DNA of 64,000 nt from Pocillopora verrucosa. Its lineage: Eukaryota; Cnidaria; Anthozoa; Scleractinia; Pocilloporidae. Of this stretch, positions 1-64,000 are shown one piece after another. The translations under genes and the position numbers were made by a program. Under the pieces are notes generated by a model. It searched no databases, had not been told where the DNA came from, and saw nothing but the letters and a program-made list of their open reading frames with translations. Position 1 is the stretch's first letter. Each line of letters begins with the position of its first letter. The stretch lies in the NCBI RefSeq assembly GCF_036669915.1, contig NC_089320.1, positions 11,591,313-11,655,312 of the forward strand, read 5' to 3'.

Positions 1-593
1 TGTTGTCTGGTCTCATTATACCATATGCTATCTCACATGATCGGACCACACTACTGCTGCAACGCATATTGGGTGATGAGAAAAAAAACAATAGCTGTGA
101 AGGAGACTAATAATTCAGCTTCCACTTTTTTTTAAAAAATCTTGCATAAAATGAGACAATAATTATGAAATCCGTTGATTATAGGAGTGCACATGGCATT
201 GAAAAGTCATGGATACATTGTGTGGCCACATATTTTGTTCCCTCACTTGATGAAACATGATAATAATAAATTGGTTGTATTTACATGAAAAAGTTTGCTT
301 AGATTCCCGATTGCTAACTTAATTCTCGTTTAAAGAAAGTTGGGTACTAGCTCTAGACGAGTTGGTGGCTAAATACCAGAGTACAGTGTCTAGAGTCTGA
401 ACTACAGATGGAGTGCACATAGTCAGAATTTCATGAAATATTTCCTGGGAAGTTGATTGGAAATCATTTATACTACAGGATGGAGAAAGGTGCTGAGAGC
501 AAAATGAAAAACACAAAACAAGCTAAGGTCCCTCTCCACTCCTGAACCTCTCTACTCAAATACAGAGCGAGATATTAAGATTTTAAGACATAC
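1..593. other. Left edge, presumed chloride channel intron
   Basis: No coding exon with channel similarity is visible here. The last recognised exon ends at a TGA|GTATGT donor at 594, so this stretch should be the start of the next intron. A 65-codon open frame at 319-516 on the minus strand has no channel-like content. Confidence 0.6.
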
Positions 594-3500
594 TCAGATT
601 GTAACTGTGGAGGATCTGGTGTTTCTGGCCTCGCACATAATGCATCTTCACTCTCTGCATTACTGCTGGACTGGTATAGTTTTTGCATGTGCAGATTTAA
701 AAGAGATTGCAGCTGAGGTCGCTGAATGGAGCCAAGAAGGATCATTGAATCTAATAATCAGATCAAAAGCACCAGTCAATTGAAGCTTATAGAGCAATCT
801 ATTGTCTCTCTATTGTAACCATTTAAGGCCAGCCTACCGATAAACATAGATTATTTTTTCATTAAGACTATTCAGGCCTGAAACCTTAAATGCATATTTT
901 CAAGTAACATCACCTTCCCCCAACCATCCCATGAAGTCCTAAGAGCATTCCCACTTATCAGAACAATGTGCTGGCATTGAAAGACGATTAATAGATTTGG
1001 TACTCTGCTATATTTTTAGTCAACCACAACATATCTTTATGCTCCACTAGGTCATAAGTAACCTATGCTTGGGTTTCAGTCTATTCCAAACTTGCAGAAT
1101 ACCTATGACCTAATTTCCATGACCTTCTCCAAGACTTTTTTTGATATTTGCAAAAACATAAAACTGAAAATGTTTCATTCCACGTTATAAGTAAGGTATG
1201 TGAAAATGAGCATTGGGTAGATCAGGTATTCCTTGCTTTTTGGCCTACATAATTAACTATCCTGATTTGTACAGTAAACTTTATGATTTTCCATGATCCA
1301 CATTCAAATTCTAAGACTTTCAATGACTTCAGGATGAAACTACAAACTTCTGCAAGTTCTCATAATATTCATAATGTGGATAATGTGGGTAAACCCTACA
1401 TGTACATGGGCAAACTTTGCTATACTTTAGTATCACCTTCTGAATCCACTAATGGATAAGAGCGGTGATGTGACTTATCCAGTAATTCTTTGAGGTCAGC
1501 ATATTTTGAATGAAAGGAGATGTAAAAAAGATTGGTCTTCATTATGTCAGCAACAAGTAAGTTGTACACCCTGTTTAAGAAAGACAATTAAAGTTAAAGA
1601 CAGATTTTCAAAAAACTTGTTTTTAGTGGTCAAAAATAGTTGCTCATGGCAATTAATTGACAAACTATTTCTTTAACAAACAATAACTACTTTCCTTGGT
1701 TAGTTATTGGCAGGTAAAATAATGGAAGCAATAAAAGTAGAAATTCCTTAAATCAAAATTGTGTTAATACCACTATCCTCTTTTTAACAAGAGTAAAACA
1801 ATCTTGGTGACCTCAATCATTAATCACTAAGTAGTAATCAATGTTCAATTTCTGTAAATTTTAAAAATTTCTCCAAAGAAGATTTCTAGCCACTTTACAC
1901 TGAATTTTCTTGCAAGCCTACAGAAAAAAAGACTCAGTAATATGATTGTTCACGTTAACATAAAGCAGTGTTTTAGTTCTAAATTTGTCATTAAAGTATC
2001 TAATTATATGAATAAAAATTAATGTACATACTGAGTTTTTGTCAAGTCAGGCAGGTATGGCAACCTCTTGATTTGAATAATGCTGTCATAAAACGATGGC
2101 TGTAACCACTGTGCAATAGCATTAGCAATCAAAACAGCAATCTACAGAATAACAAAATAATGTAAGCTATACATAGGCTTTACCATTGACAATCCACAAA
2201 CTTGGAATGTATTTAGGGTTCAAAAACTTTTGGAAGTTGTGATCATAATGGTAGTGTCAGAGGTGATGCCATGAGCTTGTTAAATTTTAGGACAAGGGAT
2301 TACTCTAAAATAGCATTACAACTTCCAGTGTTCTCCTTTATTCCATTTTTATTCTATTTGGTTAAGGGAGAAAGCACAGCACGCCAACGTTGTCATGTGA
2401 CCTTTTCAGTGCATTTGAGAGGGGTCATAGGGAACTTCTGCCAACAAGTAGCAGGTGTACTAGTTTACTATGTATTACTGTGACATGCCTATCACATTGC
2501 CTAATGTTAACACTGGAGTACCAGTAGGTTGGGTCTCTTGCTTTGTGAAAGCTGAGTGGTATGGTGTAAAAAATAATTCTGCATATGCGTAGCAACCAGT
2601 ATCCTACTAACAAATTTGAAGTTTTACATATAACTAACCCTTTAACTCCTAGAAGTGATAAACATGTAACTTCTCCCTATAATATCTATACATTATCCAG
2701 CAAACAGGTAGTGAGATTACTCAAACTAATATCAGGTACAAGATATTATCTTGATTGAACACCAAATTCTTGTAACCAATATACATTGAAATGCGTAACA
2801 GTTAAAGGAGAGAATTAATTAACAATCAGATCTTGGGAGTTAAAGGATTAACTACTGAAGAGGTAGGGGAAATTACAATGCATTGTTATCATAACTATCA
2901 ACCAGACATATAATATACAAAATTTAGTTGTAATTGGGCAAAGAGCAATACAAATATAGCACAACATACCATAACAGGAAGGATATGGGTGATTTGTCCT
3001 GTGAGTTCAAACACAATCACAGATGTAGATATTGTGTGGGTAACGGCTGCTGACATAGCTGCTGCTCCTGTTTCACCATCACAAAAAAAATTTGTGTTAC
3101 CTGATAAAAGGCTACCACAGCACAAAGTTGATAGCCACCAAAGGAAACTCTAATATGATTTTACTTACTTTGAAAAAAATAATAATTTGTAGCAAAAAAA
3201 AAAAAAACCAAAAAGAATAGACTCTTTCCATTTGTTGATTTCATTTGGTGTAAGTCAAGACTGTAATGCAACAGTGTTTTGTAATGTGTAATATAAGGAG
3301 AACATACAGATTAATTTCAAGTTAATTTCATTCTTTTGCTGAAAGTGTGTGGGAGAATGTATCTGTTACCTGAGTGTAGTTGTACATACTACTGAAACTG
3401 AAAAGTCAAACAGACATTTAACAAGCCTCAACCTGTAGTTTCCTATGCTGTGAGCATGAAATATCTTATTTTCACTTTTAAATCATAAGTCAAGCCTTTA

Positions 3501-6500
3501 AAACAGTTTGCTATGGATATGACACTGTGATGTTTTATGAGTAAATAGGTCAAAATAAAAATAAACAGGGGAGAACTTTAAAGTAGGAAATCTGCAGAGT
3601 AGTTGTTTAATTCAAAGTTGAATTATTGGAAGTTGGCTTTTGTGCTGGGAGAAAACCCTTGTGGCAAGGAAGAGAATCAAGAGCTCATTCCACTGCACTA
3701 TCCTTAGTCCTCGAATACACTACAGCTAGCTGGCTTTGCACTGTGTTCATCTCCTTACCAACAACAGCATATCCCCCTGGAACCACAGGTGAAACTGCAT
3801 CCCCAGAGTTCACACCATTAGGAAACCATGTGGCCATGGCTTCTCCCACAAGCCGGCCAAATGCTGCACCTATAGAAAATCAGTCAAGAAGATAGAGTAA
3901 TCATGAAAGGGGTTTTGATTCCATTGAATTAAATAAGTAACGAAGAGAACTACTGGAAAGTGTTATTTTGACATACCTATTAAAAATACAGGAAAGAAGA
4001 CGCCAGCAGGAAAGGGCAATGTAACTGATACAGCTGTCATAATGAACTGAATTAAAATAAAAAATACATCAATACATAAAATACATCAATACATAAAGTA
4101 CATCATTGCTTAACTTGACTTACTGCATACAAATTTTGTATGCAGTAACTCAAGTTAAGCAATGATCCTTGCAGGCTGCTTCAATTTAAGCAGTTGTAGA
4201 AAAAATTCAGGCTTTGAGGGGATTCAACTCTTGCCCCCCAGATGCTAGTTGGGGTAATTACCAGCTAAGCTATGAAGCCACATACTAGGATGGGAGTGAG
4301 GCAAATTTTTAGAGGTTCTCCTATTCCACTGAGGAATCTAATCACAATTTTAGATGATCACAACTTTAAATGAAAAAAAAAATTATTTAGAATAAAATTC
4401 ATATGTATTTAAAGGACACTTAAACAAGGAATGCTCCCTTGATGTGACTCTGTTGGAACAGAATCTGGTACTAGCAGACAGTTTACAGTGGAAACCATAA
4501 ACACCAAAAATACTTATGGAATGTTACTGTGCTCTAAGGGAAAAGCCCATCACGCATCAGAAAACCGAAGTGCAACCAGCAATCATTATGGTAATAAATG
4601 TGTGGTTTTTGAAGTTTGTCCTCATGAACTTTATCTTGATTACTCAGTAAACAATTGACCTGTCAGAATCAAATCCAAGTATTCTAGTTTCTTAAGTTTC
4701 ACAATACATGAGACATTGCTGCTAAAAAAATCAGCCTTCTTTTGAATTTCAAAACCAAGGGACAAAAATTTGTATTGTGAATTTTTGACAATTAAAAAAA
4801 AGAATCCCATGAGAGCTGTGATAAAAAAACATATTTTTTGATACCCAACAACTTCACATGACAACTCTTTCCTAACAATTACACATACCTTCAGGACAAT
4901 AAATATAACCAAGGTGACATAGATATTAGTGTTGGCTCCATCCCAGTGCTTTAAGACATTTAGACTAGCTTGATCATCAGAATCTCGTGCTTCAGACCAT
5001 GTGATGTTTATGAAGAGTTCATCTATTGCTTGCTTTTGAGTCAGCTATCAAGAGAACAACAATTTAAGTCAGTGTTTTGCAAACCTTTAAAGTCCCTGTA
5101 CATACAGATATCCAGCATTGAGGAAGGCCTTATTGCCTGACATCTAGCTTGTTGACAACCTCAAATATCTAAAGCATATTTTGCATTACTGAAATTGATA
5201 GCAATGAGATTTCTGAACAGTTTGCTTTTCCTGTATTTAACATTGTTTCTGATTACAATAAAAAACACTGGACAAATATGAAACTCAACTTTGTTTGAAA
5301 GAGTCTTGACCAAAAAAAACTTTGCACAACAACATGTCGATTTAATACTTGATCAAAACTGTGACAAAATTCTTGAACTAAATTAGTCATCACAAGCACA
5401 ATTTGAACAGTAATAAGACAGTGCACACATCATGCTTGCGGTAATTGTCATGTCTGTATAAGTGGACAGAATGCGTCATGTGCAGAGGCTGTTGTCTTGC
5501 ATTTTGCTAAGTTAACTGTTGGTTTTTTTATGAAAACATATATTAACCAATGTCTAGTTTCTTTCTCAAATTTTGTCATAGTCTTGATTAAGTGGTAACA
5601 GGACTTCATGTCATCCAATTTTGTCTCTAATCATACTATTGTCAGTGTGATTAACTAATTGGATTCCCACTTTGCAGTCATCTGATTTTGTCAACCACCT
5701 GTATGATTACAGTCTGAATTGGACTCCACTCCATCCTATTACCAATTTAAATACACTAGCTCCACCTCTCCAGCCATGAATTGTCCAAGTCCTTTGGGAA
5801 AAGTGATTGTTGCAATGATAAAGACAACAACTGCTGGATATACAAAGCGGCTGCAACAAAAATATTGTATAACAAATATCTGCTTTAGTATCTCTTAATT
5901 TCTGTAGGTAATTCCCTTTATTGTTGTAGCCTATTTCTGCTGCACACAATCTTCATACCTGGTTCGAATGCACACTTAAAACAAATGGTAGCTTTTACTT
6001 TAGCTGGAGGCTTGTAAGTGATGTAAATTGTGACTTTCTAGTAAAAGGGTAACACTTCCTCTTTTTATTTTTCAAAATCTTGATCTAGTTGAACCACATT
6101 TTTTAACGTGGAGAGATTTTCAGCAAAATGTAAGGCCAATTTAAGGCTTTGTCATGAAAATGAAAAAAAGTGCTTATAGTAGGTCTAATTACTAATGCCA
6201 GATCGAGTTAAATCTATTTTGCCAAAGAGGAACATGATCAGGTGGTTATCGAAAACCATTTTTTAAATAAAAACAAGTAATCATTTGGATGGCTATAGAC
6301 TGCCAGTGTATGGTTATATATTAAGTTAAATAAAAAAGGGGTGGTAATTTCCTGTCCAGATTTCAGTTAAATTGGCCTGATCGACAAGAAAAGAATCAGA
6401 CATAATTTTAATTTGCCACCCATACCACAGAAACAAGAAGTGATCCCTCTCTTAAATGGCATTTTAATCATTTCCTCAACAAGCAACAAATTCAAGGGTA

Positions 6501-9500
6501 ACTAAAAGATATTTGATAGCAATCTTTGACAAGTTCTGGAATATCTTGAGTTAGCAAATATATTTAATGTAATTAATTTATAACACCAATCAAACTTCTT
6601 AAAAATTCAACATCAGAGTGATGGTGATCAACAATTAGTACCACAATTCTTCCATCCCAAGGCTGAACAAAAATTAAATTTTCCTATTCAATATTAATAC
6701 ATTTTGAAGAAGAAAAGTGATGAGAAATAACAAAAAATATGAACATGAGGACATTGCTTGATTTTAATACCTGATGCAGAGAGGAGAATTGATGTCCAAT
6801 CCTTTGACCTCTTAGAGTGACAAGCATCAAAATTTTTCTTAACAATATCACCCCTGAATCAATCATTAAGATCACAAGGATAGCAGTCAAAATAATCACC
6901 AACTGAAGAGCTGTTGATCATTGGACAAATTCTCCTTGTCAGCATCTTAGGAAATGTATAGAGAATGGTATGGAGACTATGCAATCCATAATGATTTAAG
7001 GGTGCAAAAGGTTAGATATTGGGAGAGAAAGAGCTATCCACACTAAAATACTCAAGACATGCAGATAGAAAACTTACTTTCTAGCAAGAAATTTTGCCAC
7101 CTTGGTGTGTTTGTGAGTTCTGTGAATGTCGACAAGTTTTCTGTGTGTGAAGACAAACAAGGCTCCTCCAAAGCCACAAATCAACCTAAAAAGGAAAAGT
7201 TTTTGCAGCTTTGTTACAATGTTAAATCAATGAATAGATTATGTGTTGCAGTCTATATGTTCAGTAATAAATCACAGATGACTATAAAATGTGGTAAGAA
7301 AAAAGATATAAAATTACATAACTGATGTTCTTACCCTATTGATGCAAATGCAATGAACTCTTCCACATCAAATGGAAAGTCCAGCCTAAAATTAGTCTTG
7401 AAGAGAGCAGTGACAGTTTCTAGTGAAGAAAGAGGTCAGAGTTTTAGTGTGTTCAGGTGTTCAAGGCAAAAAGAAGTTGTTTCTATCAACAGCAACTTGT
7501 ATGTGGTTGCTCAAAATGGTCATACCTTCTTCTTTATCAAATACAGCTAGTAGACGGAACATAAGAGCTCCACAGACAGCAGCAAAAAAGCCACGCCAAT
7601 AATTTCGAACAGCAAAGTAAGTAGCAGTAACCTCAATACTGAATAGTACCCCTAGAAAGAAAGAGCAAAATTTAATTCAAAGAAAACTAACCAGAAATAC
7701 AATTAACAGTTATCCATTGAGAAACTTCACTACCAGGTTTTTTAATTTTTTGACAGAATAAAACCACACATTGGGTAAAATGGGTGATTCAGGTCCTATG
7801 GATGCTACAGTAGATATATTTGAAAACAACATCTCACAAGGAGAATGCAACGAAATATTCCTGTTCACTTTAAAAAATGGACAAAATATTTTCCAGTCAC
7901 ACTGCAACCATTATTAGACACAGCTGCAGAAACCCTTAAATACATCCCAGTACATGCAAGAGAAGAGATTTAAGACAAAACTGGTGCTATATATTAAACA
8001 ATACATGAATAAGTAGTCAATGTGTACCTCCAATGGGAGAACCAAAACAGCTTGAAACACCAACAGCACAAGCTGCCGCTAACATCTCTGTATTTCTGGA
8101 CTCATTCTACAAATTAAGTAACACCATATCCATTTTCCTTCAATAAACCACACTTTCAGCATTGAAATATTGCCTTCTGGCCAATACTGGGGAAAACAAA
8201 AACCTTACCGTGTATATGCCTTTAAATGATGCCACAAATTTTCCCATAGATCGTGCCACCATACTTGCTATGTGTACAAAAGGACCCTGTTGATAAAAAA
8301 GTGAAAAGCAAACATTTTTAAGCAACAAGCTCCACAACCAGACAAGAAATCAATTTCTTATCTCTCCCTTCCTTCAGCTCATCACAGAAAACCAACACTC
8401 ACTTCTTTTCCAATGGGAATACTACTTCCAAGAGCAGTAAGAAGACCAACCTAGACCAACAAGACAAGAGACAAATGAAAGTATATTATTCTGAATCATG
8501 CACACCAGGTCATGTGACAATTTAGTTGTGACAAGGCAAAATAGCAACTTTTCACAACTATCTTCTTAAGCATAATAACTAGTCCTAAAGAAGCTACATT
8601 CCAGCTTGCATGATTTTAATAAATAAGCCTAGCTTCATTATAAAATTTTAATCTGCCAGCTATTTTAAAAATTTCTTTTTCCCAGATTTTTTTTAATTAG
8701 TTCAGAATCAATACTATGTTGTGATGTATTTTAACCCTTAAATACACCCTAAAATCAGTCAGCAATTATTCTACATAATATATACTGTTCTCTATACATT
8801 CCTCAAGATGCTGACAGGGAGAATTTGTTTTTTAATCAAGAGCTTCCTCAGTTTGTGACCATTTCCTTCCTTCTCCTGACCTTAATGTGTGATTCATGGC
8901 TGAAGTAATGAAGTAGGAAATTAGATGCTAATCAATCTTAGCGTTCAATTAGGATTAATCTCTTTCAGCTCTATTGGATAGTTTTGAAGGGTATACACAA
9001 ATGGCCTTCTGAAAAGTTTTACAAGGCCCTTTTATGTATACAATAGTCCTGACAGAAATAAACAAAAGTGACAAATAGACATCAAACTATCAGGTTATAA
9101 ATCAAAGTAAACCTGTCCATTAACATACCACTTTTGCAATCAATGTTCTTAATGACAAGTAACGTTTCAAAACTGTTCCCCTTAAAATAACTTTCATCTC
9201 AGGAATGCCTGAACCTACAGAGATACAAGGGTATAAAAAAATTGATAAATAAATGTTTCTGCCAAAAAATCAAGAGTTGATAAATAACTATCCTTTATTA
9301 ACTATTAATACTAATTTTATAGTTACTGTATTGACATTCTGCAATGAATCAAATTGATCTACAGTCAAATTATGATTTATTTGATAAACATATTATGGTA
9401 TATTACATGTGTAAGTGTTCAGATTCCTTGGCAGGGAACACATGACCCACTGAAGTTGAGCTTGAAAAATTAACTTTTGCCTGAAAGTGTGTAGCTTAAA

Positions 9501-12500
9501 CAAAGCTGTGGTTTGGTTAGGCAAGTATACAGTGAATGAACTAAAACAATAACAAAATTTTCAATCAAAAGCAAGTCAAATGACACTTACTCTTGAAAAT
9601 GCACTTTGGAGAATGCCAATCATTTCACAGCTCAAACATGTTCACACAGTTATTAATACAAGGTCTAATTTAGGCTGTGGTTTTTGCCAATCAATGGACT
9701 ACAAAAGTTCCTCATAGGTGGGGTTTTTGAAGTAATTAGACATTTCTTTTATAGATTCCCTTTTGACAGTTCCAGAAAAAAATGTTTGAGCGATCTTTTC
9801 TGCTTGATCTAAGATTCTTTAGAGTAAAGTTTGGATTAATAGGGGTTAAACTTTGCTATAATAACCAGCCCTTAATGTTAATTATAAACAAATTGACTAC
9901 ATATATATATCTAAGTTGAAAATCACTTCAAGTTACATGTTAAAGTACAACTAAGTTAACTAGTATGATTGGTTTACAGAGTTTAAGAACATACCTATGG
10001 CATGAGGAGAAACTAGATGAGTAAATCCGACAGAAAAGGTAACTAGGCATAGTGGAAAAGATGTCCACACAATATACTGAAGGAAGGTGTTGTTTGGTAA
10101 ATTGTAAAGCCAAATATGAGCTGAAAAGTTAGAGCATCAAATGAATGAATATTGATTCATAATTACAATATACTACCACAAGATTTCAGAGACATTTACA
10201 GACCATGAAGAAAGGGAGCATGTAAGTTTCTATGGACCCTTTTGCTTCATTTATTTGTGGTCATACCCAGTCTCCCATCTTATCTCTACTCTGAAGACCA
10301 ACCTCTTTAACACTATCCTTTATCTCTACCCTTCTCCTCTCATTTCTCACTTATTCCAACCTTGTGCCCCTGGAATCACTTTGCTGGCCCTCAACCTTTA
10401 CCTCTACATCTCATCTCTTACCTCTCACCTACAGCACTTCAACCTGCCCTGTCACCTTCCCACCTCTTCTGCTATCTCTCACCCTAGGTCTCACTCTTTA
10501 ATCCTATCCCTAATCCCTATCCCTCACACTGCAGCACCATCACTGATACCTACCCCTTCATCTGCTATCTCCAGCCCTTATCCCAAGCCTATTAACTCCA
10601 GCTCAACCAGCTTATCCCTCACCCTCTTTTCTCACCTAGCACTCTTACACCTTAATCTTTATTACTGGCTCTGATTTTTCATCTATATCCACTCACTGCT
10701 CAGCCCCACCCCTTATCAAAAACTTTCATCTTTCATCCCTCCTCTACAATACTGTACTCCCCAAACCTGACTGACCCCATCCTTTACTACATAGCCCCCT
10801 TACCCTTTTTTTTTTTTTACCTCCTATCTCACGCTCCTCATCTCTAACCTGTTAAGTCTATCAATAGTTTGGTTATTTGCTTACAACTTACAACACATGT
10901 TAATCAATAATCACATCACTTACATACATTTCACAACATTAATATTCATAGTTCACATACAGTCATACAATTGTGGCAATCTTTTTCCATGATGGATGCA
11001 TCCTTAAAGATACAACACTACATAACCCCTGTTTTAAAAACCTGCTGCTGTCTAGAGAGCCAAAACAAAAAAAAAACAAAATACACAAAATACACAAAAG
11101 ATAAAAATCAATGTATCTCAACACACCTGTCTGGCACTTATCAATGGCTAAGTCCAACACAAAGCTTATTAGTGCCATGACAATTCCAAGGACCAGAAGA
11201 AACACCCAGTCACTTCCCAAACGACTCCAGCAAGGTCGCAACCTCTCAACAAACCCTGCAAAAACATAAAACCATTTTTAACAAAACAATCAGTTTGGGA
11301 AAGTGGCTAATCCCTGTACAACCTAACATTAGTATGCATATTCTCTATATGGTATGTAATACTCTACAGTAAACTGTCCTTTTGCTTGCAAGTCATTTTG
11401 TCTTTGAGTTGTTTGTGCAGAATCTTTTCAACAGGATTTTTGTATATCACACATGCAATTTGCATAATACAAAACCTGGGAATGCATGTCTTGTGTGTAA
11501 AATGGGAATTTTATTCATTAACTTCAAGTCAAAAAGCGTACAGTCTCTAATCAAAATAATTATTTTCTACAATGCATTTTATTCTTTAAGGTAAACAGCA
11601 TCCGCCCAATTTCATCAAAAGTATTTGTGAATATTTTTACCAGCAAGAAAATTAAACTAGAAAGTTTATAATCCAAGTCTTTGACAAATAATTTAAAGGT
11701 ATTTTTTCAACCCTGGAAAAAAACTTTCACTAACCATAAGTGTTTACTTTAACTTTAATATAACCTTCATGGCACTGTATTGTTAAGTAGAAGAGCAAGG
11801 TTGATTTCACTGAGCTTCCAAGATTCTTGTGCAAGATCAATTCGAAAATAATTTTCAAACATACTAACTGTAATTATTGACGGAAGTTATAATTCTTTAC
11901 AAAGTAGTAAAATGAAAGTGTGAATTTCATTTAGCCTGTGCCATGGCCTTGCTAAGGGGAGATGACTTGAAGAACTGACTGGTGAAAAATGGCAAAGATA
12001 GCATTTTTTCTTAAATAAAGAACAACAATGAGCCTTGCAGTTTTTCAAATTTAAAATAATTTATTTTCTTTATCCTCTTTCTGTTTGGCATATTTTGCTT
12101 CTTCAAACTACACTGAACGTTTTTCAGTATTTTTCACGCTTACATTAGGGTTTCACGTTTCGACCAATCACAATGCGTATATTTAGATATGACGAGAGCA
12201 TAAGGACATCAAAATCTACATGACCTTTTTATGAAACAAGTTCGTACGTGAACAGGTCTTGAAAACCGCCTTGCCGACGCTTTGAGTTTTTAGCTGGTTT
12301 CTCTCCACAAGCATGGCTGCCACCTCTGATGCTGAAGTAAGTGAAAGTGGACGACAAACAAAATAATTCTGCAGACGAAAATGCAAGCTGGATTTCCGTG
12401 ATTATTTTGAAGGTCGCTATCACCACACCTACGACTGGGATTTTCAAAGTTCTCTTTCATCGACAGTTGTATTGTTCTTACTAGTTAGTTGCCTTTCGCT

Positions 12501-15500
12501 GATTCAGTCATTTCAAGAATTAGTAACATGTAAAGTAAATTTTATCAATTTTCATTTAAAACGAATGCCTGAAATAGGACATAAAGCTGTGAATACTGTG
12601 ATCAGACACACCGACAATGCACAATCGATCGACAATGTACTTTCCACTACGATGAGTTCAGAATCTTTCGTAACTGCACGGTTTTATCACGGTTTCAGTC
12701 GATTTTCTCGCAACCGATCGTGTTAAAATGCCTCTTGTTTGCATAGAAGCATACACCTTGAATCAGCTTTCAGCGAATTCCCGTCGCCTTTACTTGTTCG
12801 GATCAAAATGGCAACGAAATCAATCCATGTCACGCAAGTTGTGTTCATGCGGTGGAATATCTACAGTGTTCACGGAGACAATTCAACATTTCCCGTAAAG
12901 CCTCTCGAATGATATAAAAATGGCAACTCGTAAATACTTCGAAACGTTTCGATCGAGGGCATTTTCGGGCGCGGGTTGTTGTTAATCCTCAGCGACTTAG
13001 CCTCTCTTTCGAGATGTATACAACTGGAATGGACTGTGGGCCAAGGAATAGACTCAACCTTTTAGCTTTTTCGTTAAGTTTTCCGTTTTCCACCGAAAGA
13101 GAATCACTGCTTCGAGCAAAGACAGAATACCCTGTCACTTTGGTCCACCTCATTTACATGTGTTGGGAGGCTTTGAAGAACAAGGCATAACACAGTAGAC
13201 GCTTTTCTTAATCAATAACATGCAATTGAGTGGCAGAGTATTCTGCAGTTTAGCCTGCTTTCAAATTTATGACCATTTGTGACTCATTTTTCGACTCATA
13301 TGAGATAAACTAGGCATAACGTTACAAAATTTGACAGGGCAGTAAAACCTACTAAGCAGGTCTGCATGCCTCAAATTATAAATAAACTTACTCCACAAGT
13401 GTTTGAAGTGAACTTGATATTTATGCCTTGAGGGCACTTATGCATAGAGTATATAGTTAGGGAAACCAAGGGAAATTCTGTGTAGAAGCTAATTGACTCA
13501 TCCTAGTTTCTGTAGTTTTAAAGGACTACAGATGTTCAATACTGCTATTCCCCCGGAATAGGATGCTAGTTTATCACATGTAACACACCCCCCCCCCTCC
13601 CCCTCCAAAAAAAAAAATGTTTGGACTGCCCATGAAGTTTATTGCTCCCATTTACATTTCAAGATGGAGAGGCTCTGACAGCACAGGGTGTTTTGGATGA
13701 TGTACGCAAGGCCAAAATCTAAACCTCTCAAGTCAGGAGTCACAAACACCAACCATTATCCTACCACATGTCCAATGAAAAAAAGACACTTACATTAATA
13801 TTCCATATTCTTTTGTCTTTCACTCAGAGACAAGAAGATTTTAAAGATGAAGATGCCAAGGAAGAATCAAAAGGAATATGTGGACCAGACATGTGGTACT
13901 CCCCAAAAGGAAAATCTATCCCTTGTGCTATTCTTATTGTCATCTTGTGGATAGTATTTCTTCCCTTTGTTATTATATTTGGATTTTCTGTGCTCCTGTG
14001 GCTTTGCCTTTCAAAATGCTATACATATTTCTTCATGGCAGGTCTTCAGAGTTCAAGAAATGTTGAAGGACCAAATTAATGTGTAACAGAATACTGTACA
14101 CACTTATATTGCACAAATATAATCCAACCTTAGCTGGTGACTCTCTCCAATTAGCAACCATCTTGCAGAACATTAAAAAAAAAAAAATTCTGCTTAATGA
14201 TGTAGAAAATATCAGAAACGTATAACTGTTCAAATACTGTTATCTCATTATGGTCACCGGTTTACTGGCAATACATCTCCCAGGCAATACATGATATCGT
14301 TTTTCTTTTCACAATCAACTGTCGGTTCAACAGTATTGACTCATGCTCGGTGAACATTTATGGAAAGATCAAGACGAGATGGCAACAGAGCAGTTAAACT
14401 TTCACTCTTAGTTACATTTCTTAGGACTGATTTTTGAACTTTATGTAAAATGTGCTGTCATTTCAGTTCATTACTGCCCAAGGAGAATGTACTAGACTCT
14501 ATATAACTGTAAGACAGTATGTATAAAAGTGAAGTATATGATAAATTGAAGAGGGGGCTTTAATAGATGTGACATGACACCACATCACAAATTTGTTTTT
14601 AACTATTTCACATTATTCTTATTATAAGCACAGCTAACATTCACACACATAGAGGAAGAGATAATTAAAAAGCATTTATCATCCATGCACCAGTTGTTTG
14701 GAGGGTGGATAAATTTCTTTCTGGTGGATGGCACAGTTCTGTTTGCTTTGTTAACACTTATCTGCTGGATGGCAATTTATCTGTCGACTGGTGATGTCCT
14801 CCCTTTGAACAACCAGGGCCCAGAGATTTTAGTTTTTTAGAGATATAGAAAATTTGTTACACAAAAAAATTATTAACATCGTTTTGCCTTGTACAAGCTA
14901 TTTGTCTTAAGTTAATGTCTTGATATGGATTTACACACAGAGATAGTTCTTTTAAAGTAAAGTCACACAAATTCCTGCTTTCTCTCATTCATTCACATAA
15001 ATTTTGCACACATGTAAAGCTATGTTCACAGTGATTTCCTGTTCACTTAATTTCATGGTTTTTCACTTCATTACAACATTTGACGAATAAAAGCGTTGCA
15101 AAATGTAATGTAACAAGATACATGTACCCACATTCCCAACTGTGCATTCAGAGCAAGAAGCATTTAATCGTGCATATAAGAACATCAAGAATCCTTAGGA
15201 AATAATTTAACTTTTTCCCTTAAGATCAGACATAGGGTGAATCAGCTGAATCAAAAAATACCTTTCAGCAGTGAAATAACTGGAAAAGGAACATGGAATT
15301 TCCTTCTTTGTTGTTACCAATTTAAAACCATTTAAAGAACGTGTAGCAAGTAAGATTTATTTTTTTGGTGGTGGGTGGGTTGAGATGTGACACTGTGTAC
15401 CTAATGTTTTCACTTTTGTAGCAGAAAAAGAGCATAACTTTCAAAAGAACGAAAGTATTGCATGTACTCCACCTTACAAGAAAGAAAAAAAAACCTGATT

Positions 15501-18500
15501 TATCTGAACTCACCCAGATATTTTGTGATCTGTTGTTTCTATTGTCTAACTACTTCTGAGCAAAAATAAAATGCATCTGTGCCATGCGTACTGTTGTCTC
15601 TGCAGCTATTGTTTGGTCTTGTTACACAATGCCTTCTATTCCCCATTGTAGAGAGAGAGAGAGCATCGCATGACAAGACCAAATAACGGTTTTGAAAGGG
15701 ACTACATTTACTACTGTTCCTCTAACAGAGAGAAAATCAATATAATTTGTCTACAGTTAGTTGCCTAAAAAATATATTTCCACATAATTTTACCTCAAAA
15801 AACAAACTGAAACTCTATTGTATCTCAATCAGAACCCAAGCAAAGACTTATTGTGATCTCAAATGAGTGAAGAAAAGGATAATATTTCAAAGAAGGTTCC
15901 TTGTTTGGTTGTTAATTTGCAGGTTGTTTACAAGGAATTGACATGTGATTGGGTTAAGTCCAAGGTAGCTAAAAGCTGATTTTGTTCATAGAAAAAGTCA
16001 AAACCCTGGAGAATTGTGTGGAAAATTCACTATCAGTAGTATAAAGTTTGATATGAAATTTTTCAGTGGTGTTGGATAATGCATTTAGAATACATCATAA
16101 AATGCAGGTTGTTTACAAGGAAATTGCATGTGATGAAGGGAAGTCTATTAAGGCAAAATGGAATTTGATTGGTAGAGTACAATTTAAGCACATGAAAAAT
16201 TGCCTTAAGTTGACATGTAGTGTAATGATTGGCTATATTCTGATTAGACTTTGGATGTTTTTTTCATAGTATGCAATCACATGCAAGTTTTTTGGTGTGT
16301 GCATTGTGAGAAAAGGAGTGGAAAAACACACTTTAACTTAAAAATGATACAAAAATAAATGCACACCTTTCATATCTTGTTAAATCTTGACTTCACTTGA
16401 TAAGGCTCTTGCAAAGGCCCCAATCATAATGCTTATCAAATGAGCCCAAATTTTTGGTCAATGTCATTGTGCACAGCCCTCTGATTCCATGACATCATTT
16501 AAAAGAAACCAATACCCAAATGCTGTGATTGGTGCACGATATCTGAATGCTGTGATATGACTGGTGCCAGACTCAAACCCTACCTTAATGCAGCAATCTG
16601 ACTGGTGCAAGCAACATACCACTCTACATGCTAACATAGAGTAATTTTTTTAAATTAAAAAAAAAAAAAAAAAAAAAAAACCTCAAAAGGCAGTGTGATT
16701 CTACCCCTTGATTCCTTTGACACAATGCATCAATTTTCTTGTTTCTCCAGGAACTTGTACCACTTATGGTCCATTAATCTATTTTGACCATACATTTGTA
16801 AAATGACATAAAGGCTAAGAAAAATTAAGGTTTGTAACACCAATCCTCTCCCTCTTCATAGAATAATGTCATTCATTTCCCCAGCATTAAAAAAAAACGT
16901 GATTTAAACTGCAATGTATAATAAATTATTGCACGGTAGAATCTTTGATAAATTAACTGAGAGAATAATAAATGACAACATAGAACCTATTGTTTTGAAG
17001 AGAAAAACATATTTTCACTGATAAATTGAAGTCATAATTGAGTTTGTTGAACTCTTTAACTCCGGCAATTGATTAACAAGTAACTTCTCCCTATAACATC
17101 TCAACATGATACAGCAAACAGGTAATGAGAATACTCAAAATTGTTGGGTAATTGTGATCTTGATTCAACAACAAATTCTTATAAATAATTTTTGATGAAA
17201 TGCGTCGCAGTTAAGGGGAGAATTAACAATCAGATCTTGGGAATTAAAGAGTTAAGTATTTTCTATCATCTCAATTTTGTGTTTTGTAGTTTCCTTAGAT
17301 GTAATGGTTTTTTCATCATAGAAAGAGGAAGGAAAACATTTTATATACACTTTAGCTGACCATGACACATTTGGAAATTGAAGGGTCAACCCTCTAATTG
17401 GTAATTTCCCCCTAGCTGCTACACATTACCTTGTAAATAAGTTACAAAAATTTGGTGTTAGATCCAGGTAACAATTTGTTCCTTAATGTTGGGATCTTTG
17501 TAGGGATATTTTAGGCAAAAGTTACAAGTTGATCACTTGAGGGAGTTAAAGGGTTAACAATACTCTATCAAAAGCTCTCTTTATTCACTAAAGTTAAGAC
17601 ACAACTGCCCTTAGAACAGGTTCAGAGCAATTGAGCTACAATTTAAAAAAAAATTTTAAAAATAACAGAATGAAGGACAGTTTAAGGTTTGATATCTATT
17701 TTGTTGCTTCTATCAAAGAGAGTTCATTTAACTGCCTGGTAAATAAAGATGCAAAAAATTTCAGCATGTCCATTGGCTGAGAGAGAGTTAATTAATTCCA
17801 CATGGAGTGGAAAGTTCAAATTTAATAATGAAAGTTGAAAGTAGAATATCAACAAGGGATTAACTGATTCGAAGTGTAAGTTAAATAAATATGCCACCTT
17901 TCAAAATGGTTCAAAAGGACTTGTATAATCCCTATGCATCTGTGGCTCCAAACCATAAAGGGGGGTAATGTTTCTAAAGGAAAAAGTTCTAAAAGAAACA
18001 AGATTGTCTGGTATTCATCAACTGAGTTGATAATTGTAAATTGGAAGCCATTAGAATTTTCACAGCCGATGTTTTGAGCATTACCCACTTCCAAATGGGT
18101 AATGGGGGTGCTGAGACTAGTTTTGTTTGGTCTTCACGCTCAAAGTTGGATGTCTAAGGCAAATGTTGTAAACCATTTGGCCAGTAATAGGGCACAAACC
18201 TGAACAACCACTCTCCTAGACTAATACTTAACTTTGTGATTGCACTCAAGTGACAAAAAGTTCTTTAAGTCTGTTAAGAAGTTGCTGTAATTTTGATGGA
18301 CCAATTAGGCAAAAAAGTTGCTGCAACCTTGTTGGTTGTAGAGTATCCAAAACCTTACTTTATGAATTAAATGCAATCATCACACAAACTCAGCCCAACT
18401 TGTTGGAGAACAAAAAAATTTGTTTTCAAAGATCTTCACAAAATTCACTTCATCATAGCATGCGACTGGCTGGTCAAGTATCGCTGTAAATCAGCATGTC

Positions 18501-21213
18501 ACATACATGTTCTATCCTTCAAGCGTGAACGTTATTCCAAAATATAATTGTTCCAGCTTCAAGTTTACTCACTTTTCACTGATCCAAGCCACGAACTGTC
18601 ATAAGTTCTAAAGTCATCGTCTGCTTCTTGTTGTTCTCCTCTCCTTTGCTGCTGTTCTCTTCGTAGCCGTGCACCTTGTTCTTTAGCATATTTCTGAAGT
18701 TGTGTGGTCGTAAAACGACCATCCATCTAGATATTGAGAATAACAAACAGTGAGTAAATATGACAGAATATGCTTTAAAAGAACAGCAACACAATCTGTG
18801 CATCTTGAAATTGTTTGCACAAATTGTTTGCAATCCCACTTAACCCCTTAACTCCCAGAAGTGATCAACATGAAACTTCTCCCTATAATATCCTTACATT
18901 ATCCAGTAACAGGTGATGAGAATATTCAAACTTATCAGGTAGATGTTGTTACTTGATCTAACACCAAAATCTCATACTCATTTACAAGTAAATGTGTAGC
19001 AGATAGAGGGGAGAATTAACAATCAGACCTTAGAGTTAAAGGGTTAATCCTCTCCATCCTTATCTATCCTTGATCCTTCTTCACCACTATTCTCTCTATT
19101 AACTTCCAGAAGTGATTAACAATGATTTCTCCCTGTAATCTTCATACATAATCCAGCAAACAGGTAATGAGAATACACAAACACCTCAGGTAGAAGTTGT
19201 CATCTTGATCTAACACCAAATAATTGTAACTTCATGTAATTTACAAGACATGTGTCAATTCACTGAATTTCCACAAAATACTTCATGCAAACCTAATGGT
19301 GGTTTGATGATTGTTTAGAAAAGCAAAGTAATTACCATGGAGTTGAAGGACAAATCTTCAAAGCCATATAACTGCTAGATAAAAAATATTTTCTTATACC
19401 TAGCTATTTTACAATGTAAACTCCATTTTTTTACAAAGCATAGTCAGCTAGACTATGGCATGTCATTCTTCAGTAAGGTCAACATCTGTTTTGGAAAAGA
19501 TAATAGACTGGTCTGCAGAATAGCACAAAGTCCTTTTCTGAATGCTTGTTTGCTTAGATTTAAAATGAAGCTGTGTCTAAATACATGGCAGCCACTCACA
19601 GTCTAAAGGACTAAATGCCCTGAGGTCATAAAGTTTCACAGAATTTCCATAGACTGCAGGGCATTTAATCCATTTGAAACAGTACCCAACACTCAGAAAT
19701 ATTGACAGTATTCCCACAAAATACCTCATGCAAAGCTAGAGAAGTTTGATGTTTGTGTAGAAATGCCAAGCACTTCCAAAAAACCATGGTTTTTTAGTGG
19801 ACAAATATTCCAAGCTTGTGGATACCGTATATCACTAGATCAAAAATGTTTTTTCATTTACATCCATTTGTGGAAAGTAAAAGCACAGAAAGATTTGTTG
19901 TCTTAAATCCTGCAGTAACTTTTGGAACCGCTTGACATTCTAAACAAACATTGATGCTCTTAAGAAATTTGAAAGAACCTTTAGTGGAATTCTGTAAAAA
20001 TTTCTGACTGCCAGACATTTTGCCATAGCTGACTGCTTTAAGACACAGGGTAAAAATTGCATGACATGCAAAAGATCTTGTCAAGATCTATCATTGTTTA
20101 CTGTCTAGTTGGAAGCCCTGCATTAGCGAGACAAAATACAATTCTTACCAAGAAGATCATTTGAAAGGAATGCGAATGTAAATTCATTATCTTATGGCAT
20201 CTCTCATTCACAAAAATACAATATTTTGGTTCTTAAACTGGAATGACATGTAGTGATATATGATGGTCATTGAGCGACCTTTAATGTTATCATTCTCTGC
20301 TCTACGACTGAGAAATACGGTGGTAAATGTATCTGATGACATGTTTTTACACCTCTTATATTAGAAAATAACACTGCGAACGACCAACACATTTGAACAC
20401 ATTTGATTCCTCAGGTGAACGAATTAAAATCACAGCTGATTAAACGTGACAGATATTTTTTATGGGAAAATTGCCAGCTGTTTGACTTGATCCTATTGTC
20501 ATATATACCGATAGTGGAAGAAATTTGTACAAGCAGCTCACTTAATAAAATCAACACGTCATAAAATAAGGATTGATTTCCTAACAATCTTAACTCGACA
20601 GTTTACGAAGGATCGTTGACAATATCAAGAAAAAATGAATAACTTTAACATTAGAATTAATATCATTGATCTTGCGAAAAGAAAGTGATGTTTATATTTT
20701 CAAAGTTGTATAACATCCAAGCTTAAGCATTAGCCTAAATCTCTTCATAGTCACTTTTAAAAAGCATAACAGTTGTAGATATATTTCGCAGGAGCTTAAA
20801 GGTAATCATAACTCTGAGTTGATGTATGCTTGAATAAAAATGATTCCTGTTAAGAAGTGAGAAACACTGAAAACGATATCTTTCCTTTCGGATAACATTG
20901 TAACCAACGAGGGCAAAAGGCTTTGAATGTGTTAAAACATATATCTGTTTGTGTCTGATGCTCAATGGTTTAATTTCCTTCAAGAATAAATCACAGCGAG
21001 TAACAATATTAAAAATTACAATCACGAAAGCGTAAGTTACACGTAGCAATGCTCATTCAAGTTACGATGGTGAAATACTTTGCCGCAGCAGATCCACACA
21101 CCATTCGCGTCTGAATACAAAGTTGTTCACAATGTGAGTGAACTCATTACGGGTAGAGCAATACTACTTACCAGAGTTTGCTCAAAGCCATACGAGTCCT
21201 CTTCTTCCATCAT
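594..21213 (-). CDS. CLCN2: ClC-2-type voltage-gated chloride channel, 19 exons, C-terminus beyond left edge
   Basis: Plasma-membrane chloride channel of the ClC-1/2/K branch. Coding exons in transcript order: 21172-21213, 18573-18726, 11127-11255, 9995-10120, 9129-9214, 8403-8450, 8209-8286, 8028-8106, 7526-7651, 7335-7419, 7078-7185, 5766-5850, 4889-5044, 3977-4046, 3759-3869, 2970-3067, 2032-2141, 1437-1570, 594-750. All junctions are GT-AG and the phase is continuous over about 660 residues. The N-terminus reads FEQTLMDGRF, close to YEQTLMYGRY of mammalian ClC-2. Pore motifs are GSGIPE (about 151-156), GKEGPFVH with gating Glu195, and the GGYAVVG Tyr (about 491). The position of the exchangers' proton glutamate is Val (SIEV, about 255), which indicates a channel rather than an antiporter. 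The first CBS domain spans about 564-625. The second CBS domain was not found and should lie left of the window. Intron 2 (18572-11256) contains an opposite-strand gene. Confidence 0.94.
2636..2850. repeat. MITE-like element, family 1, copy 1
   Basis: A segment of about 215 bases bounded by inverted termini AACCCTTTAACTCC and GGAGTTAAAGGATT. It shares internal text (AACTTCTCCCTATAATATC, ATCCAGCAAACAGGTA, AACAATCAGATCTTGG) with copies at 17050 and 18841. It contains no ORF and lies in a chloride channel intron. Confidence 0.7.
4067..4100. repeat. Two-copy 16-base tandem repeat
   Basis: The unit AAATACATCAATACAT occurs twice in tandem with near-exact match, immediately beside the palindromic tail of the tRNA-like element. 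Confidence 0.6.
4102..4279 (-). repeat. tRNA-derived SINE-like element with palindromic tail
   Basis: On the minus strand 4279-4210 looks like a tRNA: GGCTTCA start, a box A-like TAGCTTAGCTGGTAAT, a box B-like GAGTTGAATCCCCTC and a closing CAAAGCC. About 45 bases further downstream on the same strand lies a nearly perfect hairpin at 4166-4102 with arms of about 31 bases. The tRNA pairing is imperfect and it sits in a channel intron, so a retroposed tRNA derivative is more likely than a working tRNA gene. Confidence 0.5.
8731..8945. repeat. MITE-like element, family 2, copy 1
   Basis: Starts TTAACCCTTAAATACACC and carries blocks AGAGCTTCCTCAGTTTGTGA and GGAAATTAGATGCTAAT that recur in the same order at 50455-50676. 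The right terminus is eroded. It lies in a channel intron. Confidence 0.5.
10255..10815 (+). repeat. Pyrimidine-rich low-complexity tract
   Basis: A stretch of about 560 bases dominated by C, T and A, with recurring CTCTAC, TCTCAC and CCCTAT words, inside channel intron 3. It produces a 139-codon open frame of biased composition (Ser, Leu, Pro, His), which is not a credible gene. Confidence 0.7.
12313..14079 (+). CDS. Small hydrophobic membrane protein, two exons, nested in the chloride channel intron
   Basis: Exons 12313-12336 and 13828-14079 join in phase 0 across a GAA|GTAAGT donor and a TTTCACTCAG acceptor. They encode 91 residues ending at TAA. The start ATG follows a CAAGC context and begins MAATSDAE. 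The first 40 or so residues are acidic and hydrophilic ([15 protein letters not shown]). [14 protein letters not shown] segment leads into a hydrophobic stretch of about 38 residues rich in Ile, Leu, Val and Phe, with Cys residues at its end, which could be one long or two short membrane spans. The tail is short and polar. I do not recognise the family. It lies entirely inside intron 2 of the ClC gene on the opposite strand. A longer read-through ORF begins at 13768, but the spliced start is favoured by the splice sites. Confidence 0.62.
15608..15688. repeat. Short inverted repeat around a GA tract
   Basis: The arms TTGTTTGGTCTTGT and ACAAGACCAAATAAC flank a 50-base centre that includes a (GA) run. 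No gene is associated with it. Confidence 0.5.
16654..16681. repeat. Poly(A) run of about 26 bases
   Basis: An uninterrupted A homopolymer in channel intron 2. It could be the tail of an old retroposed element on the plus strand, although no clear SINE head precedes it. Confidence 0.5.
17050..17254. repeat. MITE-like element, family 1, copy 2
   Basis: Same organisation as the copy at 2636: TTTAACTCC at the left end, GGGAATTAAAGAG at the right end, internal ACTTCTCCCTATAACATCT and CAGATCTTGGGAATT. About 205 bases. Confidence 0.7.
17386..17556. repeat. MITE-like element with related termini
   Basis: Begins with GGTCAACCCTCTAATTGG and ends with GGGAGTTAAAGGGTTAAC. Layout and ends resemble family 1, but the interior (TAATTTCCCCCTAGCTGCTA) differs, so it is probably a sister subfamily. 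Confidence 0.45.
18841..19047. repeat. MITE-like element, family 1, copy 3
   Basis: Bounded by TAACCCCTTAACTCCC and GAGTTAAAGGGTTA, which are clear terminal inverted repeats. The internal sequence matches the family. It begins about 115 bases from channel exon 2. Confidence 0.72.
19099..19256. repeat. MITE-like element, family 1, copy 4, 3'-truncated
   Basis: Starts with ATTAACTTCCAGAAGTGATT and follows the family through the ATCTTGATCTAACACCAAAT segment. It then breaks off before the right inverted terminus. It lies about 50 bases after copy 3. Confidence 0.6.
19257..19872. repeat. Diverged direct repeat of about 170 bases
   Basis: Segments 19257-19430 and 19695-19872 share the order CCACAAAATAC, TCATGCAAA, GTTTGATG, ACCATGG and CTAGAT-AAAAA. 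Many substitutions lie between them. A short inverted pair AAATGCCCTG and CAGGGCATTT lies between the copies at 19611-19670. Confidence 0.4.
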
Positions 21214-21341
21214 CTTGCTTAAAGGCCACGGAAAGTCGGTTAAAATAGCGAAAAAACACACCACGTTACACTATGTGACAACATCTTTCGCTCTAGTGAG
21301 TCGCGTCCACATCTGAATTGGAATTGGCAGCAACCGCTTAC

Positions 21342-21425
21342 CTCTATAATGCTGTCATTCGAGTTTGTCACGCAGCCTATGACGTTTGGTTGATCAAAAT
21401 CCATTAAACCTGTTTTGAAGGTCAT
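21342..21425 (-). CDS. Possible alternative first coding exon of the chloride channel gene
   Basis: An open stretch starting with ATG at 21425 (28 codons, ending NDSIIE) stops at a strong donor, GAG|GTAAGC. It is in phase 0, the phase needed to join channel exon 2 at 18726. It would replace the 14-residue N-terminus encoded at 21172-21213. An overlapping ORF in another frame (21394-21630, 78 codons from an ATG) fits no splice site I can find. This is inference from splice signals alone; only transcript reads can show that the exon is used. Confidence 0.38.
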
Positions 21426-21736
21426 CTCCCGTATCAAATGAAAAGGGGTCAAGTTCTTTTGGCGTGGTTTTCTGCATGTAAATCTTTTTCAGGAGATCAC
21501 CCTCTTCATACTGGGTAGTGTGGGAATCGCCTCGTCGCAGGACAATTTTACGGAAATTCATTTGCCCATAACGGACACATTCGAGTGGAAAGGTGTCGAT
21601 GATCAAACGTGAATATTTCAGTGATGCCATTTTAGTAAAATTGATTCCTTATGAAAATTCAGTGCATTAATTAATAAATTGTACTCATGGTAATCTGAAA
21701 ATATTTCAATAACATTATTTTACTCTTCTCTTCGCA

Positions 21737-22030
21737 GAGATACCCAAGCAGATAACAGTGATGATGAGCATGAAAGTCAATCAGAAGTTAGGCCACCCAT
21801 AGACGGCATACAATCAGAAATTCAGTCCATCAAGGCACAGCTACTGGCTTTGCAGGAACAGCGACAGGAAATTAGAGATGAAACTAAAGTATTTGAAGAG
21901 GAAGTAAAAGTAGTGAAAACCCAAGCTGTAAGAGAGATTGAAAAATTAAAAGGCAAGCCGCTGAACAATTGGCACTCAATAATTTTGGGCTGGAGAGATT
22001 TGGCACAGATAAAGATTCAAAATAATTTTA
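21737..22030 (+). pseudogene. Decayed transposase-like fragment
   Basis: An open frame following a TCTCTTCGCAG acceptor-like site encodes an acidic start (DNSDDEHESQ) and a strong coiled coil rich in Gln, Glu and Lys (about 50 residues). Near 21960 the similarity-bearing frame shifts: one frame over reads LNNFGLERFGTDKD, then a stop. That phrase resembles the segment before the DDE domain in cnidarian THAP or DDE_4-type transposase proteins, as far as I recall. No start codon, upstream exon or catalytic domain is visible, so I call it a relic. A lineage-specific coiled-coil exon is the alternative. Confidence 0.42.
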
Positions 22031-22038
22031 TTGGGTAT

Positions 22039-22155
22039 GTAGTTTCCGGCGATTTCTGCTGTTTTAAGCTTGCTTTACCATCACTGGTATTCCTGTCAAA
22101 GGAACAACAGTGACGGTAAAGCAAGTCTAAAACGGAAGAAATCGCCTGAAACTAC
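22039..22155. repeat. Imperfect foldback (inverted repeat)
   Basis: Arms of about 48 bases starting GTAGTTTCCGGCGATTTCT on the left and ending AGAAATCGCCTGAAACTAC on the right, about 85 percent matched by eye, with a small loop around 22095. It directly follows the transposase-like fragment and may be a terminal structure or a MITE. Confidence 0.65.
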
Positions 22156-22159
22156 GACG

Positions 22160-24390
22160 GACACACAGGATGTGAGTAAGTGTTATTGATTTTACGTGTA
22201 AAATATTCATATTTCGAAATATTTACCATTGTAAATCGACCATATTTCGTTCCCCATACTATTCCTTATAACGTGTTCAAATTTCCAACGGTTCCTCTCG
22301 TAACTTAACACCAAGTCACACAACGCGTGACGCGTTCATGAATTAATCGTTGGCTTTTTCTCGATACGGGAGCTTGAGCCGCCTGTGGTTGAACGGGCTT
22401 TTAGAAGGGTCAAAGAATATGACTTTTTTGATTCAGATGCTCCTTATCTACTTAGGTTCAGTTAATCAATTATTTTCTGTAGCCTGTCTTCTTACAAATT
22501 TTGAAGGACCACTGATTTTAGCTGATAGTGACAAGCAAAATGAAGAAGCTTAATATATGTTGTAGTTTAAAAAAAACAGTGAAATGTGTCGATAAAAAGA
22601 ATTACATGACACTTCATAGAGGTCTATGACTACCTATTTTACATAATAGTTCAAAGTGTAACAGTACTGATACTAAATTCAACATATCTTCATGTGTCAT
22701 TCTACTGAGTCAACTTGGTTTAGAATGTAAGCTTGCAATTTACCAGTTTTTATGCAAAAGCTAAATTGACTTCACAAATTATAATTATGATATGCAGGAA
22801 ATATTACATTCTAATATTGTATATCCTCTGTATAACATGCATTATCACGTTTCTGTAATTGACCATAGTATGTGTTGAAGAACAGTCCGTGTATCAATGA
22901 CTAAAGAAAAAACTGTCCACCTTGTCTTCATTTTACTGGGAAAATATTGAATCAAAAACAATTCTTTTGCAAAAAAACAAGTTATCATCTATGTAACTAA
23001 AGAAATCACACCAATCTAATCCAGTGAGGCCCAGTGGACATTAAACTTGATAATAGTAGATATCAGTTTTCTTTCACAAATACTGGTTTGTGGTATTATC
23101 CCTGGTAAGATACCTAACATTATTGTTATAATGATAACAATATTGATAACAATTATTGTTATAATGATAACAATAACATTGTTTTTTTAGAGGGCACGGT
23201 AACGAATCTTGCAATCTGATTTGTTCTTTACCCGGTCAGTATTTTCCTATCTCTGCCCACGGGCCACGGTAACGCTTTCGTGAGTCGCCGGGTACATCCC
23301 AACTTTCGTTGTCATTTTTCATAAATATACCTCGTTTTCCGGCTGGGCAGTATTTTTAAGCAAACACGTCGGTCACTACTCAAGCCGATAAATAACTTAT
23401 GAATCCTCTCTTTTCTCTCTATCAAATCACTTTGGTTGACAGAAAAATATTGGTCTCAGAATGAATTTGTATAAACAATAGTGTCATTACGTTGGTTGAC
23501 AAGCGGCCTAAAAACCGTCTGCAATTAATTTTAATCGTTCACAAAAAGTACCCAGAAAGTTGAAACGTGAGGTATTAAGTTACAGTTAAACTGAACGATG
23601 GAACTTTCATTCATCTAATATCTGAATTTTCTCGAGCAATTTGTTCATAGTGAAAGAGCGAGCGAAGTTTTAATTTAAGTTCTACAACAAATATACGCTC
23701 CTGGTGAGTATTTCCAATTCCGTTCAATTTGGACATTTGTACCTTAAATTGCACAACAGAAATTGACGGAATTTTTTGAGAAAAGGCCGCATTATATTCC
23801 CTTGTGTCTCGTTGGAGTGTGCCGTTCGAATTTAGTTTTTGTGAAGGAAAGATCAGAGTTAAACACGCCATTACAGCAAACAAACGAGCAAACTCTCACA
23901 ACTTCAAAATAAAAAAATTGAATTTACTCACAATTACTTTCCTCGCCGTTTACTTAATGAACAGAGGTAAATCTTCGTACATGAATGAATGGTCGATGAG
24001 AGTGAATAATACTTTCCGTTAGATCATTAACTGATTTTGAAGAAAACATTGTCGTGACAGTCCTTGCCAAACTAGTTCTGTTTGTTTTCAAATGTTCCTA
24101 CGCTTTTTTTTTTTTCTTGCGCGCTCTCTAATTGACAGGTGTCAGATTGTGACAGATACTTGTAAAAATAATGTTTCAAAGTTTGTTTGGAAGCCTTTTA
24201 AATCACCTTTATCATTACGGAAATGAAAATGTTTCGCTGAGGCATCTCTCTTAAATTTGCATCACCTCTATTTTAACTACCATTTACCCACTCAAAAATT
24301 GTTCAGTTTATGGAAGATCTTGCCGTATTTACGTCCATAAATCATTCGGGTTCTTTCGGAAAGAATTTCGTCAAGTTTAAAAACAAAAGA
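22160..24390. other. No gene recognised; AT-rich palindromic repeats
   Basis: No ORF here has family similarity or good splice context. At 23116-23175 two copies of ATTATTGTTATAATGATAAC, each internally palindromic, lie in tandem. Around 23195-23400 there is a GC-richer block (ACGGTAACG, GTCGCCGGGTAC) unlike its surroundings that may be a repeat terminus. Confidence 0.45.
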
Positions 24391-24544
24391 TATGTTATTT
24401 ACCGGCTAAGGGTCGGTCCGTATGGTGAAAAACTGTGACCTCGGTCTTGAAAATGCTGCCCTCGGCCTACGGCCTCGGGCAGTATTTTCAAGACCTCGGT
24501 CACAGTTTTTCACCATACGGACCTCCCAGCCGGCAAATAACATA
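24391..24544. repeat. Long near-perfect foldback element
   Basis: A palindrome of about 154 bases. The outer ends are TATGTTATTTACCGGCT and AGCCGGCAAATAACATA, the arms contain GTCCGTATGGTGAAAAACTG and its complement, and the centre is CTCGGCCTACGGCCTCG. The arms are about 70 bases with only a few mismatches. No ORF of interest; a non-autonomous foldback or MITE is likely. Confidence 0.85.
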
Positions 24545-27149
24545 TATTTATCAAATGATGCCTCCCCTTCTTTTACAACTTTAATTTCTAGCAAACCAAA
24601 GGGGTTTTGACCATTGTTTACAGCATCTAGTCATACACTTTTCCATCTGGGCTGCACCCTAACCATGGGCAATCAGGATGGATGATCAATCCTGGTGGGA
24701 AGAGATTAATTCTCTCTGGTTCCCTTTGCAGTACTGGCGTAAACCATAGCTGTATGAGGTTCAAGTTCCACCCCCTTCCCATGTGTGCTCTTTGTACATA
24801 TCTGCTGGGGTTTAGCTAGGTTACCAGAGAATCAAAACTGGCTACATGACGAGCAACAACTCCAAACTTACTAGTAGTGATCCTTTTCTTTCTGAGAAGA
24901 TGCCCGTGTCACTTAAGCTCTGCGTAATTGTCTGTTCCCGTACTTTTGAGTGACACTTCAGTGGTCAGTCGGCTAGGGAATCAAAGATGACTTGTTGCTA
25001 ATTGTTCAAGCAAACTGACATCATCAAAGGTCAGTGTAGGGAAAACCGATAGATCTTGAGTCTCTTCTTCAACTAATTTTTGACGGTTGAAAGGAGTAAT
25101 ATTAGTCTTACAAATGTCTTTAGCGATGTAAACTAAGCACGAAACATACGTTTGTGCATGCAATCACTCGAAAAATATCTCTACTGATCGACCATGAAAT
25201 GCCGTTAAATCCCATGCAAGTCTCGTTTATGTTGCAGAATTTTCTTCCAGAGCCTTAGGAAGTCCTGATATTACAGACAAAAAAAAAAGGAAGATGAGTT
25301 TGAAAGTATATACCTTGTGTAGTCGCCATGTTTGTTAGCTGTTGTGTATTCATTTAGATGACAAACTCACTCTTAAATTGTTTTCTATATTCTGTTTTTA
25401 TTCATCGATCCACCTCTGGTAAAATCATGTTACTTGATTAAAGTACTGTTATATCATTGAGTAATCCCACAGTGATATTACAAAAATTGGTGCAAGTACT
25501 TTTAATGTGTTCTCAATACACTACATTGGCCATCGAACGGGTTGGCGCTACCAGCGTATTCGCGATTTCGCCGCAAAGAAACCTATTCCAACTTCCAACT
25601 TAAAATCATACCAAACTAAAACTTCTACACTAAACCTTACTTGCTTTGTGGAAACGGAAATACCAGTACAAGCTTTCATCCGTACAAAATATTGTTTTAC
25701 AAGTACACGTGCGTGACCTCTTGTGAACTTCCTATTCCGTATTGGAACGCTTGCTCTCCAATTTGCGTTGCTACCCGGTATCCAAGTACGTGACCTCTAG
25801 CTGCAAAGGGCATATTCTAATATACTATTGAGATAACATTTTCTTTAAGAAATACTAACTTCAGAAATCCTCATGCGTTCATCTGTTTGTCTGTTCTTTG
25901 TTATTTCGTTCGTTCATTCGTTCGTTCGTGTGTTCGTTCTTTCGTTGGCACGTTCGTTCATGTGTTCGTTCGTTCGTGTGTTCGTTCTTTCGTTGGTACG
26001 TTAGTTCGTTTATCCTTTCGTTTCTTCCACAATCTACCCACATTACTCGTTCATGCGTTCAGTCAGTAATTCATTAATTTACTTCTTCAAGTCGTTATTC
26101 ATTCTGTCTATCCGTTGTTCAAGCATCCGTCAAACCAGGAAATTAATTGCTTTTCCGTTTGTGTACAATTTATTCATTTTTACATTTCCCACTTTTATGA
26201 TCTATTGTTTCCTTACTCGGAACTGGTTAGATCAAATGACCACCACAAACCGTATAATATTAAGCCACGCTTTAATAATTATTCGATCTAAAAGAAATAC
26301 ATTTATAATTCGCAATAAGAACAAACGCAAATCAAGTCTTTATCTTGTAACTAAATTCAAAAACTTCAATATAAACTTACTTCTGTGGCGGGTCGTTACA
26401 ACAGTCTCACTTTACGGGTTAGCAGATTCTCTGGGTAAGCGGATTTAGAGACAGAAAAACGATAACAAAATAACTTCTTTCTCACTTCGATTCTGCTGAA
26501 AAACTGACTTAAAACATAATAATCTAACGCTTTTAAATCAATCTATTGGATTAATGTCAATCACGATTCTTGTCATCGAATAAATCTGTCAACACGAGGC
26601 AACGCCTATTTATTAAACGAAACACTATTTTATATCTATTCATTTTCTGTGCATACCCATTTCTGGAAATTTCACATTTCCAACATATTCTTATTTTGTT
26701 TGCATGACTACGGCAAAAGAAAAAGAAAAGCAAGGAGTTGCAGTTAAAATTTACAAGACAAGTTGTTCTTCTTCCCTGCATGTAAAAAACAGTAACCCGT
26801 GTAGCGACTGAGTTTAATTTGCAGGGTTCATTTTAGAAAAAAGGATACATGGCAAACATAAAATTAAATATTTTCAACTGACAAAGAACTCGAGTACTCG
26901 TTCAGATCATACCCTCGTCAACACCTCAATGGATAGAGGGTCTCTAACATACCAACATAACTTTTTATGACTAACGGTTAAAATTTGTTAATTTTAACGC
27001 CAAACGACTTCTTTTTTTCGCCTTTTTACGGCCAACGGTTAACCCCATTGAGAACTTTAGATACATGGTCTTACACGAAATTCTCAATTTCTGTATCATA
27101 CTCGACCATTCCTGGAAAGAGATAATAAACCCTATTCTTTTAGGTATCA
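24545..27149. other. No gene recognised
   Basis: Apart from the TTCG microsatellite, only short open frames without recognisable similarity or paired splice sites are visible. The right end (27065-27149) is the 3' flank of the first PAQR gene. Confidence 0.5.
25905..26012 (+). repeat. TTCG-rich tetranucleotide microsatellite
   Basis: Irregular repetition of TTCG/TTCGTTCGT, with GTGTTCG and TTTCGTTGG interruptions. It yields an artefactual open frame with repeated SFVRSFVRS. Confidence 0.85.
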
Positions 27150-28217
27150 TCAGTGCTTTCGTAAATTTAGGTACCTTGTACACAACAGTACTACTAGGAT
27201 GTTTCCAAGAACGACTAAGATCGTTAGCAAAATACTGTTTGAGAATGTGGGTCCTGGGAGTGGCTCGATGATAGCCCTTCTCTGCTGCATATCTAGTTCA
27301 ACAGCTGAAAACTCATCTGCGGCACCGATTGCGCATAGAATATGAAGGAAGTGATGGCTGTGCCCTACCACGTCGAAAACTCCGATCATCAAACGTTCCG
27401 GGACGCGGAAAACATACGCAAGCGTCCCACCCGCGTAGAATAGACAGTGACGAGTGAAATACTGCACGGATTGAGGGCTGCTACAAGTTGATGTTGTGTT
27501 ACATAATGATAACATTGTCCAATATGGTGAAGTGTTGAACAGCCACGAGCTAATGTAAGTACTCGCTTTTAAAGCTGCATCGAAACGACTTGTGCTGCAA
27601 AACGAGTAGCAACACGCCAACGTCGATGCAAAAGAAATGGCGGCGGAGATCGCTAGGAACAGAGCGGGGGTGTTGAATATCAACCAAGTTGTGCTCACAG
27701 GCCTAGAATAAAAATAAAACACTTGACCAGCCGTGAAGGTGTACACGCTAATGGCAGCATAATCGAAAAAGAAGCATACGTGACGGGCTTTGATCGACAT
27801 GCAGTTGAACAAGTGAGCGCCAGCACTCATGGCAAGCATTACACAAATCCCGAATGCAAAGCACAGCAGTGGATACACGAACGGATCTTCCCGCGGCTCG
27901 TGTTTGGCGAAGACAGATGCAAAGCGAAGCATGAAAACAGCGAGCGCCAAAACATGACTCCAAATGTTGATCGTCTCGTTGGTGGCTTGAAACAAGCTTT
28001 TGAAACAGTACCACGCGGACGAATCACACTTGCGATAACTCGATATTATAAACGGCTCGCGGAAAAAAGAAGGAACTTTGTCGAAATCCACCAAGTCAGC
28101 TTCTTCCAGTTTGCTTTTGGTTGTCACGATATTCTTTTTGTTGCTTTTTTTAAGACCACTTTCGCTAATAAGGCGTTCATTATCTGTTCCGATGGCCACT
28201 TTGCACTTTCGTTTCAT
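27150..28217 (-). CDS. PAQR family seven-transmembrane receptor (membrane progestin receptor-like), copy 1
   Basis: Intronless, 355 residues, ATG at 28217. The hydrophilic N-terminus leads into the PAQR signature VPSFFREPFI, the SYRKC segment and NETINIWSH before the first span. Seven or more hydrophobic segments follow. Likely zinc ligands of this hydrolase-like fold are visible: His135 in SAGAHLF, with Asp152 in FFDYAAIS nearby, and His288 and His292 in GHSHHFLH. Known PAQR proteins include membrane progestin and adiponectin receptors and Golgi proteins; the ligand cannot be deduced here. The gene lies head-to-head with copy 2 (starts 2.6 kb apart), and the membrane cores are almost identical. 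Long open frames on the other strand at 27723-28229 are shadows. Confidence 0.9.
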   Translation of the reverse strand: MKRKCKVAIGTDNERLISESGLKKSNKKNIVTTKSKLEEADLVDFDKVPSFFREPFIISSYRKCDSSAWYCFKSLFQATNETINIWSHVLALAVFMLRFASVFAKHEPREDPFVYPLLCFAFGICVMLAMSAGAHLFNCMSIKARHVCFFFDYAAISVYTFTAGQVFYFYSRPVSTTWLIFNTPALFLAISAAISFASTLACCYSFCSTSRFDAALKASTYISSWLFNTSPYWTMLSLCNTTSTCSSPQSVQYFTRHCLFYAGGTLAYVFRVPERLMIGVFDVVGHSHHFLHILCAIGAADEFSAVELDMQQRRAIIEPLPGPTFSNSILLTILVVLGNILVVLLCTRYLNLRKH

Positions 28218-30808
28218 CCTGTCTCGTAAAAAGGGTCTGCGTTCTGGAAAAGAACGGTCCTGTTTTTTTTTAGCTGAGGCGGTTTAATGGTTTCGTTTTT
28301 ATGACTGCTCTCTTTCGCCGACTTCGTTCCAGTTCACTGAATCGTAAATATCCAATTCATTTGTGTCATATTTTAAATTCAAATTTCAAATTTTTCAAGC
28401 AACCATGGGACTTTGAACTTCGACTTCCTCGCGCATCTCATTTATAGTAGGCCTTGGTAGACAAAACATTCACCTCTTCCATCATGCGTCTGTTCTCCAC
28501 GGAGATAATCATAATATACAAAAAGTATCACGAGAAAAACTCGAGAAGGTTCGAGACCAACTTTGATGCACCTCAAACTAATTCACGCACTCAATAAATT
28601 TCTCACCAAGAAACTGTTAAGCATTCGAAGTTTTTAGAACTCTTAATTTTAAAAACACTGTTTTCAGCATGCATAATTAAGACAACTGCTCTCGTGGCGA
28701 AGAGTTATAGACGCAATTTTTTCTTTCACAATAGTATATAAATTTACGCATCTGCAAGATGATATTTGTGGTCAGTACATTACGGAATAATTAGCATAGA
28801 TTAAATCAAGTTTGTTAGTTGCAGTCCGCCATGCTTTGTCATCCTTTATTTCTTCTGTCGTTCTTTTACTTCTATTTGTGGTTAGTCTAATTCTTAAAAA
28901 AAAAAAAAAAAAAAAAAAAATGTAACCTCCATCGACCCCGTGTTGACCTGATCCACACATGTACGTACAGTATTTTGATGTTTCTCCTGAATGTACAAGA
29001 AGACTATAAAGATGGACAATCTGAAGTGTCGAGAATTTCTTCGACCAAATTTGAATCGGTAGTAAATGATATTTCCTTTCTTTCCTTAAAACTATGTTAT
29101 TACAAACGTCTAATTATTTTAAATAGTGCTGTTTTCAATTGAAATTAAAACAATTTACATGCATGACTGTTTACCCAGTTTTACATGCTCGACAGGTGAC
29201 CTATTTTGTTGATAATTTTCTAAAAGACAGTTATGAACCATTAATATTTCGGAATAATTTCAACATAACGTTTAATTTTCGCTTTTTCGTTTCTAACATC
29301 TCCATATTCTTCCCAAGTTTAGAAATGTCGCAAAACTCGCACAGAATATACGAACTTTGTCCGTGGCGTAAAATGTCGTGTCAAAAACAAACTAATGACT
29401 TGTAAAGCTGATAATTATGATATTGATCTTTTGTGTCGTTTATCATATATTCAAATTTTCTTAAAGAATGACAATTTTTTTTAAGTATATTTTCTTCAGT
29501 TAAGCCTTCTCCTCATTTCTATGTAACTTTTCTTTCTCGAGAGCTAAGCCAACAACTGAACAGGTTCTTGTTTGAAAAAATATTTTGAGTGGTCTGTTCT
29601 GTATTTGACTGACGAAGACAAAGGGAAAGCACGTGAAAAGAGAGTTCAAGACACGTGGCACGGTATCGGTAGCGATCTTCGCAACAATGAACACTTCTTA
29701 AGCAGTAGTGAAAATAAGGCCTGAAAAAAAAATCCAAGCTTGTACGGGATTTGACCCCATGATACCGGTGCAGTGCTCTACCTCCTGAGCTAACAGGCCA
29801 TGGGGGAGCTAGTCATTATGTTGGTTCCAAATAAATCCGTGAAGTGATATATCGCTTCATGTTCATTTCTTAATCTGCAGTTAAAAGATATAATAAAACC
29901 CTTTTCCGATCTGCTGAGCAGGTCATCACCCATTAACTATACAGTGCCAAACTAAAAGGCGTTAATTTTCCTCTGAGCGACTGCCAGGCTTTAATGAATA
30001 CCATGAACAGTGTTTCATTTGTTTAGTTGAAAATGGCTTCAAATTTATATTGTTCAAGTACGTATTTTTTAGGGCGTGGAAACGTTTCCTGGCCTAAACG
30101 AAGGTCACTCTTACGGTATTAACATTATTTGCATAACGTTTTTGTAGCATTATTATACACAAGGGCGAATTCCGGGGAGGGGTGCAGGGGGTGCGCAACC
30201 CCCCCCCCCCCAATCCTAAGATGACCTTCGGCTCTTTAACATAGCTTCACTGTTTTGCAAAATCTGCCATATCGTTTGCTATTTAGCACCAGAAGTTCAC
30301 ATTTTGTTATTGCTTCGTCGTAAGTCTTTTTTCTTCATTTTCGCTTTTAGAATTTGTTGAAATCACCCGTCAGCTGGTTCTTTTCTTAGTTATGCACCCC
30401 TTCTTAAGAAAAATACTCTTTACACGCCTAATAGGACATGCTTATTTACATGTCTGTGGTTTTGTGGACTTTGTAAGGGACTTAGCATTCATTATTCCAA
30501 AAGTAATTCCGTTTAATGGGTAAAATGCCAATAATTGTGTTTCATATTTAATGAAAACTGGTAAAATAACTAGTGCCAAGTTTTCGTATTCTTCATCTTG
30601 TGTAAAGCTCTCTGTGATAAAACTCGTTTTTTTTTTCCTATTATAACTGAAGCGTAGCACTCAAAAATGTATGTCGTAAACAATAAGCGCAATTGCGGAA
30701 TATTTACAACACAATGAACTGGTAAAAAGCCAAAGAAAGAGAGCAGCTACCCAAACATAATCATTATTGCACCGGGTCAGTTGAAAGAGATTGTTAATTT
30801 GTGAGAGC
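28218..30808. other. Intergenic region between the two divergent PAQR genes
   Basis: Contains a poly(A) run of about 25 bases near 28896-28920, a tRNA-derived SINE fragment at 29655-29860 and a C-rich stretch near 30200-30213. No coding ORF is supported. Both PAQR promoters should lie here, but I see no convincing shared element. Confidence 0.6.
29655..29860 (-). repeat. tRNA-derived SINE copy with recognisable tRNA head
   Basis: On the minus strand 29799-29738 resembles a tRNA with box A GTTAGCTCAGGAGGTAGAGC and box B-like GGGGTCAAATCCCGTAC. It is followed by a T run and CAGGCCTTATTTTCACTACT. The same body occurs in two copies near 62 kb. A short gap in the variable region and the dispersed copies argue for a SINE rather than a tRNA gene. 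Confidence 0.6.
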
Positions 30809-31912
30809 ATGAAGAATCGGCAATCCAACGTGCCAACACGAACAGGAAAGGGATTTTATGGGGCCACTAAAGCGCTGATCAGTAAAAATAATAATCAAAA
30901 AGACAATAACTGGAACATCACACGAAACAAGTGCGAATTGGAGAAGGAAACTGACATCTCAAACGATTTGGTAAATTTTGACAAAGTACCTTCGTTTTTT
31001 CGCCAACCGTTCATAGTATCGAGTTATCGTAAGTGTGATTCGTCTGCGTGGTATTGTTTCAAAAGCTTGTTTCAAGCCACCAACGAGACGATCAACATTT
31101 GGAGTCATGTTTTGGCGTTTGCTGTTTTCATGCTTCGTTTTGCTTCTGTCTTCGCCAAACACAAGCTGCAGGAAGATCCGTTCGTGTATCCACTGCTGTG
31201 CTTTGCATTCGGGATTTGTGTAATGCTCGTTACGAGTGTCAGCGCGCACTTGTTCAACTGCATGTCCACTGAGGCTTGCCACGTATGCTTCTTTTTCGAT
31301 TATGCTGCCATTAGCGTGTACACCTTCACGGCTGGTCAAGTGTTTTATTTCTATTCCAGGCCGGTGAACACAACTTGGTTGATATTCAACACTCCCGCTC
31401 TGTTCCTAGCGATCTCCGCCGCCATTTCTTTTGCATCGACGTTAGCGTGTTGCTACTCGTTTTGCAGCACAAGTCGTTTCGATGCAGCTTTAAAAGCGAG
31501 TACTTACATTAGCTCGTGGCTATTCAACACTTCACCTTATTGGACAATGTTATCATTATGTAACACAACATCAACTTGTAGCAGCCCTCAATCCGTGCAG
31601 TATTTCACTCGTCACTGTCTATTCTACGCGGGTGGGACGCTTGCGTATGTTTTCCGCGTCCCAGAACGTCTAATGATCGGAGTTTTCGACGTGGTAGGGC
31701 ACAGCCATCACTTCCTTCATATTCTGTGCGCGATCGGTGCAGCAGATGAGTTTTCAGCTGTTGAACTAGATATGCAGCAGAGAAGGGCTATCATCGAGCC
31801 ACTCCCAGGACCCACATTCTCAAACAGTATTTTGTTAACGATTTTAGTCGTTCTCGGAAACACCTCAGTAGTACTGTTGTGTACAAGGTATTTAAATCTA
31901 CGAAAGCACTAA
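30809..31912 (+). CDS. PAQR family seven-transmembrane receptor, copy 2
   Basis: Intronless, 367 residues from the ATG at 30809; an in-frame TTG six codons upstream is not a plausible eukaryotic start. From VPSFFRQPFI onward the protein matches copy 1 with only scattered changes, and the span from the third membrane segment to near the C-terminus is almost identical, including GHSHHFLH and the serine-histidine motif (SVSAHLF). The first 60 or so residues are unrelated in detail (Asn- and Lys-rich, KNNNQKDNNW). Downstream of the stop the two genes diverge within about 10 bases. This fits an inverted duplication with later homogenisation of the core. Its stop is 30 bases from the end of a convergent GPCR pseudogene. 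Confidence 0.9.
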   Translation: MKNRQSNVPTRTGKGFYGATKALISKNNNQKDNNWNITRNKCELEKETDISNDLVNFDKVPSFFRQPFIVSSYRKCDSSAWYCFKSLFQATNETINIWSHVLAFAVFMLRFASVFAKHKLQEDPFVYPLLCFAFGICVMLVTSVSAHLFNCMSTEACHVCFFFDYAAISVYTFTAGQVFYFYSRPVNTTWLIFNTPALFLAISAAISFASTLACCYSFCSTSRFDAALKASTYISSWLFNTSPYWTMLSLCNTTSTCSSPQSVQYFTRHCLFYAGGTLAYVFRVPERLMIGVFDVVGHSHHFLHILCAIGAADEFSAVELDMQQRRAIIEPLPGPTFSNSILLTILVVLGNTSVVLLCTRYLNLRKH

Positions 31913-31942
31913 CCATACCTTGGTCTTGTATGATAAACAAAT

Positions 31943-32602
31943 CTAAGTTGCTTTTTGGGATGGACAGGAAAACCGTCTGATGATGTCCTTCACTCTTTGA
32001 ATCATTTCTCGCATCCTCCAGCAGTACAGGAATGGATTTAGAGTCGAGTTAAACAACATAAGAGATATCTTTAAAGACCAGGTAAAGTAAAGTGGGCGTG
32101 TCTCCAAACCAGTGATAATCATGAAACTTGAGATTACGCCATAAGGGAGATAACAACTGGATACCCAAAGAGTATCAACAAGCGCCATTACTCGCCTCAC
32201 AGTCACCACCTGTCTGTATCTCAGCCCCAAAAACGGAGCAAGAAGTCTGTCTACTCTTATTGCAGTCATTGTTAATAAAGATACGCCGCTAAACAACAAA
32301 CTCGTGATGGTAAAAAGGAATCAGAAGTAGTACCAGTCCTTCGAGTGATCTCGAGACAAATGGATTCCACCTCGTAAGGGATGTGTATGAGGCCCACGCC
32401 CAAATCTGTGCTCGCCAGACAACTGAGCAAATGTTTCGACGGCGGATGAAGCGACGAAACCTTCTGAAGAGCAACAATGATCAAAATATTCCCTACAAAT
32501 GCAATGAAATGAAAATGTCCTGAGCTGCTCCAAGAACTGAAGCGCTACAGAGCTCTTTGTGATTGTATGATTTCCATCCTCGATTGAATTTGTAATCGCC
32601 AT
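31943..32602 (-). pseudogene. Broken rhodopsin-like GPCR gene
   Basis: The reading starts MAITNSIEDGNHT at 32602, shifts frame before the first transmembrane segment, continues [20 protein letters not shown], shifts again near 32300, and ends in [25 protein letters not shown] and a stop at 31943. Compared with the intact receptor at 59065, roughly 90 codons covering the fourth to sixth membrane segments and the third intracellular loop are missing: [10 protein letters not shown] runs directly into CYLPYGV. Two frame breaks plus the internal deletion make a functional receptor very unlikely. The two are clearly family members. Confidence 0.82.
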
Positions 32603-33717
32603 GGATTATTTCACTCGGGAAAATTCGCTATCAAAGATGTTGTTTGAAACTTACCTGTCTAAAAGCGAAATTTACTCATTGGAAATGTTCTCTGGGCCTG
32701 ACCGTCCTCAAACGGTGTTGTGAAAGAAAACAGAGACTCTGCATTATGGGATAATGATGTACGTACGTTGAGATCTCTTTAATTCTTATCGATACCAAAG
32801 CAAACGAGGAAATGTCAATTATAGATCCTGTCACTCAGCGAGAAAGGTACACAAAGCTTTCCATTTTAAATTTGCATTTTCGCTAGTTAAATCCCAGCTA
32901 ATCATTTGAGTGAAAAGAAACGTTTACTGAGACAGCTATTAACTAATTTAATGGAGCTTTGATAGCTTTTTTCTCATTCCATCTATCTACTACTTCGGCC
33001 TATAGCTAGAGTAAGTCTTTCGTCAGTGAAAGAGTTTCATGCGGCCTACATCTTCACAAGTTTTTAAGAGACTTTAAAGAGGATTGAAATCCTGAAAATT
33101 GAAGTTACAAAGAGCCCCGCTAGAAAACTTAAAGAAGGGAAAAGCAAAGTAATATGTCAATCAGTGTCCGGCACCTTCTTTAGGGCTGGCGTCACCATTA
33201 TCGTGATCCTTACCTTGGAAAAGATACTTTATCACTGAAAAATTTATGTTCGCGCGCCGCGTGAACCTTTGGGAGTTAGACTGCTTTTCTCATCTCTATT
33301 TTCTGCATATAAACTCACTCACAACTCACAATTCCTTCATTCGCTCTGACGAAGGGCTAACGTTCAAAATGTCAGCTTTGAAACTCTTTTCGTTGGCCAA
33401 TTTGCATGATCAACTTAGTTAATAATACCAAATTACCTTGTTATACTCTCCCACCAACGCAGCACCACAGTTTTCGTATTCATTTTATTTTTCTTGCGCC
33501 TCACTCTTAGAGGTCTACTCGGCGCGCTGACATTAAGTTTTTTTTACTTTCGCTGGTTTATTTTTGACTTGCGCGACGAACTTCGCAAAAAGGGAGGGAC
33601 CACTCGCTGTATTAAAAAATTCAAAGCCAATCTGTTTTGTCATAATCTCACTCACGCAGTCATTGAATCTTTCATTTATCCACTCCGGCATTCAGCAGTT
33701 CATAAATTAGACGTTCA

Positions 33718-33925
33718 GTCGATTTTTAAGTCAATTAGTCAGTCACTCAGTCTTCAGTCAGATGGTCGATCAGTCAGCCAGTCAGTCAGTCAGTCAGTCA
33801 GCCGTTAGTCAGTAATTCAGTCAGACTGTCACTTAGCAAGCCAGCTAATAAGTCTGTCTGTCGGTCAGTCAATCAGTTGATCACTCTCTGAGTCAGACGT
33901 CAATCAGTCAGTCAGCTAATCAGTC
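33718..33925. repeat. AGTC-type microsatellite
   Basis: Imperfect runs of CAGTCAGTCAGT interrupted by single-base changes. Confidence 0.85.
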
Positions 33926-34124
33926 ATTACCCTCAGCTCTCAGGTCTGTTGGCCGCTAGAGAGCTCTTTCCTAACCTACGTTAACCTTACCTCATAAAAA
34001 GCACCAACGACCAACGAAAGCACTCTACAGACTGTGAATGGACAGAATAAAAAATGACTGATATGTGAAAATTCCCAACTAAGTGTGTAATATATACCCG
34101 GCCTTACACACCTTAAATGACGAG

Positions 34125-34637
34125 TATGACTCGGTAAATGATTCAAATTGTCCGTTGAAGACGCTCATGCAGTGATTTTTATTTGACACCCTTATCTTAG
34201 TTTTAAAAAAAATTGGACCAAAATCTCAACCATGACAACTGTCTCATTATCGGACAGAGCCAATATGTATGTTATTACGCATTTGTGCGCTCTTCGCAAA
34301 GAATTTGTTTATCTTGACCGGTGTTCTAACACAAGTAACTGAAAATAGGAAAAATTTAATCAGGGGGGATTGAAAACGCTAAAGTGAAAAGCAGCTATAC
34401 AATTTCGTAAAAGGAGCAGTCATATCCGATAGCGTGAAGCGATTAATAAGGATTTATTTGCAAGTAGCTAATAGAATTGACGGAATTGTTTCACTGTTTG
34501 ATTTAAACGTTAAAAACAAACTTTGCAAACAATTAAATCAAACATTCTTACGTGATCTTGGTTACCATTTGTGGGTTGTTTCCAGTTGATTTAAGTAGAG
34601 TCTCCATCTCGTTTAATCCCGATCAAACCGGAAAAGC
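34125..34637. repeat. Direct duplication, copy 1
   Basis: Matches 35832-36411 through CGGTAAATGATTCAAA, AAAAGGAGCAGTCATATCC, TTTGATTTAAACGTTAAAAA and GATCTTGGTTACCATTTGTG. The identity looks high in the last 250 bases and lower at the left. It lies just upstream of the 155-residue protein gene. Confidence 0.85.
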
Positions 34638-34832
34638 ATCGATCAAGAACAGTACTCCCAACAGACATGAAGATATTTTGGTAATCAAAGAACAGTTGAC
34701 AGCACAGTTTCTTTTTAAAATACTACCTGCTTAAAGAATAATTAGTGGAGGCGACAATTTTGGTCAACCTCGAAAAGTTGCCGGAGAAGAAAGAATTCGA
34801 TCAAAGCTCTTTCCCTTTTGTTGGATTGCTTG

Positions 34833-35300
34833 ATGGCAAACAATAATCCTACAGGTAATTCCCTGAAATCTCGCGTCAAAAAAGGAAACACGCGAATCAG
34901 CAAAGACGATGCCAGCGACCGAGCAAGAACTATCGAAATGCTTCAAAAACTAGAAAAGATGGAAGAAAAATCGCCAAGTAACAACAACAACAACATGCTG
35001 GGGACTGTTGATTTGCCAATGAGGAAAAGTGCATCGTTTCAAAACATAACCGAACTGTCGGAAGATTGCCCGATAGATTTAGGAAGGAGAGGATCTGATC
35101 CACGATTTACGCCAAGCCGGCCGGTAGGGGCGAAGAGAGACGCAAGCGGGAGACGGCAGAAACCCTGGGAACTACGGAGGTCTTCAACCCCTACTCCAGG
35201 GAGTTTGGATGTGAGCTCAATTCTCCATACAGCTCTGGGGCGATTTTCTCCCGACGTGGGACGTACAAGTGTAAAAGAAGGCGAAGAATCAGATGATTAA
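34833..35300 (+). CDS. Unrecognised Ser/Arg-rich, probably disordered protein, 155 residues
   Basis: A single open frame from the ATG at 34833 to TAA; upstream in-frame TTG codons are not needed. The first half is basic with a possible short helix (RARTIEMLQKLEKMEEK) and an Asn run. The second half carries basophilic-kinase-like sites such as RKSAS, RRGSD and RRSST, and ends in acidic EGEESDD. There is no signal peptide or membrane span. I do not recognise a family. RKxS and RRxS sites also occur in the proteins encoded at 36701-38601 and 42327-45185. Composition and length favour a real gene, but single-exon status is unproven. Confidence 0.55.
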   Translation: MANNNPTGNSLKSRVKKGNTRISKDDASDRARTIEMLQKLEKMEEKSPSNNNNNMLGTVDLPMRKSASFQNITELSEDCPIDLGRRGSDPRFTPSRPVGAKRDASGRRQKPWELRRSSTPTPGSLDVSSILHTALGRFSPDVGRTSVKEGEESDD

Positions 35301-35452
35301 TAATAGATTAACGCTGTTGCAAATCAAAGTGGGAATTTTGTTTATTAAATTGTCATCTGTGTGTACTTTATCGCAGAAGTGCAAATATGGGTCGCAATGT
35401 AATATGTGGATGCGCCAGATTCTTCATTAAAACTTTTTTCTTTTTTCCAGAC

Positions 35453-35533
35453 CAACCTTTATTCGTTTTCAGTAAATTTCCAAATTATAATTAGCTTTAT
35501 TCGTTTTCAGTAAATTTCCAAATCATAATGAGC
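35453..35533. repeat. Two-copy tandem repeat of about 38 bases
   Basis: The unit beginning TTATTCGTTTTCAGTAAATT occurs twice with two or three differences, about 150 bases after the stop of the 155-residue gene. Confidence 0.75.
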
Positions 35534-35831
35534 TTTCGAAAGGAATTTCTATTTAGTGAGAGTCTAAATTCAAAAGAGTACATTTCTACTGGTTTCGTCT
35601 TCTGATGAAGGCCGAATGGGAAACATTCTCAAACCCGGTTTAAGGAACTTTATAGTCTCAAAAAAAGTGCAGGTTTACCGAGAAACATCTCCTCAAGATT
35701 TTGGTATCAAAATTTCATCCGCAAGGTGCTTTTATTTCAATTTTTTAAGATCAAAATTCACAGACTACGAGCAGTTCCTCCTTTTCGGTGAGGTCCGTCG
35801 CGCAATTCTTTTTGACTCACCGGCGTGCTAA

Positions 35832-36411
35832 CCACGACTTGGTAAATGATTCAAACCATCTGTCGAAGACGCTGATGTAGTGACTTTCATTTAGTTGACT
35901 CCCTTAGATAAGTTAAAGAATCGATCAAACATCTCAACCACGACAACTGTCTCAGTAACGGATAGAACCAATAACACTGTATGTTATTACCTACTTGAGC
36001 GTTATTTCGTTTATCTTTACTGGTTTTCCCGCACAAGTAAGGCGATATGTAAATAAATATATCTGAGTTATAAATATTAAATTTATTTTTTTTATCATAT
36101 TATTATTAGTAGTATTATTATTACAAATTTAATCAGGGAGGTTGCAAAATGCTTAAGTGAAAAACAGCTATACAATTACTTAAAAGGAGCAGTCATATCC
36201 AATAGCGTGAGGCGATTTATTAGGATTTATTTGCAAGCAGCTAATAGAATTGACAGAATTGTCTCAATGTTTGATTTAAACGTTAAAAACAAACTTTGCA
36301 AACAATTTAATCAAACATTCTTGCGTGATCTTGGTTACCATTTGTGGCATGTTTCCAGTTGATTTAAGCCAAGTCTCCATCTATTTTTATTTATTCCCAA
36401 TCAAACCGGAT
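35832..36411. repeat. Direct duplication, copy 2
   Basis: Same orientation and block order as 34125-34637, with an extra AT-rich stretch of about 65 bases near 36055-36125. No copy of the neighbouring 155-residue gene follows it. Instead it runs toward the 3' end of the next gene on the minus strand. Confidence 0.85.
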
Positions 36412-36700
36412 AGGAAAAAAGAAGATAATCATTTGAGCTGCTCAAAGCAAAAGATGCGGAGAATGTGAGCATAGGTCATGACGAATGTCCCGAATATATA
36501 GTAATGGAGGGTTGAATTTAGTGAAGCAAAGCAGTTCATTGTAGTTTATCGTACAATGAAACCTTTGGCACACTTCAGATTTTAGGCGCGTGAAGTTAAT
36601 CATCTGTAGAACACGCTCTTGTCCTTATGGTAAGGTGCAACACCTACATCGCCTTGAACTACCACATCAAACACTCAGGATGGCACGGCGTGAATTACAA

Positions 36701-38601
36701 TCAACTGTCGCTTGAACCAGATATCGAGGCTTTATCATCGTCAAAAGACATACTATACAGATAGTATTCTACTTTATCAGTAAAATCACACTGATTATCG
36801 TTAGCTATGTTGGGTTTGCTTAAAAAATTACTAGACTGACCCATAATGGGACTCACATTAAACAGCTCTCTCGGTCTTTCGTTGGATGTTTTACGCGTGC
36901 GCACCAACATTGGACTATCCTCTTGATGAATCTGTGGTAATCTGTCAAGGTCAGCGGCTTTAAAAGTCGAGTGTACAGCCGAAGACGACTTACTTGTCAG
37001 TAAAAGTGAAAGATCGCTGAGTCGCTCATTTGATTCAGATTTGATTACAGGACAAGACTTGACGCGCGATAAACCTCCTTGTACTTGCCAATAATTAAAG
37101 TCGTTTTCAGGGTTTAGATGTTTGCGCGGGACAACAGGACTAATAAGGGCTTCCGCGGGAGAATCCGAAAGAGCTCTTCCCCTAATTCTCAAGTGCAACT
37201 TCTTCTTTGAATCCGTGGGGAGTGGGTTAGAGATTTTGCGCTGAAACGTACGTCCTACAATGGGTGATTTTGGAATGTTATCATCCAGGCTCTCCTGGGA
37301 TGAATATCTCGGGAAGCATGGGGATAGTGCCCGAGGATCGCTGCGTCTGACGTCATGATTTGACCCAGACCTCCGCAGGGAGACTGCAAGTGAGAAAATA
37401 AGCAGGACATCATTCATTTAGAGATAGTTATCGCACTTATGATCAAATATGGCTCAGTGATATCAAATCCTCATACTTACGTCATAATTCCATCTAATCA
37501 TAACTGGAGATTAAAGGTATTACCCTAAAGATTCTCGCAGAGGTAATGGACTTTTATCCGGCAAAAAAACTATTCCTCTGGCCACCTATTGATGAATGTT
37601 CATGTGCCCTTTTGCTGAATTAAATTGTCAATCGAGGCTGTTGCATCGATTGCATCGATTGCATCGATTGCATCGATGCTTCCACAATGTGCTATTACTT
37701 TATTTGGCATAAATACGTAAGAAAAGTCATGACCACTTAGCATTTGTTTAATTTTAACTAAAACGGAGAAAAGGCTTTGTTTTTTATTAGTGTTTAGATT
37801 GTTGTTAAATGTAATAATCGGCGGCTAAAACGAAAAACTTATTCTTATACTTAAAAAATGGAAGAATCTGACCATTTGACCACTCTGTTAAGGATGAATC
37901 GATTTTTCCAGGTTTGAAATGTTTAAACAAATTTACACCGAAACTATGAATCATAATTAACTGGCTTAATTTCATTGGCAAAATAAGAAGTGCGTCGATC
38001 GAAGTATCTACATGAATACGGGTATTATAGGGTAATCTGACCAATGTGAGTATGTTGAATTTGGTGTAAAAAAGAATTAATTTTATCGAGTGCAGTTACA
38101 CGAAAAACCCCATTCTTATTGTAGATACATTTGGCTTGCGTGGCCAGCATATAGCGAGGACGGAGAAGAGAAATTAATTTCATTTCCTCTCTCCGTTTCA
38201 CGTTGGGCCCTGTGTAGGATCTGTACAGTCTAGAATTCCGTTTGAGTGGGGTGCTTGATCAAGACTGAATTCACTCTTACATATTTTCGCAGAATATTAA
38301 GCAGCACAACTGACCGCGATATTTATTTTTCAACGGAAGAGTTACATAACAAACTCAACTTACCCATATTTGTTAACTTCTCTTTTTGAAGTACTTTCCT
38401 TTCATGAGTAATTTTACCCTCAAAAACTGTGGGCAGACAGACATGTTCCGAGCTTCCGAATTCCTTTTTTCCGTTCTGTGTTCCGATAGCGTGAGCATTT
38501 TCTCCCAGGTTTATGACATGGGTTGATTTGATTCCAAGGTCATCGGTAGAGTGCTTTTTCTCATTGGTGTCTGGCTGGCAAATGTTAAAATTTAGATCCA
38601 T
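36701..38601 (-). CDS. Unrecognised Ser/Arg-rich, probably disordered protein, two exons
   Basis: Exons 38364-38601 and 36701-37383 join in phase 1 over an ATGG|GTAAGT donor and a TTCTCACTTGCAG acceptor, giving about 306 residues from the first in-frame ATG (38601). The open frame extends 16 codons further upstream without an ATG, so an upstream exon is possible. The protein is hydrophilic with many R-x-x-S sites: SLRRSGS, FQRKIS, RTRKTS. A phrase SPMLVRTRKTS resembles SPIFVRRKIS in the plus-strand gene at 42327. Near the end DFTDKVEYYLYSMSFDDD resembles TLQEKVNNFLRSLERSDE there. No known domain, membrane span or signal peptide is seen. Function unknown; a phospho-regulated scaffold is only a guess. 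Confidence 0.6.
37642..37679. repeat. Nine-base tandem repeat, about four copies
   Basis: The unit TTGCATCGA is repeated about four times without visible error, in the intron of the neighbouring minus-strand gene. Confidence 0.9.
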
Positions 38602-38649
38602 TCTGAGTTTAGCGTCGAGAGAAAGGTCTCGAAGTTCGATATTGCTCAA

Positions 38650-41600
38650 TAGTGAAGAACCGATGAAAATCCAGTAATCCAGAGTTTATTTGAGGGTTAG
38701 ATGACATATCCCGTGGAACAGTTCTCTCATAAAGACCACAACTGTTACATCAAATATACCATTGTTGAGAACAGTTTCGTTCTCCTGTGTGACTGAATTT
38801 GCAAACCCCGCTTAGTTTAAAGACTACTTCAAATGCAGCCAAGCTCGCTCAAGGCCTCTGTCATTTTTGCATTAACTTCAAAGTAAACCAAGGAATTAGA
38901 AGCCCTTTGTTCTTTTACACAGAAGACTCCTTCTTTTCAAGTTAGCAGCTATTCAAACCCTTAAAGAGTGTCTGACCAATGATATAGAGTGTATGAAAAG
39001 GAGATGAAACTCAAACAAAACAACTGACGGGCATTTTGTCTGTTCTTGAGTCTGTGAAAGAAAAACAGCAGCAGATAATTTGCGTGAAAGATCTGAGGCA
39101 AAAGACATTAACAGAGTAAATACAAACAGTAGCCAACTAACCCACTCACGTATACTTCACACCTTCTTCACGAGAACAAAACCACCAGACAATAGAGGAG
39201 CGACTTGATTATAACTTTTGTACCGGTGCAATTCACTTTAGCTCACACTAATAACCAGAACGCGTCAGAAAATGAATCCGTCGAGGTGAACTTCGCCGCC
39301 GTGGGTTAATTAAAATTCTTCAAACATTGAGATTACATCTGCATTGCAAACGTACGTTGATGAGAAGACGCTAAATGTAATACGATTTGTTAAGGGCTTT
39401 TAAGGTCAACAGAATGGCGTATTTTGATTGGCTGTGGTAGAAAGGCATAATCATGTAATACCTTGCTGAATAGAAGATCGAAAACAGAATTGACATGGAG
39501 CAAAAGATGACGTTCAGAGAGCTATGCGAATCATTTGTTATGTAGCTTATGCCCATAGGTGATGACCAAAACTAAACTTAAGTTTCGAATTGTTTACGAC
39601 GTGTTGCGGACATGTTTGAGAAAGATTAAGTAATTTGGTTTGTGAATTGGGTACCAAGAGTCATGATTAATAAGTTATTTAGGTGTGTTTTTCCGAAATA
39701 GGCTGTGACCCCCTCTGAGTTTGCGTGGATCAAACCGAAGATTTAGCTGTAACTTGGAGTATGTCTGATCAAAGCTTACTTTTTGTCTCCTCAGCGTGGT
39801 AACGTGGTTGAGATTAAACAGTGTGCGCTGTGATAGAATCTTAAGATGATATGGTCTACATCCTCAATCACAGAACCTACTGAATATTCATGACCGTTTT
39901 TTTGTGATAAATGACGACTGATGACATTTCGAGCTCGGCTATCGAAAGATGTCATTCACTTGTAACGGGCAAATGACAAAGTAAAAGAAAATATTAAACC
40001 CGCCCTTCAAGGATACGAACGTCAGCCCCTCGTATTTCGCTGCGTGATGCTTTACCTTGTAAGCTGGGCTATACACTGGGTACATAAGGTCATTTACAAT
40101 ATGTTCCTTAAGATTCAACTTAAAAAACCATAATGATGAGTCTAAAGTCTTTTCAAAATTATGCAGATTAGCTCCGAACTGGACATTTAAGAAAAATTAA
40201 GCCAGTCGTTTTAAATATTCTTATCACGTCTACGACTAACTTTTACGTTTTTTCCACGTGTGCTTAATTTACCAGAAAGAATGATACCAGTCTTCCACAG
40301 CTGAAAATTTTATGTCTCAACTTGGACAAAACTCTTAATTGGGAGGTACGATTATTTAATTTCCACTAAACAGACAAGTGAGACTTCAGCTCTACTATAA
40401 TTTAAAATTTCTTACAACAATACTCAAGCATTCGAATAACACAGCGAGAACATAAGCACCGCAACAATAAGCAGAACAGAGGGTTGCTTAAACAGACAAA
40501 AGTCTTGATCACGTGCGTGCCGGTGCGCTAAAACGCCATAAGACGGAGTGATTCATTTCACTAGACCCTTTTCAAAAGCCTCTATATTCATCTAACCACA
40601 TTAAAAATAAAGCTATCGGTTATCAAAAGACTCTTCTTTTAACACCATTTCAAAAGTTACTCGGGGTTTTTCGGTGCGTTCGTGAGCGTTTCAGTGCAAA
40701 TGCTGAGCAAAAACGTCTGAAAAGATTCGCGTTTTTAAATGAGAACGCTTTTGTGTGGAGGAGGCCTTTAGAAATACGGCCAGGCAGGAAGAATCGCGTA
40801 CAACTTCACTCAAAACAACACTTTGCAACAGGTCAATATAAAACTAAGACAAGCGTGGGCTGTCTCAAAACACATTAAATGCTTAAAGATGCAGTGTCAT
40901 TCGTGGTCAAGACCTTAATCTGCAAAATGATGTTACGATTTTCTTGGAGATTCTACATGAATGACCTCGATCAAAATCGTAGGAGTTGCGCAATTAAGAG
41001 TATATTTTTAAAGGATTAAAACTACTTATATCATTCTGTTCTCTTATGCTGGAAATAGTTATTAGTGAAAAGCCACGTTCGCCGGTTCACTGAGACAGTC
41101 CAGAATGTTCCTAATGTGATAATTATCTTCGTAAATGACGTTGCAATACAGGATCTTTTTATGCAGTTGCTTGGATATATATAGCCGTGAGTGCTGCCGA
41201 AAATTTTAGCCTAAAGCTGTGTCAAAATTCGTAAATTGAAATCTGAAATCTTAATAAATCTTCACAATCGCTAACAGTACTTTTTTTTTTTTTTGGTTTA
41301 AATACCCTTCAGTGTAAGCCCATCTTAGGCATTTTCCTTTTTTTAGGTTCCATTCTAATAAAAGAAATTGTTTATGACGCTGAAATGACTCGAACATATT
41401 GGGTCATGTGGCTCCACTGAACGACCGTTTAATTGCTGTTTTATGACCTTTCATGAGTTTCCTACGTTTGGTTTGGATCTGTAGTTACACACTTCATATC
41501 ACTCAAGACAACATTTGTTTTTTAAAATTTATTTTAGTAGTTATTTTCTTTATTTTTAGAAAATAAACATTCGAGACAAATTTTGGTTACGATTGCATAT

Positions 41601-42326
41601 TTGGATATTTTACAATTTGCGTATGAAATGTTGATGAGGTCTTCTTGCTTTCGGATGCGCAATTTGCGTGCAGAAAAATATCAGTTCGTTTCGGTGCATT
41701 AAAAAAAGATGGTTCACTATCCCCATATAGGTTTTTAATTTGAAACAGCTCGTTTATATTTCAAAAAAGTGAAGCATTCGTTATTGAAAAACCCGCTACT
41801 CGCTTACTTTGTAATTCATAGAAGATTACTGCAATGACATTGACGTTGAATTTGTTAAAAAGACGAAAATCACACCCGTTTTAGAGGATAGTGCTCCGGA
41901 TATTGCATGAATTATTTTGCTTTGGCTGAAAATTTTAAAAATATTTATCAGCTCGCCCCTTAGAAATAAAAGCTCTACGCACGTAGGGAATAAAGTATAA
42001 AAGACTTTACCTAGTCACTTAGGTATTATGACGCAAATATCATCATTGTCAGCTGATTAGTGCACAAAAGAAGTGAGCGAATTTATTGTTTACAAGAGAA
42101 AAGCATCTCTCAGTAATTAATCCCAAGGGCAAAGGAACCACTGTCCTCATTCGGCTAATTGTCAATCAGCTAGAGTCATTTGCAAATAAAAATTTGCGAG
42201 CATTAGACAAAAGAGCGCTCCGTGATTTATATCTTACCAGTCGTTTAGAGATTAACATGTCAAAGAGGCGTATTTAAGCACAGACACCCTTGTCTTCAAG
42301 ATCAGAACCGGACGATTTAGCGACAA
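38650..42326. other. Intergenic region between two divergent Ser/Arg-rich genes
   Basis: No coding exon is supported. A good donor-like GTGAGT on the minus strand near 39147 could end a 5' untranslated exon of the gene at 36701-38601. A degenerate tRNA-like stretch lies at 40000-40080. The rest appears non-repetitive by eye. Confidence 0.45.
40000..40080 (-). repeat. Possible degenerate tRNA-derived element
   Basis: On the minus strand it reads TATAGCCCAGCTTACAAGGT (box A-like), later GACGTTCGTATCC (box B-like). No clean cloverleaf can be drawn by eye, so a decayed SINE head is the best guess. Confidence 0.3.
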
Positions 42327-45185
42327 ATGGAAAGCATGAAAGTTGCAACTAGAGGAAAAGTGGGTCTGCGCGAGTTAAATCTTGGGCATGGTAGCAATAA
42401 CGTGAGATGGTTAAACGATAGAGAAGACAGAATACTGCAAACTTCTCTGAATTCACTGGAAAAAGCTCGACAGAAAACACTTAACCGCCTTCAAAATGAA
42501 GTCAACGGATTGCATTACACCTTACGAGAGCAGGCCACAATCCGATCACCGCCGATCACAAAAATATCGCTTTTAACAGACATTGACAAAAGCGAGACGA
42601 ACACGAAATTATCATCCACAGTGACTTTTGGTGAAAACTGTGAGATTTTAGGAACTAAACTCGATAATCGGGCAAAGAGCTTGGAAGACTTGGATAATTC
42701 AGAAGAATCAACTTTGGAGCACATTATTCTAGAAGGTAAACCTGCGGTCTAACAGAAGTACTTTTAGTGAGTAGTTATTAACAAGATACATATATTCTCG
42801 CATCAGTGTTTGTTTAAGTGGAGCGCTCTTCCATAGGTCGGCGTGTAACGAAAGCTGTCTCAGCAATATTCCCTAAGAAATCGGTTGTTACAGGTCATTG
42901 AGCAAGAATAACTAATTGAATGGAGCACAGACTTGGAGAATCGGAAGCAAAAAAAGGTTAATTTGATAAAAAAAAAAAAACAACACGTGAACCCACTTTC
43001 GGCCCAGAAACTTGGAGCTGTAAACTTTCGTTCGGCTTAAAAGTAATTGGAAATATTCTCCAACGGATGCGCGAACTGAAATGAATGGTAAAACTGGCGC
43101 ACTGCAAGGAGTGAATACGAGAAAAGCTTTGATGTGCTGCTTTCGCTGAAGAAGCGCGATTTAATACCTTTGCTATCTTAAAAGGATGACTATCATTGAA
43201 ATTGGAGTACAAGTGTTGGAGCTCTCTTCCGCAAGCGCAAATAACACGAAACATACAAAGCCCTTAACACAATTATCACGATTTGCAATTTAAAGCAGAT
43301 AAGTAATTGATAGTAATCTACTGCACAACACGTAAATGATATTGATTTACGACTTTAAGCCCAAATTATACACCGAACAACACAACTGATACTAAGAAAC
43401 AACGCTAAATGTTACAAAATTCCATCTAAACGCCAAGGTAACAAAAAAAGAAAGAAAAGCCATAACTGAATTGTTATCAAACGATTTCGTTTTCCTCCTC
43501 AGTTTCTTAGTCTAACGTCAACCCAGTGATGTTTTCTATTCGAAGAACCATTACATCATTTTTACTGCATGCGATGGACGACTGGATGTCAAAAGAGCTA
43601 AAACGTAACATCCGTAATTAACGTGACAATTACAAGAGGGGCAGGCCTATACAAGTAGCAATGGTTGATAGAACATAAAAGATACGACGTAAATAACATA
43701 TGACCCCTGAACTTTCCAGAGGAATAATTATAGCAGCTTTTGTCGTTATGATCTCTTAAATGGCGTCGATGATGGGGCATAAATTGCAACTCGTTAAATT
43801 TTCTAACTCATAACTCGTGAAGGTTTCATTCCCACAAGGAAGATGGATTATTCTTTACTACTATGCTCATTTTAAATGTTTCAAAACGTATTTCGTTGAA
43901 ATTGTCCTACGGTCAGTGAAACAAGACAGTTCATCTGATTGGGATTGAAAACATTGTCATTTCCACCTTAACAAGTTTCTCTCTTTGTAAAGAAACTTGA
44001 CCATACCTTAGAAACCCACAAGCTCTTCAAAGGTGGACTGTTTGTAGCCATCAACTAACTCGTATCTTGCAGTTTTGCCACAATTCGAACAAAATAGAAC
44101 GCATAAACTAGACTGTGCTTATAAAATTCGGCTTTTCCGCCACATTTCCTTGTTCTAACGTAAAACGTTCAATAAAAAAGGATAAAGAGTCCTCATTTGG
44201 TTAGAAGGCCAAATGAAATACGTAATCATCTTAGGTAAGAGAATGTACAAGCAGAGAGAATCACTGACTCTAGCGCCTTGTAAAAAGACTAACATTCCAA
44301 TTTTTATTCTTTCCTTCTGAGCCTCTCAAATCAATTATCCTTTTTAACCTTACAGATTCAGGTTTCTGCGACAAGCAAAAAGTAGGCAAAGGCTCAGTAA
44401 AAACGAACAATCAAACTGAGAATGCTTGGACAAGAAAACCCACTCTAAGCACTGCTGGCAAGACTGCTCTAAAACGACAACTCTCGAAGCAGCACTCGAA
44501 CTCATCCGACCACTGTTCGCCTTCGGCGGCGACTTTGTTGGTTCATCGTCGTAAAATTTCCGTCACCGATCCACTGTTCACAAAGGAAGGTAGGGAAGGA
44601 GGCTTGCGGAAGACGCTAAGTCAAAGTTCCTTGCAAGTTGGCTCTGACAACTTAAACCGCGCAAAGGCGAGATCGACAGAAATGATAAACCTCGCCTCGA
44701 CATATCCCAATGGCCATACCCTTAATGAACCTTTTATGCCATCTCTGAGAAAAGGGAGTGAGGCTGTCAGTCGTGTCGCTAGCCCTATATTTGTGCGGAG
44801 AAAGATATCCCATCATCATTCGTCACCTTTATCATCGCCTCCGAGACCGATCAGAAAAATCTCCTGCCCCACAAAGCTGCAGCAATTTTCCAGATCAGTT
44901 TGTCAAGAAGAAGTCATACCTCTCCAACCGTCACGTGAAAATAGTGGAAGTACGTCACGCCTTGGTGTTGCCGCGATAACCGATCTCCCTAAGTTGTCAA
45001 TGTCACACGTGGTTGATCATTTGACCCAACTGGACGACGACAAATACCCGAGAAGCAATGCGAGTCCTTTGGGGATTCATGTTGACGGTATGGAATGTAC
45101 TCTTCAGGAAAAAGTAAACAATTTCCTCCGAAGTTTGGAAAGAAGCGACGAAACTCAAGAACCAAAAGAAAAGACATATACATAA
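42327..45185 (+). CDS. Unrecognised Ser/Arg-rich, probably disordered protein, two exons, 412 residues
   Basis: Exons 42327-42735 and 44356-45185 join in phase 1 over a GAAG|GTAAAC donor and a TAACCTTACAG acceptor. Without splicing the first ORF would end after 141 codons. Exon 1 encodes a helical, charged region (about 30-70, with LNSLEKARQKTLNRLQNEV). Exon 2 is Ser- and Arg-rich with HRRKIS, VRRKIS and PIRKIS, typical basophilic kinase targets, and ends in a short amphipathic segment QEKVNNFLRSL. The intron phase, the SP-x-x-VR-x-RK-x-S phrase and the C-terminal helix match the divergently oriented gene at 36701-38601, suggesting an old duplicated pair. No known domain is recognised. Confidence 0.65.
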
Positions 45186-47006
45186 GGCTGCCTTCGATCC
45201 GTGCTCGTAAATAATTTATTTTATATCTAAATTATTACTTGATAGAAATTGACAGTTAATGTAAAATTCTTGAACGAGGTTGGAATTTACGATTTCATCT
45301 GTAAGGTTAGAACTCAGAAAAACATACCTCCAGCATTAAAGCAGTGAAAATGGAATTGCCTTCGTCAATAGCTGAAATGAAAACAAGCACTTTCACTTGG
45401 ATCAAGTGTTACGAAATTTAATCAGACCACGATTTGGACTGATGTCGACGAATGAGGATAAATTTGGACGGTTCAAAATTAGTTGATATTGCAGAATAAA
45501 AACCTTGTAACAGGTGTAATAAATACTTTGACATTTATGTTCAGCGGTTTTTTTTTTATGAAGAGTCGTGAAATATTCGTTAAAAGCGCACTATGCTTCT
45601 TCGCCATTTCAAGGTACATATAAAGTTTAATATTTACTGCCCTTTAAGATTCCAAAGGGTAACTGAAGTGTTCGAGTTGCAATGGCAGCCACAATTTTGA
45701 AAACTTAGTAATCTCGCCGCACACGCAAATCCGTGACGCTAAGTGACGCCTGTTTCATTCTCAGGGTTCTCTCTCTCCTTCAGAAATAGCACCCAATGAA
45801 AGAAGTTGCTGCAAGGCGCGGTTCACAAACTGATGCTGCTCTGCTGCTAATCGCGCAAAAATCTGCCTGTTTGTGTAACTACTAATTGTTCAAACCGATT
45901 GTCAAGAGAGGGAAAAGTTAGGAAAGAGCCTTTACAGGCTTGGCCAAGGACATTGTCGGGACTACTGACATCCCCAATTTTTCTGCCTATAACTTGAATA
46001 ATTCAAGTTCACTTACCCAGGGATGTAGCTTAAGTTTTTAACAGGCGGGAATCTTGAAATGATAGGCGGGTATTTGGGCCGAAGGCCCACTCTAACGTGC
46101 CTTTGGCACACTATACCTAGATTTGAAGGTGTAAACAAATGAAAATAAATAAATAACAATCTTCTGACAACATTTAAAAACATTTTGGAGAAAGAAGCTT
46201 CACAGCCGGAAGAATCGCGTTCACAGCCGGGTAATTTTCCCGGCTTCCGGCTATTACCTACATCCTTGCTCACCAAATACCTAAAATTGCCTAAAGTTGT
46301 AAACAGCGTCCTTACTGAAAACAAGTTCTCTTTCGATTCTGAAACGCGCTGACATTTCATATACTTTTTAACACGCACATTCTGTAGCATGCTTCTCCTT
46401 AAGAGTTTCAACAAAACTCTCATAAATATCTTGTTCTACGTAAGCTCGGTTTTCATGATGTATGACGATCAGAGTACGTCTTTGTTCAAACACTATATAT
46501 AAGTGAAGAGATACTGAATGAATTCGTTCGAATGTGACATACTTCTGTAATGCTCTTCAATGGTGTCATTGATGGTGTCGCCCTCTTTGAAACGTTGTAT
46601 GCCGGTTTACCCTTTCACTACCAAGATATCCATCGTAAATCTCACTTATGATATTCATAATTTTGTTACAATGTTAGAGCTGAGAATTTGGCATTGAATC
46701 ACACACGCCCTTGTTGATAGTTTTTCTTCCTCTCGTAGCCTGTCTGCTTGGCTACGTATCATTGTTACCTGAGGAAATTATCAAATGGCCACAACTTTGG
46801 AGTCAGGAGTTGAAAGCTTAAAGGGAATAAAGGGGAAATGATGCCTCACTTAAACTAAAGGACATTTTCAGTGGAGCACTGGAGTCACTCTTGTCTCAAT
46901 ATATTTGACCCTAAGACCTTTTTTACGTTCTGGTTTCCTATTAAATACAATCGAATCTAAGATCTAACTTAAACCTGAATGTACATTGCTTAATTAAATG
47001 TCGCAC
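45186..47006. other. No gene recognised
   Basis: A 136-codon open frame on the minus strand (46013-46423) has a repeat-like look and no family match. Nothing else is supported in this stretch. Confidence 0.45.
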
Positions 47007-50000
47007 TCAAAGCTCATCTTTAATAGGCGCCTTAGCTCCAGATATTTCCTTCATAGCAGAATTGCGAAGTCCTTCAAACATTTCTTCTTTCTTTCGCCGA
47101 TGATGTTCTAGCTGTTTTTCAATAAACTCGATCGAAAAGGGTGGTCTGTCTTCCTCATCTGCCATCAGATTACTTAACAGTTCATATGCAGCTGGATCTT
47201 CACTGTTTCCCATTTCCAGATATTCCAGTGTTTCTCGTAGAGACTTCGACATTGCTAGAAGGTAGTTACGAGCAACCTACCGATGGACAAATGTACGCTT
47301 TACATAGGTTTTCAACGGAGTGTCCAAAGTTAGCCGCGTTTGCTCTGGTTTTGCTTCATCACACTTTGTCTTACTTCTACCACTCGCGGCGCGCTAGCCT
47401 TTTTTTCCCCACCGTTTTTTTTTTAATCGCCCGACGGAGTTCGCCGAAAAGCAGCGATTGCTCGTTGTTGAAGTTGGTTACCTATATTTTCTATGATTCC
47501 TCGTTGCTTTGGTCGGTTGTACTTAGTTTGGCTCAACAGCTGAGCGCTTTTTTGACTTAATAGGGGCAACACTATTTACTTTGGAGAAGCAGTTAAAATT
47601 CCAATTCTAAAATGTATCTGGCTTTCTCTCAAACTAAATGAGTGAATTTCTACTCAAATGATTCAATTTCTGTCTATTACAACCTACTCTTTCACCGACT
47701 GGTGGTTTACAATAGGAAATACATAAGGGCTTAGCCGTGGTGTAGGGGGGGGGGGGGGGCCCTTGGGAATATGGGTCTCCACCTAGCTGCCCTCTGGTGC
47801 CTGTGCGATATTAGAGTCACGCCCCCCCCTCTTGGGAACAAACGTCAAAAGTCAACAAACAACCACGAACTTTCTCACCTTACAAGCGAAAGTGTACCTT
47901 GCCCCACTAAACCCAGGGCTCGGTGGTCTGGCTGAGTGAGGAATAATCCCTCGGAAAATTACAATTCTTCCGTATCGTGGACGTACAGAAGCAATCCACT
48001 CATACTGTTGTTGTCCAGGGGGGTAGGGTGTTCCGTCTTGGGATAAAACCTCTTCGAAAAATGCAGTTTCTCCATAGTTATTCGCCTCCCAGTCAGGAGT
48101 CAGGTACATGAGAAAGGTGTATTCATGCTGCATTGAAAGAGAAGGCCATAATTATCTTACAAAAGCTACTTCACGGTTTTGTGCATCTTGAAAAAAAAAT
48201 GTAAACATTTCAGTTTCAACTTTTAAATCTTTTCCATTCTAAGCCATCTGTATTTATTCTTGTTCATAATTGCCTGTCGCTTATTTCTTCATATTTTGTA
48301 GACTTCTTCAACTGAAATGTACACGTAGTTTTACTTGGTGCAAAAAGAGAATCAGAATATAGTGCGTGACCTTACATAAGTATAAAGGAAGGAGAGAAAG
48401 GGCACTTTGAAATGTCCCCATTAAATCAATCTCGTTCTGCCCTACTTCCTGTTGTTTTTCTCCTCTTCATAAAACCTCACCCAAGCTATAGTCAGGGGGT
48501 TCCTGTGGTGTGTACAAGCTATGGTCAGGGTTTCCTGTGGTGTATATGATCTCTCTTTAATTAATTTTTCTTGACATGGAGTGAGCTCCTCTATGTCATG
48601 AAAAAAGTGACACATGGATTAAAACGCAAAAGAAGGCAATACTGTAGAACCTCTTTCCCCCACTAGAAAATGTCACAAATAATAATGTCACTGGGCCATT
48701 TCACAAATAATATAAAAACAGAGTTTATGTTTGTGGGAGTGCATCAGAGCCATTTTAGCCTGAGTTGTAAGGCCAGGGTGAATTAAGAAGCTCTGACAAG
48801 GGCCCAAACCATATTTCTGCCCAAGAAATTAACTGTACTTTTAGTCTGACTAGTATTTTCACTTTTGGAGAGCACTGAGAAAATAAGAACTGAAAAACAA
48901 AAATTATAATAAAGCAGTCTGAACAATTATGTGAGTGGACATGTGCAAGCAGGCTAAAATGACAAAATCTCCATTTTAGCTTGTAAAATGTGCCATAATG
49001 CCCTACAGACTTTTGGAGAGTAGCCGCAGAGTTTACATTAAATGACAGTAGAAATTCAGTTAATAATAATGACAATCTTTAATGAGGAAACTTTTTCACT
49101 AAAAAGTGGTTTACAAAAAGGACCTCGAAATCAGTACCTCATTAGGCTCACAGTCTTCATGAATTCTGGGATAATGTGAGTTTCTGATGATATTCATGGA
49201 CACATCATATGGATACCATTCATCAAGACCACTAAGGTATGTAGCCAGTAGCTTCACAATCTTCCACAAACGACTTTTTACAAAGTGTTTCACCTGGGAT
49301 GAAGAAATAAATGATAAGAAAGAATTTGTTGATTTTTTTTTCTTTTTTCTTGTTTTTTTGCAGTTAAATTTTACCCTAATCTATCCTGTCAAGTCCATGA
49401 TGACAAAAATATTATTGCCAAATGAATCCAAAAAACAAGATTAAAAATCTGCCATACCTAATATTAACGTGCCATTAGAAAGGTTCTGGTAACACACAGT
49501 GTCTAGGGGTACTGCTACTCCACCCTGGACAGTATGTTAGCCCAATTGTAGGGTTACCCCCCAAAAAAATATTTCAGGTTTCCCAAACGGTTCACTGCTA
49601 CTCATTAATATTCCAGGATGGAGAGAGGCAATGTGACTTGTCTTTCCTAAGAACACAAAAGAGCGACCAGAGAGCACAGAAATAACCACTTGGCCACTAT
49701 GTCTCCCATGACTTTGAATAGTTTTTTGGATAGTATTCAGCTTCTTTGATAATCCACTGCTGTTCTGACTATAACCTTTGTGATAACTTGCCCTTAATAT
49801 CAACACACTTCACTGAAAATCACTCTTAGTAAAATTATATAAGAAAAGGATATTTTTCATTTACACACTTAGCCTAATATTACTTGGTAATGTTACTGTT
49901 TAAACCTCGTCATTAGCTGAACTAATCAACTAATGAGAAAGATAAAGAACATCAATGTAATTTTAACCTTTAACATTGCTATCCAGGACACATTGTCATG

Positions 50001-53000
50001 TTCTTCATCCACACCATCAAATGGTTGGTACTGGAAAACACTGTTGTAGTGCAACAAGAAGAGTCGCAATGCATCAAGATCTGATTTGTCAACAAGACCA
50101 TCAAAGACTGCAATTTCTCTACCCTGACTGTCATGGAACCTCCTCTTCTCATATTTACTCAAGTCCAGCACAGGAATTTCACCCTCATCTGAAAGGGCAA
50201 ATCCTAGAGTTTCCTGGCTTTCTGATTTTTTAATTAATCTCTGTTGGAGTTGAGAGGAGAAAGAAGTGATTAGTTCAATATTTCATTACCTCACAATGAA
50301 GTTAATTGGAATTTTTACGATAAAAATAACCACAGAACATAAAATTCTAGAAATCTGAGATCCAGAACTCTGTAAGGCAAAAGAAATGATCAATTGAAGT
50401 TCCTTTCTGAGTAAAACTCTCACTTTCTTATAGACTTTTATTCCAACATTTTTTTAAAGCCCTTACACCTTAACATCAAAATAGTTTTTACATTCCCTCC
50501 ATGCAGTTCTTGAATATGTTTCCAGTGGCACTAACTACTGGATAATTCAGTTAAACATTAAGAGCTTTTCAAGTTTGTGATCATTGCCTTAATTCTACTG
50601 AGGTTCATGCTTAATTCATCGCTGATACTTTAGTGGGAAATTAGATGTTATTCACCCTTAGGGATAAAGGGTTAAGTTGTGGTATCTCTAGGGTGTGCTT
50701 CAGCAACTGAAGAAATATTGCCAAGATAAAAAGGTACATTGACCCACCATGAGGGTAATGAAAAGCCTTAGCTCCTGGGCCCAAAATGCTGATAAAACTT
50801 TGATTCATTTACATGTAAGTCACCACCTGCTACCATTTGATCATCACAATTTATACATTCACATAGTAAATACATGGGTATTTAAAAATTGAGAGATGCT
50901 ATGGCTGCACTTAAATCTGTGACAATTTGAGCTCATTGCTGTACTTGTGTGTGGATTTAGATTTATCTTCTAAAAATGGCCACCTTCTGATGACCCCCTA
51001 ACATGGATATTTTGGGCAGTTGAAGTTCAACACAATACCTTTGTTTCTGCAATAGCTTGTTTTGCTTTCTCTTTTGATGTTGTCACTCTTACAAGAATGT
51101 CAAATTGTGCTTGTACATACGACATTGCAGGAGGCTTGAAGATGAATGGAACTGTTGCATTCCAGACAACCATCCGTCCCATTTTGGGATACACAGCTGC
51201 TAGAATTTCTCTGCTGTCTTTGTAAAAAATAGCCTCCCCATAATCATTTCTCTTGAAGTCTTTGTTCAGAGATATTCTGATCATGAGTTCATCTTCATCT
51301 ATGTTGTTCTCTGCAAATATTAAAAAGAAAAATGTAGGAAAAAATTACCTACAGCAGACAAAATTAAAAGTTAATCAATTAGTTATTATATGTATATTGA
51401 AATCACAGAAGCAAGGGCAGCACTGATCATCATCACAGTTGCTTTACAGTTTGCAACTGTTTGTTGAATACAGTCCAACTTCCACAAAATATCACTTCTC
51501 CACTATGGCCATTTCCCTAAAAAGGTCACATTTTTGATTTTGACAAACAGCTCATACATTTGCTATTACTTAAAACCCCCAACAATGGCCACCTCTCAGG
51601 AATGACAACCACCATAATGATTAGTCAACAACCATAATGATTACAACATGTGCCAACTGCTAAAATAACTATAAATATGAAAAAGGAACATTGAAGTGGG
51701 TAAGGGGAGGGGAAGATTAATCAAAGCTAAAGAAAAAAAAGTAAAAAAACAAAAAGTAAGGGATCAAGTAAAAAAAATATATATATTCAAATCTTTTAAG
51801 CTACTTGAAAGTTTCTGCTTCCCCTCAAACATTATTGCAAGAAATTAGTGACCACTTTGTTCATATCAAAAGGAAAATTAAAGTGGGGGAGGGGAGGGTG
51901 ATATCAATTAAAGCTGTGGAAAAAAAATCAGGAAGTAGACAGTGGAATATGACAAGACTATTGCCTCTAATTGTTAGCTTTGTTGCAAGGTTACCAAATT
52001 TTAAACTTCTGCCTGGCCATTGTGTCAGAACCTGTAGCCTTTTACCACAAAGTCTTCACAGCCTTTTGATTAAAGTGAGATGAACACTTGTAGTCAAAAT
52101 TCTATCAGCTGACCACAATTGATACCACCACATCCCTCTGACAGAGAGCCACAACTCATCAAACCAAGATGTAGCAAAGTAAGAAACATGAAATTTTTAA
52201 TGATAAAAAGCTATAACATGATGTTTGTAATCTTCAGTTGTACGTAAGAAAAATATGAATATCATACAAATCAAAAATAATTGCTAAATGCAACCCCCAA
52301 AAAATTGAAAATAAGATGTATTAAACTTTTCCATCTCCAAAGATGATTAAAATGAAATTTCTCCTAACAATTTAAATACATTTTCCAGAAATGAGGTGAT
52401 AAGAAAAGGAACTATATCAGCTGTAAAGTGTTGTTATGATAAAACATCCAATTTAACAAAGTTATTTCCAAGGAGATTTCAAGCAATTAGGAAGAAGAAT
52501 TACAAATCAGATTTAGTGACTTGAAAGCTTTCTGTATCTACTCTGCAACATAGCAACTAATACAATCCTGAGGTATTCGCTCACACCTGTTTTGGATTAC
52601 AGCGAGTATTAACCTTTCAGAAATAATTTACTGTATAGTTTTATAGTTTTGAGGGCAGCTGTATCGAGGGCTCGAAACAGAAGAAACTATCAATGTAAAT
52701 TTACACGTAAAACTTGGCTATTCTTCGGCGATGAACTGCATTGTTTACTCAGTCAATGGTATCGTATCTGCATGATTTATTATTATTCAATGCAAAATAA
52801 AGAACACGAACATCAGACAAGAAAAACAAACGTAGTTTCATGATGGGTAAAATTCTTCAAATATCTCCCTTACCCTTGCTAGAAGCAGTTATAAAATCCA
52901 GTCTGCGATGCATTGAGAAAGTGACATCGTATGGAAAATATTCTCTCCCTCCAGATAACTTTTCCACGACTTTGCGGCTTATATTCCATAAAGCTGTATC

Positions 53001-53297
53001 GGAGAAAAACTCTGGATTGACAGGAGCAACCCAAGGCGAATTACTAGATGTATTAAAAGTCTCAATGTTTTGGTAATAATCGTTGTATGCGTAAAACCAC
53101 GAAGAGATCTTCCCCTCTAGTTTCCCAGAAGTGACAAGGCCATAATACCCACGAACAACTTCTGCCGGGAAGAGATTGTCGATGACAAAAACGTACTTGT
53201 CTCCGTCGAGATACCTTCGAGTTAGTTTTGGTTTTGATTGACTTGAGGAACATGAATATAGTAAGAGAAAGTAACTGAAAAGTGCTTGATAATTCAT
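47007..53297 (-). CDS. ER-resident protein with tandem 2OG-Fe(II) dioxygenase domains, six exons, 547 residues
   Basis: Exons in transcript order: 52874-53297, 51039-51310, 49968-50240, 49138-49293, 47879-48127, 47007-47276. All are GT-AG with continuous phase, 1644 coding bases. The N-terminus (MNYQALFSYFLLLYSCSSS) is a signal peptide and the C-terminus is KDEL, so an ER-lumen protein is predicted. Domain 1 (about 30-225) has the fold's landmarks (YFPYDV, YGEAIFY, MGRMVVWN) but lacks the metal ligands: VPFIFKPP replaces the second His motif and Gln replaces the co-substrate Arg. Domain 2 (about 250-460) keeps YPYDV, His368-x-Asp370 (IHED), YGETAFFE, His439 (IPHSARPP) and Arg452 (ARYTF), so it should be active. 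Prolyl or lysyl hydroxylation of secreted proteins is the likely type of reaction; the substrate is unknown. The last exon's acceptor is weak; the alternative is read-through ending at 47852. Confidence 0.85.
48483..48550. repeat. Two-copy tandem repeat of about 34 bases
   Basis: CAAGCTATAGTCAGGGGG and CAAGCTATGGTCAGGG each precede TTCCTGTGGTGT; a short tandem duplication in a dioxygenase intron. Confidence 0.7.
50455..50676. repeat. MITE-like element, family 2, copy 2
   Basis: Shares AGAGCTTTTCAAGTTTGTGA and GGGAAATTAGATGTTATTC with the copy at 8731. It ends with GGGATAAAGGGTTAA, complementary to the left end of the other copy. It lies in a dioxygenase gene intron. Confidence 0.5.
52320..52530. 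repeat. Degenerate MITE-like element, family 1, copy 5
   Basis: Follows the same order of blocks (AAATTTCTCCTAACAATTT, ATTTTCCAGAAATGAGGTGA, TACAAATCAGATTTAGTGAC), but with many differences and eroded ends. It lies in the first intron of the dioxygenase gene. Confidence 0.45.
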
Positions 53298-54750
53298 TCC
53301 GTTTAAAAGCGTGATCTCTATTGCAAACAGAAAGTTTCTTTCGTCTTCTTCAAGGAAGAGGGTTATTGTTCTGGAAACATTTAGAAAACAACAGGCATCT
53401 GGCTGAATATAGAGTAAAGGCTGGGAACGAACAAAGAACTAACATCCACTCACGTGACCTTACAGAATCGGTTAGTGACCCTCGTAGATCTCCAGTGTAG
53501 GCGGAGATGGTCAATGTAAATGGTCAGCTCGATAACAGACTTAATTTAAGGATTAACGTGTTTATTGGATCAAGACAAACGAAGAAAACGAATAAAGTAG
53601 GATAAAGGGAGCGAGTAATACTAGAATACAAGAAATATAAAAAAAAAAAAATAAAACAAGCCTAATCTAAATGACAACTGATGAGTATCAACTAAAAGAA
53701 ACAGAAAAAGTTATGCGAAAGAGTTGTGTCATCAAATAAAAACAGGAAAATTGGGGAATGAGGAGCACAAAATGGGAAACAAAGATTAATCAATGAAGTA
53801 TAGCGAAGAGGCAGACTAGCGAATGAATGAGCAGAATTGCAAAACAGAAGGAAGAAGAAACTGAATATTTAAGATAAATCTAGACACATAAACCGAGATA
53901 CAGCTAGATCTTCATAAAGAAAATTCAAATCGAAACATGGGAAGGAAAAATTAAAAAAAAAAAACATCATTGAGCAACTAAAGTGCAGGTACAGTTTACA
54001 AATTTTACTCCTTTGAGAAAAGTCGAGAACCCTTTATCTCATTGGTTCATAGGAAGGCCACCTTTGGAACACGATGAAGTTACCAAGAGCATTTTGAACT
54101 TTTTCGCAGTTTAACCACGAGCATGTATACCGTGAACTAAATTATTCCCCACATTGAATTTATTTACTAGAGAACTAATGGTCCATCAAAAATTAATGTA
54201 AATGGAGGGTGTGATAAATGTTAAAGAAGCATTAGCAGTGGCTTATTTTAGAATGTTCCTGCATAGTTAATTGTTTAGAGCTGTTTAGCGCCATGCACTA
54301 GCTGCACTTTCAAATCATCTGTTTAAACCGCTAATGACTGAGGTGACCGATCGCACTTTCAATAAATACTGATTAATTAATGTCGTTTGCAAAGCTCCCT
54401 TAAAGAAATGAAAACTTGTTATAACTTCCGCTCTAATAACCAATTGGTCTCTATTAACGCAATCAACAGCACTCACTCGGTGTCTTCGCAGATATTTACA
54501 GCTGTCTAAGCTGTTGTCAAATAAAAACAAAAATCAGCCGAGAATTTTTAGAATTAAATATCTCAGGTATTTAAGTGTATTTAGTCTTCCCTGTAGCAAA
54601 AGAAAACAATAGAATCGTTGCTATTATTGCTTTTATTTTTCATCACCTTGTTAACCTAAAAGAACTCTTCACCGAAAATTAGGGAGAGGAAACAGTTTTA
54701 ATGACACCACAACAACACGCGTATATTTAGCAGTATTATTTTCAATATGA
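53298..54750. other. No gene recognised; upstream flank of the dioxygenase gene
   Basis: AT-rich with A runs near 53640 and 53953. Only short open frames; the dioxygenase promoter should lie in the first few hundred bases but shows no clear motif. Confidence 0.5.
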
Positions 54751-55120
54751 TCCTAAAAAAATTTGGGTAGAAGTTGTTTTCAGTTCTTCCTTCTTTTGTT
54801 TATAAATTGCAAAAACGGGCAGGTAGAAAACGATAATATTTGAATGTTTTACACCTGTCAAAATGCATGCATCATTTATATCCGTTAGCTCTTTCTGACG
54901 TGTGGCTTCTATTTTCATACATCTTCCGGCCGTCCTCTGCAACTTGGCTCAGCCCTGCTCACATATGTTATACTGGAATTGAAGTTTGGGGTCGTTATAA
55001 GGAGGTTGACCTCTTCTAGACATTAGCGACATTCTTGACAAAAAGATTTATGTAGCTCATTCTCTGATCAACTTTTTTTCCCGCATTTGCCCTCCTGACT
55101 GCGTAAGAACCTTGCTGCGC

Positions 55121-55127
55121 TATATAA
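55121..55127 (+). promoter_or_regulatory. TATA-like box in duplicated segment, copy 1
   Basis: GCGCTATATAACACTG fits a metazoan TATA box. The same element is kept in the second copy of the segment, about 580 bases before an exon-like cassette on the plus strand. Promoter activity is inference. Confidence 0.35.
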
Positions 55128-55708
55128 CACTGTTCAAACTTTCTCCTTTTATTAATTCCAGGTTAATTGTTTGTTTACATTTACCAACATCTTCGGCTCT
55201 AGATTAAAAAGTACGCTCAGCTTTTTTTTATCGGAAACACCAATATGCTATGTTTTTTAGGACTTAACAGAATAGTGATCAAAACACAATGTCAGTTCTA
55301 CATGAAGGCAAACTTTGATAAAAGCTAAAAAAAACATAGCTAAGAATACGGAATTTTATCAACACAGGTTGTCCGAGTATTTATATGCACGGAAATAAGT
55401 ATTTTTTCCTTTTTAAAACGAGAATTTTGTTGCTCATCATCTTTTCTTTCATACAAGAAAATATTGTAACTCTGAAGGTTTCCACCAAGTTTCATGTGAA
55501 AGGGAAAAGGAGAAGTCGATTCTATAATAAACTGATGCTTGAATTAAAACAAAGGTATTTGTTCCATTAAGTCTATCAAAATATAAACAATGCAAATTGG
55601 AAAAATCGTCGATTCTTTCCAACCAAGTAAATGCATGGTCTTCTCCTCATTATCCTTTGATGTTTATGTACTTATAATAGCATTTATTTTCTCTTTTACA
55701 ACTGGCAG

Positions 55709-55777
55709 AGTTGAAGGAATTCAAGACCGAAGCACCGTTTCATGTTTCTAGTGCGAGCCAGTTTTCAAGGCGCTAAG
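55709..55777 (+). other. Exon-like cassette A
   Basis: A 69-base unit between a pyrimidine-rich acceptor (CTTTTACAACTGGCAG) and a donor (CTAAG|GTAAGT). It begins AGTTGAAGGAATTCAAGACC and contains an in-frame stop in each reading examined, so it is probably an untranslated 5' exon. The nearest following acceptor of a gene is at 58954, before the GPCR. Confidence 0.55.
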
Positions 55778-55906
55778 GTAAGTCATTTCTTTCTAGAGGG
55801 GGAGCAGGGAGTTTTCCTGTTTTTGACCTACACATGTAAGATATCTGTAAAAGCAACTATCACTTTACTGCACTTCGAGCGGCAAGGTACAATTTTTCTC
55901 ACTTTT

Positions 55907-55973
55907 GCGGCTGACAGATTTGAAGCCGGAATTCAATGCCGGAGATCCGTTTCATGTCTTAACTGCGCATCAG
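55907..55973 (+). other. Degenerate exon-like cassette
   Basis: GCTGACAG followed by ATTTGAAGCCGGAATTCAA and later CCGTTTCATGTC resembles the other cassettes but has small insertions and ends CAG|TAGC without a proper donor. It looks like a decayed fifth copy. Confidence 0.4.
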
Positions 55974-56295
55974 TAGCTTTTATGACACAAAAACAGGTGA
56001 ATATTTGACAATTTTGTTGTTTGATCCTAAATAACTCGGGAAGAAGTTGTTTTCAGTTCCTCTCTTTTATAAATATTAAAAAACCTGCAGGTAGAAAAGG
56101 ATAATATTTGAACGTTTTGCACCTGTCAAAATGCGCGCATTATTTACTTCTGTAGCTCTTTCTGACGAGTGGCAGTCGTGACAGTAGACAGCTTAAGCAA
56201 ACCACTGAAACACATAATTATAATATAATTTATTCACAAACCACTGAACCACATATACTTATAATATCATTTATTCTCTCTTTTGCAACTGACAG

Positions 56296-56364
56296 AGTTG
56301 AAAGAATTCAAGGCCGAAGCACCGTTTCATGTTTCCTGTGCGAGTCAGTTTTCAATGCACTTGG
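56296..56364 (+). other. Exon-like cassette B
   Basis: A 69-base homologue of cassette A with acceptor CTTTTGCAACTGACAG and donor CTTGG|GTAAGG. It shares AGGCCGAAGCACCGTTTCAT. Confidence 0.55.
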
Positions 56365-56678
56365 GTAAGGCAGTTTCTTCTCGATTTGAACTTGAATTCC
56401 CGATAGTTTTTTGGGGGGTTTGCCTGTTTGTGACCCACACATGTGAGATAAAGAGAGACCAAAGGATCTACTGAGCAGTTTTGATACATTTTCCGGTCGT
56501 CCTCTGCAAAGTGCAGCCCTGCTCACATATCTTATGCTGAAATTGGAGTTCGGCGTCGTTGTAGAGGTCGAACTCCTCTAGACATTGGCGACATTCTCGA
56601 CGAAAAGATTTAGAAATTCTCTGATCAACTTTTTTTCTTGCATGTGCCGTCTAGACTGCGTAGGGTCTTTTACTACGC

Positions 56679-56685
56679 TATATAA
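56679..56685 (+). promoter_or_regulatory. TATA-like box in duplicated segment, copy 2
   Basis: ACGCTATATAACACTC, conserved relative to the copy at 55121 while neighbouring bases changed. It lies about 720 bases before the exon-like cassette at 57400. Confidence 0.35.
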
Positions 56686-57399
56686 CACTCTTTAAACTTT
56701 CTCCTTTTATTAGTCCCAAGTTCACTCACATTAACGGCTCTATATTAAAAAGTGCGTTCAGGTTTTTTTACCGCAAAGACCAATATGCTATATTTTTCAT
56801 GGATTAAACAGAATATTAATCAAAACATAATGTCAGTCCTACATGAAGGCAAACTTTGATAAAAGCTGAAACAACTTAGCTAAGAGCACGGAGTCTTATC
56901 AACACAGGAAGTCATTTATTTATATGAACGGGGAAAAATATTTTTTCCTTTGACTGAAAAAAAATATTGATTAAAACATAATGTCAGTTCTACATGAAGG
57001 CAAACTTTGATAAAAGCTAAAACAACTTAGCTAAGAACACGGAATCTTATCATCACAGGAAGTCATGTATTTATATGCACGGTAATAAACATTTTTTCCT
57101 TTTCGAAACGAAATTTTGTTGCTCATCATTTTTTCCTGCATGCAAAAAAAATTACATCTCTCAGTGAAAAAACCCAACGAGTTTCATGTTAAAGGGGATA
57201 GAAATAGCTGATTCAATAATAAACTGATGCTTGAATTTAAAAAGGCATTTCTTCCATTATACTCTATCAAAATAAGAACGATCTAAATTGGAAAAATCGT
57301 TGATTTTTACCAACCATGTAAGTGCATGGTTTTCTCCTCGTTATTCTTCGATGTTCATATACTTATTATATCATTTATTCTCTCTTTTGCAACTGACAG

Positions 57400-57468
57400 A
57401 GTTGAAATAATTCAAGGCCGAAGCACCGTTTCATGTTTCCTGTGCGAGTCAGTTTTCAGTGCACCAAG
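57400..57468 (+). other. Exon-like cassette C
   Basis: A 69-base homologue with the same acceptor as cassette B and donor CCAAG|GTAAGG. Splice signals are preserved although the bases around them vary. Confidence 0.55.
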
Positions 57469-57918
57469 GTAAGGTAGTTTCTTCTCGATTTGAACATGAA
57501 TTCCCGAAAGTTTTCTGGGGGGTTTGCCTGTTTGTGACCTACGCATGTGAGATATCTATAAAAGCAACGATCACTTTTCTGTACTTCAAGTGGCAAGGCA
57601 CAATTTGAGAGTGGAAAAAAAATCCTGTTGGGTCATTGGGGGAGCAACAATTTGCTTTGTCAAGTTCAATATTTTGTCCGGCTATTTCACTTGACAAAGG
57701 ATTAGAAACATACCACGAACAATGCAAATTTTGCAAATCTCTCTCTCTCTTTTTGTTAACTGGCAGCCTTCTCGTTCGCAGTTAGAGACGCCAACGAGTG
57801 ATTGACTTTTCAAGTTATTTCTCGACGAGGACAAGATAATTTACAATAATTTAATATACAAACATAATTTGTATATTCATTCCTATAATATAGTTTTTTC
57901 TCTTTTTGCGACCGATAG

Positions 57919-57976
57919 AATTGAAGGAATTCAAGACCGAAGCATCGTTTCATATATCTCCACTGTTAGTGTTCAG
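57919..57976 (+). other. Exon-like cassette D
   Basis: A 58-base shortened homologue with acceptor TTTTGCGACCGATAG and a strong donor TTCAG|GTAAGT. It is the cassette closest to the GPCR gene. Confidence 0.55.
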
Positions 57977-58564
57977 GTAAGTCAGTTTCGTTTCGGTTTT
58001 ATAATAGATTCCGAAACATGGTGTATGGGTGGTTTGCCTGTTTGCGACTTACAAACGTGTATCATCTCTGAGCGAACCTTCAGTTTTCTCCTTTAAATAT
58101 CAAGGCACAGTTTGAGGATAAAAAAAACCAGTTTGGGGTTTTATATTTAGTTATTTATTGAGGTGTACTGAGTCGTTTTGTGTTTGTAAAGTTCAATAAG
58201 GTTTCTGCTTCTTTTGACAAACTCCCCTTATAAATAACGTCACTAAAGTAGTTTTACAAACTGTGTTACGTAGTACACTTATACTTGCAATTGGCCAAAG
58301 TAAGAGTTAAACATCCTCTGGCTTTCAGCGAGCGGGAAAGCGACCAGCTCATTTCAGTTGTGTGCCATTTTCACAACCTAGACTTTCGTTACATCCATCC
58401 AGCCGTTTTCCCGCTTATTCGTTGGTTTTAACCAAAATAAGGGGTCAATTCATGTTGTCCTTCAGTAACATTTTGAAATGGGATAATAGTTTCTGATGAG
58501 GCCTTAAACTACTGTATAAATTTCCTAAATTTAAAACTTTTAAAAACGAGTTAAATTAAATGAA

Positions 58565-58622
58565 TCTTCGAATTTTTGCCGATCCACGGCATCATCATAC
58601 ATTAGATCGGCGAAAGCTCGAA
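58565..58622. repeat. Short inverted repeat
   Basis: CTTCGAATTTTTGCCGATC pairs imperfectly with GATCGGCGAAAGCTCGAAG around a loop of about 20 bases. It lies between the last cassette and the GPCR gene. Confidence 0.5.
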
Positions 58623-59064
58623 GACATGGTTTTGATTCCTTTTTTTAAAATTTCTTTCGAACATTAAGTAATTTAATACCTCACCAGAAGCTATTTTACC
58701 ATAAAAAAGGGTTTGTTACGAAGACCATATTGTTGATCGTTCTGTTATGAAGGCAGAATTTTTACGGCGTAAGAAAATACCTTGTATACTGTAGCACGAG
58801 TTGCAACTAGCCTGAAACGGATCCAGGTTAGTAATTTTCAGTTTTGGCGGCGACATCGTCAGCGTTTAGGAATATGTTATTATTTTATCACGTCGTTAAT
58901 TTATAATTTACAATTTGATCTTATGGATTAAGAGGTAATTTTCTTTATTTCAGAAGAGACCAATACACTTTGAAGCGGAAAAAACAGAATGATATCTCTA
59001 GATCAACTCTAACAGTGTTACTAGAGCTCGGGTTGCATATGAAGAAAGAGCCGTGGATGAAATA

Positions 59065-60000
59065 ATGGCGAATTTAACTGAGGATGGAAATTATACGACA
59101 ACAGGCCTGGGGTTTTCCTGTTCTCTAGGTCTCGGAACAGCTCAGAAGATATTCATTTCAACTATAAATCTTCCCTCATCCACTTTTGCAATTATTGGAA
59201 ATCTCTTGATCATCATTGCTCTCCGAAAGGTGTCGTGCCTTCATCCGCCGTCAAAACTCTTGCTCAGTTGTCTTGCTTGCACAGATTTGGGCGTGGGCCT
59301 TATTTCACATCCTCTTTTCAGTATTTTCCTTATGGCCCCTGAGCACTCAAGGGTTTGTTTCTTCTCTTCTTTACTTTTTCTTATCACTGGTTCAATATTT
59401 TGTGGGGTATCTTCGTCAACAATGACTGCAATAAGTGTGGACAGACTTCTAGCTCTGTCGCTGGGATTAAGATACAAACAGGTTGTAACTATGAGGCGAG
59501 TAAAGGCTCTCGTTGGTACTCATTGGGTCTTATGCATTATCATTATGCCGGTACTATTTCATAGTCATCGCATTTTCCTAGGCATTGGGTCTGCAATGTT
59601 TTTGTTAAGCATAATGATCTCTTCATTTTGTTACATCAAAATTTATCGCACTCTCCGCCTCTCGCAAGCACAAGTTCAGAGCCAAGGTCACCAAGGACAA
59701 CAGAATGAAGAACCAACTCCACTGAATAACGCGAGATACAAAAAAACAGTGTCCACAGCACTGTGGGTACAAATGGCATCACTGGTTTGTTATCTCCCTT
59801 TTGTTTTGGTCATTGGTTTTGTTTCTATCACTGAACATGAAACGCCATCATTCAACTTTGTCTCGTGTTTATCGACATCTCTTATGTTGTCTAACTCGAC
59901 TATAAATCCAATCCTGTATTGTTGGAGGATGAGAGAAATGAAACGAGCCGTAAAGCACACGATAAGACAATTTTGTTGTTATCCTAATGAAGAAACTTAG
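59065..60000 (+). CDS. Rhodopsin-like (class A) GPCR, orphan, 311 residues
   Basis: One coding exon from the ATG at 59065 (MANLTEDGNYTTT, with N-glycosylation sequons) to TAG. A 5' exon boundary (TTTATTTCAG) at 58954 suggests spliced untranslated exons upstream, possibly the cassettes at 55.7-58.0 kb. Visible landmarks: IIGNLLII in helix 1, LACTDLGVG in helix 2, Cys in HSRVCFF at the top of helix 3, ISVDRLLAL (DRL instead of DRY), GTHW in helix 4, CYLP in helix 6 and NSTINPILY in helix 7. No cysteine is seen in the short second extracellular loop, so the usual helix 3-loop disulfide seems absent, as in melanocortin-type receptors. The ligand is unknown. It is related to the pseudogene at 31943-32602 and the partial gene at the right edge. 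Confidence 0.9.
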   Translation: MANLTEDGNYTTTGLGFSCSLGLGTAQKIFISTINLPSSTFAIIGNLLIIIALRKVSCLHPPSKLLLSCLACTDLGVGLISHPLFSIFLMAPEHSRVCFFSSLLFLITGSIFCGVSSSTMTAISVDRLLALSLGLRYKQVVTMRRVKALVGTHWVLCIIIMPVLFHSHRIFLGIGSAMFLLSIMISSFCYIKIYRTLRLSQAQVQSQGHQGQQNEEPTPLNNARYKKTVSTALWVQMASLVCYLPFVLVIGFVSITEHETPSFNFVSCLSTSLMLSNSTINPILYCWRMREMKRAVKHTIRQFCCYPNEET

Positions 60001-61900
60001 AAACACCGTGACTTTAACAAGATGCGATGGCAGTCCACTGCGTTATGAGTAATTGTTGTAAATACAACCTTCTAGAAATCTCCAGACTGCTTGGTCATGC
60101 TGACTTGCATACCATGGAACTTTCTGGAGCATTTCATAATGTCACGCACCTGTTATGTAATACTACTAAAACAGTTATCATCCAAGCTTCTGGAATGTTC
60201 CAGAACACCTTGTAAATATATAAAGACTGACTTATGTAGTAGTAGGGCTAGTTACAGTTGTTGTTGTCGGAGCGAAGACTGTTTTGAAAGCTCTACCGAG
60301 AAAGAGTTACCGCGGAAAATTGCTCATTTCAAGGCACTTTGGAGACAGCAATGAGATTGTCTCAGTGGTGAGCTAGGATGTTGATTGTGGTAGGCTTACT
60401 GAATTAAGTTTATTAACGATAAGTATTGTACTGCTTTTAGGAGGCGCTCTTTGTTAAGAACATTACTCGCTGTTTAATAACATAATTGAGTTTGTGGGAT
60501 TGTGATTTTATACCGTAACAACTGCAAGTAATGTGGGGTCGACCTGTATACTGTGAGGTCGATCTGACCACTTTGAGTTGAATGATACCATCAGTTATTT
60601 ACATAATACCTTGCAGGATGGTTCCAAATAAAGTGTAGATTTGATTTTGGAGCAGCAATAAAACTTTATTTAAAAGAATACAAGTAGAAAAATGTTTGTG
60701 TTCCCGTCCATGCGGTTAAAAAAAAGCTGGCGTAAATTGGGAAGAAAGGCACTGAACTAAGTTAAATTAGACTCAATTTAGTCTTGTTGGAGATAGCAAT
60801 CGCCTGAGACGGAGTCATTCCATGCAAAAATCTCATTTTCGTTATTCAAAATACTCCACCTCAGAGAATTTAATCGCCTTTTGATGAAAAAACGCAAGAG
60901 CACTTCGAAATCTGTGAAAGGATATCATCAACTATGAATTCGAGAGCTACAAAAGCATGGCAACAAATGAATCATATCGTGGTGTTTTAACTTGGTTTTA
61001 TTTCCGGTAATCGAAGTCGTGAACAACAGCAAAATCCCCTGTACAATTCTGTTTTAAAACTTGTTTAATGCCAGTGTCTCCTGTATTAGGTCTTGGAAGG
61101 AATTCCGAAAATCTAGCTACTAAGTAACAGTATTGATGCATTTATAAGCAGCTTGATTAAGGGTGCTAATGCGGCAGGGTCTTCATAAGAAAAAAATCCA
61201 CTTTTTCATGCAGCTTGACAAGGAAGTAGGCATCATATCGTGCTGAGAGGTTACCGATTACTAACCATTGCCTTCCTCGAAAACAAATCAAGAGAGCAGG
61301 ATCTGGGCTCCAGCCTGAAATTATGTCTGTAGTGCGAGAAAATGGTCGTCAAGATCTTTCACAAACAGAGAAACACACGCCTATTTAATTAATTCCTCAA
61401 ACTCTGTCGAAACTAACCTCGTAATGTTGTAAAAAGGCAGCTTTATGTGTCTTTGAACTTCTTCAGTTTAAATCAACGAATTATAAAAAAAAAAAGAATA
61501 AAAAACATCTTTTCTCAGAAAGGCGCCTTAATCTTTTCCTTGACGGCGAATAACTCGTCATCCATTGCAATTCGTTTTGCCCTTCTCTAATTTCATACCA
61601 AATAATTGAAAAAAATCTGTTACGTGACCGATGGATGGCAAACGAGGATCATTGATGAGCATCTTTTTGTTCCTCGCTCAGGCTTGTTCCTTCCTGGTCC
61701 ACTCAGTGTTTGTCTGGAACAGATATAAAAGCTTCCCACAGCTTATTTCCCACCTTTTCTTGAATAGAGGACAAAAGTAAAGATAAATGATAAGCTAAGG
61801 TTCTCAATATTTTGCTTGACCGCTCTAAAAGCAGGGAATCATTCTGCCAAGTAATGTATCAGTGATGTAAAACAGTTTGTATCTTACGGCTGTGAATATA
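60001..61900. other. No gene recognised; 3' flank of the GPCR gene
   Basis: Short open frames only. AATAAA at about 60628, in a GGTTCCAAATAAAG context, could serve as a polyadenylation signal for the GPCR transcript. Confidence 0.45.
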
Positions 61901-61913
61901 TGAAAGTCATATA

Positions 61914-62110
61914 TTTGAACTGCGGATAAAGACGTGAATATGAAAGCGATCTTCGCAGTAATGAACACTACTTAAGCAGTAGCGAAAAGAAGGCCTGAAA
62001 AAAAAAAAAAAAAAAAAATCAGGCCTGTACGGGATTTGAACCCATGACCTCTGCGATACCGGTACAGTGCTCTGGTCACCGTGTTGGTTCCAAATAAACC
62101 CGTGGAGTGG
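61914..62110 (-). repeat. tRNA-derived SINE copy, inverted relative to the one at 62540
   Basis: On the minus strand: box B region GGTCATGGGTTCAAATCCCG, CAGGCCTGA, a T run, then CAGGCCTTCTTTTCGCTACT and GCGAAGATCGCTTTCATATT. The box A half is missing. It matches the body of the 29.7 kb copy. Confidence 0.65.
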
Positions 62111-62250
62111 TGAATAAACGGCTGTGAATATATGAAAGTCATTTATAAAATAGTTCAAATAGTACGCGCGCTCTGATTGGCCATAAAACCATTTTACATG
62201 AGCGTATGTAAACACGGTTTTCGTTCCTCTTTCATTAGTTATTTTATAAA

Positions 62251-62435
62251 AGAAATGTAAAATGGTTTCCGTGTTTACATAGCCTGATGTAAACACGCGG
62301 GAGGTTGGGAGAACACTCGATAAGCTGGAAACCACTCCGCTTCGTGTCGTGGTTTCATACGCTTATCTCGTGTTTCCCCAACCTCCCGCGTGTTTACATC
62401 AGGTTATGTAAACACGGAAACCATTTTACATTTCT
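62251..62435. repeat. Large foldback between inverted SINE pieces
   Basis: A palindrome of 185 bases with ends AGAAATGTAAAATGGTTTCC and the complementary GGAAACCATTTTACATTTCT. The arms are about 85 bases, including ACACGCGGGAGGTTGG and its complement, and the centre is near 62343. One arm-end copy (AAACCATTTTACATGAGCG) also lies outside at 62186. Confidence 0.85.
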
Positions 62436-62539
62436 TCAATATTTGAACTGGGGATAAAGACGTGAATATGAAAGCGACCTACGCAGTAATGAACATTACG
62501 TAGGCAGTAGTGTTTAAGCAGTAGTGTAAGCAGTCTTTT

Positions 62540-62770
62540 CATTACTGCGAAGATCGCTTTCATATTCACGTCTTTATCCGCAGTTCAAATATATGACTTT
62601 CATATATTCACAGCCGTTTATTCACCACTCTACGTGTCTATTTAGAACCAACACGGCAGAGGTCATGGGTTCAAATCCCGTACAGGCCTGAATTTTTGTT
62701 TTCAGGCCTTCTTTTCACTACTGCTTTTAAGTAGTGTTCATTACTGCGAAGATCGCTTTCATTTTCAGTT
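62540..62770 (+). repeat. tRNA-derived SINE pieces, plus orientation
   Basis: GAAGATCGCTTTCATATTCA occurs at about 62550, then GGTCATGGGTTCAAATCCCG at 62663 and CAGGCCTTCTTTTCACTACT at 62703, then GCGAAGATCGCTTTCAT again. The order suggests nested or rearranged copies, mirror-imaged to 61914-62110. Confidence 0.6.
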
Positions 62771-62980
62771 TGTATCTTAGTTTGGATTTTAGTTTCACCG
62801 GATAGAATTGGTTCAATTCTCCATTGTTTTGGAGTAACGTTACAAATTTCTGCTTCTCGTTTTTTCAGTTAAACAAAAATTTAAGTTAAATTTCCTAGAA
62901 AATTTAAGTTCTAACTCATGTTAGTACAGAGGGTGATTAAAAATAGGTAAGCATTTAAAGTACTTGTTAAATATTATTTA

Positions 62981-63170
62981 ACAATTGGTTCATACGTCAG
63001 CGTGCGTTCATCGAGATATGAAGCACGCGGGAAGTTTGGAGAGCACGAAAATTGCGTAAGAGTTGCTCGAGGGCGTAGCCAAGAGCAACTCTAGCCTCTT
63101 GAGTGCTCTCCAAACTTCCCAAGTGCTTCATATCTTGATGAATGCACAGCTGACGTGTGAACCAATTGTT
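62981..63170. repeat. Large foldback element
   Basis: A palindrome of about 190 bases bounded by AACAATTGGTTCA and TGAACCAATTGTT. Arms of about 90 bases with GATATGAAGCACGCGGGAAG against CTTCCCAAGTGCTTCATATC. The centre is GAGTTGCTCGAGGGC near 63070. A 62-codon open frame inside it is an artefact. Confidence 0.85.
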
Positions 63171-63867
63171 GTATAACATTTTCAACCCGATGGTTTAAAT
63201 GTTGAAAAAGGGTTAATATTCCCTCTGCTACGCGTCAGCGCGTTGATAATTTTGTTCCAGGAAAACATTTCGCTACGCTGTAAACGATCTTGTCTTAGAT
63301 TGGTCAAAAAACTGACAGGTGAATTCATGCGTGTAAATGAACTTTATTTTCTGATTGAATACAAAATTCTCGAGGGATTTGTTTGCTGACGTCATGAGCG
63401 TGCACAGTAGGAATATGAAGCACGCTCACGCAATTGAATTTGATTAGACAAATTTACTAGCTATGTTATAAATTAGATTCAAATATACTGGCCTCGTAGC
63501 TGCCAGTCTTATTTGAGTGTACTTGTACAAAATAAGACTAATTACACACCAGTATAAGATTGAAAAGAACCAACAAATTGGTTTATGGAGGTTTTCGATT
63601 GCACGAAAGAAGCCATTTAAGCGTTAGTTACCAAGTTAGCAAACGATTTAAACCGTACTTCGGGGAAGAGAATAAGAAAAGGAAATGAGCTAATATGGAA
63701 AGAAACTACTAAACCTCAACCAATACGTCTACAATAATAGCATGCTGTGTTTTTTACTTCGCAGAGTAGCGGTCTGCATGTCTACTTTTGTCAGATGCAA
63801 ATCATGGTCGACAGCCGGTTTGACTATTGCATGATTTTCAGCACGTTTTATTGGAGCCAGGTTGCTT

Positions 63868-64000
63868 CTAAGCTTCTTCACTAAAGATGCAACGAAACTG
63901 CCTGATCGTGCCTCTTACTGCTTGTCGTATATCTCTAATCTTCCAGCAATACAAAAGTGGGTTAATAGTTGAGTTAGACATCAGCAGAGACAGCGTTACA
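63868..64000 (-). CDS. 3' end of another rhodopsin-like GPCR gene, cut by the right edge
   Basis: The last 43 codons plus a TAG stop. The reading enters as VTLSLLMSNSTINPLLYCWK, which is the helix 7 NPxxY region, and continues RDIRQAVRGTIRQF with a short tail. This matches the C-terminus of the receptor at 59065 ([19 protein letters not shown]) closely. The remainder of the gene lies beyond the window, on the opposite strand to that receptor. Confidence 0.82.
   Translation of the reverse strand, partial: VTLSLLMSNSTINPLLYCWKIRDIRQAVRGTIRQFRCIFSEEA

Follow-up and report, generated by a model that had tools for sequence, protein, structure and literature searches.

The window, the 64,000-nucleotide stretch of Pocillopora verrucosa DNA analysed here, carries a gene for a protein with two tandem 2-oxoglutarate (2OG) oxygenase domains, the first without an active site and the second with a complete one. 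The reading we favour, with a probability of roughly 65%, is that it encodes a secretory 2-oxoglutarate/Fe(II) oxygenase from an unnamed animal family, in which domain 2 is the active domain, domain 1 is a dead partner and, in corals, the enzyme is held in the ER. The same tandem arrangement, its first domain dead, recurs in 72 relatives, some of them incomplete.

Gene model and presumed transcript support

Re-translation gave six exons on the minus strand, all with GT..AG borders and consistent phase, encoding 547 amino acids ending in KDEL as originally predicted. The exons and the two domains are:

52874..53297, minus strand: exon 1, with the start codon, the hydrophobic N-terminus (presumed signal peptide) and the start of domain 1; near-identical protein in P0001-P0004
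51039..51310, minus strand: exon 2, the remainder of domain 1
49968..50240, minus strand: exon 3, the linker and the start of domain 2
49138..49293, minus strand: exon 4, part of domain 2 including the HxD motif
47879..48127, minus strand: exon 5, part of domain 2 including the distal His and the presumed 2OG Arg
47007..47276, minus strand: exon 6, where domain 2 ends, followed by the C-terminal helices and by KDEL with the stop codon; full-length P0001-P0004 all carry junction 47879/47276
51069..53228, minus strand: domain 1 (residues 24-222), interrupted by intron 1; it has the 2OG fold but no active site
47259..50165, minus strand: domain 2 (residues 258-464), interrupted by introns 3-5; a 2OG-Fe(II) oxygenase whose site is complete

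A database search found a 99% identical 547-amino-acid protein annotated in the genomes of Pocillopora meandrina (P0001) and P. damicornis (P0002). P0003 and P0004 are further full-length copies, with longest contigs of 3,020 and 2,536 nt. As these contigs are shorter than the 6,291-bp genomic span of the gene, they presumably derive from spliced RNA.

The last junction, from 47879 to 47276, had been singled out for checking. Its acceptor has a weak pyrimidine tract and there is an ATG early in the last exon, features that would suit a model in which two genes have been fused or the last exon belongs elsewhere. Such a fusion is highly improbable given the full 547-residue proteins in the two other Pocillopora annotations, the contigs that span less than the gene yet carry its full-length sequence, and the alignment through the family of the stretch directly past the junction. 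P0001, P0002, P0003 and P0004 all run full length across it with the same residues (RYTFACK before, VARNYL after), so the last exon is not that of another gene. The Pocillopora gene for a tandem 2OG protein is thus confirmed as real.

The window holds other genes. Two HlyIII/PAQR-type genes of one open frame each (27153-28283, minus strand; 30785-31909, plus strand) lie inverted about 2.5 kb apart, match Pfam PF03006 at E 3.5e-31 and 9.8e-31, and are very similar by eye; they are perhaps a recent inverted duplication. A rhodopsin-type GPCR occupies one open frame at 59002-59997 on the plus strand (PF00001, E 1.3e-25). A piece of a similar receptor, just under the curated cut-off at E 6.5e-6, sits beside the HlyIII pair (31946-32320, minus strand).

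Domain homology and active-site residues

The whole protein scored 40.6 bits against Pfam PF13640 (cut-off 27), and domain 2 alone was also above the cut-off, at 31.1 bits. Domain 1 of the window protein alone was below it (13.1 bits, E 0.19), whilst the domain 1 pieces of long-form relatives all exceeded it (5/5 submitted, of 10 cut). The best NCBIfam match for both domains was the 2OG oxygenase family NF052475, at E 1.4e-10 for domain 2 and E 2.6e-7 for domain 1 (residues 33-195), both far below the family's 240-bit cut-off.

The two domains are homologous. Profiles of each, built from 66 rows (7 of 73 omitted), aligned in hhalign with 100% probability and 24% identity over 187 columns. An AlphaFold2 model made of P0003 (pLDDT 84.3, pTM 0.82) predicted 13 elements in each domain, arranged in a matching order. 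In domain 1 of the model these are strands at 24-31, 34-40, 89-93, 121-130, 150-155, 168-171, 177-181, 188-192, 197-199 and 210-218, with helices at 45-57, after strand 34-40, and at 95-99 and 102-114, after strand 89-93; the matching set in domain 2 runs from 263-268 to 452-460. The profile match and the shared element order together indicate that domain 1 has a 2OG fold and that the two domains arose by duplication, which bears out the internal duplication proposed in the original prediction.

The argument first used for that duplication did not survive. It held that an intron lies at a similar place just after the HxD region in both domains. The domain 1 intron is in phase 1 within codon 142, which aligns to C371, and the domain 2 intron is in phase 0 between residues 375 and 376, so about five aligned residues separate the two, and their phases disagree. 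A long paralogue in the same genome, which matches P0031 in stretches 47-198, 199-366, 362-451 and 451-511, is unbroken directly beyond the HxD position of both domains, and in a third gene a single open frame encodes the two. We therefore rejected intron position as evidence of duplication.

The active-site positions, with their counts over 73 aligned rows (window included) for domain 2, are:

49159..49161, minus strand: H368, first metal ligand of domain 2; H in 73/73 rows
49153..49155, minus strand: D370, second metal ligand of domain 2; D in 73/73 rows
47936..47938, minus strand: H439, distal metal ligand of domain 2; H in 73/73 rows
47897..47899, minus strand: R452, presumed 2OG-binding Arg of domain 2; R in 72/73 rows, K in P0057
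52881..52883, minus strand: S139, counterpart of H368 in domain 1
52875..52877, minus strand: K141, counterpart of D370 in domain 1
51144..51146, minus strand: F197, counterpart of H439 in domain 1
51105..51107, minus strand: Q210, counterpart of R452 in domain 1

The window protein thus has S139/K141/F197/Q210 in domain 1 against H368/D370/H439/R452 in domain 2, as had been claimed for the loss of the His/Asp/His set and Arg from the first domain and their retention in the second. The pattern extends across the 72 relatives. Domain 2 has the triad in 72/72 and, in the column 13 residues past the distal His, the Arg in 71/72. Domain 1 has a complete metal triad in none of the 72 and no Arg at the R452 place, where Q (39), L (15), E (10) and other residues (8) are found.

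Partial ligand sets do occur in domain 1. Seven relatives (P0035, P0036, P0043, P0044, P0045, P0060 and P0061) have HxD, all with Tyr in the distal column, and P0066 has HxD one residue off register, again with a distal-column Tyr. A distal-column His without HxD is found in 7/72 (P0014, P0015, P0024, P0027, P0057, P0069 and P0070). HxH is present in P0041, from the sponge Corticium, and in its tree neighbours P0039, P0049 and P0050. These patterns suggest that the family ancestor had already lost the domain 1 Arg and that the metal ligands may have been lost piecemeal in separate branches.

Domain 1 is conserved in part. Between the window protein and its Nematostella relative, identity is 42% in domain 1, 63% in domain 2, 29% in the linker and 25% at the C-terminus; judged by these values, domain 1 is evolving faster than domain 2 and slower than the linker and C-terminus. 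Nine domain 1 residues, including R132, Y165, G186, R187, W191, P201 and P202, are each retained by 90% or more of 29 short-form members.

Family spread and the coral tail

The original prediction suggested a lineage-specific enzyme. The spread of the 72 relatives contradicts this, as the named ones cover cnidarians, deuterostome invertebrates, placozoans and a sponge; the xDEL tail alone is limited to the coral clade. Named cnidarian members are from Pocillopora, Acropora, Montipora, Actinia, Nematostella, Actinostola, Dendronephthya, Rhopilema, Hydractinia and Clytia. Named deuterostome members are from Branchiostoma (amphioxus), Ptychodera, Saccoglossus, starfish, sea urchins, feather stars and a sea cucumber, and further out are Trichoplax (a placozoan) and Corticium. 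No vertebrate or protostome names appeared among the named matches of the word-based searches (about 8,000 candidates scored per search, those with the most words in common) and the domain 2 profile search. The count of 72 is 74 proteins minus P0042, which consists of domain 2 alone, and P0074, which runs on into intron 1; P0011 and P0038 have pieces of a domain missing. Alignment A1 covered 51 of 59 proteins and A2 15 of 16 pieces (P0054 missing). The 59 proteins from the domain 2 profile search, P0075-P0133, stand outside these tallies.

A tree of 62 rows (11 of 73, short pieces and near copies, were omitted) resolved two clades, one of short forms (31 rows, 99/96 support) and one of long forms (26 rows, 99/99). 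The root is the midpoint, and several long branches are unsure in place. Since both clades hold cnidarians and deuterostomes, the split between them appears older than those groups. The longest branches lead to two very divergent tandem members, P0058 (831 aa) and P0059 (429 aa), which could be non-animal, with a bearing on the age of the family. Several long-form members (e.g. P0041 and P0030) have long Asp/Glu-rich C-terminal stretches, with none in the short forms shown.

P. verrucosa itself has at least three family genes. The long-form paralogue lies near 3.66 Mb on the same contig and is 97-100% identical to P0031 over the exons matched. The third gene (contig C4, L003 664-2025) is divergent; it has its two domains in a single 453-residue open frame and is 65% identical to P0057. 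A bacterial origin of domain 2 was also probed: a one-motif scan of genome contigs gave 26 stretches and no relative amongst them, and the named bacterial proteins in the domain 2 profile search were only weak matches (P0131-P0133, E about 2e-7). We found no description of this tandem family in the titles or abstracts of the literature searched, and a search by five locus names returned no paper. This animal family is old and so far unnamed, and apparently unstudied.

The C-terminal tail sets the corals apart:

47010..47021, minus strand: KDEL C-terminus; KDEL or NDEL in 11/11 coral-clade relatives

The tail is KDEL in P0001-P0008 and NDEL in P0009-P0011, covering all 11 coral-clade relatives, four of them named (Pocillopora and Acropora); P0003, P0004, P0010 and P0011 were placed in the clade by identity, not by the tree. 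NDEL, the tail in the Acropora proteins, is not known as a classical variant. Among six coral-clade representatives the last three residues are invariant and residues -6 to -11 vary. Outside the coral clade none of 61 family proteins ends in xDEL, the near misses being P0072 (IKEL) and P0059 (RTEL), so ER residence would not be a family trait. Actinia and Nematostella, sister to the coral clade (99/96), are amongst those without the motif.

At the other end of the protein, a crude mean-hydropathy test found a hydrophobic start in 62/63 proteins; 9 of the 72 were omitted, seven by hand because they were visibly cut or oddly started, along with those lacking an initial Met. Of the signal peptide and ER-retention tail originally predicted, the C-terminal motif is present, and the N-terminus, hydrophobic as judged by mean hydropathy, would be a presumed signal peptide.

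Known oxygenases and proposed function

Several ER and prolyl hydroxylases are built differently. Leprecans (P3H1-3) are ER enzymes with a C-terminal KDEL-type tail, a 2OG domain and a CXXXC/TPR front half. The window protein shares the tail and the 2OG domain but not the front half, having three Cys in all and no TPR family in a Pfam scan at E<=10. Lysyl hydroxylases (PLOD/LH) carry N-terminal glycosyltransferase-type domains, whereas the Pfam scan found none in the window protein, which begins with a domain of 2OG fold. A second DSBH domain is not known from collagen prolyl 4-hydroxylase alpha or the PHD2-type enzymes, and the Pfam scan listed no P4H N-terminal domain for the window protein. 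The best NCBIfam match, NF052475, is a 181-position model named 'FlmC family 2OG-Fe(II) oxygenase', but P0003 scored 59 bits against its cut-off of 240; a literature search for FlmC with oxygenase or 2-oxoglutarate found no paper.

The closest parallel is with the uS12 prolyl 3-hydroxylases OGFOD1/Tpa1/Ofd1, which likewise have two DSBH domains per chain, one without a metal site, and which took the first eight places among the Foldseek matches (E 2.9e-9 to 2.0e-7). The original prediction that no named family has this layout was nearly right: a tandem DSBH protein with one dead domain does exist, but in the opposite order. In OGFOD1/Tpa1 the N-terminal domain is catalytic, according to PMC4396695; in the present family the presumed catalytic domain is C-terminal. 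Unlike OGFOD1/Tpa1, the present family has a hydrophobic N-terminus and, in corals, xDEL. The Asp/Glu-rich C-termini of long-form members recall the acidic disordered region reported for OGFOD1 in the same source. Two-domain Foldseek matches to Tpa1/OGFOD1 gave a TM of 0.21-0.31 over the whole chain with an rmsd of 19-24 A, and the VIA-align rows span residues 251-506 only. These values mean that the packing of the domains may differ from that in Tpa1/OGFOD1, and we compare roles by analogy.

In the proposed mechanism, an ancient internal duplication would have produced the two 2OG (DSBH) domains. The C-terminal copy, having kept Fe and 2OG binding, would be the catalyst. Its reaction would most likely be to hydroxylate a peptide or protein in transit through the ER, as is usual for such enzymes. 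The N-terminal copy would have lost catalysis and been kept as a structural or client- or partner-binding domain. This role is modelled on the dead C-terminal domain of OGFOD1/Tpa1, a DSBH domain argued to bind partners in PMC4396695. In the stony-coral branch a KDEL-type tail, added or kept, should hold the enzyme in the ER. Calculation shows the structure of the gene, the homology of its domains, the ligand sets, the spread of the family and where the tail occurs; catalysis, residence in the ER and the part played by domain 1 are inferred.

The nature of the substrate can be approached through marker residues. The first metal His of PHD2 we take to be His313. The residue three ahead of the first metal His is Tyr in prolyl 4-hydroxylases (Tyr310 of PHD2) and Leu in the P3H enzymes OGFOD1/Tpa1, as given in PMC4396695. 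At this position ahead of the H368 column the 72 relatives have T (59), P (12) or S (1) by sequence, and neither Leu nor Tyr in any. As for the Arg that prolyl hydroxylases have at the active-site opening, 71/72 show none at Asp+5 or Asp+7, and an Arg falls within Asp+3..+8 in 6/72, as read from sequence. Domain 2 lacks one, and probably two, of the residues described as common to prolyl hydroxylases, which advises against presuming a prolyl target; the substrate is perhaps non-prolyl. That the protein instead hydroxylates prolines in collagen or some other proline-rich protein of the matrix is unlikely in our view. Some database names ('Prolyl 4-hydroxylase alpha subunit Fe(2+) 2OG dioxygenase domain') point that way, but the marker residues do not support them.

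A different role for domain 1 also deserves weighing: it could bind another ligand, such as a glycan, a different metal or a molecule resembling 2OG, and regulate domain 2. The residues that it conserves, several of them near the former ligand positions in the sequence, are in keeping with this, as are the HxH of sponge-type members and the HxD of several long forms. However, the residues at the ligand places vary between branches, and the complete metal set occurs in 0/72, which leaves a ligand-binding domain 1 a rather doubtful alternative. A dead partner to an active domain 2 is the reading we retain.

The matrix or skeletal role first suggested would be speculative; what hints at skeleton formation is the coral branch itself and one lead, a 'Prolyl 4-hydroxylase-like' protein, CR_93, contained in the axial skeleton of the red coral Corallium rubrum according to PMC7853314. 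As a bolder and distinctly speculative extension, which we would expect to fail more readily than to hold, the family may be a second tandem-DSBH 2OG family, a mirror of OGFOD1/Tpa1 dating from early animals. It would act on a non-prolyl target in secreted clients recognised by the dead first domain, and the stony-coral KDEL tail would have moved the enzyme into the ER for skeletal-matrix or mesoglea proteins.

The dead domain lies on the other side from that in OGFOD1/Tpa1, and family members show varied states of decay. This variation in domain 1 offers a natural series in which to study what use an oxygenase domain has once it is dead, and the ER tag of the coral branch would be a clean, testable change of address.
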